Assembly: GCA_017405875.1 (NCBI GenBank)
Contig: JAFQZM010000007.1
Location: 1-40,375, forward strand
From: a bacterium
GTDB lineage: Bacteria > UBP6 > UBA1177
Reading direction: 5' to 3'
DNA length: 40,375 bases
This document shows, piece after piece, positions 1 to 40,375 of the stretch. Under the pieces are notes generated by a model. That model was not told the origin of the DNA. It saw nothing but the letters and a program-made list of their open reading frames with translations, and did not search any database. The position numbers and the translations under genes are program-made. Position 1 is the first letter of the stretch. The number at the start of each line of letters is the position of its first letter.

Positions 1-1
1 C

Positions 2-1159
2 TGGGGCGGCTCACTCTACGAGCCCGAAACCAACCTTTATTGGATGCGCAACCGTTATTACCACATCGATATGCACCGCTTCATCAACCAAGATCCCATC
101 GGCATCTGGGGTGATGCCAACAACCTCGGCAACGGCTTCGCTTATGTCGCAGGAATGGTTATCGAAGCTAGTGATCCGAGTGGGTTAGATATTTGGATTG
201 AAGATGGTGTAAATGGGGATGTTCCATGGCATCAGAAAATATCTGTAACAGATACTGAAGATCCTAGTGGTTATACATCTTGGAGTTTTGGAGTTATCTT
301 TGAAGATGATGGAAAATCAAAAAGAATGTCAAATAATATTTCTGCGTTCTTTGGTGCGGTTGGTGAGGTTTATAGAGATAATGATGGTAAAAATGGAAAA
401 ATTGTGGCTAAACTTAGAACCTCCTCTAAACAAGACGAAATGGCAAGAAATATATTAAATATGCTAACAGGATTAAATGGGACATACGCTATATTGTCTC
501 CAGCAGGTGTTACTTGTCGAGGCTTTTCCAAAAATATGTACTCTATGTTTAAAGATGGGGTTTATGATTTTTATGCTGCAAAGAGTTTATTCGATAAAAT
601 TACAACTAATATTTCAAATGAACAAAGTAGTGAAGAACCGTATCATGCAGGGTACGATAGGGAAATAATAGACAATGGTGATGGAACAAGCACCGAAAGA
701 TATTACGATGAAAATGGCAATCTTGATACGGAAGCAGTAAGAGATAATGTAACTGGAGAAATTATTTTATGCTCTGGTTCAGGCTGTGAATTTCTAACCG
801 ACGATTCATCGTCGTATCCCTATGATCCAAACTCTACTATGGACCCAATACAAAAGATTTTAATGAGCAACATTTTGGCGAAAATGTTAAAGCGTGGAGA
901 ACCTGAACAACCACCATTTTTTACCGATACAAGTACTGGTCCAAACGGAGCAATAGTGATTTATAAAAATCCCTACTATGTAAACAAAGACCCGTTAAAA
1001 ACTATTTTCTTTGATGGGAACGATGGTTCTGGAAAGCCTATGATCTACCGTAATCCGTTTGTTCCAACAAATGCTGAATATGGATACGATTCGACAACTT
1101 ATGAGAAATGGCAACAAAGTGGTTTCGTCCAGCCGGAGGTTGACCCATGGCTAAGATAA
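2..1159 (+). CDS. Rhs-family polymorphic toxin, C-terminal part (5' end outside window)
   Basis: The frame is open from base 2, so the gene starts upstream of the window. The first ~60 codons are the Rhs repeat-associated core end: LYWMRNRYYH, then RFINQDPIGIWG, then ASDPSGLD, the usual junction to a variable toxin domain. Composition changes from GC-rich core to AT-rich tip right after this, as is typical of exchangeable Rhs tips. The tip contains WHQKISV and, later, TCRGFSKNMY. This His-then-Cys order resembles permuted papain/NlpC-like domains found in other Rhs tips; a hydrolase function is inference. The last ~65 residues (NPYYVNKDPLK to QPEVDPWLR) recur twice downstream. The codons for PEV contain GGAGG and those for PW contain the ATG of the next gene, so toxin end and next gene are translationally coupled. 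An NAD- or nuclease-type toxin is not excluded. Confidence 0.85.
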   Translation, partial: WGGSLYEPETNLYWMRNRYYHIDMHRFINQDPIGIWGDANNLGNGFAYVAGMVIEASDPSGLDIWIEDGVNGDVPWHQKISVTDTEDPSGYTSWSFGVIFEDDGKSKRMSNNISAFFGAVGEVYRDNDGKNGKIVAKLRTSSKQDEMARNILNMLTGLNGTYAILSPAGVTCRGFSKNMYSMFKDGVYDFYAAKSLFDKITTNISNEQSSEEPYHAGYDREIIDNGDGTSTERYYDENGNLDTEAVRDNVTGEIILCSGSGCEFLTDDSSSYPYDPNSTMDPIQKILMSNILAKMLKRGEPEQPPFFTDTSTGPNGAIVIYKNPYYVNKDPLKTIFFDGNDGSGKPMIYRNPFVPTNAEYGYDSTTYEKWQQSGFVQPEVDPWLR

Positions 1160-1698
1160 TTAATTACGATAAGCGATGGCGCCATCTGGTTTTGATTTCC
1201 GAAATCTTTTATTTGTTCATATTTTTTGAATTGTGGACAGTATTTCATTTGTATTATAAGTGGTATATTTCGGCAACTACATTTTTGTTCATAGTGATGG
1301 GGCCTTTTTTATTTTTGCTAGTTTTTCACATATACTATATTTTTATGAGTTTTTATTTAGAACGGTTGAAATATCTAAGAAAATTTGCCGTATCGCTTCT
1401 TTTATTCAGACTATTGTTGTTATCTTTTGTCTTTTTTAAATGGCTGACTGACATGATTATTTTAGATGCCATCTATAGATCGGGGAAGCAACCGGACAAA
1501 AAACTTTTGCTTTTTAAGAACGTAATTTCAGGGAGTATTGAAATTATTCCGTATTTGATTTTTGAAATATGTTTTATAGCGAGCTTTTTTGTTAAAAGAC
1601 TCGAGAATAAGAGAAAAATTATGATTGTCATATTTTTGTTATCGTTGGTATGTTTCTATATTTTACAGAGTTACGGATTTATGACTTACTTACCGTGA
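1147..1698 (+). CDS. Multi-pass membrane protein, candidate Rhs immunity protein
   Basis: A 183-residue protein with about four or five hydrophobic segments (for example FYLFIFFELW, FLFIVMGPFLFLLVF, FVFFKWL, IMIVIFLLSLVCFYIL) separated by short basic loops. I do not recognise the family. It starts at an ATG inside the last codons of the Rhs gene, overlapping it by 13 bases, and its ribosome site GGAGG lies in the toxin codons. A small gene overlapping the end of an Rhs toxin is the classic position of a cognate immunity gene. A membrane location would fit protection against a toxin acting at the inner membrane or periplasm. The immunity role is inferred from position only. Confidence 0.7.
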   Translation: MAKIINYDKRWRHLVLISEIFYLFIFFELWTVFHLYYKWYISATTFLFIVMGPFLFLLVFHIYYIFMSFYLERLKYLRKFAVSLLLFRLLLLSFVFFKWLTDMIILDAIYRSGKQPDKKLLLFKNVISGSIEIIPYLIFEICFIASFFVKRLENKRKIMIVIFLLSLVCFYILQSYGFMTYLP

Positions 1699-1731
1699 AA
1701 TATCGATCCTTATTGGCAGTAGGAGAGAACG

Positions 1732-2631
1732 ATGAAACAACTAATACCCGTACTGATTATCTTTTTCACCCTGATTGTTTTTTCCGAAGGATTTGAAAAC
1801 CTTTCGGAGATATACGAATTCCTGACAGGCAACACCTTTAGCTCCTGCGCAGAAACTGAAGTCCAGATGGAAATGAAATTTTTTAAGGATAAGAGTGTTA
1901 CAATCGTCTATAAAACAGATTGGTGGAATGATGAAAAGAATAAACAGGAAGAATTTGTTAAGGAAGAGACCGGGAAATACGAAATTTTAAAAAACAACAT
2001 TGTAAAAATTTCAATACCGCGTGACAGCAGTTCTGCTGAATTTCTGTTTGGAAACAACGTGAACCTGTTAGGCTCTTTTTTCCCTGATGACGGCCTGATT
2101 TTTTTAAGGAAATCCAACGCAAACAAGGATTCCGTTTTTTCATCTATGGAAAGAGAAACAATGTTTTTTTATAAGAACGGCTGCCAGTTTCATATCAATA
2201 CTGAACGGAAAGAATTAAGAAAACAGTATTCGGAAAAACTGACATACGAGAAGAATAAGGAGTTGAAAGCACTTTTCCTGAAAATCATGGATGATGATTT
2301 CGAAGCAGTAAAAACTCAACTGAAACAGAACAAAAAGCTGGCAGTTTTAAAATCATATTGGGGAGATACCCCGCTTATGTTTTTTGTAAGGACTCACATC
2401 TTTTCGAAAGATTCGAATCTGAAACTGAATGCTGAAATTGTAAAAATATTGCTAAAATATGGAGCAGACCCGAATGCCAGAGAAACACTGACAGGTTTTA
2501 AAAATCCGGCATCTGCAAAAATGTTTACGGGCATAACGGAGCTGACGGTTTTATCATTGGTTGAAAATGCCGGGAATTTTAAAAACAAGAAAGAAATAAT
2601 TGATTTACTCAGGCAAAATGGGGCAAAATAG
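1732..2631 (+). CDS. Secreted ankyrin-repeat protein, possible immunity factor
   Basis: A 299-residue protein with an N-terminal signal peptide (MKQLIPVLIIFFTLIVFSEG) and a site like AGGAGAG upstream of the ATG. The middle is unrecognised and polar. From about residue 185 there are ankyrin-like helices: WGDTPLMFFVRTH, then AEIVKILLKYGADPNAR, then a final KEIIDLLRQNGAK. Ankyrin proteins often neighbour polymorphic toxins as immunity or accessory proteins, and the signal peptide puts this one in the periplasm or envelope. Its stop overlaps the GTG of the following Rhs-tail fragment (TAGTG), so the two are translationally coupled. Function beyond this is unknown. Confidence 0.75.
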   Translation: MKQLIPVLIIFFTLIVFSEGFENLSEIYEFLTGNTFSSCAETEVQMEMKFFKDKSVTIVYKTDWWNDEKNKQEEFVKEETGKYEILKNNIVKISIPRDSSSAEFLFGNNVNLLGSFFPDDGLIFLRKSNANKDSVFSSMERETMFFYKNGCQFHINTERKELRKQYSEKLTYEKNKELKALFLKIMDDDFEAVKTQLKQNKKLAVLKSYWGDTPLMFFVRTHIFSKDSNLKLNAEIVKILLKYGADPNARETLTGFKNPASAKMFTGITELTVLSLVENAGNFKNKKEIIDLLRQNGAK

Positions 2632-2819
2632 TGAATCCCTATTATGTGAACAAAGATCCGTTGAAAACCATATTATTTAATGGTGACAATGGCTCAGGCA
2701 AGCCAATGATTTACAGGAACCCTTTTGTGCCAGGAGCAGAATATGGTTACGATGCTACGACTTATGACAAATGGCAACAAAGCGGCTTTGTTCAGCCGAA
2801 TGTAGATCCATGGGAATAA
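2631..2819 (+). CDS. Orphan Rhs C-terminal tail, copy 2
   Basis: A 62-residue reading frame from a GTG that overlaps the stop of the ankyrin gene. It is almost wholly a copy of the last ~60 residues of the Rhs protein: NPYYVNKDPLKTILF, KPMIYRNPFVP, EYGYDATTYDKWQQSGF and QPNVDPWE. No toxin domain precedes it in frame, so it is either a remnant of a displaced tip or a short conserved segment kept for coupling. The ATG of the next membrane gene (2810) again lies in the codons for Pro-Trp, although the GGAGG seen in copies 1 and 3 has decayed to GAATG here. It may be a pseudogene rather than a functional protein. Confidence 0.55.
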   Translation: MNPYYVNKDPLKTILFNGDNGSGKPMIYRNPFVPGAEYGYDATTYDKWQQSGFVQPNVDPWE

Positions 2820-3136
2820 TAAATTTTCGCCGTAAAGATGTTTGGGCATATATTTTTTCTGAACTCGGTTGGCTTTTCTTTTGTTTTTTCCAATTCCTTT
2901 CAGACAAGGCAGGGGATTTAAAATCTGCAAACGGAAATATTATGATGGCACTAAAGTATTCAAATATTTCTTCTTTTGGTTTGGGATTTATGTTGCTGAT
3001 ATTACTCTTCTTTCTTGTCTTTAGTTTTTTCAAAGGAACAAGCGAAGAAAAAAAGAGTATCAGATATTTGCTCTGTTTCCGAATAGTGATGTATTTAATG
3101 TGCTTCCTTTTTCCGATTTATTACAACGGAGATTGA
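2810..3136 (+). CDS. Small membrane protein, candidate immunity protein
   Basis: A 108-residue protein starting MGIINFRRKDVWAYIF, with three hydrophobic segments (ELGWLFFCFFQFL, FGLGFMLLILLFFLVFSFF, FRIVMYLMCFLFPIYY). The ATG at 2810 is preferred over an upstream in-frame codon at 2771 because it sits at the same place relative to the Rhs tail as the start of the 1147 gene. It overlaps the tail fragment by 10 bases. It has no obvious sequence similarity to the 1147 product beyond being multi-pass. One base separates its stop from the next ATG. An immunity role is inferred from position. Confidence 0.6.
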   Translation: MGIINFRRKDVWAYIFSELGWLFFCFFQFLSDKAGDLKSANGNIMMALKYSNISSFGLGFMLLILLFFLVFSFFKGTSEEKKSIRYLLCFRIVMYLMCFLFPIYYNGD

Positions 3137-3137
3137 G

Positions 3138-3473
3138 ATGAGAAAAAAATTATTTTGGATTTTAACAATAGTTCTTGAATTCTTAATGATTTTAGCAAGT
3201 GTATTCAAGCATTTGTTCAACAATAATCATGTCTTAGACATTTATTCAATAGTTGTATTTATTCTGTTGGAGGCATACATAATGGCAGGATTTTTCTTGA
3301 AGGAGATGTTCCCGCATCGAAAAAAGATGCTTCTTGTAATGTTTGTAAATGCTGTGGTTATATCAGACATTTGGTTCAATTTTACTTTTTCTCATAACAC
3401 TTTGATTTTTGCAGGATATTTGTTGTTATCTTTTGTTTTGCTTTATTTCATTTTAGTCCTTTTGTTGAGGTGA
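3138..3473 (+). CDS. Small four-helix membrane protein
   Basis: A 111-residue protein with four hydrophobic stretches (FWILTIVLEFLMILASVF, YSIVVFILLEAYIMAGFFL, MLLVMFVNAVVISDIWF, FAGYLLLSFVLLYFILVLLL). The family is unrecognised. It starts one base after the stop of the preceding membrane gene and ends one base before the ATG of the third Rhs-tail frame, so it lies in the middle of a tightly packed cassette. Together with the 2810 gene it may be a two-part immunity unit or the remains of two separate cassettes. Confidence 0.6.
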   Translation: MRKKLFWILTIVLEFLMILASVFKHLFNNNHVLDIYSIVVFILLEAYIMAGFFLKEMFPHRKKMLLVMFVNAVVISDIWFNFTFSHNTLIFAGYLLLSFVLLYFILVLLLR

Positions 3474-3474
3474 T

Positions 3475-3753
3475 ATGAATTGCGAAAAGAAGAATGTCTT
3501 TGAAATGATGGATGAAATTGGACCTGTTATTAAATATGACGACAACGGGCGAAAGATCTTCTTTTTCAATCCTTATTACAGAGGTAAGGATCCTCTAAAA
3601 GAAATCTTTTGGGAAACTAAAAACGCCGACGGAACCAAGGGGTTTGTCAGAAATCCTTTTGCACCAAAAGGCGAATATGGTTACGATGCTACTACATATA
3701 AAAAGTGGCAGCAAAGTGGGTTTATTCAGCCGGAGGTTGACCCATCATGGTAA
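3475..3753 (+). CDS. Orphan Rhs C-terminal tail, copy 3
   Basis: A 92-residue frame with its own ribosome site (GAGGTGAT before the ATG). The first ~27 residues (MNCEKKNVFEMMDEIG onward) are unlike the other copies. The rest is the shared tail: FFNPYYRGKDPLKEIFW, FVRNPFAPKGEYGYD, TTYKKWQQSGFIQPEVDPSW. The DNA from the QPEV codons to DP is identical to that in the full Rhs gene, including GGAGG, so this copy is young or under constraint. One codon is added before the final Trp. It could be a displaced toxin tip that has lost its catalytic part, or a small protein in its own right. Confidence 0.55.
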   Translation: MNCEKKNVFEMMDEIGPVIKYDDNGRKIFFFNPYYRGKDPLKEIFWETKNADGTKGFVRNPFAPKGEYGYDATTYKKWQQSGFIQPEVDPSW

Positions 3754-3794
3754 GTATTTGCATAATAATATTTGGCTCTATCCCAAAAAAGTGA
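3747..3794 (+). pseudogene. Remnant of a third tail-coupled gene (15 codons)
   Basis: An ATG at 3747 sits inside the last codons of tail copy 3 behind an intact GGAGG, exactly where membrane genes start after copies 1 and 2. The frame reads a hydrophobic start (MVSICIIIFGSI) and then stops at 3792. It looks like a truncated immunity-type gene whose body has been lost. Confidence 0.4.
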
Positions 3795-3865
3795 ACACAA
3801 AAATGAGCCTTTCAGGTAAAAACCTGACAAAACATCTTCCTTAGAAGTGTTAATTCCTCAAAAAA

Positions 3866-3893
3866 TTGCTTTTTGCCCTTTTTAATGTAATAT
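3866..3893 (+). promoter_or_regulatory. Candidate sigma-70-type promoter for the envelope operon
   Basis: TTGCTT and TAATAT are separated by 16 bases in the AT-rich gap after the Rhs array, about 35 bases before the lipoprotein ATG at 3928. No other gene start is nearby. The call rests on sequence match only. Confidence 0.45.
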
Positions 3894-3927
3894 CACGCGC
3901 GATTTTGTTATATGTTTGAGGTTTGAA

Positions 3928-4758
3928 ATGATTAAGTTAGTAATTTTTCTGGTTTTTTCGGCTATTTTTTGTTCATGTGCATCCGAGCCTGCAGCAAAAG
4001 ATGGACAGCCTTCTTCCGCAAGAACTTCCGCTGCGGCAAAAGAAATGAAAGAACGTTACAAGCTCACTTCCAAAGGTGACGAGATCAGATTTGACGGCAA
4101 TGTCTACGAGATCAAGCAGTACGATATCAACAAAGACAAAAAGCCTGATATTCTTAACGTTTTCAAGAAAGTTCCCAACGAAAAGGGAGGCAACGACCTT
4201 TTGATTTCAGTCAAAATGATGGATCTTAACCACGATTCGAGAATCGACGTATGGCGCTACTTCAACGAAGAGACCGGCGCTGTTGTCAAAGAAGAGCTCG
4301 ATCTTGATTTCGACAACAAAGTCGACCGTATCGACTACTTCATCGGCGGTCTTGTAGTAAGAAGCGAATTCGATTTCCAGTTCGATGAAAAAGCCGACAT
4401 CATCAAAAGTTACGATGAACTCGGTCAGATCATCGCGGTAGAATCAGACCAGAACGGTGACGGCGTCATCGATTACTGGGAATACTACAAAAACGGCGTT
4501 ATCGAAAAGATCGAAAAAGATACCGACAAAGACGGCAAGCCCGATGTTTCCAAAATGCCGGGCGACGACGATTTCAAGAGCATAGCTCCGGTTGACGAAA
4601 AACTGGAAGCAAAACCCGCTGAAAACGTTCAGGAAAAACCGGAAGACGAAATAAAAGTCGAAATCGAAACTTCCGAAGAGCCGGAACCGGCTGCTGCACA
4701 GCCTGCAAAAGAAGAACCGAAGCAGGAAGAAGCAAAACCGGCAGAAGAATCCAAATAG
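3928..4758 (+). CDS. Lipoprotein with Asp-rich calcium-binding-like repeats
   Basis: The ATG at 3928 is chosen over an in-frame TTG at 3916 because GAGGT lies just upstream of it and it opens directly into a lipoprotein signal (MIKLVIFLVFSAIFCSC). The mature protein has four or five short repeats of the Asp-x-Asp/Asn-x-Asp kind: YDINKDKKPDI, MDLNHDSRIDVW, LDLDFDNKVDRI, SDQNGDGVIDYWEY, KDTDKDGKPDV. These resemble dockerin or thrombospondin-type-3 calcium loops. The last ~75 residues are a Glu/Pro/Ala/Lys-rich low-complexity tail. It is first in the lolC/E-lolD-bamA operon, so it may be an envelope protein exported by the Lol system encoded next to it. The molecular function is unknown. Confidence 0.75.
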   Translation: MIKLVIFLVFSAIFCSCASEPAAKDGQPSSARTSAAAKEMKERYKLTSKGDEIRFDGNVYEIKQYDINKDKKPDILNVFKKVPNEKGGNDLLISVKMMDLNHDSRIDVWRYFNEETGAVVKEELDLDFDNKVDRIDYFIGGLVVRSEFDFQFDEKADIIKSYDELGQIIAVESDQNGDGVIDYWEYYKNGVIEKIEKDTDKDGKPDVSKMPGDDDFKSIAPVDEKLEAKPAENVQEKPEDEIKVEIETSEEPEPAAAQPAKEEPKQEEAKPAEESK

Positions 4759-4793
4759 TTCCGCGTTCCATTTCTCCCGTTTAAGAGATCTGA

Positions 4794-6092
4794 ATGAGTG
4801 AATTTGTAAGGTTTATCGCTTTAAGATACTTCACTCAAAGTCACCGTAAACACACGCTTTCTTTAATTTCGCTGATTTCGGTGCTGGGACTTTCTCTCGG
4901 TGTCGCAACCCTGATAATCGTCCTTTCTGTCATGGACGGTCTCATCGCGAAAACCGAGGAAATCGTTCTTAAATCGACGACTCACGCCAACGTCTACAGG
5001 CTTATCGGAAATTTCGACACCTACACCGAGGTCGCCAGTCAGGTGCAGTCTATCCCCGGCGTTCTCGGAGCAACTCCGGTCGTTTTCAAAGAGGCTCTTC
5101 TGATGTCTGAAAAAGGGCTTGCGACTGCTTTTTTGAACGGGATCGACCCTCAAGGCTACAAAAAAATCTCAGATTTGTCGGAACTCGTGATCAAAGGAGA
5201 CTATGAATGTCTGGCAAAAGGGGACAGATGCAGATATGTCGCGAAAAATCTTTTCGAAATGAGTGAAATGGACGATTTTTTGGGGGAAAAGCCCCAGCTT
5301 TTTCCGGCAATTTTAGGTGTTGATCTTGCCGCAAAACTCCAAGTCTCTCCCGGAGACATCGTTTCCCTTATCACTTCAGGTTCAAGAAGCAGGATCGGCG
5401 AAGACGCCCTTCCGGTAAGCGGAAATTTAGTCGTTGCCGGAATTTTCGAATCGGGAATGTACGACTATGACTCGCGTTATCTCTACGCGGGGCTTGAAGA
5501 GACGCAGAAACTTCTTGATATCGGACACAACGTGAGCTTCGTTTCGACAAAAGTCGACGAACCCGGAAAAATCCTTGATTTCAAGGGGCTTATGACTGAC
5601 CGCGTCGGAGGTTTTCCTTTTGCCGTGCAGGACTGGCGCGATCTTCACAAAACGACCTTGAAATTTTTCCATCTGCAGAAACTGATAATGTTCATAATCC
5701 TCGTTTTTATCGCGATCGTCGCTTCGTTCGGAATAATTACGACGCTGATCATGCTGGTTATCGACAAGACGCGGGAAGTTTCGATACTGCGGTCGGTAGG
5801 TGCGAAAAAGCATGTAATCAGAGGAATTTTCATGTTCGACGGCTTTATAATCGGTCTTATGGGAACTGTTCTCGGCTCTCTTTTCGCCGTTCTGATCTGT
5901 CTGATCCTGAAAAACGTCGAATTTCAGATAAGCAAAGAGGTTTACTTTTTTTCGACTCTGCCGGTGCAGATGTCGTTTATGACCTTTGCGGTCGTTATTT
6001 TTTCAACGCTTCTGATCTCGGTCGCGGCAACGCTTTATCCGAGCATCAAGGCTTCCGGAATTACTCCGGTCGAGGGGCTTAGACATGAGTGA
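4794..6092 (+). CDS. lolC: LolC/LolE-family lipoprotein-releasing permease
   Basis: A 432-residue FtsX/MacB-type permease. It has an N-terminal membrane helix (LISVLGLSLGVATLIIVLSV) preceded by the family's FIALRYF segment, a periplasmic domain of ~200 residues, and three C-terminal helices beginning near residue 300 (LIMFIILVFIAIVASFGIIT). The cytoplasmic coupling segment (DKTREVSILRSVGAKK) and the ending SGITPVEGLRHE are typical of LolC/E. With LolD it extracts mature lipoproteins from the inner membrane for transfer to LolA. Only one permease gene is present, so it may form a homodimer or have a partner elsewhere; LolC, LolE and LolF cannot be told apart here. It overlaps lolD by eight bases. 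Confidence 0.88.
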   Translation: MSEFVRFIALRYFTQSHRKHTLSLISLISVLGLSLGVATLIIVLSVMDGLIAKTEEIVLKSTTHANVYRLIGNFDTYTEVASQVQSIPGVLGATPVVFKEALLMSEKGLATAFLNGIDPQGYKKISDLSELVIKGDYECLAKGDRCRYVAKNLFEMSEMDDFLGEKPQLFPAILGVDLAAKLQVSPGDIVSLITSGSRSRIGEDALPVSGNLVVAGIFESGMYDYDSRYLYAGLEETQKLLDIGHNVSFVSTKVDEPGKILDFKGLMTDRVGGFPFAVQDWRDLHKTTLKFFHLQKLIMFIILVFIAIVASFGIITTLIMLVIDKTREVSILRSVGAKKHVIRGIFMFDGFIIGLMGTVLGSLFAVLICLILKNVEFQISKEVYFFSTLPVQMSFMTFAVVIFSTLLISVAATLYPSIKASGITPVEGLRHE

Positions 6093-6765
6093 AAATGCGA
6101 TTTTAACTTTGGAAAACATAAAAAAATCATACTTCGTCGAAGGTCACAGAATTGACGTTCTGCGCGGCGTGAATCTGGAAATGAAAGAGGGCGAGAGACT
6201 TTCTCTTACCGGGAAAAGCGGCTCGGGAAAATCGACTCTGCTCAACATCATGGCGACTCTGGAAAAGCCCGACAGCGGAAAAATACTGCTTAAAGGCGAG
6301 GAGCCGTCGAAGTTTTCCGATTCGAAACTTAGTTCGTTCAGAAACCGCGAGATCGGCATAGTTTTCCAGTTCCATCACCTCCTGCCCGAGTTTACGGCGC
6401 TTGAAAACGTCGCAATCCCGCTCATGCTCACTCAGTCGAAAAAAACGGCTCTCGAAAAGGCGGAAAAAATGCTTGAAAGAGTCGCTCTGACGCACCGTTT
6501 GAACCACAAACCGGCGGAACTTTCAGGCGGAGAACAGCAGCGTGTCGCCATTGCAAGGGCGCTTGTCACGGAGCCCTCGCTTCTTCTGATGGACGAACCT
6601 ACCGGAAATCTGGACAACGAGACGGGAAAAATGATAATAGCACTCATTCTTTCCATTGCTGAGGAAAGAAATTTGACGACTCTTTTCGTGACGCACAATC
6701 AGGATTTTGCCGCGGAAATGGGGAGAGTCATTGAGATAAGCGAAGGAGTTATCCGCAGTATATGA
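6085..6765 (+). CDS. lolD: LolD lipoprotein-export ATPase
   Basis: A 226-residue ABC ATPase with every expected motif: Walker A GKSGSGKST (near residue 43), Q-loop in VFQFHHLLPEFTALEN, signature LSGGEQQR, Walker B LLLMDEPTGNLD, and a switch His in FVTHNQ. The LLPEFTALENV sequence is characteristic of LolD among the MacB-like ATPases. It powers lipoprotein release by the permease encoded just upstream, and overlaps that gene by eight bases and bamA by four (ATGA), consistent with one translationally coupled operon. Confidence 0.92.
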   Translation: MSENAILTLENIKKSYFVEGHRIDVLRGVNLEMKEGERLSLTGKSGSGKSTLLNIMATLEKPDSGKILLKGEEPSKFSDSKLSSFRNREIGIVFQFHHLLPEFTALENVAIPLMLTQSKKTALEKAEKMLERVALTHRLNHKPAELSGGEQQRVAIARALVTEPSLLLMDEPTGNLDNETGKMIIALILSIAEERNLTTLFVTHNQDFAAEMGRVIEISEGVIRSI

Positions 6766-9095
6766 ATAAATTTTTTCTTTTTTTCGCTATATTTCTTCTT
6801 TTTCTGCCGCTTTTTTCTCTGCAGGTGGATGATGTCGCGGTCGAAGGAACGATCAGGACAGAGCAGTCCATTCTGACGCAGTATTTCAAGGAAAAACGCG
6901 ATTACAGCGAGAAAGAGATAAACGAAATCTTGGAAAAAATCATAGCAATCGAGATTTTCGAGGATGTTTCGATCTATTACGACGACACAAAGCATCTGCT
7001 TAAATTCAAAGTCGTCGAGTTTCCGATAATCCGCTCGGTAAAATTTTCGGGTAACAAAAAAATCGACAACGACGACATCAAGGAAGTTCTCACAGTCAAG
7101 AAAAACGAACTTCTCGACATGAATAAAATTTCCAAAAATACCGCAGCAATTCTCGGTGTTTACCACGACAAAGGATACCTTTCGGCAACTGTTGACGCCG
7201 ATGTCGCGCTGAATAAGGAAAAGCAGGAAGTCAATATCGATTTCAAGATTTCGGAAGGTAAAAAAAGCCGCGTCAAAAAAGTGACGATCGTCGGTAACAA
7301 ATACCTTGAAGAAGCCGAGCTCAAAAAGTACATGAGCGTTCAGGAAGACGGACTTTTCTCGATTTTCAACGACGGCGGCTACAAGAAAAGCGCGCTCGAA
7401 GAGAGCATGGGAGCAATCACATACCTCTACAACGAGAACGGTTTTGTCGATGTAAAAGTTTCAAAACCGACAGTCACGATTTCAAAAGACAAGCGCGATA
7501 TCTACATTTCGTACATCGTCGAAGAAGGAAAACGCTACAAAGTAGGCGAATACGCGGTCGAAGGAGACACGCTCGACAGCGGAAAGATGCCCGACATGAA
7601 GTTCTCGCAGAAACCGGGAGAGTGGTATCAGCACTCCAAAACCATCAAGGATTTCGAGACCTTGAAAAAAATTTACGGCAACGAAGGTTATCCTTTTGTC
7701 GAAATTCTTCCCGGCAGGCACCTTGACGACAAAAAGCAGTCGGTCGACATGAATTTCATCGTCAGAAAAGGGGAGAAGTGCTTTATTGAAGAGGTTTCTT
7801 TCTCAGGCAATGACAGGACGCGCGACAAAGTCCTGCGCCGCGAAATGGAGATTTCCGAAGGCGATCTTTTCAACTATTCGCGCCAGAAAGAGAGTGAATA
7901 CAACCTGAAAAGAACAGGTTTTTACGATGAAGTAAAGATCGAAGTGGTCAAGGGCTCGTCTCCCAACATGGCAAAAATGGTCGTCACGGTCAAAGAGCGC
8001 AAAAGCGGAACATTCAATGTCGGTGCAGGTTTTTCGTCGTTCGAGAGCTTCCTTTTCAACGCGAAAGTAGACCAGAACAACTTCTTAGGCTACGGTCAGA
8101 GCCTCAGTCTTGCAGGCCAGCTCAGCAAAATGAGAAGGGAAGTTAGCCTCAGTTTCTACGAGCCGTGGTTTGTCGATTCGAATGTTTCGTTCAATGTTTC
8201 GTTCTACTACAGATACCTCAACTACGATTCGGATATTTACGAGTATTACGCCGACTACAGCCAGAACAGCTTCGGCTTCAGCGTTACGTTCGGTATTCCG
8301 ATTGCGAAGTATCTGCGTGCTTACTTAGGTTACAAGCTGAAAAAAGTCGATATCAACGGCGCGACCGAGCATCAGATGAACTATCTTTACAGAGATATTT
8401 TCTCGTCAGGTATCACGGCGCGGCTCGCTCTCGACATGAGAAACGACAGAATGTACGCGACGAAAGGAATCTATGTGATCGGCGGCGCCGAATACTTCCC
8501 GCGCTGGATGGGAAGTGACGAGGATATTTTAAACCTCGACTTCAACTTCAGATGGTATCAGGAACTTTTCCTTGGCGTCGTTTTCAGGACAAATATCGAA
8601 CTCGGTTACAATATCCACCTTCAGAACAAGCCGCTGCCTTATGCCGAAAGATTCAAACTCGGCGGAATGTACAGCGTCCGAGGATATCCGTTCTATTCGA
8701 TCGGTCCCAACCACGACCGCAGCGACACCGACTACAACATCCCGTCAGACGGAAAAGACCCGACGAGTTCGACTTATCCCTACATCATCGGCGGCGATAA
8801 GCAGTTCATAATGAACAACGAGCTTGAAATTCCGATCGTCAAATCGATGAGAATCAGCATCGTCGGTTTTGTTGATCTCGGCAACTCGTGGGCAAAAGAC
8901 GAGCATCTTTTCTACATCAATTCGAAAGACAAGGACATCTACGACCTTCCGCTCGGCGTTTTGTGGAGCGCCGGATTCGGTCTGCGCTGGGTAACGCCGA
9001 TGGCTCCGCTTTCTTTCGAATGGGGATTCCCGCTTACTCCGAGACCGGGAGATCCGAAATTCCAGTTTGAATTCAACATTAAAAACTCATTCTGA
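6762..9095 (+). CDS. bamA: BamA outer-membrane protein assembly factor
   Basis: A 777-residue Omp85 protein. It has a signal peptide (FFLFFAIFLLFLPLFSL), then five POTRA-like domains (about residues 20-410; for example VKFSGNKKIDNDDI, VTIVGNKYLEEAEL and VSFSGNDRTRDKVL), then a C-terminal 16-strand barrel. The barrel has the conserved late-strand VRGYPFYSIGP segment, matching the VRGY motif of the L6 loop, and a C-terminal beta-signal ending in Phe (FQFEFNIKNSF). It inserts beta-barrel proteins into the outer membrane. The ATG overlaps the lolD stop. Encoding Lol and Bam machinery together suggests coordinated supply of outer-membrane biogenesis factors, since BAM needs Lol-delivered lipoproteins. 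Confidence 0.93.
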   Translation: MNKFFLFFAIFLLFLPLFSLQVDDVAVEGTIRTEQSILTQYFKEKRDYSEKEINEILEKIIAIEIFEDVSIYYDDTKHLLKFKVVEFPIIRSVKFSGNKKIDNDDIKEVLTVKKNELLDMNKISKNTAAILGVYHDKGYLSATVDADVALNKEKQEVNIDFKISEGKKSRVKKVTIVGNKYLEEAELKKYMSVQEDGLFSIFNDGGYKKSALEESMGAITYLYNENGFVDVKVSKPTVTISKDKRDIYISYIVEEGKRYKVGEYAVEGDTLDSGKMPDMKFSQKPGEWYQHSKTIKDFETLKKIYGNEGYPFVEILPGRHLDDKKQSVDMNFIVRKGEKCFIEEVSFSGNDRTRDKVLRREMEISEGDLFNYSRQKESEYNLKRTGFYDEVKIEVVKGSSPNMAKMVVTVKERKSGTFNVGAGFSSFESFLFNAKVDQNNFLGYGQSLSLAGQLSKMRREVSLSFYEPWFVDSNVSFNVSFYYRYLNYDSDIYEYYADYSQNSFGFSVTFGIPIAKYLRAYLGYKLKKVDINGATEHQMNYLYRDIFSSGITARLALDMRNDRMYATKGIYVIGGAEYFPRWMGSDEDILNLDFNFRWYQELFLGVVFRTNIELGYNIHLQNKPLPYAERFKLGGMYSVRGYPFYSIGPNHDRSDTDYNIPSDGKDPTSSTYPYIIGGDKQFIMNNELEIPIVKSMRISIVGFVDLGNSWAKDEHLFYINSKDKDIYDLPLGVLWSAGFGLRWVTPMAPLSFEWGFPLTPRPGDPKFQFEFNIKNSF

Positions 9096-9105
9096 CGGAG
9101 CACGC

Positions 9106-10074
9106 ATGAAACGCTTGGCGAAAATCGTTTTTCTTGTTTTTCTGCTGAGCAGTTTCTGCGGCTGCACAAAATCGGTCGAAATCCAGAATTTCACTTTTTC
9201 AGGCATGGGAACCGTTCTTTCGGTGATTTACACAGGTGAAAGAAACGAAGCTCTCGAAAATGCCGTAAAAAAAGACGCCGGAACTGTTGAATCAGAGCTA
9301 AGTTATTATAAAGACTCAAGTTTTGTCTCGATTCTAAACCGCGAGGCGCACGAAAAAGAGGTCGTGGTTCCGGAGCACATCTGCAGACTTATCGAAAAAA
9401 GCATTGAGTTCGGGGAAATGAGCGGAGGAGTTTTCGATATCACTTACAAAAGCACGGGAGAACTCTGGGAAAACAGCAAAAACAGGATTCCCGATGAAAA
9501 AACTATCGAAGAAAAACAGCGTTTCGTAGGGAGCGACAAACTTTCTGTCAACTGCGCCGAAAACAAAATAAAATTCGCGGGTATCGGTGTAAAAATCGAC
9601 CTCGGCGGAGTTGCAAAAGGCTACGCTATCGACAGAGCCGCAGACATCATGAAAAAATACGGCGTCGAAAATTTCATCGTGAACTACGGCGGAGACATGC
9701 TTTTCTGCGGAAACAAGGGCGGCAAACCGTGGTCGATAGGTATAAAAAATCCAGACAAGCCTTCGGAAATACTTAAAAAACTCGAACTCGGCACTTCAGG
9801 CTGCAAAGGAGTTGCGACAAGCGGCGACTACGAGCGGTTTTTCGTGATAGAAGGGGAGACTTTTTCGCATATCTTAAACCCGAAGACGGGAAAGCCGGTA
9901 AAAGACGCGAGATCGGTCACCGTAATCGGGGAAAACGCAACTTTGACAGATGCCGCGGCAACTGCCGTTTCTGTCGCTCTGCACGAAAAAGAAGCCGTTA
10001 AAAAAATTATGGAAAAATTCCGCGTAAAAATATATACTCTCAGCGGTGAAGATTCGGTCTTGAAAGAGTGGTGA
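9106..10074 (+). CDS. apbE: ApbE-family FAD:protein FMN transferase (lipoprotein)
   Basis: The ATG at 9106, 11 bases after bamA, has GGAG upstream and begins a lipoprotein signal (FLVFLLSSFCGC), so an in-frame start overlapping bamA at 9067 is rejected. ApbE motifs occur in order: SGMGTVLSV, GVFDITYKSTGELW, KIDLGGVAKGYAIDRA, NFIVNYGGDM, GVATSGDYERFF, FSHILNPKTGKPV and LTDAAATAVSVAL. The enzyme attaches FMN to Thr/Ser of periplasm-facing flavoproteins such as Rnf or Nqr subunits, using FAD and magnesium. Its substrate is not encoded in this window. About 323 residues is normal for the family. Confidence 0.92.
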   Translation: MKRLAKIVFLVFLLSSFCGCTKSVEIQNFTFSGMGTVLSVIYTGERNEALENAVKKDAGTVESELSYYKDSSFVSILNREAHEKEVVVPEHICRLIEKSIEFGEMSGGVFDITYKSTGELWENSKNRIPDEKTIEEKQRFVGSDKLSVNCAENKIKFAGIGVKIDLGGVAKGYAIDRAADIMKKYGVENFIVNYGGDMLFCGNKGGKPWSIGIKNPDKPSEILKKLELGTSGCKGVATSGDYERFFVIEGETFSHILNPKTGKPVKDARSVTVIGENATLTDAAATAVSVALHEKEAVKKIMEKFRVKIYTLSGEDSVLKEW

Positions 10075-10101
10075 TTTAATATTGGAAAAATAGGTTGCCA
10101 A

Positions 10102-13100
10102 ATGAAATGTTTTTACTGTTCATGCTCGGATGAAAACAAAGACGCCGGTTTTTGTCACGGTTGCGGAAAAGAACTGGCGCGACTGTGTACGGCCTGCGGG
10201 ATAAAATACGACAAAAATGCGAAATTCTGCATGTTATGCGGCGGAAAACTAGAAGATCTTCCGGTCCGCAAGGCTGAAAGTGCGGCAGCGCCCGCTCAGA
10301 AACAGGCCGAAGACGACGGAATAAAGATAGAATTCGATGACGACATTCCGCGCGGCGTTTCCAATGTTGAAGAAAAACACCCCAAAAAGGAAAAAGAAGA
10401 TTTTCTCGAAATAGACCTCGGTATCGCAGCCGAAGAAGAAGATCCGGGCGAAAAAACGCTCAAAGTACAGACCGAACCCGAAAAAAAACCGCGTGTCACG
10501 ATCGAAATAAAAATGGATGACGAGCCAGCCAAAAAAAATCAGGACGGGCCGGAACTCGATTTTGAAAAGCAGGTCGCGGCACAGCGCAAACGGGGCACGG
10601 AATCAAGAGCACACAGAAGAACGACGCTCGAATCGCTGGAAAACGAGAAGGGTGCCACCGATTTCATCACGAAATGGGATTCGACCAGAGAAGTCGTCAA
10701 AGAACCCAGAAAAAGCGAAAAGGCGAAAAAGGCTCCGGACAGTTTCGATGCACTTTTTGCTGAGCTCACTTCCCTGACCGTAAATGTTGAAAAGGATACC
10801 GCGGTAACTCTGGAGAAACCTGAAAAACAGGAAAAAAACGATTTCCAGAATCTGTTCGAACCGGTAAAAAAACAGCCTGAAACGAAGCCGGAAGAGATTA
10901 TAAAATCCGAGCAGCCCGCCGTCCAGCCTGAAGAACCTGAAATTTTACCGGAAGCAACCGAAGAGCTTACGCTTGAAATAGAACCGCAGACATCTACAGC
11001 TCAGCAGGAACCCGAAGAAGAAATCGGACACGAGCTTTTCTCCGAAGAGCCGGAAGAAATAAAGCCGGAACAGTCTCAGCCGGAAAAACCAAAATCAGAA
11101 CAGCCGGAAACGGATCACTCCGCTGCAGCCGCTTCGGGAATAATGTGGGTGAAAAACGCCGATTCGTACAAACTCAAACCGCGTCAGGTAAACGAAACCT
11201 ACGACGTTTCCTTCGATGAATTCATTCACGACACAGTAACGCCGGAATTTGAAGAATCGTGCACTCCGATGCTGCGTAAAATCGAGCAGAATTTCAGAAT
11301 ATGCAAAGGCGGGATATTCTTCCTGCGCGGTGAGTCCGGCATAGGGAAAAGCCGCTTTTTCAACAATGCGAACGCTTTTTCCGAAAAGACTAAAGATTCG
11401 GAAAACCAGACTTTCAGAGTCGTTGCAAACGACGCGAATATTTTTGACTTCGACTTCATGATTTTCATCAACCTCATCAAAAAACTGATGAAAATCGACT
11501 GCACCGATCCGAAAACCGTTGCGGAAAAGTTTGATTCTCTCTTCGGAGACGCCCTTCCGGACGGAAAAAAGGAGTGTCTCACCGCGCTGATATGCCTTAA
11601 TTTCGTGCCGCTCAGGACAAAGCTGCCGAAACACGACATGGAATACCTTCTTTCGTATATTCTCTACTGTCTCAGCCGCAACAAACCGGTTCTCTGGGTA
11701 ATAAACAATGCGACAGCGCTGAATGTCAGAACGGTGAAATTCCTGTCGAATCTCCGCTCCTTATTCGATTACGCGCCGATGGCTGTCATCTGCATGGTTG
11801 ATCCCGATGCCCCGGTTCTCGCCAGTGCCGAAAAGGAAAATATTTATGATTTTGAAGGTTTCGGCGAACAGAAACTCACGGAAACCATTTTTACCGAACT
11901 GGGCACGAAAAGAATCCCCGCCGACATGGAAAAACTTCTGCGCGAAAAAGCGGGCGGAAACATGCTTTTTACCATCCAGCTTACTGAATATCTTAAAGAT
12001 TTAGGACTTATCTTCGAGATGAAGGGAAGCTGGCGTTTTGCAAAACTTCCCGATGATTTCGTCTGTCCGGCCAGCATCAACGAGCTGATAAGCAAGCGTG
12101 TCGCACTGCTTTCGGAAGATCTGCTGCTCACGTTGAAAGAGATAACGCTCCTCAACCTCTATTCCGTTCCGAAAGAGTTTTTTGCACTCGTTTCAACTAC
12201 CGGCGCTGAATGTGTGGATGAACTTATCAGGAAAGGCTACATCGTATCTGACGGCGATTCGCTGCGTTTTGCTTCGAGAGCCGTTATGAACGTACTCAAA
12301 AAAATGGTGAAAATCGGCAAGCCGGAGCGCACTTTCTACCGCAATATTGTTGACAAACTCGCCGCAGCGCAGGCCGACATCGCTTCAATAAACAAGCACT
12401 GGCTGCTCTTAAGCTACATCAATCTGGGCGGAATAGTCGATAAAAAGATGAATTCGTTCCTCTTTTCCTCCGCCGCATACATGGAAAAACTCGGATTTTT
12501 CGAAATCGCGCAGAGAAGCTACCAGACGATAATTTCTTCTTTCGAGGCTGATGACACCGAGGACGACTTCAGAATCCTTCCTGAAATCAAAAATGCGCGT
12601 CTGTGGCGCATAGTTGAACCTCAGTGGGCAAAAATTTTCTGGGAAAAGCTGCTCACCTACGCAAAACAGCATTTCGACTATCACCTTGAACTTCTGGCCA
12701 AGTCGGAACTTCTCCTTCTTGACGAGAAAAACATCAATTTCGCCGCAGTCGCCGACATAATCAAAAAATTCCATGTTGCAGGCTGCTACGAAGACGAGTT
12801 CCGCCTTATCGACAAGACGACAGACATTCTCATTGACAACGAAAATCATCTCGAAGCGAACACTTTTGCTGTACGCGGCTACAAACTTCTTCGCGATGTC
12901 ATTGTTAAATCTGACAACAAAGGGGTTCGTCCGGCTGAATTTATCTACATCCTCTATATCAGAAGCGCGTGCAAACTCGCCGAAATCTGCATAATGCTCA
13001 AAAACTATCCGCAGGCTACCGAAATTCTCGAAGAAGCACTTAACTATGCGGAAAAATTCGGGGTTTCCTACTTCAAATCAAAAATCATGTTCCTGCTCGG

Positions 13101-13284
13101 AAAAATCAGAATGATGAACAAGGAAGAGTGGGAAGAACTCATAAAAGACGGCTTTTCCAATGCCCTCATCAGCATGGATTTCTCGATAATCAAGGCTTTC
13201 CTTCACTTCTTCGAGGAAAACGGACTCGAAAACAAGGAGTGGGTCGAACCTTTCCTTGAATACAAAAACTGCATGAATTTCTAA
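10102..13284 (+). CDS. Double zinc-ribbon, P-loop ATPase-like protein with helical C-terminal half
   Basis: A 1060-residue protein. Residues 3-47 hold two zinc ribbons (CxxC pairs at 3/6, 18/21, 29/32 and 43/46), followed by ~300 residues of charged Glu/Lys/Pro-rich linker. A P-loop GESGIGKS lies near residue 410, inside a STAND/AAA_16-like domain. The expected Walker B stretch (VLWVINNATAL) has Asn where an acidic pair is usual, so hydrolysis may be weak or absent. The rest is alpha-helical and TPR-like (for example LAEICIMLKNYPQATEILEEALNYA). The layout resembles the ATPase half of large multidomain signalling proteins, but no kinase, cyclase or DNA-binding domain is seen. It ends the envelope operon, and its stop overlaps the ispE stop on the other strand. 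Function unknown. Confidence 0.8.
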   Translation: MKCFYCSCSDENKDAGFCHGCGKELARLCTACGIKYDKNAKFCMLCGGKLEDLPVRKAESAAAPAQKQAEDDGIKIEFDDDIPRGVSNVEEKHPKKEKEDFLEIDLGIAAEEEDPGEKTLKVQTEPEKKPRVTIEIKMDDEPAKKNQDGPELDFEKQVAAQRKRGTESRAHRRTTLESLENEKGATDFITKWDSTREVVKEPRKSEKAKKAPDSFDALFAELTSLTVNVEKDTAVTLEKPEKQEKNDFQNLFEPVKKQPETKPEEIIKSEQPAVQPEEPEILPEATEELTLEIEPQTSTAQQEPEEEIGHELFSEEPEEIKPEQSQPEKPKSEQPETDHSAAAASGIMWVKNADSYKLKPRQVNETYDVSFDEFIHDTVTPEFEESCTPMLRKIEQNFRICKGGIFFLRGESGIGKSRFFNNANAFSEKTKDSENQTFRVVANDANIFDFDFMIFINLIKKLMKIDCTDPKTVAEKFDSLFGDALPDGKKECLTALICLNFVPLRTKLPKHDMEYLLSYILYCLSRNKPVLWVINNATALNVRTVKFLSNLRSLFDYAPMAVICMVDPDAPVLASAEKENIYDFEGFGEQKLTETIFTELGTKRIPADMEKLLREKAGGNMLFTIQLTEYLKDLGLIFEMKGSWRFAKLPDDFVCPASINELISKRVALLSEDLLLTLKEITLLNLYSVPKEFFALVSTTGAECVDELIRKGYIVSDGDSLRFASRAVMNVLKKMVKIGKPERTFYRNIVDKLAAAQADIASINKHWLLLSYINLGGIVDKKMNSFLFSSAAYMEKLGFFEIAQRSYQTIISSFEADDTEDDFRILPEIKNARLWRIVEPQWAKIFWEKLLTYAKQHFDYHLELLAKSELLLLDEKNINFAAVADIIKKFHVAGCYEDEFRLIDKTTDILIDNENHLEANTFAVRGYKLLRDVIVKSDNKGVRPAEFIYILYIRSACKLAEICIMLKNYPQATEILEEALNYAEKFGVSYFKSKIMFLLGKIRMMNKEEWEELIKDGFSNALISMDFSIIKAFLHFFEENGLENKEWVEPFLEYKNCMNF

Positions 13285-14123
13285 CGAACCAGATTTATTT
13301 TTCTTACAGTTTTGAATCTTTTTGAAAATTCAGAGACTATCTTTCCGGCGGTATCTTCGCTTTTTGTCATTGCTATGAGTGTTGAGCCGCTTCCCGACAT
13401 GAAGACTTTGTGAGCGCCCATAGCTTCAAGTTCTCTTTTGACGCGGGCGATCTCAGGAAATTCCGCAAAAACGATATCCTCGAAGTCGTTGAAAATATCC
13501 TCGTTTTTCCATGAAAAGTGCTCGGGAACGTGGTTTTTCGTGTCGCAATTCGGATAAAATTTGTCAAAAAGCGAGTAGGCGAGCCCTGTGTTTACATGGA
13601 TCTCGGGGTTTACGAGAACGAAAAAGTTGTCGCTCTGCGGAAGATCGACCGGCTCGGTCTTTTCGCCCAAACCTTTGACGATTGCAGGCTTTCCGAGAAC
13701 GAAAAACGGGACGTCGCTTCCGATTTTTGAAGCGATTTCAATAAGTTGTGCTAAACTCAGATCAAGTTTGCAGTATCCGTTCAGAAACTTCAGAAAAGCC
13801 GCCGCATTACTGCTTCCGCCGCCCAGACCTGCGCCGCTCGGAATCGTTTTCCTGATTGTTACCTCAAATTCCGGAAGTTCTTTCCCGACATAATTCTGCA
13901 AAGCTGAGTATGCCTTGAAAATTATATTTTTTTCTGTCGGGATATTTTCCGAAATTCCTTCCGTAACTACCGAAAACGAGGCACTTTCTGCAATTTCAAT
14001 CGTGTCAAAAAGGTCGATAGGAGCGAAAAGAGAGTTGAGAAAGTGCATTCCGCTCGTCACTTCGCGCCCTTCGATCTTTAGAAAGATGTTGATTTTTGCC
14101 GGAGAATAAACTTGTGAAATCAT
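13281..14123 (-). CDS. ispE: 4-diphosphocytidyl-2-C-methyl-D-erythritol kinase
   Basis: A 280-residue GHMP kinase. The N-terminus SPAKINIFLKI carries the family's AKINL-type substrate motif. The glycine-rich ATP loop PSGAGLGGGSSNAAAFL is near residue 95, and MSGSGSTLIA near the C-terminus is the third GHMP motif. IspE phosphorylates CDP-methylerythritol in the non-mevalonate isoprenoid pathway, so the organism makes isoprenoids by the MEP route. The gene follows the M3 peptidase by 18 bases on the same strand and is probably co-transcribed. The ribosome site is weak. Confidence 0.93.
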   Translation of the reverse strand: MISQVYSPAKINIFLKIEGREVTSGMHFLNSLFAPIDLFDTIEIAESASFSVVTEGISENIPTEKNIIFKAYSALQNYVGKELPEFEVTIRKTIPSGAGLGGGSSNAAAFLKFLNGYCKLDLSLAQLIEIASKIGSDVPFFVLGKPAIVKGLGEKTEPVDLPQSDNFFVLVNPEIHVNTGLAYSLFDKFYPNCDTKNHVPEHFSWKNEDIFNDFEDIVFAEFPEIARVKRELEAMGAHKVFMSGSGSTLIAMTKSEDTAGKIVSEFSKRFKTVRKINLVR

Positions 14124-14141
14124 TAAAGATTTATTAACAAC

Positions 14142-16217
14142 TTAGTTGTTGAGCCACTTTTCGAATGCTTCAAACGAAAGCTCTCTGCCGAGGAAATCGC
14201 GAACCATCTGCATACCGTCTTTCGCGCCGCCTGCTTTGAGAACCTGATCTCTGTATCTGCCCATGATTTCGGGGTTCATGAGACCGCCGTTCTGCTGGAT
14301 GTAGCCGTAGAAATCTTTTGCAACTGAAAGCGACCACATGTAGGTGTAGTAGTTCGAGCTGTAACCTTCCAAGTGTCCGAAATTCTCGATCTGATGAGTC
14401 TCTTCGTAAGTTTTCCACGGAGAATATTCTCTTTCGGTCTGTTTTTCGAATGCGTGGTGGTTGAAACCTTCTGCATCGGGGTCCTGAAGGTAAACTTCAA
14501 GCGAAAGGATTGCGAGGTAAAGCTGTCTCGAAGTGTGAAGTCCTTTGCCGAATTCATCCGATTTTTTCATTTTTTCAACAAGGTCAGCAGGAATCGGTTC
14601 GCCTGCGTCGTTGGTTGCCCAGAGCTGAAGGATCGGAGCATCCCAGACATATTCTTCCATGAACTGCGACGGAGTCTCGACGAAGTCTCTCTGGCAGTTG
14701 GTTCCTGCGAAACGGATGTATTTGTGTCCGCTTGCAAGGATTCCGTGGATGAGATGTCCGAACTCGTGGAAAAGAGTCTGGACGCTGTCATGACCGACAT
14801 AAGCCTTGCCGTTTACCGGGGTCGGGAAGTTGCCGACGATAGCCATTCTCGGAAGTCTCCCCTTGATTCCCTGCTGGTTCGTGAACATTGCGAAATGTTT
14901 GTATTTGTTTTCACGCGGATAAAGGTCAAGGTCGAATGTTCCGATCTGTTTTCCGTCGGAGTAAACATCGTAGGAAAGAATGCTTTCGTGCCATACGTCG
15001 TCACGTTTGATCTGTTTGAACTCAAGGCCGAAAATCTTTGAATTTACTGTGAAAATTCCGTTAAGAACTTTCTGGATTTCAAAGTAGGGTCTTACTGTTT
15101 CAGGGTCGTAGTTGAACTTTTCCATTCTGACAAGACGCGGAATGTAGAATCTGTCCCACGGCTCGACTTCGACATCGTCCTTACCTGCGAGCTGTTTTTT
15201 CTTCGCAAGAAGGATCTCTGCCTCTTTTTTAGCATAAGGCATTGATATTGCAGCGATTTTCTTAACGAAATTTTCTGCGTTTTCGGGATTTCCGATCATA
15301 AGTTTTGCCTGGGAATATTCAGGCCAGTTTTTGTAACCGAGAAGGTTTGCAAGTTTCTTTCTTGCCTTAAGAAGTTTGTCGAAAACCTCTTCGTTTGAAG
15401 GATAAGCGACGGTCTGAGCCATGAAATACATCTCTTTTCTCAGAGTTTCGTCGTCAGCCGATTCCATTACCGGGAAGTAGTCCGGATAGTCGCTGGTGAG
15501 CGTGATCATGCCGTTTTCGTCTTTTGCATGACCGTTGATGAAGTCCTCGGGAAGTCCTTTGAGTCTTTCCGGAGCAACTTTTATGCTCTTTCTGTCGCTT
15601 GCGATATTCGCATTGAACTGCTGAGCGATTGCAACAAGTTCAGCATTGACTTTTTTGATTTCTTCACGGGTTTTCTCGTCTTTGTCAACGCCGGAACGTT
15701 TGAAATCGTCGATAACGTCTTTAAGGAAGTGTTTGTCTTCCGCATCGAATGCCGGATCGTCAGCCGGAATTGCAGCCATGACTTTGTAAAGATCTGCATC
15801 AAGGTTTATCTCGGAAAGGATAGCCATAAGCTCGCTTTCAGCAGCCATTGCCGCATCTCTCATTCCTTTGTCGGGGTGATTCATCTGATAAATTTCGATT
15901 TTGCCCCACGCGTCTTCGATTTTGATCTCGAAATTGTTGAAAAGCTGAAGTTTTTCGATGGATTTTCTTTCTGCCGGATTTGCCTTGATGTCTGCGATGA
16001 TCGCTTTTACAGCGGCAAATTCATCAGCACAGTGCTTGTAGAAAGCATTTCCTTTCTCACCGAAATCGGGGGCTTTTGCTTCAGCCTTTTCAGGCTGAGC
16101 AGCCTGTTCCGGAGCTGCGGACTGTTTTGCCGGTTCTTCCTCTTTTGCAGGCTGACTTCCGCACGAAGCGAAAACAAGTCCCGCCAAAACTGCCAAAATA
16201 ACCAATCTTTTTTTCAT
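14142..16217 (-). CDS. M3-family zinc oligopeptidase, lipoprotein
   Basis: A 691-residue protein with a lipoprotein signal (LVILAVLAGLVFASC) and a strong AGGAGG site. After a short Ala/Glu/Pro/Lys linker it is an M3 (thimet oligopeptidase/peptidyl-dipeptidase type) enzyme. The HEFGHLIHG zinc site is near residue 480, and the third zinc ligand lies in ETPSQFMEEYVW. Most M3 peptidases are cytoplasmic, so a lipid-anchored form suggests degradation of peptides in the periplasm or at the surface. The nearby LAxLLGYKNWPEYS-type segment (LANLLGYKNWPEYSQ) is common in the family. It heads a probable operon with ispE. Confidence 0.9.
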   Translation of the reverse strand: MKKRLVILAVLAGLVFASCGSQPAKEEEPAKQSAAPEQAAQPEKAEAKAPDFGEKGNAFYKHCADEFAAVKAIIADIKANPAERKSIEKLQLFNNFEIKIEDAWGKIEIYQMNHPDKGMRDAAMAAESELMAILSEINLDADLYKVMAAIPADDPAFDAEDKHFLKDVIDDFKRSGVDKDEKTREEIKKVNAELVAIAQQFNANIASDRKSIKVAPERLKGLPEDFINGHAKDENGMITLTSDYPDYFPVMESADDETLRKEMYFMAQTVAYPSNEEVFDKLLKARKKLANLLGYKNWPEYSQAKLMIGNPENAENFVKKIAAISMPYAKKEAEILLAKKKQLAGKDDVEVEPWDRFYIPRLVRMEKFNYDPETVRPYFEIQKVLNGIFTVNSKIFGLEFKQIKRDDVWHESILSYDVYSDGKQIGTFDLDLYPRENKYKHFAMFTNQQGIKGRLPRMAIVGNFPTPVNGKAYVGHDSVQTLFHEFGHLIHGILASGHKYIRFAGTNCQRDFVETPSQFMEEYVWDAPILQLWATNDAGEPIPADLVEKMKKSDEFGKGLHTSRQLYLAILSLEVYLQDPDAEGFNHHAFEKQTEREYSPWKTYEETHQIENFGHLEGYSSNYYTYMWSLSVAKDFYGYIQQNGGLMNPEIMGRYRDQVLKAGGAKDGMQMVRDFLGRELSFEAFEKWLNN

Positions 16218-16262
16218 TTTTTCCTCCTAATATGAAAAAACATTGCCTTTTTAAAGCACAAA

Positions 16263-16290
16263 ATTTTAAGGAATAAGGGTCATGTGTCAA
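16263..16290 (-). promoter_or_regulatory. Candidate promoter for the M3 peptidase-ispE operon
   Basis: On the minus strand TTGACA (16285-16290) and TAAAAT (16263-16268) are 16 bases apart, about 45 bases upstream of the peptidase ATG. The -35 is a perfect match to the sigma-70 consensus. It lies in the 187-base divergent gap before glyA. Confidence 0.55.
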
Positions 16291-16404
16291 TTTTTCAAAA
16301 AACAGATCCGGCAACAAAGGCCGGCAAGGGCAAATTTGCAAAATAATTTATTATTATTAAACTCTTGCGGTTTTTTGGTTTTTTAACTTTTTTTGGAGGA
16401 TAAA

Positions 16405-17697
16405 ATGTTGAATTTGAAGTACATCCCGAGCGTTGACCCGGAAGTTGCAGCAATCATTGAAAAAGAGGCTGAGAGACAGGAAGGCGGTCTTGAACTTATC
16501 GCCAGTGAAAACTTTACGAGCAATGCGGTCATGGAGGCTCAGGGCTCGCTGCTTACCAACAAATATGCCGAAGGTTATCCGAAAAAGAGATACTACGGCG
16601 GCTGCGAAGTAGTCGACCAGGTCGAAAAACTTGCAAAAGAGAGAGCCTGCCAGCTTTTCGGTGCTGAGTGCGCAAACGTTCAGCCCCACAGCGGTTCTCA
16701 GGCAAATATGAGCGTTTACTTCACGGTATGCAAACCGGGGGATACGGTTCTCGCTATGAACCTCAACCACGGCGGCCACCTCACCCACGGAAGCCCTGTA
16801 AACTTCTCCGGCAAACTTTACAACATCGTTCCCTACGGCGTTGCTAAGGAAACCGGCAGGATCGACTACGACGAAATGGAGCGCCTCGCTGTCGAAAACA
16901 AGCCGAGAATGATCCTTGCAGGTGCTTCGGCTTATCCGAGAATCATTGACTTCAAAAGAATCCGTGAAATATGCGACAAAGTCGGCGCGATCATGTGGGT
17001 AGATATGGCTCATATCGCCGGTCTCGTTGCTGCAGGGCTTCATCCGAGTCCTGTTCCTTACTGCGATTTCGTAACTTCGACGACCCACAAGACCCTCAGA
17101 GGTCCGAGAAGCGGTCTCGTTCTTGCAAAGAAAGAATATGAAAAAGACCTCAACTCCGCCGTTTTCCCGGGAATGCAGGGCGGCCCGCTTATGCATGTCA
17201 TCGCTGCAAAGGCTGTATGCTTCAAAGAAGCGCTTGACCCGAGCTTCAAAGTCTACATGACACAGGTTGTCAAAAACGCAGCTGCAATGGCTGACGAATT
17301 CAACAAAATGGGCTACAACCTTGTTTCGGGCGGCACCGACAACCACCTTATGCTCATCGACCTCAGAAACAAAGGCAAAACCGGCAAAATCGTCGAGAAA
17401 GCTCTTGACAAGGCTCACATCACAGTCAACAAGAACATGGTTCCGTTCGACGACCAGTCGCCTTTCATCACGAGCGGTATCCGCGTAGGAACGCCTTTCC
17501 TCACCACTAGAGGCCTCAATGAAGACGATGTCCGCCACGTAGCAAGACTTATGGATAAAGTCATCATGAACATCAAGAGCAACGAGTTCAACCCGAAAAT
17601 CGGAATCGACGACAGCATCATCGACGACAAAATCATCGAAGAAGTCCACAATGAAGTCATCGCTCTCTGCAAGAAATACCCGCTCATCAACAGATAA
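16405..17697 (+). CDS. glyA: Serine hydroxymethyltransferase
   Basis: A 430-residue PLP enzyme. The ATG at 16405 lies behind GGAGG, so a TTG at 16393 that includes the ribosome site is rejected. Family landmarks: [10 protein letters not shown], the [11 protein letters not shown] segment, [25 protein letters not shown], and the PLP-lysine motif [13 protein letters not shown] with Lys near residue 229. It interconverts serine and glycine while loading tetrahydrofolate with one carbon. It shares orientation with nrdR 36 bases downstream; glyA near nrdR is common in several phyla and links one-carbon supply to nucleotide synthesis. Confidence 0.96.
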
Positions 17698-17733
17698 CAG
17701 CCAGTAGTTCATAAACTTTTTCAGAGTAGTCCA

Positions 17734-18192
17734 ATGAGATGTCCATTCTGCGGTTCCATAAAAGACAAAGTTATTGATTCCCGTTCCACCAAAGACGACT
17801 GCGAGATCAGAAGAAGACGCGAATGCGAAGAGTGCGGCGGCAGATTCACGACTTACGAAAGAATCGAGGAAGTCATGCCCGTCGTAAAAAAGAAAAACGG
17901 CGAGAGAGAACCCTACGACCGCAACAAAATCAAAAAAGGGATCATGATCTCTTGCCAGAAGCGCCCCGTTTCGGCTGAAACCATCGATATGATGCTCGAC
18001 AAAATCGAAAAGGAACTTCAGTCCTACGAGAAAAAAGAGGTCGAAACGAGCTTCATCGGCGACCTCGTCATGAACGAGCTGAAAGAGGTCGACAAAGTCG
18101 CTTTCATCCGCTTCGCATCAGTATATAAAGAATTCGGCGAACCCAAAGACTTCATCGCAAAAGCAAACGAAGTCAGGGAAGAAAACAAGTGA
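17734..18192 (+). CDS. nrdR: Transcriptional repressor of ribonucleotide reductase genes
   Basis: A 152-residue protein. The N-terminal zinc ribbon has CPFC (residues 3-6) and CEEC, with the conserved VIDSR and IRRRREC between them and RFTTYER after. The ATP-cone domain follows (VVKKKNGEREPYDRNKI). NrdR senses ATP/dATP through this cone and represses nrd operons. No nrd gene is in the window, so its targets are elsewhere. It is probably co-transcribed with glyA. Confidence 0.96.
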   Translation: MRCPFCGSIKDKVIDSRSTKDDCEIRRRRECEECGGRFTTYERIEEVMPVVKKKNGEREPYDRNKIKKGIMISCQKRPVSAETIDMMLDKIEKELQSYEKKEVETSFIGDLVMNELKEVDKVAFIRFASVYKEFGEPKDFIAKANEVREENK

Positions 18193-18240
18193 TTTTTGCT
18201 TTGTAGACGACATTTTTAAACCGCTTTGCCGAGGTGAAAA

Positions 18241-19869
18241 ATGACAGTCAAGAGCGTCTTGGAAAAAATCAAAAACAATGAATTTTTTACTCCGACAGCA
18301 AAGGATTTGTTTTTCATTGCGGCATTTTTGCTGGTTTTTATAAGGATTCTTGCTTATGCGTGGGCTAGCGACGATGCCTATCACGCATATACAATGTCTG
18401 CGAATCTTCTTGCCGGCAAAGGGTTTACGCCGACTCCGGGAATAAGAGTGAACGTTTCGACCTGTCCGCTCTGGACTCTTGTGGTGACTTTGGGAATGGC
18501 CGTCTGGAACAATGCCTATGCGGTGGGAATGATTCTCAATCTCCTTTTTTCCGGCACAGCTTTGTTCATGCTCTTTAGATTCATTTACAAAAAGGATGAC
18601 TGGCTGGTAATTTTAATTGCGGCGACAGCTGTGCTCTGCACTTCAAAAACCTATCTTTCCTACACTACAAGCGGCTTGGAAAACGCCCAGATTCTAATGC
18701 TCAGCAGTTTCTATCTGACGGTGCTTTTCAAAAATGAGTATTTTTCCAAGAAAGAACTCTTTAAAATCGCTCTTCTTGAAGGCCTGATCGCCTTTACGCG
18801 GATGGACTGCTCACTTATTTTCACGCTTACCTCAGCTTACGTGTTTTTGTTCAGGTATAAAAAAGACGAAAAAGATTCGGAAAAATTTTCCCTTAACAAA
18901 CTTTTTCAGGTGATTCCGATAGCACTTGCGGGGCTTTCGCCTTTTATTCTGTGGGAACTTTTTTCATGGTTTTACTACGGAAGTTTTGTTCCCAACACCG
19001 CTCTCGCAAAACTCAATACCGGATTTCCTCTGGGCGACTATCTTCTCCGCGGGGTATGGTACGGATTTACATCCCTGTTTTTTGATGCGGCATTACTGTT
19101 GTTTCCTGTATCGTTCATAATTTACAACATGGCAGTAAATCACAAAAATCCTAAGCTGATGTCCGCTGTTTCAGGGATCGCATTTTATCTTATCTACATC
19201 GTTTACATCGGCGGAGACTTCATGCTTGGCCGCCATTTTCTTTCATTGTTGTGGGTCACTTTGTTCTTAATGTTCATGCCGGTTGGCGGACGGCAGAATA
19301 TCCCGTTTTTCTGTGCGGTAATCATTCTGGCGTTTTTTTACGATTTTTTCCAAACAGACTTCCTAAAACAATCCTACGACGATTACGTCAAGGAAAACTC
19401 TCCCTGCTGGTATGCTGACGAACAGGAATACTACTACAAGAATACAGGGCTTATTCCCGTAGTTGACGATTATTTGGAAAACGGAGAAGTAATGATAATT
19501 AAAAAACTCAGGAATTACGGAATACGCTGGTTCCATTTCGGGAAAAAAACCAGCTACGAATACCGCCTGTACGATCCTCTGCTGTCGAGACTTCCGGCTG
19601 TTCATATTAAGAAGTGGAGAACAGGCCACATGAGAAGAAAATTTCCTGACGGCTATAAGAAAACTTTAAACACGGGGATCAATCATATCAAAGACGAAGA
19701 TCTTGCGTTTTATTACGACAAATTGAAATTTATATTGTCAGGAGACCTGTTCGACTTTGAACGCTTAAAGGAAACCGTAAAATTCAACAACGGTGCTTAC
19801 AATCAGTATCTTCAAAGATATATTGAAAGACACGATCTTGTGACACCTGAAAAACCTAAGAAAAAGTAA
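18241..19869 (+). CDS. GT-C-type membrane glycosyltransferase, AftB-like
   Basis: A 542-residue protein with about ten membrane segments. The first periplasmic loop has an Asp pair (WASDDAYHAY) followed by LLAGKGFTPTPGIRVNVSTCPLW. This arrangement (acidic pair, 'NLL.G.G...G.RV...T.PLW') resembles AftB-type arabinofuranosyltransferases and related GT-C enzymes using polyprenyl-phosphate sugars. The C-terminal ~180 residues are soluble. In a Gram-negative setting it may modify lipopolysaccharide or another envelope glycan. Donor and acceptor cannot be told from sequence. It lies 48 bases after nrdR and ends 10 bases from the convergent methyltransferase gene. Confidence 0.65.
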   Translation: MTVKSVLEKIKNNEFFTPTAKDLFFIAAFLLVFIRILAYAWASDDAYHAYTMSANLLAGKGFTPTPGIRVNVSTCPLWTLVVTLGMAVWNNAYAVGMILNLLFSGTALFMLFRFIYKKDDWLVILIAATAVLCTSKTYLSYTTSGLENAQILMLSSFYLTVLFKNEYFSKKELFKIALLEGLIAFTRMDCSLIFTLTSAYVFLFRYKKDEKDSEKFSLNKLFQVIPIALAGLSPFILWELFSWFYYGSFVPNTALAKLNTGFPLGDYLLRGVWYGFTSLFFDAALLLFPVSFIIYNMAVNHKNPKLMSAVSGIAFYLIYIVYIGGDFMLGRHFLSLLWVTLFLMFMPVGGRQNIPFFCAVIILAFFYDFFQTDFLKQSYDDYVKENSPCWYADEQEYYYKNTGLIPVVDDYLENGEVMIIKKLRNYGIRWFHFGKKTSYEYRLYDPLLSRLPAVHIKKWRTGHMRRKFPDGYKKTLNTGINHIKDEDLAFYYDKLKFILSGDLFDFERLKETVKFNNGAYNQYLQRYIERHDLVTPEKPKKK

Positions 19870-19878
19870 GTTTTAGCT

Positions 19879-21069
19879 TTATCTTGCTTCGACAAGCAGA
19901 CCTTTGAGATACTCTGTCTCCGGTGCGCTGACGCGGATCGGATGATCCGGAGCCTGATGAAGCTGCCGCAGAATTTTGAGTTCGCGTCCGGCATCATGCG
20001 CGGCAAAGGCGACTGCGCTTCTGAAATCGGCGAGAGTTACTGCGCCTGAACACGAAAATGTTGCAAAAATCCCACCTTTTTTCACGAGCTTAAGTGCGTT
20101 GAAATTCAAGTCTTTATAGGCGCGAAGTCCTTTTTCAAGGTATTTGTTCGATGGAACGAGTTTCGGCGGATCAAGCACCACCGAATCGAATTTTTTCCCT
20201 TCTGCGGCAAATTTGCGGAGAAGTTCGAAAACGTCTCCCTTTATGAAAGTGTAGCGCGACGGATCAATCGAATTGAGCTCCATATTTCGGCGTACAAGCG
20301 TTTCTGATTCTTTGGAAATATCGAGTAATATCGCGTGTTCTGCTCCATTTTTAAGAGCATAGACCGAAAACGCCCCGGAAAAAGCGCAGATATCAAGGAT
20401 TTCACCTTTTGCAACTTCACCGAAAAACCTGCGGTTATCCCGCTGATCGGCATAAAAACCTGTTTTCTGACCTGAAAGATCTGCTTCGAAAAAGAGATTG
20501 TTTTCACGTGAAACAATTTTTGTAAGTTCCTGTTTTCCGTAAAGAAAACCAGAAGATTCCGGCAATCCTTCGATTTTTCTGCCGTCACCGTCGCTTTTTT
20601 CGTAAACTGCTTCAAGCCCTGCCGTTTTTGCTATTATTTCAGCAATTTTAACCTTTATTCTGTCAAAAGCAGGGGTCGAAATCTGCAAAACTCCGACTTT
20701 TTCAAAAACATCGCAGACAATTCCCGGAAGCATATCCGATTCCGAAAAAACAAGCCTGTAAATGCCTGTATTTTCAGGAATTATCCTTTTTCTTAAAGCG
20801 ACAGCCTTTGAAATTTTCTCTTCCAGCCACAATTCATCAGGATATTTTGCTTCATCCCACTCTAAAAGACGCAGCGCAATGCCCGATTTTCCGTTGTAAT
20901 GCGCCCAGGCGACAAAATCTCCGGCATAATCGAGAACTGCAACGGTGTCTCCGTCAGAAACGCCGTCGGAAATATGCTTCAGCGCTTTTGAATAAACCCA
21001 CGGATTGTGGTTTTTTGCCAGTCGTTCGCGCCCTTTTTCAAGCGTGACCGTTTTATTCAGGTTTTTCAT
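19879..21069 (-). CDS. RlmI-type class I SAM-dependent rRNA methyltransferase
   Basis: A 396-residue protein. The ATG at 21069 is preferred to an upstream TTG at 21090; either way it overlaps the preceding gene. It has an N-terminal PUA-like domain (LAKNHNPWVYSKALKHI), a middle domain containing the Gln-Lys-Thr-Gly-Phe-Tyr-x-Asp-Gln segment (QKTGFYADQRDNRRFF), and SAM motif I (ILDICAFSGAFSVYA). Motif IV is VVLDPPKLV and the catalytic Cys is in FATFSCSGAV. These match the RlmI/RlmK-type 23S rRNA m5C methyltransferase family. The exact target base is assumed from the family. It ends the HEAT/HD-GYP-like operon. Confidence 0.88.
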   Translation of the reverse strand: MKNLNKTVTLEKGRERLAKNHNPWVYSKALKHISDGVSDGDTVAVLDYAGDFVAWAHYNGKSGIALRLLEWDEAKYPDELWLEEKISKAVALRKRIIPENTGIYRLVFSESDMLPGIVCDVFEKVGVLQISTPAFDRIKVKIAEIIAKTAGLEAVYEKSDGDGRKIEGLPESSGFLYGKQELTKIVSRENNLFFEADLSGQKTGFYADQRDNRRFFGEVAKGEILDICAFSGAFSVYALKNGAEHAILLDISKESETLVRRNMELNSIDPSRYTFIKGDVFELLRKFAAEGKKFDSVVLDPPKLVPSNKYLEKGLRAYKDLNFNALKLVKKGGIFATFSCSGAVTLADFRSAVAFAAHDAGRELKILRQLHQAPDHPIRVSAPETEYLKGLLVEAR

Positions 21070-22468
21070 TTGAGATTTCTCTTTCGTCAAGGAATGTATT
21101 GAGGATTTCGACTATCGTTTTTTCGGGAAGAACTACCCCTGCAGCATCAGGAATATCCAAAATATTTTCAGCAGTTAATGTTTTTCTTTCGCCGACTGAA
21201 AGATTTTTGTCAAGAACGAGGACTTCCGACTGTTCGAAGAAGTTTCTGAACCTTTTGATAACCACGGCGACGCTGCCGTCGAAAAGTTTCACAAGGCTTC
21301 CTATCGGATAAATGCCGGCAACGGAAACGAACGCTTCGACTATTTCTTTGTTAAAAGCTCCTTTCGTGCAGTTTCTTATGATCGAACGCACTGCCTGCGG
21401 TCTTGTCAGAAGCGGGCCCTTGTAGAAAGAATCTGCAGGCCATCTTCTTGTAACTGCAGAAAAATACGCAGCAATCTGGAGTATTTTACCCGAAAGGGTT
21501 CCGCTTGAAGATGACATGTCGGCAAGCAGACCCATATCGGAAAAATCGCTTATTCTGTAGGAAGCGTTTACCGCCGCCTCGATTCTGTCATAGTTGAATT
21601 CATCCATTCTCGAAAGCGCGGAGTAACCTTTTTCCTTGTCTTTGGAAAAATACTGGAAATAGGCTGAAACAGCGATTCGTTTTATCGACTGCATGTCGAT
21701 TTTGAGTTTTTTTGCAATCAGAACAGACCATAAAACCATTGATGCGGCAAAAGCACTCTGCGTTGAACCTTCAAAAGATGCAATTGACGCCAAAAACATT
21801 ATAAATTCAATGGTTTCAATCTTTTTAGCGTTTGAAACTATGCTTATTAGATCCTGAACCCGGCGTTCCGTCATGCGCAGAGGAATACTCTCTGCAGCAT
21901 CGACCATTTTGCAGATATCGCCGTAATCGTGAGCCAGAGAACAGTAAATCTGACGCACAGACTGCTCCGGCGTATAAATCGGCAGATTGCCCGATTCTTC
22001 CGGGTCGTAAGGATAAATCTCGATGTGGTCAAGATGCGGAAGATCGGCTCTGACGCGCTCGTAAGCCTTGATTTTGGGCTCGCGGCCTACAGGATACTTT
22101 CCGAGAACGCCGAGAAGGGTGAGAATTTCTTCGTCCGCAACTCCTTTTTTGAAAGTTATTCCCGACATACAAAGCGAAAGGAAGAGATCGTAAATATCTT
22201 CGAAATATTTGTCATCCTGCCTCTGACCTCTGATCCTCACTTTGTCGACTTTTATGTCTATTCCGTCAAAAAGAATCGAAAGTTCGTCCTTCTCTGCGAA
22301 GAAAAAATCGAGAACCTGCTTGAAAAACGTGATTTCTTCAGTGATTCTCTCGTTTTTGTCGCCGTACATCTTGACGTTTTTCCAGAAAGTGAAAAGCGAT
22401 TTTGAAAAATTGTAGCGCCATTTTTTCGGCGAATTATCGTATTCCGGTCTGTTTCTTCTTTCATCCAT
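21053..22468 (-). CDS. Degenerate HD-GYP-like domain protein
   Basis: A 471-residue protein. The C-terminal end has the conserved tail of HD-GYP proteins (FNKEIVEAFVSVAGIYPIGS then LVKLFDGSVAVV), and AAYFSAVTRRWP plus LLTRPQAVRSI match the usual IADVYDALTSxRPY and the following helix. The metal-binding HD pair and the HHE...GYP motif are absent: where LLHDIGK is expected there is AYFQYFSKDKEKG. It is therefore very probably not an active cyclic-di-GMP phosphodiesterase and may bind a ligand or act structurally. The N-terminal ~140 residues resemble the N-terminus of the HEAT protein upstream, from which it is separated by two bases. Confidence 0.75.
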   Translation of the reverse strand: MDERRNRPEYDNSPKKWRYNFSKSLFTFWKNVKMYGDKNERITEEITFFKQVLDFFFAEKDELSILFDGIDIKVDKVRIRGQRQDDKYFEDIYDLFLSLCMSGITFKKGVADEEILTLLGVLGKYPVGREPKIKAYERVRADLPHLDHIEIYPYDPEESGNLPIYTPEQSVRQIYCSLAHDYGDICKMVDAAESIPLRMTERRVQDLISIVSNAKKIETIEFIMFLASIASFEGSTQSAFAASMVLWSVLIAKKLKIDMQSIKRIAVSAYFQYFSKDKEKGYSALSRMDEFNYDRIEAAVNASYRISDFSDMGLLADMSSSSGTLSGKILQIAAYFSAVTRRWPADSFYKGPLLTRPQAVRSIIRNCTKGAFNKEIVEAFVSVAGIYPIGSLVKLFDGSVAVVIKRFRNFFEQSEVLVLDKNLSVGERKTLTAENILDIPDAAGVVLPEKTIVEILNTFLDEREISNEKPE

Positions 22469-22470
22469 GA

Positions 22471-24360
22471 CTAACTCCTTCCCTCAAGAATGGAACGTGT
22501 TTCGCTGTCGCCCGTCTGCTTTCCTTTTTCGATCCAGTTACGCATCGCCATATTTTTTGCGGCTCTCTGCTTAACAAACTCAAAAACCTGTTTTTTTATA
22601 GGTAAGTATTTGTCTTTATTGAATATATTTCCGTGAAGCGTAAAAAGGAATTCAAGGTGTTCGAGCATCGGCGTTATCATTTCCCCTTTCATCAGGCCGA
22701 GCAGAAGTTCTATCTCCTCTTTATCTAAAGAAAGGAATTCGTGACTCGCTATTCTTCTTTTCACCTGCATGAGAACCATTGAAGGATTACTTAATTTATT
22801 CAATGATTTCAGAGCTATAATCCTTAATTCACGATTTTCTGAAAATATCATCGAACCCGGCAGATCGAAGAATTCGTTTCTTCCGGAAGCCAGAATGCGG
22901 TCCATGTAACGCTCGTAGTCGGTAAGGTTGAATTTCGAGCGGTTGGCAGGTTTGAAAATCTCGTTGAAAATGCTTTTTACCTTAAGATCTTTGACCTTTA
23001 CGAGATTCTCAACAGCTAAAATCCTCACTTCTTCATCGGGGCAGAAAACAGCGCGCTCCCAATATTCAAGGTTTTCATCGGCATCGTAAATACTTAAAAC
23101 TTTTGCGGCTTCGATCCTTATCTGCTTTACCTGATGGTTCATGACTTCGCGGACTTGCGGGAGAAATTCAGGGTTGTACGCAAAACGCATGATATAAAGA
23201 AAGTTTCTGACGACATGCCAGTCAGGGTTATCAATGAATCTCTGAACAACATCCTTGTCGTTGAGATTTTTTGCCAGACCTTCAAGACAGCAGAGACGTA
23301 CTTCCCTGTTTTCAAGTTCGCAAAGTTTGGTAAAAGCCGTTTCAAACTGCTCTTCACTGATAATATTAAGAAGATTGCTGAAACTTTTTATCTGAGAAGA
23401 TTGTATATTCAGGGCGACATCGAATACTGCATTAAGAAAATCTTCCGACTTTATTCTGCTGAGAATCTCCTTGACTTTCTGATATATGACATTTTCTTTG
23501 TCTACAATGCTTTTTTCCAATAAAATCAGGTTACTGACATAAACAAAACCTGAAATGAAATCACCGTTCTGAATGTTTTTTATAGCATATTCGCATATTT
23601 TTCCGACAATATTTCTGTTGGATTCTCTGTCGGGATTTTCAAGAACTATTTTAACTGCTTTTTCAAGGTATTTGTTGACTACGGCATCTTTTCCGCAGCT
23701 TTCCGCCCACTTGTTGAACTTTTCCATGTCAACGACCGGCAGCATATTGTATTCATTGGATATTGCCGGAAGTTCATTCACATTCTGCGGCTCCATAGCA
23801 AAAAGTTCATCAGGAGTTACAGGTGTAATATCGCTTTTGAACCAGCTTTCCTGCCACGGTTCCGGATCACCCATATCCGGATCGGAAATCGTTCCGATGT
23901 GAGTTATTCCGTAATCCCAGAGTCTCGTGTTGAAATCATAGTCAAGAAGAGTGTAGTTCAAAGTTTCCTGAATTACTGCGAAAAAGTTTACTATCTCTTC
24001 CGGAGTTATTCCTTTTACAAAGTATAATTCTCTGATTTCATTGGTTAAAAATATATTTCTGAATTTTCTTTCACCTTCATCGAAGAGTTTGATCTTGCGT
24101 TCCTGATAGTAAAAACCGACTTTTTTCGTAGTTACCGTAGCAAACGGAAGAAGATTGTGTATCACATCAAGATTCTGTTTCATCGTTTCGGTAAATTCAG
24201 AAAAAATCTTATCCCGCACAGAATAAATTTCCGTCATTTTCGATACTTTGACAAGCATAGCCATAATAGCGCGGATACCCCTGTAAAGCTGAGCCTTCTG
24301 TTCAAGCGGAATTGATTTGAAGTATTCCGTAAGTTCGAGTTTTTTTCCTATATACAGCAT
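22471..24360 (-). CDS. HEAT-repeat protein with an N-terminal module shared with its neighbour
   Basis: A 629-residue, mostly helical protein. The N-terminal ~150 residues (AIMAMLVKVSKMTEIYSVRD to FVKGITPEEIVNFFAVI) follow the same pattern as the N-terminus of the HD-GYP-like protein encoded next. From about residue 330 there are HEAT-type helix pairs: LCELENREVRLCCLEGLA, VMNHQVKQIRIEAAKVLS, VFCPDEEVRILAVENLVKV and ENRELRIIALKSLNKLS. HEAT arrays usually serve as protein scaffolds. No signal peptide is seen, so it is probably cytoplasmic. It is first in a three-gene operon ending with an RlmI-type methyltransferase. Function unknown. Confidence 0.75.
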   Translation of the reverse strand: MLYIGKKLELTEYFKSIPLEQKAQLYRGIRAIMAMLVKVSKMTEIYSVRDKIFSEFTETMKQNLDVIHNLLPFATVTTKKVGFYYQERKIKLFDEGERKFRNIFLTNEIRELYFVKGITPEEIVNFFAVIQETLNYTLLDYDFNTRLWDYGITHIGTISDPDMGDPEPWQESWFKSDITPVTPDELFAMEPQNVNELPAISNEYNMLPVVDMEKFNKWAESCGKDAVVNKYLEKAVKIVLENPDRESNRNIVGKICEYAIKNIQNGDFISGFVYVSNLILLEKSIVDKENVIYQKVKEILSRIKSEDFLNAVFDVALNIQSSQIKSFSNLLNIISEEQFETAFTKLCELENREVRLCCLEGLAKNLNDKDVVQRFIDNPDWHVVRNFLYIMRFAYNPEFLPQVREVMNHQVKQIRIEAAKVLSIYDADENLEYWERAVFCPDEEVRILAVENLVKVKDLKVKSIFNEIFKPANRSKFNLTDYERYMDRILASGRNEFFDLPGSMIFSENRELRIIALKSLNKLSNPSMVLMQVKRRIASHEFLSLDKEEIELLLGLMKGEMITPMLEHLEFLFTLHGNIFNKDKYLPIKKQVFEFVKQRAAKNMAMRNWIEKGKQTGDSETRSILEGRS

Positions 24361-24389
24361 GTCTCCCTCCTAAAAAACCCTGAAATATT

Positions 24390-24432
24390 ACACTATTTTG
24401 TTATTTATTCAACTTAACATCAAAAATAGTGT
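24390..24432. repeat. Inverted repeat in the divergent gap before GDPD/dnaA
   Basis: ACACTATTTT (24390-24399) and its exact reverse complement AAAATAGTGT (24423-24432) are separated by 23 AT-rich bases. The gap lies between the minus-strand HEAT operon and the plus-strand GDPD gene. The arms could be a paired regulator operator or part of an origin-proximal structure. The T-rich flanks do not form a standard terminator. Confidence 0.5.
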
Positions 24433-24494
24433 TTATTTTTTTACAAAACATAAAATCAGCCGTGTTTTGAATTTTTTGAAGGAGAAGAAAAATT

Positions 24495-25187
24495 ATGAAA
24501 AAACTCATCGGAGGGCATCGCGGAAGTCCGAAAAAAGCAAAAGAAAATACTCTTGAAAGTTTTTCAGCCGCTATTTCAGACGGAGCAGACTTTATAGAAT
24601 TCGATGTCCGTTATTCCAAAGACAGAAAGCTGATAATCCACCACGATCCCGCTTTGAAAGGACACATTTTAAAAGAAATGAACTACAACGAAATAATAAA
24701 ACTTTCCGAAAGTCTCGGCTACAGAGTACCGCTTCTTGAAGACGTTCTTTATCTCTGCAAAGGAAAAATCAAACTGGATATTGAAATAAAAGAACCTGAA
24801 ACTACTGAAGAAACAATTGAAAAAACTCTTTTATGCTTCAATCCTGAAGATTTTATAACAACTTCTTTCCATGACTCTGTTTTAATAAAAATAAATAATA
24901 AATTCAATAATTTAAAAAAAGGGCTCCTTTTTGATGACTCAACAAAAAAAGATTTGAGAGCAAGAATAATCTGTCTTAAACCTGACTTTGTTCTGCCTGA
25001 CTGCAGAAATTTTGATTTTACCGTAAAAAATCTGATTCCGTCGCTGCCTTTTAAAACAGAAGCTGTTTACTGGAACGTCAACACCCTTGAAGAGATGCGG
25101 AAAACTCTCGAAAATAAACTAACGAAAGGGATAATATCGGACTTTCCCGATATCGCCGTCAAAGAAAACCACTGTTTTCAAGGGTAA
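24495..25187 (+). CDS. Glycerophosphodiester phosphodiesterase
   Basis: A 230-residue GDPD TIM-barrel protein without a signal peptide. It starts IGGHRGSPKKAKENTLESF, containing the catalytic His-Arg-Gly and the ENT motif. FIEFDVRYSKDRKLIIHHDP supplies the metal-binding Glu-x-Asp and the second catalytic His, and KLDIEIKEP follows. It hydrolyses glycerophosphodiesters to glycerol-3-phosphate and an alcohol. Codon use is AT-rich, like dnaA. The strong AAGGAG site precedes the ATG, and dnaA follows by 82 bases on the same strand. Confidence 0.9.
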   Translation: MKKLIGGHRGSPKKAKENTLESFSAAISDGADFIEFDVRYSKDRKLIIHHDPALKGHILKEMNYNEIIKLSESLGYRVPLLEDVLYLCKGKIKLDIEIKEPETTEETIEKTLLCFNPEDFITTSFHDSVLIKINNKFNNLKKGLLFDDSTKKDLRARIICLKPDFVLPDCRNFDFTVKNLIPSLPFKTEAVYWNVNTLEEMRKTLENKLTKGIISDFPDIAVKENHCFQG

Positions 25188-25269
25188 ACCTAAAAACTAT
25201 TTTTTTTCTTGAAAAGTAACGAATATTTGACAGAATATCTGGAAATTTTGGAAGATGTAAGAGGACATA

Positions 25270-26610
25270 ATGTGGAAAACAATAATAGAAGAGCTTAAAA
25301 AAGCAGGCAATAAAGAAATAAACACTTTCATTGACGCTCTTTCACCTAAAGAAGAGTCCAGAGAAAAAATAGTTGTAAACTGCAAAAGTAAGTATGCTTA
25401 TGATTTTCTTAAGAAAAACAATTACTTATCTAAAATAGAAAAAACTGCAAAAACTCTTTTTGACGAAAAGACAGAAATTCAGTTCATAGTTATTCCTGAA
25501 AATGAAGAAAAAAACCTACAGCTTGAATTTGACTTTAAAGATGAAAATAAAATCAACAAAATCAACGATAAAATTCAGGATGAATACGAAAAATACAAAG
25601 ATTATACTTTCAATAATTTCGTAATGGGTCCGTCAAATGCAGGTGTTTATCTTGCAGCGCAGGCTATAGCCAAAAATCCCGGAACAGGCTACAATCCTTT
25701 TTTTATATACGGTGACTCCGGTTTAGGAAAAACTCACATAGTACAGGCTATAGGAAACTACATCATAAATAACAAACACAAAAAAGTTTACTACTCTACT
25801 ACAAACCAGCTTCTGATAGACTACATCAATGCAATTGAATCAAAAACTATCAATGATTTCAGGGAAAAAATAATAAAAAACGATGTTTTGCTTATAGACG
25901 ATATTCAGTTTTTATCAGGAAAATCAGGAACTCAGAACGAATTTTTCTATATTTTCAACCAGTTTTACGATAAGAAAAAGCAGATAGTAATAACTTCTGA
26001 TAAACACATAACTGAAATAAACGATATAGACAGCAGACTCAGATCACGTTTTTCGATGGGTGTAACTCTTGAGATAATTCCGCCTGAATACGAAACCAGA
26101 GTTGCCATAATCAAAAAGAAATCAGAGCTTTACGACATGAAAATAGAAGATGAAGTAGCTGATTTCATAGCATCAAATATAAAAAACAACGTCCGTGAAA
26201 TAGAAGGAGCGCTTCAAACTCTGAAAATATCTTATGAATTCATAGGAAACGGCGTTATAGACCTTAAATTTGCCGAAAACATACTCAAAAAAATGATAAA
26301 AAAACAGCCTAGGGAAATAGAAGACATAATAAAAATAGTTTCGGCCGAGACAAAGGTAAAGCCTTCAGACATTGTCTCAAAAAGCAGAACAAAGGGAATT
26401 TCAATATCGAGACAGATAGCTATTTACCTGACAAGAAAATATACTTCAAAAACTTTCAAGGAAATAGGCGAAAAATTCGGAAAAAGAGATCATTCCACAA
26501 TAATAACATCTATTTCAAACATCGAAAAACTCATACTTGACAACGAGCAGATATCAAAGCTTGTAGCAAAGCTGAGTAAAGAAATCGAAAGTTCGGAAAA
26601 AGGTTTATAA
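25270..26610 (+). CDS. dnaA: Chromosomal replication initiator DnaA
   Basis: A 446-residue DnaA with a short N-terminal domain and linker, then the AAA+ domain (YNPFFIYGDSGLGKTHIVQA, Walker A near residue 147; VLLIDDIQFLSG, Walker B near 207; DSRLRSRFSMG, sensor/arginine-finger region). The DNA-binding domain IV contains SRQIAIYLTRKY and FGKRDHSTII, the DnaA signature. It is rich in ATA and AAA codons compared with the bamA or glyA region. It is followed by an AT-rich gap with candidate DnaA boxes and then dnaN, the usual order at bacterial origins. Confidence 0.97.
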   Translation: MWKTIIEELKKAGNKEINTFIDALSPKEESREKIVVNCKSKYAYDFLKKNNYLSKIEKTAKTLFDEKTEIQFIVIPENEEKNLQLEFDFKDENKINKINDKIQDEYEKYKDYTFNNFVMGPSNAGVYLAAQAIAKNPGTGYNPFFIYGDSGLGKTHIVQAIGNYIINNKHKKVYYSTTNQLLIDYINAIESKTINDFREKIIKNDVLLIDDIQFLSGKSGTQNEFFYIFNQFYDKKKQIVITSDKHITEINDIDSRLRSRFSMGVTLEIIPPEYETRVAIIKKKSELYDMKIEDEVADFIASNIKNNVREIEGALQTLKISYEFIGNGVIDLKFAENILKKMIKKQPREIEDIIKIVSAETKVKPSDIVSKSRTKGISISRQIAIYLTRKYTSKTFKEIGEKFGKRDHSTIITSISNIEKLILDNEQISKLVAKLSKEIESSEKGL

Positions 26611-26786
26611 CAAATGTTGAAAGTTAGCATGTTGAAAACTGAAAACTATGAATAGACAACAAAAAACAAACACTTTTTTCAACACTAAAAAGCCTGCTCA
26701 TCATCATGTTTTTATTGACAATTTCTCAGCTTTAAACATTATAACAGAGGTTATTTATAATTGTTTTTTTAATTAAGGAGAAAATT
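26611..26786. other. Candidate replication origin region (oriC) between dnaA and dnaN
   Basis: A 176-base AT-rich gap. Three copies of a DnaA-box-like 9-mer are visible: TGTTGAAAG at 26615-26623, TGTTGAAAA at 26630-26638, and TTTTCAACA on the opposite strand at 26676-26684. TTTTCAACA matches the consensus TTATCCACA at seven of nine bases. The right half (about 26735-26780) is very AT-rich and could unwind. Position between dnaA and dnaN supports the call; no exact consensus box is present, so it stays tentative. Confidence 0.45.
26715..26744 (+). promoter_or_regulatory. Candidate promoter for dnaN-recF
   Basis: A perfect -35 TTGACA (26715-26720) is followed after 18 bases by TTATAA (26739-26744), about 40 bases before the dnaN ATG. 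The nearby candidate DnaA boxes would allow DnaA-dependent control, which is inference. Confidence 0.6.
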
Positions 26787-27938
26787 ATGATTAAATTAAC
26801 TTTCAAAAAAGATGAACTTCTCAAGGCTCTTGACTACTGCAGCTCATGTGTAGAAAAAAAACATCCGATGGTTGTTCTTACCAGTGTTCTTTTCAGCTTC
26901 AAAGACAAAGAATGCACTCTCAGCGCTACAAATCTCGAAATAACAGTTCTTGCAAAGGTAAATCTCGAAGAATCTGTTGAAGAAGGCAAGATAGCTGTTC
27001 CGGCAAGATCAATTCACGATATATGCCGTCTTTCAAGAGCTGAAAAAATAATATTCAAATACGGTGAATCAAACAATGTTCTCGATATAACAGCCGACAA
27101 GTCCGAATATAAGGTTCCGTGCTTCAATCCTTCAGATTTTCCTGAAATTTCAGATACTTCCAAAGAATATAAACCTGTAAAGATAAGCAAACTCATTTCT
27201 TTCTATAAAAAAGTTCAGTTCTCAATGACTGAAAACTATATGACTAAGGCTTATTCAGGCGTTCTTATAATAAAAATAAAAAATGATGACGGAACTGAAA
27301 CTGTAGATATGGTTACTACAGACATTCACAGACTTTCTGTTCTTATGCTTAAAAACTTTACTCTTGACATTCCTGAGTTTGAAAACGGTATAGTTATCCC
27401 TGGAAAAAACTTTGCTGAAATAACTAAAATTTTTGCTGAAGTTGAAGATGCTTTGGTAGCTATAGACGATGAAAAAATGTTTATAAAGAATGAAAATGTC
27501 ACCTTTATTTCAAGACTTTTCAAAAACGAATTTCCGAAGCACCGTCCTATTATAGGAAATTACGATGTTTTGAACGGAAAAGAATTTGCCATTGTCAACA
27601 GAAAAGAGCTTATTGAAGCTATAAAACGTGTAGTCATCGTCCTTAATTCAGAAGATAAGATGTGGGTTTCAAAGTATTTCTTCAACGGAAATGTTCTCAA
27701 ACTTACTGCAAATTCAAATACAGGCGGAACTTCAACAGATGAAATAGTTATTGAAAAAGGTTTCTCAACTGAAAGAAGCGTTGCTGTAAATGCCAAGTAT
27801 TTCCTTGATGTTATAAATGTTATAGATGACAACAACGTAAATGTTATAGTTGACGAAGCTGCAAATAAACCTATGACTTTGAAGGAAGAAACCGACGATT
27901 TCTTCTACGTTCATATGATTATGCCGCTCAGAATCTAA
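26787..27938 (+). CDS. dnaN: DNA polymerase III beta subunit (sliding clamp)
   Basis: A 383-residue protein with the three-domain clamp pattern: N-terminal ELLKALDYCSSCVEKKHPM and LSATNLEITVLAKV, central FTLDIPEFENGIVIPGKNFAEI, and the ending FFYVHMIMPLRI, which matches the clamp family's usual C-terminal M-P-x-R. The clamp encircles DNA and tethers polymerase III. AAGGAG precedes the ATG, and recF follows three bases after the stop. Its position after dnaA supports orthology. Confidence 0.96.
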   Translation: MIKLTFKKDELLKALDYCSSCVEKKHPMVVLTSVLFSFKDKECTLSATNLEITVLAKVNLEESVEEGKIAVPARSIHDICRLSRAEKIIFKYGESNNVLDITADKSEYKVPCFNPSDFPEISDTSKEYKPVKISKLISFYKKVQFSMTENYMTKAYSGVLIIKIKNDDGTETVDMVTTDIHRLSVLMLKNFTLDIPEFENGIVIPGKNFAEITKIFAEVEDALVAIDDEKMFIKNENVTFISRLFKNEFPKHRPIIGNYDVLNGKEFAIVNRKELIEAIKRVVIVLNSEDKMWVSKYFFNGNVLKLTANSNTGGTSTDEIVIEKGFSTERSVAVNAKYFLDVINVIDDNNVNVIVDEAANKPMTLKEETDDFFYVHMIMPLRI

Positions 27939-27941
27939 TTT

Positions 27942-28970
27942 ATGAAAATAAATTCTGTTTTCATATCCAACTTCAGATCACTCTCTGATTTTTCATTAAA
28001 TCTGCCTCAGAAACTACTTATAAAAGGAAAAAACGGCTCTGGAAAGACTTCTATACTTGAAGCCTGTTTTGTCGTTTCCAGCGGAAGATCCTTCAAAACT
28101 TTCGACATAAAAGACTGTATTTCAAAAGAGAACCAGAATTTCTATATTGAGTCGGATTTTGACGATTTTGAAAATTACAGCAGAAAAGTTTCAGTTGCCT
28201 ACGACAGGAAAGGAAATAAAAAAATCATAATTGACGGCAATATTTCTTCGAGAAAAGACCTTTTAAATATAGCTTATCCTGTCGTTCATTCTCCTGATGA
28301 CATGTTTATAATCACAGGAAGCCCTAAATTCCGCAGGGATTTTATAGACAGAATCTGTTTTATCGAAGACAAGAGCTATTTTGACGACATGAGCGAATAT
28401 ATCAGGTACATCAGAAACAAAAATATAGCTCTTAAAGATAAAAATGTCGAAGTCATAAAATATCTCAATGCAGCAGCAGCTCCTCTGATTGACAGAATAA
28501 GAAAAAAAAGGAATGTTTCATGTGAAACAATCAATAAAAAAGTATCGGTTTTACTGGAAAAACTCTTTTCCGGAATGAAAGTTTTCTTCACTTACAATAC
28601 GGATGAAAACTGTGCAGAAAAATTGGATTTGAGGCTTGAAAAAGAGCTTGAAAAAGGCTTTTCGCTTTACGGACCTCATCTTGATAATATAAATATCACG
28701 ACAGAAGTCGGAAACGCAAAAAACAATATTTCAATGGGTGAAACCTATATAACTTCTTTTCTTATAAAACTTGCCGAACTCAGCATTTATGCTGAAAAAA
28801 ACGAGTTTCCTATATTTCTGATAGACGATATTTTCGTTTTTGTCGACGATGAAACCAAAAAGACTCTTTTTAAGGAAATCGAGGCTTTGAAAAATCAGAT
28901 TTTAATGACGAGTTCAATAGAAAATTTAAATAATTTCAATAGTATAGAAGTTTTTTACCTGTCAAGGTAA
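27942..28970 (+). CDS. recF: DNA replication and repair protein RecF
   Basis: A 342-residue SMC-like ATPase. FRSLSDFSLNLP and LLIKGKNGSGKTSILEACFV (Walker A near residue 30) are typical of RecF. The signature motif appears as NISMGE rather than the usual S-x-G-Q, and Walker B is FPIFLIDDIFVFVDDE. RecF loads RecA at gaps with RecO and RecR. The gene is slightly short for the family but complete. Its last 16 bases overlap the 3' end of the convergent glycosyltransferase gene. Confidence 0.9.
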   Translation: MKINSVFISNFRSLSDFSLNLPQKLLIKGKNGSGKTSILEACFVVSSGRSFKTFDIKDCISKENQNFYIESDFDDFENYSRKVSVAYDRKGNKKIIIDGNISSRKDLLNIAYPVVHSPDDMFIITGSPKFRRDFIDRICFIEDKSYFDDMSEYIRYIRNKNIALKDKNVEVIKYLNAAAAPLIDRIRKKRNVSCETINKKVSVLLEKLFSGMKVFFTYNTDENCAEKLDLRLEKELEKGFSLYGPHLDNINITTEVGNAKNNISMGETYITSFLIKLAELSIYAEKNEFPIFLIDDIFVFVDDETKKTLFKEIEALKNQILMTSSIENLNNFNSIEVFYLSR

Positions 28971-31207
28971 ATTCTTAAAAGTTCAGCACGGTTGTCACTT
29001 TCCTTAACTTCATTTTTATTCGTGATATTGGCTCTGTATTCTTCATGATATAAGCCAGTGTATGCAATGTAATAGTTGTTTATAGATCCTTTGGGTATAT
29101 TTATTTTTAAAGGATGTTTGATTATCTCGCCTTTTTTCCAGAAATCAGTAGGGTAGGTTCCGTTTGCCATACTTCCGTCGCCTTTTGTCCTTTTATCTTT
29201 GTTATTGCCTTCATTGTGGAGAAAAACATCGTAATCTTTATTGATTTTGTCAGCAATCGATCTGAAATAAAGGTCGACATTTATGGTTGTTCCTTCTTTT
29301 GCATAGAATTTTCCGTCGCGCTCTTTTATATTTTTTTTGTCTATTACAAAGCCTTCCAGTTTAATCACATTATCAAAAATAACATTTGATTTTATTAAGT
29401 TTTCAGGCAGATTTTGGACAATGTATCCGTTTGATTTGGATATATCGCGCTCCTGACCTTTTCCGAAAACTTTGAGTAAAGAGTTTTTAGCCCCGCTGTA
29501 AACGACGACAGTTTTTTTATTTATCCTTTTCATGAGTGTTTCAAAGCGTTTTTTGTCGTTGTCACGGAGAATTACATACTGAATGCCGGGTTTATCGAAA
29601 AATCTTATTACGTTCTTTTCTTTGTCTGTCTGCAGAAAAGTTATTTCGTTTTTAAGCCAGAAACCAGCTGATTTTCTTAACCATTTGTAATAATCGGCAA
29701 TAGGAGCCCTCTCAGGACTGTCTTTAAGATAAGCCTCAACGTGAGGTTTTAAAGAATAGTATTTTGAAATCTGCGGCAGCGGTTCTGCAAAGTAGTAAGT
29801 CATAAATCCCGCACTCAGCGCAAAAAGAATGTAAAAACCTTTTTTCTGCAGATTTTTGTTTAAAATCATTAATAAAATAACAAAGCAGAAAACTGCAAAA
29901 ACAGAAATTATAACAGGTTCCCATGAAGCCGGTGTCGGAACTTTTCTTGTGTTGTAGAAAGTTACGAGGTGAAGGAAAAGAACGTGTTTGTCACCGATGT
30001 CTCGCCCGATTGCAGCAACCAGAAATATTGAAATTATAGCTTCCACTTTTGCCGCCAGAGTCCAGCGCTCACTCCACAATTTTTCAATGTAAATACCTAA
30101 AAATATTGCAAGAAAAGGAACTACAGGAGCTATGTAGTGATAAAATTTGGTCGATGAAAAAGAGAAGAAAAGAAAAGGTCCAATAAATGAACTGAAAAAG
30201 AAAAGTTTTTTGGTTTTTTCTGAATCTTCCTCTTTTTTTGTTAAAAAATTGTAAAGTGCAGCCGGAAGGAAAGCGCTCCACGGGAACATCGCATAACCTA
30301 AAATCCTTATGTAAAGCGTGTATAAATCGTTCGGTTTGTGGATTTCGCCTGTCGTTCTTTTGAAATGGTGGTAAATAATGAAAGTATCAAAGAAATTTTT
30401 TCCTTCGCTTATCCACATATAGCCGAACCACGGCATGACGACAGCAAGATAGACAACCATGCCGATAAGGTGTTTTTTAAGATGTTCGACAGCAAAGAAA
30501 TACCGGAAATTGCGCGTAAAAACCATGAAAACAAAAAGAGCGATTCCAGGAATGAGTATAGAAAGCAGCCCTTTCGCCAGAAAAGCCCAGCCTTCAAAAA
30601 AGTAAAAAAGCCACAAATATAGGTCTTTTCTCGGGATTTTCTTAAATATTTTTTCGTCGGCACCGATATTTCCGAAGTAGTAAACTGCCATGCAGAGCAT
30701 AGCAACAGTGTTGAGCGCGACAAACGGAAGATCGACCATGATCTGGCGCGAAAGCATGAAATACTGAGGCGAAAGCATAAGAACAAACGTTGAAATTATT
30801 GCAGATTTTCGCGAAATCAGCCGCGTCAGGAGAATATAGAAACCGACAAGAGTCAAAATCGAAAAAACAGCTATTGGAAATCTGCCCGAAAATTCCGAAA
30901 TATTGAACTTGTAAAAAGGCATAAGCATCCAGAAAAGAAGAGGCGGCTTCGACCAGAATTTATTGGAATTCTGGAACCACAGCTTTGCGAACGAATTTTT
31001 ATCAAGGGTTTCCCACGCAACATGCGAATAATGGTTTTCCCACGGGTCAATCATGAAAAAGTTGCCGAGCATCGGAATGTAAAGCAGCGCACACAAAACA
31101 ACGGTGAGAATAATCAGAAACTTGTCCAGATTGTTAAGCGAACCGCTTCTGATATCGGAAAAAGTATTTAAATCATTGCCGATTTTGTTTTTTATGAAAT
31201 TTATCAT
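28955..31207 (-). CDS. ArnT/PMT-like membrane glycosyltransferase (GT-C fold)
   Basis: A 750-residue protein with about eleven membrane segments, then a soluble C-terminal domain of ~270 residues. The first loop carries DPWENHYSHVAWET, in which the Asp-Pro-Trp-Glu acidic site resembles the D-E site of ArnT and PMT enzymes. FWSKPPLLFW and SRQIMVDLPFVALNTVAML match further conserved loops of the family. Such enzymes transfer a sugar from a polyprenyl phosphate, often to lipid A or protein. The soluble domain has several charged strands and is unrecognised. Substrates cannot be inferred. It is a single gene, convergent with recF. Confidence 0.8.
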   Translation of the reverse strand: MINFIKNKIGNDLNTFSDIRSGSLNNLDKFLIILTVVLCALLYIPMLGNFFMIDPWENHYSHVAWETLDKNSFAKLWFQNSNKFWSKPPLLFWMLMPFYKFNISEFSGRFPIAVFSILTLVGFYILLTRLISRKSAIISTFVLMLSPQYFMLSRQIMVDLPFVALNTVAMLCMAVYYFGNIGADEKIFKKIPRKDLYLWLFYFFEGWAFLAKGLLSILIPGIALFVFMVFTRNFRYFFAVEHLKKHLIGMVVYLAVVMPWFGYMWISEGKNFFDTFIIYHHFKRTTGEIHKPNDLYTLYIRILGYAMFPWSAFLPAALYNFLTKKEEDSEKTKKLFFFSSFIGPFLFFSFSSTKFYHYIAPVVPFLAIFLGIYIEKLWSERWTLAAKVEAIISIFLVAAIGRDIGDKHVLFLHLVTFYNTRKVPTPASWEPVIISVFAVFCFVILLMILNKNLQKKGFYILFALSAGFMTYYFAEPLPQISKYYSLKPHVEAYLKDSPERAPIADYYKWLRKSAGFWLKNEITFLQTDKEKNVIRFFDKPGIQYVILRDNDKKRFETLMKRINKKTVVVYSGAKNSLLKVFGKGQERDISKSNGYIVQNLPENLIKSNVIFDNVIKLEGFVIDKKNIKERDGKFYAKEGTTINVDLYFRSIADKINKDYDVFLHNEGNNKDKRTKGDGSMANGTYPTDFWKKGEIIKHPLKINIPKGSINNYYIAYTGLYHEEYRANITNKNEVKESDNRAELLRIYLDR

Positions 31208-31320
31208 TTTTCACTCCGGAACATAAAAATTAAACGCGAAACGCTATAATCACTGGGAAAAAAGTCAAGAAAAGAGGTCTTTCGGCATTTTATATGCTTT
31301 TTAAAATTCAATAATTTTAC

Positions 31321-31381
31321 AAAAATCTTGATTTGGTGCGAAAAACGCCTCTGAAAAATCTTGATTTGGTGCGGAAAACGC
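31321..31381. repeat. Tandem 28-bp direct repeat upstream of the DUF4143 ATPase gene
   Basis: Two copies (31321-31348 and 31354-31381) match at 27 of 28 bases around the core ATCTTGATTTGGTGCG, 33 bases apart (about three helical turns). They end 16 bases before the ATG at 31398. Spacing on one face of the helix suggests a protein-binding operator, possibly autoregulatory; a duplicated promoter is an alternative. Confidence 0.55.
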
Positions 31382-31397
31382 TTTTTGGGGTGCTTGT

Positions 31398-32750
31398 ATG
31401 AGAAGAAAAATCACTGAAAAAATGCTTGATTGGAAGCAGAAAAGCTGTGGTAAAACGGCTCTTTTGATTGACGGTGCAAGGCGTGTCGGCAAAAGCTACG
31501 CTGTAAAAGAGTTTGCCGAAAAAAACTATAAATCCTACATTCTGATCGATTTCAACGAAGCAGAGCCTGAAATCCGCGATCTGTTCAGCAGCGGTCTGAG
31601 GGATCTGGATTCGTTTTTCTCGTTTTTGTCAGCGGCTTACAATGTTAAACTTTACGAGCGCAACTCTTTGATAATATTCGACGAAGTCCAGCTCTGTCCG
31701 AGAGCGCGCGCCGCTATAAAATTTTTGGTTGCGGACGGTCGTTACGACTACATTGAAACGGGTTCGCTCGTGTCAATCAAAAAAAATGTGAAAGATATCG
31801 TGATCCCTTCGGAAGAGCGTCACTTGAGAATGTATCCGATGGATTTTGAGGAATTTTTGTGGGCGGCGCAGGAGGAAAACCTTCTTTCGGTCATAAAAAC
31901 CTGCTTCGAAAAAAAAGTGCCGATGGGGCCGCTTCTGCACAGGAAATCGATGACTCTTTTCCGCGAATATCTGATTATCGGCGGTATGCCGCAGGCGGTT
32001 GCCGAGTATTTCAGGCATAAGGATTTTCAGGCGGTCGATGCGGTGAAAAGGGACATTCTTTCACTTTACCGTGCCGATATCGCAAAGCATGCAGCTGGTT
32101 ACGAGCATAAAGTCAAAGCGGTTTTTGATGAAATACCGTCGCAGCTTTCCAAACACGAGAAAAAATTCTCTCTTGCCGCACTGGGAAAGGGAATAAAATC
32201 GAGAGATTACGAAAATGCGTTTTTCTGGCTGGAAGATTCGATGATCGTCAATATCTGCTACAATTCGACCGAGCCGAACATCGGGCTGAAGCTGAACCGT
32301 GACAGTTCATCGCTTAAAATGTATATGGCCGACACGGGACTTCTGATCAGCCACTCGTTCGACGAAAACGAAATAGTTTCGGAGGAAATCTATAAAAAAC
32401 TGCTTTTCGGCAACCTTGAAGTCAACGAAGGGATGATTTTCGAGAATATCGTCGCGCAGATGCTGGTTTCTGCGGGCCACAAACTCTATTTTTATTCAAA
32501 TTCGTCGAGGGATGACAGAAATTCGAGAATGAAGATCGATTTTCTTATCGCGAAATCGAAGGTGACAAACAGGCACAACATCTCTCCGATCGAAGTCAAA
32601 TCGGGCAAAAACTATACGCTTTCTTCAATCAACAAGTTCAGAAGCAAGTATGCGGAAGAGCTCAACACCGCTTTCGTGCTTCATACGAAAGATTTTCAGG
32701 AAAAAGACGGGATCATTTATCTGCCGGTCTATATGGCCTGGCTGCTGTAA
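31398..32750 (+). CDS. AAA_14/DUF4143 ATPase with nuclease-like C-terminus
   Basis: A 450-residue protein. Walker A is DGARRVGKSYAVKEFA (near residue 25), Walker B is SLIIFDEVQLCPRA (near 95), and the sensor-like DYIETGSLVSI follows. MYPMDFEEFLWA is the typical link to the DUF4143 winged-helix region. Near the end RMKIDFLIAK and SPIEVKSGKNY form a D...ExK pattern as in PD-(D/E)xK nucleases. These ATPases are abundant, poorly understood and often in mobile or gut-associated genomes; some work as stand-alone toxin-like or regulatory units. It is monocistronic, with tandem repeats just upstream. Confidence 0.85.
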   Translation: MRRKITEKMLDWKQKSCGKTALLIDGARRVGKSYAVKEFAEKNYKSYILIDFNEAEPEIRDLFSSGLRDLDSFFSFLSAAYNVKLYERNSLIIFDEVQLCPRARAAIKFLVADGRYDYIETGSLVSIKKNVKDIVIPSEERHLRMYPMDFEEFLWAAQEENLLSVIKTCFEKKVPMGPLLHRKSMTLFREYLIIGGMPQAVAEYFRHKDFQAVDAVKRDILSLYRADIAKHAAGYEHKVKAVFDEIPSQLSKHEKKFSLAALGKGIKSRDYENAFFWLEDSMIVNICYNSTEPNIGLKLNRDSSSLKMYMADTGLLISHSFDENEIVSEEIYKKLLFGNLEVNEGMIFENIVAQMLVSAGHKLYFYSNSSRDDRNSRMKIDFLIAKSKVTNRHNISPIEVKSGKNYTLSSINKFRSKYAEELNTAFVLHTKDFQEKDGIIYLPVYMAWLL

Positions 32751-32855
32751 TAACTCGGTTTTCTATGCATAGCCTTAAAGTAGAATTATCTGCCACGAAA
32801 TCATTTTCCCGAAATCAGAAGAGTTTTGCTTAAAAACCTCTTGAAAAACCAATCA

Positions 32856-32925
32856 CTTATTTTGTGAAACCTTCTGGGAGCGCGGGCGGCTCGCCCGCAA
32901 AATCAACCCCTTATTTTGTGAAACC
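32856..32925. repeat. Direct repeats flanking a GC-rich palindrome
   Basis: CTTATTTTGTGAAACC occurs at 32856-32871 and again at 32910-32925. Between them GCGGGC and GCCCGC (32882-32898) form a six-pair hairpin with a five-base loop. The flanking CTTCTGGGAGCG (32871-32882) also occurs at 35871-35882 before the other repeat cluster. This looks like a small dispersed palindromic element at the downstream edge of the DGR operon. It could also stop transcription, but there is no T-run. Confidence 0.55.
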
Positions 32926-32930
32926 GTGCG

Positions 32931-33707
32931 CTATTCAGCGTTGCGGACACAACGGACTGGAGACTCATGATGAGATTTGTCCAATCGACCGATAGCGGCA
33001 GAAACAAACTCTACATACCAAACAAGGTTCGTAACATCAGATGTGGTAGAAGAAGTCCAGAAAGGCATTGTATCTTCAATTTTGCTGTGATTTTCATTGT
33101 TGTTGGGACAGCCGTTACAATCGGTCGAGTAACATTCTTCGGCAGAGAGGCAGTTTTCACTTACTTTACAGCTTCCGCCAGTTGCAGTCAGTGCACAGTT
33201 GATGATAAGTGTTCTTGATTCGTCGATGTTGGGTAATCTCCAGTCGGAATGTCCGTCTTCGTCCAGATTTTCGCAGTAAGAAACGGCTTCATCCCAAGAG
33301 AAGCCTTTGTAGCCGTTGGATTTTAAAGAAGTCCAAATGAGATTTGTGTCTGGATCTTTCCAAGATGAGGAAACATCGGAAGAGTTGTCTTCTTCACTGT
33401 CATTGTCTGTATCGCCGCCATTATCTTTGTTCGGATTGTCATTGTTCCCGTTCGATCCACTGTTACATTTTCCTGTTGAAATGTCACATCCGTTTTCACA
33501 CGCTTGTGATTGCATCCATATCAGATCGTCGCCTGAATAGCCGCAGAAATAGGAATCATCGCCGTGGCATTCATACTCTCCGTAGGAACAAACAGCTGAT
33601 GACTGATTCTGATTGTTGTCGTCGTTTTTGCTGTCACTGCCGCTGCCGCAGCTTGCGATCAGGAACATGACTGTGAAAACTGTGATTGTTAAAGATAGTT
33701 TTTTCAT
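32931..33707 (-). CDS. DUF1566-domain lipoprotein, paralogue of the DGR target
   Basis: A 258-residue lipoprotein (signal LTITVFTVMFLIASC, strong AGGAGG) starting 10 bases after the RT stop. A short Cys-rich segment (CSYGEYECHGDDSYFCGYSG) and an Asn/Asp/Ser linker precede a DUF1566/lectin-like domain (DPDTNLIWTSLKS, GHSDWRLPNIDESRTLI, PFWTSSTTSDVTNLVWYVEF, SPVRCVRNAE). The last 39 residues align with the protein read from the TR (FWTSSTTSD...VRCVR). However, the DNA differs at many non-adenine positions and by one codon, so it is not a recent copy from this template. It may be a former target, a partner or a second ligand-binding protein. Confidence 0.8.
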   Translation of the reverse strand: MKKLSLTITVFTVMFLIASCGSGSDSKNDDNNQNQSSAVCSYGEYECHGDDSYFCGYSGDDLIWMQSQACENGCDISTGKCNSGSNGNNDNPNKDNGGDTDNDSEEDNSSDVSSSWKDPDTNLIWTSLKSNGYKGFSWDEAVSYCENLDEDGHSDWRLPNIDESRTLIINCALTATGGSCKVSENCLSAEECYSTDCNGCPNNNENHSKIEDTMPFWTSSTTSDVTNLVWYVEFVSAAIGRLDKSHHESPVRCVRNAE

Positions 33708-33716
33708 TTTTTCCTC

Positions 33717-35177
<1,461 letters not shown>

Positions 35178-35186
<9 letters not shown>

Positions 35187-35306
35187 GACCTACCTCACAC
35201 AACGGACATTGTTGTTGTTAGTCTTATTGTTGTTGTTCACGTTTCCGTTGTTGAAATTCACGTTCCATGCGTTATCTGTATTATCTGATTTAGTAGAGGA
35301 AGACCA
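35178..35306 (-). other. DGR template repeat (TR)
   Basis: Read on the minus strand in the VR frame, it would encode a stretch with 15 Asn codons (NNNNKTNNNN near the end) and then VRCVR-stop. It aligns without gaps to the VR at 36111-36239, 933 bases away. Across the 129 bases there are 21 differences, all at positions that are A in the minus-strand TR. Of the 97-base variable core, 20 of about 43 adenines are changed and none of the other bases. AAC/AAT codons let A-mutagenesis reach many residues but not stop codons. It lies between avd and the RT, as in known DGRs, and should be transcribed as the template RNA. Confidence 0.97.
35183..35209 (-). promoter_or_regulatory. Initiation-of-mutagenic-homing-like block of the TR, also the RT start region
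   Basis: These 27 bases are identical in TR (35183-35209) and VR (36116-36142) and lie 3' of the last mutated adenine, where the invariant IMH element sits in studied DGRs. On the minus strand the block contains GAGG followed by the GTG used to start the RT. The same DNA thus appears to serve priming homology and translation initiation. Confidence 0.7.
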
Positions 35307-35474
35307 GATTCAGAGGATTATTATCAGAAAATCCGATCCATTCGGTACGGATTTCTGCGGCAGTCTTTCCGAAATACTCAACATCGTGTGAAAAGGTGTT
35401 TCTACTCACAAAATTTGGATTGACTGCCGGATATGCTTCACAGGCTCTCTGATCTAACCGCAAACTTGGGACGC

Positions 35475-35861
35475 TCATTGAGGCGCACTGCCTCCATGAT
35501 TCTGCCCGGATCCCTCAAAATGTTTTTTGAGCTTTTCACACTGCGCGTTTATATCAAACAGCATTTCTGCCGCGTGATACCATGATTTGTAGCTTTTAAA
35601 AACGCTGAGTTCCTGACATAAATTCATTTTTATCTGCAATTTGCCGATATCTTTCAGCAAATCTGTACAGAAATCTGCTTTCTCTTCACGATTCAGATCG
35701 TTGAATGTCGAAATTTTGAGAAGCAGATCGTTCACCATCCTGCGCAACTCGGTTCCGATGGTGTATTTATCCGCTCTCTTGAAATTCCGGAAACATTCTT
35801 CAATGTAAACTGTGAAATCAAAAGCCGATTTGTAAAGCTGAAATTTATCGTTGTTTGCCAA
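35475..35861 (-). CDS. avd: DGR accessory variability determinant (Avd, four-helix bundle)
   Basis: A 128-residue, nearly all-helical protein of the four-helix-bundle/'S23' family. ADKYTIGTELRRMVNDLLLKI is the characteristic second-helix motif, followed by LNREEKADFCTDLLKDIGKL and basic helix segments. It starts at TTG with AGAGG six bases upstream. In DGRs Avd is a pentameric basic protein that binds the RT and template RNA and is needed for mutagenic cDNA synthesis. Its position between target and TR matches the target-avd-TR-RT order of the Bordetella phage system. Residues after ~118 (GSGQNHGGSAPQ) are disordered. Confidence 0.9.
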   Translation of the reverse strand: MANNDKFQLYKSAFDFTVYIEECFRNFKRADKYTIGTELRRMVNDLLLKISTFNDLNREEKADFCTDLLKDIGKLQIKMNLCQELSVFKSYKSWYHAAEMLFDINAQCEKLKKHFEGSGQNHGGSAPQ

Positions 35862-35877
35862 AATTAACCTCTTCTGG

Positions 35878-35996
35878 GAGCGTCATCTTGAGCAACGCGA
35901 AAGATCTCTTGTCATGTTGAGGCTTGCCGAAACATCTCTCGTCATCTTGAACGGATGTGAAAGATCTCTGAGATTCTTCGCTTCGCTCAGAATGAC
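35878..35996. repeat. Dispersed repeat, copy B, between VR and avd
   Basis: Begins with a degenerate unit (CGTCATCTTGAGCAACGCG at 35881) and continues into the 86-base repeat shared with 35067-35152, including the identical 57 bases at 35940-35996. It lies upstream of avd and downstream of the target. It is followed by three hairpins. Confidence 0.8.
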
Positions 35997-36002
35997 GAGT
36001 CT

Positions 36003-36084
36003 GCACGCGAGCCGCGTGCGCTCCGACAAAAGTCGACTCGCCTCACGGCGAGAGGGAATGCCCGCCCCCTTCAAAAGGGCGGGC
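36003..36084. other. Three consecutive GC-rich hairpins downstream of the VR
   Basis: GCACGCG/CGCGTGC (36003-36019, three-base loop), CTCGCC/GGCGAG (36037-36052, four-base loop) and GCCCGCCC/GGGCGGGC (36060-36084, nine-base loop). The last is about 30 bases past the 3' end of the VR. In phage BPP-1 a GC-rich hairpin just beyond VR increases homing, so one of these could act similarly. They may instead be repeat-element palindromes or a transcription barrier. Confidence 0.6.
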
Positions 36085-36110
36085 AAAAATAACTCGCTGC
36101 GCTCGTAAAA

Positions 36111-36239
36111 TGCGGTCACGACCTACCTCACACAACGGACATAGAGGCTGTAAGACTTAGCGTTGTCGTACACGTTTCCGATGAGGAAATCCACGAGCCA
36201 TGCGCTATCTGTACCATCTGACTTAGTAGAGGAAGACCA
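36111..36239 (-). other. DGR variable repeat (VR)
   Basis: This is the 3' end of the target gene, encoding about the last 39 residues (from LWSSSTKSDGTDSAW through VRCVR) and 12 bases past the stop. Compared with the TR, 13 of the 15 Asn codons now specify Gly, Ser, Leu, Asp, Ile, Tyr or Ala, and one Thr is Ser. Two Asn codons still read as Asn. The 36116-36142 end is identical to the TR. Variation is thus confined to the surface-loop end of the lectin-like domain. Confidence 0.97.
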
Positions 36240-38819
36240 AAGATAAACTGCACCATCACCTAACTTGCTGTAACGCCCGTCACTGTAAGAACTTCCCCAA
36301 CTTGAACAACCTGTGCCGCTTGATGATTGCGTGCCCGTCTGTGTACAGGTCGAACAACTCCAACAGCTGCTTGACAAGCAACCGTTTGTTTCGCTTACCT
36401 GACAGTTGCTCGTTACTCTGTTTGCTATCAAAAGCGTTTTGAGCTCATCAATCGTCGGCAGATGCCAATCCGAATAGCCGCCTTCTGTCAAATTATTACA
36501 ATATGTGCCTGCATTACTCCATGTCATCGTGCTTGATGCTCTCGCTGACCAGATGAGACCGCTTGATGAATCCCTGCACGGAGTTGATGAAGTTGAGCTG
36601 CACTCGGGGAACGCTGGTTTTGTACAGGAACTCCCGTCCCAAGTGTAAGTGCTTGCGCAGATGTATCGGCAGACTCCGGCACTTGTGCTGTAAGTTGAAG
36701 TGTAACTTGAAGGACTCCAGCTTGAGCCGCTCCATGTCTGGGTAAATTTGCCGTTCGCGCCGTTGTCATTCCAAACTGTATTTGCAGGCTTTGAAGAGCA
36801 GTTTCCCTGCTGTGTCTCGGCGGCGCAGGTTTTGCCCGATGAATTCCAATTGTAGTGACTATTGCATTTAAAATGACATTCTGTCGTGCTTTCAACTGTG
36901 TTGTAAACACCTGTCGTTGACGGATACCACTCACTTCCGTCATAAGTTTGGGTTATGCTTGAAACCGTGTTCCACTGTGCGTTTGACGGAAGACCTGTGC
37001 AGGAAGCTGTCTGTGTCGGTGCTGAAATGCAAGAGCCGTCTTGCCAGATGTAGCCTGCTGTGCAGACAAATTTGCAAATTCCGGCGGTTTTGCTGAATTC
37101 CGAAGTGTAACTTGAAGGACTCCAGCTTGAGCCGTTCCATGTTTGAGTGAACTTGCCGTTTGCACCGTTATCATTCCAAACCGTGTTCTCCGGTTTCGAA
37201 GAGCAATTCCCCTGCTGGGTTTCAACATTGCAGGTTTTGCTCGATGAATTCCAATTGTAGTGTTCCTCGCAGACATATTTGCACTCTCCCGCTATCTCGC
37301 TGTAACTTGAAGAAATCGGGGAGCTCCACCCTGTTGAACTGCTGTAACTCTGTGAGTATGTGCCGTTTCGGCCGCCATCGTTCCAAACTGAGTTCAACGG
37401 TTTGGACGAACATTCCGCAGGTCTCGTGCACTGATTCTGGGAATTGTTCCATGATCCTCCGGCATCGTTGCACTCCTCCAGGGTTGTATCGGCTGACATG
37501 CCGCTTCCGCCGTTTACAAGTGTTTCGACAAACTCTTTAGCTGCCTCTTTCATTGGTTCAAAATTTTCCCCCAGCGAGGTTGTGCAGTCAAGAACTAGCA
37601 TGATAAGTGCACTGCTTTGCTCTTCCTCAACTTGAGGCGGCAACTCTGCCATATCAATTTCGATATCGCCGTACCAACCGCTACCTGAGCTTGTCTGCTT
37701 CCAAAGACGGCTGCTGTTCTGGAAAACCTCTTTCGGAACTGTGCTGCCGTCAGAATATTTCAAATCATTAAACTGGAAGTAAAGTTCGCCGTTCGGACCT
37801 TTTTTGGTAGATGTGATCGTTTCTTCACCTGCTTGAAAACCTTCGTAAGTTATGTTTTCGAGTGTTTTCACACCGCTTGTCTTGTGATATGTCGCCTGAA
37901 TGTAAAGATTAGAACTTTCAGCTGTTTCGGCATTATCAAATGTGTAGCGGATAACCTGACCGTCATCGTATCCTCCGGGAATATAAACACCCATATTTAT
38001 GGATGTCGAAACCTTGTAGAGACTTTCTGCAATCTCATTGAAACGAGCCTTGACCTCTTCCATGTCCGACCCTTCAAAAGCATTTCCTTCACTTGCCAGC
38101 AGTTTCAGCATATCACGGAATTCTTCCATCAGAACATCAGGTATATCACCGCTGTTCAGACCAATTGTGTAGGCATCCAGGGTGAGCCCGTGTATTCCTT
38201 CCTCTTCAACTATTTTATCGTGAAGATAATTGAGATATTCAGTAGTGGAAAATTCCGGTCTGAACTCATCGGCTGTTGACTGGTTATCGAGACCGTCGGT
38301 GAATGTTACCAACGCCACATTCGTCAGCTTGTCAGGAAGCGGTTTATAAGTGTCCAGCATCTTCAATGCTGTGTCATCGGCATAGTAAAGCGTCGTCAGA
38401 TTTAACGGCTGAAGCTTTGTGTCGATAAAAGAGATGAACTCTGCCTTACTCTCTGTGTCCAGAAGTTTTATTGGTTGTGAATACAACTTATTGTTAAACC
38501 CGATAATGCCCAAATAGATACCCGCCTTTCTTTTTTCGCCGGAATCCGGATTTGTCGGATCGGTGTCAACATCATCAGGATCTGTATCCGCATCGTCGTC
38601 CGGCTGTGAATCGCTGCTGTCAGGAGCACTGTCCGGATTGTCTGAATCGGGTTCATCAGAAGGCTCAGTGTCTGCCGTAGGATCAGTGTCAACTGTGTCT
38701 TCGTCAGTCACGGTGTCGCCGGTATCTGTGTTGTCACCGGTTTTAGAACTGTCGCCTCCGCAGCTGACAACAAAAACCAAAGCCGCAAAAAGCGCAAAAG
38801 AAATAAAAAACCTCTTCAT
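36123..38819 (-). CDS. DGR target: surface lipoprotein with vWA-like, Cys-rich repeat and DUF1566 domains
   Basis: An 898-residue lipoprotein (signal FFISFALFAALVFVVSC, AGGAGG site). Order of regions: an Asp/Thr/Pro-rich linker (~25-90), likely a flexible stalk, then a vWA-like region (~95-450) with LTNVALVTFTDGLDN and a second MIDAS-like LVLDCTTSLGENFEPM. Four Cys-rich repeats follow (~455-755; CSSKPENTVWNDNGANG type). The C-terminal DUF1566/C-type-lectin-like domain has GLIWSARASSTMTW, YSDWHLPTIDELKTLL, LGDGAVYLWSSST and ends in the VR. Lectin-fold domains ending in a VR are the usual DGR display scaffold. It begins 18 bases after the outer-membrane gene upstream and is probably co-transcribed. 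The ligand is unknown. Confidence 0.93.
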   Translation of the reverse strand: MKRFFISFALFAALVFVVSCGGDSSKTGDNTDTGDTVTDEDTVDTDPTADTEPSDEPDSDNPDSAPDSSDSQPDDDADTDPDDVDTDPTNPDSGEKRKAGIYLGIIGFNNKLYSQPIKLLDTESKAEFISFIDTKLQPLNLTTLYYADDTALKMLDTYKPLPDKLTNVALVTFTDGLDNQSTADEFRPEFSTTEYLNYLHDKIVEEEGIHGLTLDAYTIGLNSGDIPDVLMEEFRDMLKLLASEGNAFEGSDMEEVKARFNEIAESLYKVSTSINMGVYIPGGYDDGQVIRYTFDNAETAESSNLYIQATYHKTSGVKTLENITYEGFQAGEETITSTKKGPNGELYFQFNDLKYSDGSTVPKEVFQNSSRLWKQTSSGSGWYGDIEIDMAELPPQVEEEQSSALIMLVLDCTTSLGENFEPMKEAAKEFVETLVNGGSGMSADTTLEECNDAGGSWNNSQNQCTRPAECSSKPLNSVWNDGGRNGTYSQSYSSSTGWSSPISSSYSEIAGECKYVCEEHYNWNSSSKTCNVETQQGNCSSKPENTVWNDNGANGKFTQTWNGSSWSPSSYTSEFSKTAGICKFVCTAGYIWQDGSCISAPTQTASCTGLPSNAQWNTVSSITQTYDGSEWYPSTTGVYNTVESTTECHFKCNSHYNWNSSGKTCAAETQQGNCSSKPANTVWNDNGANGKFTQTWSGSSWSPSSYTSTYSTSAGVCRYICASTYTWDGSSCTKPAFPECSSTSSTPCRDSSSGLIWSARASSTMTWSNAGTYCNNLTEGGYSDWHLPTIDELKTLLIANRVTSNCQVSETNGCLSSSCWSCSTCTQTGTQSSSGTGCSSWGSSYSDGRYSKLGDGAVYLWSSSTKSDGTDSAWLVDFLIGNVYDNAKSYSLYVRCVR
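36600..37440 (-). repeat. Tandem Cys-rich repeats within the DGR target gene
   Basis: Four units of roughly 60-75 codons. Each contains a Cys-Ser-Ser-Lys-Pro-like start, a Trp-Asn-Asp/Thr centre, a Gly-Ser-Ser-Trp-Ser-Pro or Ser-Glu-Trp-Tyr-Pro turn and a Cys-x-x-x-Cys/x-C-x-Y-x-W end. Two units (WNDNGANGKFTQTW) are nearly identical in protein and DNA, so recent duplication or conversion is likely. Boundaries are approximate. Confidence 0.8.
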
Positions 38820-38837
38820 TTTTTCCTCCTTAAAAAG

Positions 38838-40175
38838 TTAAAAAATAGTTCCTATGTTAAAAAAGAAATGTGATGAATCCCGATAATTTCCGGCATTTCC
38901 GCCGAATCCCAGATTTACCGTGAATCTGCTGCGGAATATCATGTCAAAGCCGAGTTCCCATGCAAACGCCTTTTCGATATCTCCGTCATCGTCATAAAAA
39001 ACAGCAGTGATATTCAATCCCGGCGAAAACCAGAATCCGATATAACGAATGGCGTAGGTGTTCACTTTGAAGTCGTAGCCGAAATTCGCCAGGATCGGGA
39101 TCTCCATGAAAATATAGTTGTCACTCTTGATCGGCAGATAAAACTGCAGATCAAATCCTAATCCGACAAAAAGATTTCCGGCTCCTCCCCCGTCTGGTTT
39201 GCTGAAAACATTGAAGTCGAAGTCAAATCCGGTGGAAAGACCGAATTTGTCATAATAATTGAAGTTGGCAAGTATGCCGAAATTGTATCTTCCGGTAAAC
39301 GTGTTATCCATGCGTTCGTCGGCGGGAGAATAGAAATTTTCCTGCAGAGCTGCTGCTTTTTCGCGTGATTCAGCTTCATTTTTCTCTTTTGCCTTCAGTT
39401 TCTGCAAAGTTGTACGCGCCTTGAATTCGCATTCTCCGTCTGGAAATTCGGCAAGATATTCTTTCCATGCATCAGCGGAGTTCCTTTTTTCAGCCTTTCT
39501 GCATGCCGATTTGTCGAGCGTTTCCCTTGCTTCAGCTGCACATTCGCCGTTCGGGTATTTTTCGAGATAGACTCTCCATGCAAAATCATCCGATTCGCTT
39601 CTTGCATATTCGCAGGCTATGGAATCTCTGTTTGATGAATTTTTCTGCGGTTTTTCTTCATAAGTTGTGATTTCATTTTTCGTATCGGTTTCGATACCTG
39701 CGATTTTTTCAACGATTTTGTCGATAGCCTGCTTTAACTCTTCTTCGGAACCGTCGCAATCTTCTTTTGCGCCGATGATCGTAGCCTCTTTTTCAAGGTC
39801 GATAAGCTCGGAAGAGATGGTGTAAAGCCCGGCAAAAAGAGAAACGGTCGTTTTTACGATCATGTCGGCCGAAAGTGCCTGCCCGAGCCGGATCTGGCAG
39901 TTTTTGTCAGTGCATGTTCTGTATCTCGGGTCAGTGTTGTATTTTTTCCGTATATCGCGGATCGTCTCTTTCTGGCGGTCTTTCGAGATAATAATGTAAC
40001 GGTTTGTGCTGGCAAAAACAATGCGGATGTATTCTGTCGCACTTGCAAGCATCTCTGGGGAAATTCTTCCGCTCAAATCCTCAAATTCCATTACCGCAAG
40101 TTTCAGTTTTTCATCATCGGCAAAAAGCCCGCAAAAACTGAATAAGAACAGCAGGATCAGGCAGATTTTTTTCAT
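38838..40175 (-). CDS. Outer-membrane barrel protein with CsgG/LpoB-like N-terminal domain
   Basis: The ATG at 40175 has AGGAGG upstream and starts a signal peptide (ICLILLFLFSFCGLFA), so an in-frame start at 40262 in the tandem-repeat leader is rejected, giving 445 residues. The N-terminal domain (KLAVMEFEDLSGRISPEM, NRYIIISKDRQKETIRDI, LGQALSADMIVKTTVSLFAG) resembles the CsgG/LpoB-like fold used to sense or build envelope complexes. Two repeats of ~40 residues follow (WRVYLEKYPNGECAAEAR and WKEYLAEFPDGECEFKAR), then a beta-rich C-terminal domain ending in Phe (FFFNIGTIF), as in outer-membrane barrels. It is the first gene of the DGR operon and may anchor or partner the variable lipoprotein; that is inference. 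Confidence 0.75.
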   Translation of the reverse strand: MKKICLILLFLFSFCGLFADDEKLKLAVMEFEDLSGRISPEMLASATEYIRIVFASTNRYIIISKDRQKETIRDIRKKYNTDPRYRTCTDKNCQIRLGQALSADMIVKTTVSLFAGLYTISSELIDLEKEATIIGAKEDCDGSEEELKQAIDKIVEKIAGIETDTKNEITTYEEKPQKNSSNRDSIACEYARSESDDFAWRVYLEKYPNGECAAEARETLDKSACRKAEKRNSADAWKEYLAEFPDGECEFKARTTLQKLKAKEKNEAESREKAAALQENFYSPADERMDNTFTGRYNFGILANFNYYDKFGLSTGFDFDFNVFSKPDGGGAGNLFVGLGFDLQFYLPIKSDNYIFMEIPILANFGYDFKVNTYAIRYIGFWFSPGLNITAVFYDDDGDIEKAFAWELGFDMIFRSRFTVNLGFGGNAGNYRDSSHFFFNIGTIF

Positions 40176-40228
40176 TTTTCCTCCTGTGTCGCGTGCTGTA
40201 TCGGGCGGCGCGGTGTGCGGCGCAATTC

Positions 40229-40255
40229 TAGGGAGTTTAGGGAGTCTAGGGAGAC
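40229..40255. repeat. Three tandem 9-mers in the leader of the DGR operon
   Basis: TAGGGAGTT, TAGGGAGTC and TAGGGAGAC follow one another directly. They lie between the candidate promoter and the ATG at 40175, so they would be in the transcript leader. A slippage-prone or regulator-binding role is possible. Confidence 0.6.
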
Positions 40256-40285
40256 GCCGCAAGAGAATGAAAAACAGCTAAAATT

Positions 40286-40314
40286 ATTAAAAGAATCTGA
40301 AATTTTTTGGTCAA
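40286..40314 (-). promoter_or_regulatory. Candidate promoter of the DGR operon
   Basis: On the minus strand TTGACC (40309-40314) and TTTAAT (40286-40291) are 17 bases apart in an AT-rich region, about 110 bases upstream of the first ATG. No internal promoter was evident in the 18-base gap before the target gene, so this may drive the whole set. Confidence 0.5.
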
Positions 40315-40355
40315 AAAACTTGATTTTTACGTTTGAATCACATATAATTAAACGC

Positions 40356-40375
40356 GGATTCCTGATTCCTGATTC
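40356..40375. repeat. Short tandem repeat at the window end
   Basis: GATTCCT-type 7-mers repeat nearly three times (GATTCCTGATTCCTGATTC) up to the last base, so the array may continue outside the window. Confidence 0.6.

Follow-up and report, generated by a model that had tools for sequence, protein, structure and literature searches.

Displacement of the Rhs C-terminal tip proceeds by homologous recombination in the core, and dissociated units made of a core fragment plus a tip lie downstream (Jackson et al., 2009, PMC2935791; Salmonella orphan Rhs, PMC3967940). In these accounts homology is placed upstream only, in the core, and the variable tip forms the end of the gene. In the type VI secretion (T6SS) arrays of Vibrio cholerae, a new effector-immunity pair replaces the effector while the old immunity genes remain downstream, and the downstream join was proposed to arise by homology-facilitated illegitimate recombination (Kirchberger et al., 2017, PMC5361080). 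Polyimmunity loci are tandem, same-strand, tightly spaced sets of mostly unrelated immunity-type genes, ankyrin proteins included; in the published description neither toxin genes nor cassettes ever come between them (Zhang et al., 2012, PMC3482391). Finally, in the esaG and tipC immunity clusters, short conserved blocks inside paralogous immunity genes are the points at which arrays recombine (Garrett et al., 2022, PMC9484751).

The locus described here belongs to a system that is a new form of such Rhs displacement and polyimmunity arrays, in which the tail of the toxin lies between the immunity genes. It shares with tip displacement a core followed by a variable C-terminus, together with truncated Rhs units, but differs from the scheme in those accounts in that a constant tail after the toxin provides a second, downstream segment of homology, and in having tail-only units without a toxin. 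Effector remnants occur in the arrays as they do in V. cholerae, whereas many of the joins fall inside a shared coding repeat that carries translation signals. The genes resemble those of polyimmunity loci in kind and arrangement, yet here the arrays are joined to Rhs, and the tail of a toxin gene separates their members. As with esaG and tipC, short conserved blocks are the recombination points, although here the toxin's own 3' end supplies the blocks, and the immunity genes that they separate are unrelated. Set beside an integron-like cassette array, with its integrase and attC-type sites, the tail repeat is protein-coding.

The window, a stretch of 40,375 nucleotides, opens at a contig edge with the 3' end of an Rhs gene followed by an array, all features of which are on the + strand. 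Because of the contig edge, no more than the final ~63 aa of the Rhs core are present (DPIGIWGD...DPSGLD, 2-190); they match the end of the core in 34 other Rhs frames from the genus and its relatives. There follow a variable toxin region of cluster T8 (191-810, its boundary with the next region being approximate) and a constant Rhs C-terminal region (811-1159), aligned across 33 Rhs C-termini (alignment A2). The genus set consists of ruminant MAGs filed at NCBI as 'UBP6', that is, uncultured gut bacteria of the same genus as the window, and all genomes compared are probably metagenome assemblies. Within this set the T8 toxin has a single relative, in genome G009 (L041), where it is followed by a homologous immunity-like gene. 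Rhs contigs often stop within the core, the window included. Full-length relatives match Pfam RHS_repeat (E 1e-10 to 1e-14), and their N-termini combine a signal-peptide-like sequence with EGF-like, Cys-rich repeats. The window gene appears to encode a surface-type Rhs polymorphic toxin. Delivery by a T6SS was considered and rejected, as VipB (PF05943) was absent from eight genus genomes.

A sequence-only reading of this DNA had proposed three copies of the tail, and they lie where it placed them (964/968-1159, 2631-2819 and 3568-3753), save that the third tail proper begins at 3568 rather than 3559. They are the only copies in the whole 2.5-Mb genome (G000), and their E-values (5e-41, 3e-33 and 1e-21) exclude chance. 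As that reading had also noted, an ATG near the end of each copy opens a new frame (1147, 183 aa; 2810, 108 aa; 3747, 15 codons), and GGAGG is present in copies 1 (1135-1139) and 3 (3732-3736) and missing from copy 2 (CCGAATGT). Copy 1 ends the Rhs ORF (2-1159); its tail proper occupies 968-1159, with a protein match over 968-1150, and the codons Pro-Glu-Val-Asp-Pro-Trp hold both the embedded Shine-Dalgarno sequence (SD) and the overlapping ATG at 1147-1149. This ATG starts a 183-aa multi-pass membrane protein of family I2 (1147-1698), which has a 79% identical homologue behind the T8 toxin in L041 and is probably encoded by the cognate immunity gene of the window toxin. Its stop is supplied by a fourth tail remnant of 30 nt (1692-1722), comprising the last ~8 codons (...NIDPYWQ stop; ATCGATCCTTATTGGCAGTAGGAGAGAACGATG) and identical to the Rhs tail end in L046, and the stub's own stop runs into a GGAG that is the SD of the next gene. 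That gene encodes an exported ankyrin-repeat protein (1732-2631; Pfam Ank, E 8e-5), is probably an orphan immunity gene, and has an 83% identical counterpart in an array of G007 (L032:15550-16446), there too followed by a tail copy.

Tail copy 2 is a tail-only ORF (2631-2819; protein match 2634-2813, 87% identity to copy 1) whose GTG start overlaps the ankyrin gene's TAG stop (TAGTG). Overlapping its end is the start of a 108-aa membrane protein (2810-3136), 92-93% identical in L032 and L051 and preceded by a different tail in each; a 111-aa membrane protein (3138-3473; 95% identical in L051, 88% in L032) completes what is putatively a two-gene orphan immunity unit (2810-3473). The ORF of copy 3 (3475-3753; SD GAGG), with an ATG directly after the preceding stop, carries ~30 residues of a type-II pre-tail region ahead of the tail proper (protein match 3568-3744, 64% identity to copy 1). 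Its embedded SD and ATG (3732-3749, the ATG at 3747-3749) open a 15-codon remnant of a family-I4 immunity-like gene (3747-3794), the MVSICIIIF start of which recurs in L035 and L038, where the same tail end is followed by an intact 167-aa gene. The DNA 3' of copy 3 showed no repeat elsewhere in the genome, and the viral contigs searched held no relative and so gave no phage link. Pfam searches with the tail, the window toxin and the small membrane genes returned no family above cut-off, the ankyrin gene alone being matched.

Across the genus, a constant C-terminal region of ~115 aa follows the variable part, and the tail terminates the protein, in 35 of 36 Rhs, so that the search for the tail proposed at the outset was borne out; the lone exception is broken by a stop codon, after which the tail follows in frame. 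The variable C-termini fall into 15 sequence clusters among the 36 Rhs. The last ~60 codons of the constant region recur between immunity-like genes as tail-only ORFs or stubs, ~50 such further copies being found in the genus. The tail had been read as a coupling module. Its pN/pS of about 0.2-0.35, with synonymous sites saturated, indicates that it is conserved as protein and is hence more than a DNA module for coupling; it probably acts at the protein level in Rhs, in folding, export or toxin presentation, and would owe its conservation to this. An AlphaFold2 model of the constant region (33 sequences) was too poor for use (pLDDT 56, pTM 0.23). The idea that the tail is a general sorting signal on other proteins was rejected, as G000 has only three copies; in relatives, nearly all full-length copies terminate an Rhs or precede an immunity-like gene.

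Tail ends fall into two classes. In class A, to which the window belongs, the SD lies within the Pro-Glu-Val codons (26 of 27 copies, versus 0 of 61 in class B) and the ATG of the next gene overlaps the tail. Glu is encoded by GAG in 26/26, against a background of 462/2230 (21%), and CCA encodes the Pro ahead of Trp in 25/25. The constraint on these codons is strong, although the counts share ancestry and are thus not independent. In the majority class B, Asn replaces Glu, and the SD is not internal but directly follows the tail stop. The ribosome site at the tail end stands, while the overlapping start is confined to class A. The sequence-only reading had itself named tailed Rhs lacking an overlapping downstream gene as evidence against its proposal, and most tailed Rhs are of this kind, so overlap is not the general rule. 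Tail-only ORFs frequently open anew with an SD and an ATG or GTG that overlaps the stop of the gene upstream, and the array genes adjoin or overlap, in tandem on the same strand with small spacing. The tail end carries the translation signals of the next gene, and the two are probably translationally coupled.

Recombination between tail copies, the other expectation, can be seen directly in alignments of relatives. Near-identical immunity genes are preceded by dissimilar DNA, the breakpoint lying within the tail, and the reverse arrangement also occurs. Thus between L032|12103 (tail-only) and L039|6671 (Rhs) the mismatch falls from 0.61 to 0.04 at nt 85 of the 180-nt tail, and further breakpoints of the same type take it from 0.60 to 0.02 at nt 10 and from 0.52 to 0.00 at nt 151; in the reverse direction it rises from 0.01 to 0.57 at nt 34. 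Not every breakpoint falls in the tail: some are as far as ~110 nt upstream of it, in the constant region or linker. The 2810-3473 unit recurs in G005 and G007; identity is mostly 85-100% within it, drops inside the flanking tails and is about 0.4 past them. Among tail-only copies site incompatibility grows with distance, from 0.45 near to 0.77 beyond 90 nt (permutation p=0.001), whereas a PHI-type test on Rhs-borne tails alone was not significant (p=0.39). Breakpoints lay within the tail in 42 of 78 pairs, against ~18 expected under a uniform null, but the pairs share ancestry, hence are not independent, and some breakpoints are at alignment ends, so this count is kept out of the main argument. 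With crossovers inside tails, immunity units, each between two tail segments, are exchangeable; as synonymous sites are saturated between most tails, efficient recombination is expected only between similar ones. The proposal that toxin-immunity cassettes recombine through the tail thus holds for the crossovers, although what is exchanged is mainly immunity units without a toxin, by way of tail-only copies.

Position and family pairing fit an immunity role for the genes downstream of tails, toxin clusters being paired consistently with immunity-like families. Families I1-I6 and I10 occur behind both Rhs toxin plus tail and tail-only copies, as expected if old immunity genes are retained in the V. 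cholerae manner, the direction of change being presumed. The downstream genes do not encode membrane proteins only, as had been supposed: proteins with ankyrin or WG repeats and lipoprotein-like ones also occur. Array genes are separated by tail-only copies and by truncated Rhs ORFs. Toxins are located on Rhs ORFs, whether complete or truncated, and as a rule are not carried along with tail-only units. On this evidence we judge, at a probability of roughly 0.78, that the locus is an Rhs toxin end followed by an immunity array, with the tails acting as carriers of translation signals and as swap points; the immunity and coupling functions are the presumptive parts. A tail-tail crossover would leave reading frame, stop, SD and start intact, so a new toxin-immunity pair could replace the old toxin; the old immunity gene would then shift downstream with its translation maintained, and arrays would build up protection against the toxins of relatives.

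Whether the tail was shaped for this purpose is a separate matter. It may have evolved as a protein-coding adaptor through which cassettes are exchanged, its DNA selected to carry at one end stop codons plus an SD and start for renewed translation, and at the other the SD and start of the next gene; we put this forward tentatively, at well short of even odds. Closer to an even chance is that displacement of C-termini simply left the tail-only copies behind as passive remains, the old toxin having been deleted up to any point of recombination or illegitimate joining, with the remnant kept only for the adjacent ribosome site and neither repeat nor peptide selected as an exchange or coupling device. 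This would account for 5' truncation points that vary widely (hmm 1 to 47), for the last ~10 codons being the sole part always retained, for a 30-nt stub at 1692-1722 that works, and for the illegitimate joins in L043, L059 and L034, where an Rhs N-terminus is fused directly to the tail. It accounts less well for the common crossovers within full-length tails, with homology on both sides, or for the recurrent start/stop overlaps at tail-only starts. It is improbable that tail-only ORFs encode small proteins with a function of their own, such as capping the Rhs C-terminus or competing with it, which would make the arrays operons of tail peptide and immunity genes: full-length tail-only frames are mostly intact (pN/pS 0.13-0.31) and many have an SD and start codon, but the low pN/pS may be inherited from Rhs-borne tails through recent exchange, and in many copies the first 20-45 residues are missing or the frame differs from that of the upstream gene they overlap. 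Repeat mis-assembly is very improbable as the source of tail-only copies and mosaics, even in what are probably all metagenome assemblies with Rhs contigs that often end in the core, as in the window, given that the window copies share only about 69-79% DNA identity (best-matching 98 nt), too little to collapse, and that MAGs obtained independently, in separate studies and from different hosts, have the same units with the same junctions.

How an array can take up a new toxin and still keep its immunity genes expressed has been an open point, since published models provide an upstream homology arm only and leave the other side to illegitimate recombination or circular intermediates. A visible downstream arm with translation signals makes the question directly testable, as public genomes contain mosaic junctions by the dozen. 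These proteins also break the rule that a polymorphic toxin is the extreme C-terminus, such that tools taking the last domain for the toxin would mis-annotate them, and a repeated toxin tail between genes is suggested as a simple signature for immunity genes in uncultured bacteria. If the tail is indeed an adaptor, unrelated immunity genes would swap like cassettes and still be translated from the toxin operon.

The window is the initial 40,375 bases of a contig and opens within an Rhs gene (open frame 2-1159). Residues 1-63 of this frame align with Rhs core ends from other genomes, and behind them come a variable region of 259 aa and the ~60-residue tail (copy 1, 968-1159). The sequence-only reading was right that this tail occurs three times: copies 2 and 3 lie at 2634-2819 and 3568-3753, and no further copy was found in the whole 2.5-Mb, 99% complete source genome. 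A fourth fragment, or stub (1692-1722), holds the last tail codons only (...NIDPYWQ stop). The order is Rhs C-terminal region, tail 1, 183-aa membrane protein, stub, ankyrin protein, tail 2, 108-aa and 111-aa membrane proteins, tail 3 and a 15-codon remnant, which is the leftover of a fourth immunity-like gene. The core of the stub and the 10 bases 3' of it are identical to an Rhs tail end in another genome, and the stub ends the 183-aa gene with its stop codon and provides the Shine-Dalgarno (SD) sequence for the gene at 1732.

Elsewhere on the minus strand the window holds a diversity-generating retroelement, with a reverse transcriptase (33717-35186; RVT_1, E 3e-18), a 129-nt template repeat (35178-35306) and a variable repeat (36111-36239) at the 3' end of the gene for an Lcl_C-domain protein (36123-38819). 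The two repeats differ by 21 mismatches, 21/21 of them at template adenines. An 86-nt direct repeat (35067-35152 and 35911-35996, 92% identical) lies in the same region, outside the template/variable pair.

The tail is a regular part of the Rhs protein. Among 36 distinct Rhs core ends in the loci fetched, 35 continue through a variable region of 190-290 aa to the tail; the other is interrupted by a stop codon, and the tail continues in frame behind. The constant region spans ~115 aa, with a helix-like part preceding the tail (alignment A2), and has several subtypes, while the variable regions form 15 clusters. No Pfam model covers the tail. Its synonymous sites are saturated and its pN/pS is ~0.2-0.35, so it is conserved as protein. 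Full-length Rhs proteins have 2,700-2,800 aa and an N-terminus with a signal-peptide-like sequence, Cys-rich EGF-like repeats and leucine-rich repeats; the T6SS component VipB was not found in any of eight genomes. From these features they look like Sec-exported, surface-type proteins.

Nearly all intact tails precede a gene with an SD. Class A tails (...PEVDPW, the window type) carry this SD within Pro-Glu-Val, together with an ATG that overlaps the reading frame of the tail. In class B tails (...TNVDPYWY and similar) the SD touches or overlaps the stop of the tail, and the ATG mostly begins 11-19 nt past the stop codon's first base. Codon choice reveals a constraint on the class A end. GGAG or GAGG is present inside the tail-end codons of 26/27 class A and 0/61 class B copies, the class A exception being window copy 2, which is without an SD. 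The class A Glu codon is GAG in 26/26 (462 GAG and 1,768 GAA in the rest of the same Rhs frames), and Pro before Trp is CCA in 25/25, as CC-ATG-G requires, with all four Pro codons used in class B; these counts take in related copies and so are not independent trials. The proposal that the tail DNA couples the toxin end to translation of the next gene is partly right: coupling is supported by the SDs and the class A codon bias, but the overlapping start belongs to only one of the two classes, and the tail also matters as protein in its own right.

Genes downstream of tails form families, encoding small multi-pass membrane, ankyrin, WG-repeat and lipoprotein-like proteins, with which toxin clusters are consistently paired; seven families occur behind both full Rhs genes and tail-only copies. 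Since a 79% identical homologue of the 183-aa gene lies behind the same toxin cluster in locus L041, this gene is probably the cognate immunity gene, and the other immunity-like genes of the window are probable orphans. An immunity function for all these genes is suggested by position and pairing.

About 50 tail copies are unattached to an Rhs core. Many are full-length ORFs whose SD is followed by an ATG or GTG overlapping the upstream gene's stop (TAATG, GTGA, TAGTG), and array genes generally abut or overlap, so translational coupling along the array is plausible. In three cases (L043:2637-2916, L059:3217-3544, L034:4403-4600) a tail copy follows immediately on the N-terminal ~25-70 residues of an Rhs gene and precedes an immunity-like gene, as though the toxin body had been lost while immunity stayed in place after the Rhs start. 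In some tails the terminus is doubled (...VDPYSNLQQGGFIQTNVDPYW), the last ~17 codons being duplicated in tandem (L036:18628-18678; also L038, L040, L043, L045, L047 and L049). Lone tail-plus-immunity units, resembling small immunity islands, lie in the L042:3100-5400 region of G009:C41 and at L034:4400-11450 (G007:C2), with no Rhs-core homology in the fetched stretch.

Several comparisons point to recombination through the tail. In tail-only copies site incompatibility rises from 0.45 within 30 nt to 0.77 beyond 90 nt (permutation p=0.001); Rhs-borne tails alone show no rise with distance (p=0.39). In units with a near-identical downstream gene and unrelated upstream DNA, mismatch drops from 0.52-0.61 to 0.00-0.04 inside the tail, at positions 85, 73, 10 and 151 (85 and 10 being tail-only against Rhs). 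Where units share their upstream side (94-99.5%), the change comes at tail positions 33, 34 and 43, and in one case at -39. Most Rhs pairs that share a toxin have no such step in their tails. The two-gene unit at 2810-3473 is mostly 85-100% identical in two other genomes (G005 and G007), with identity of ~0.7 in the flanking tails and background (0.3-0.5) beyond, and in each of them it precedes a different immunity-like gene. The L041 homologue of the 183-aa gene has the same stub junction behind it, then another immunity gene. Exchange through the tail, as first suggested, is supported, but what moves through tail-only copies is mostly immunity units.

Tail searches recovered 1-17 copies in each of 14/15 genomes of the genus. 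Other genera of the same family and order yielded fewer, more divergent copies, and the remaining sampled phyla none. Among 84,980 species genomes scanned, the named matches were ruminant MAGs (labelled UBP6, 'uncultured bacterium' or 'Spirochaetales') and two short tail-bearing contigs, L091 and L104 (5.5 and 3.1 kb). These two are binned in a Methanobrevibacter and a Lachnospiraceae MAG and are probably binning errors or contamination.

Toxins have been described as generally lying at the extreme C-terminus, and polyimmunity loci as free of interruption by toxin cassettes (Zhang et al., 2012; PMC3482391). Immunity arrays have been traced to displaced effectors, with illegitimate joining proposed for the second side (Kirchberger et al., 2017; PMC5361080), and homology blocks are reported within immunity genes (Garrett et al., 2022; PMC9484751). 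In the literature searched we found no paper on a constant post-toxin tail reused between immunity genes, and one may exist elsewhere. Displacement of Rhs tips has been described with homology confined to the core (Jackson et al., 2009; PMC2935791), whereas the tail would add a homology segment downstream. The repeat may have been selected for a role in exchange and in translation of the next gene, or it may be a by-product, or scar, of a conserved toxin end. We read the locus as most likely a system of Rhs displacement in which a second homology segment, on the downstream side, also carries the next gene's translation signals. In the sequence of events that we infer, a donor segment would recombine upstream in the core and downstream in a tail; this would remove the old toxin and shift the old immunity gene downstream, where it would stay behind an intact tail end.
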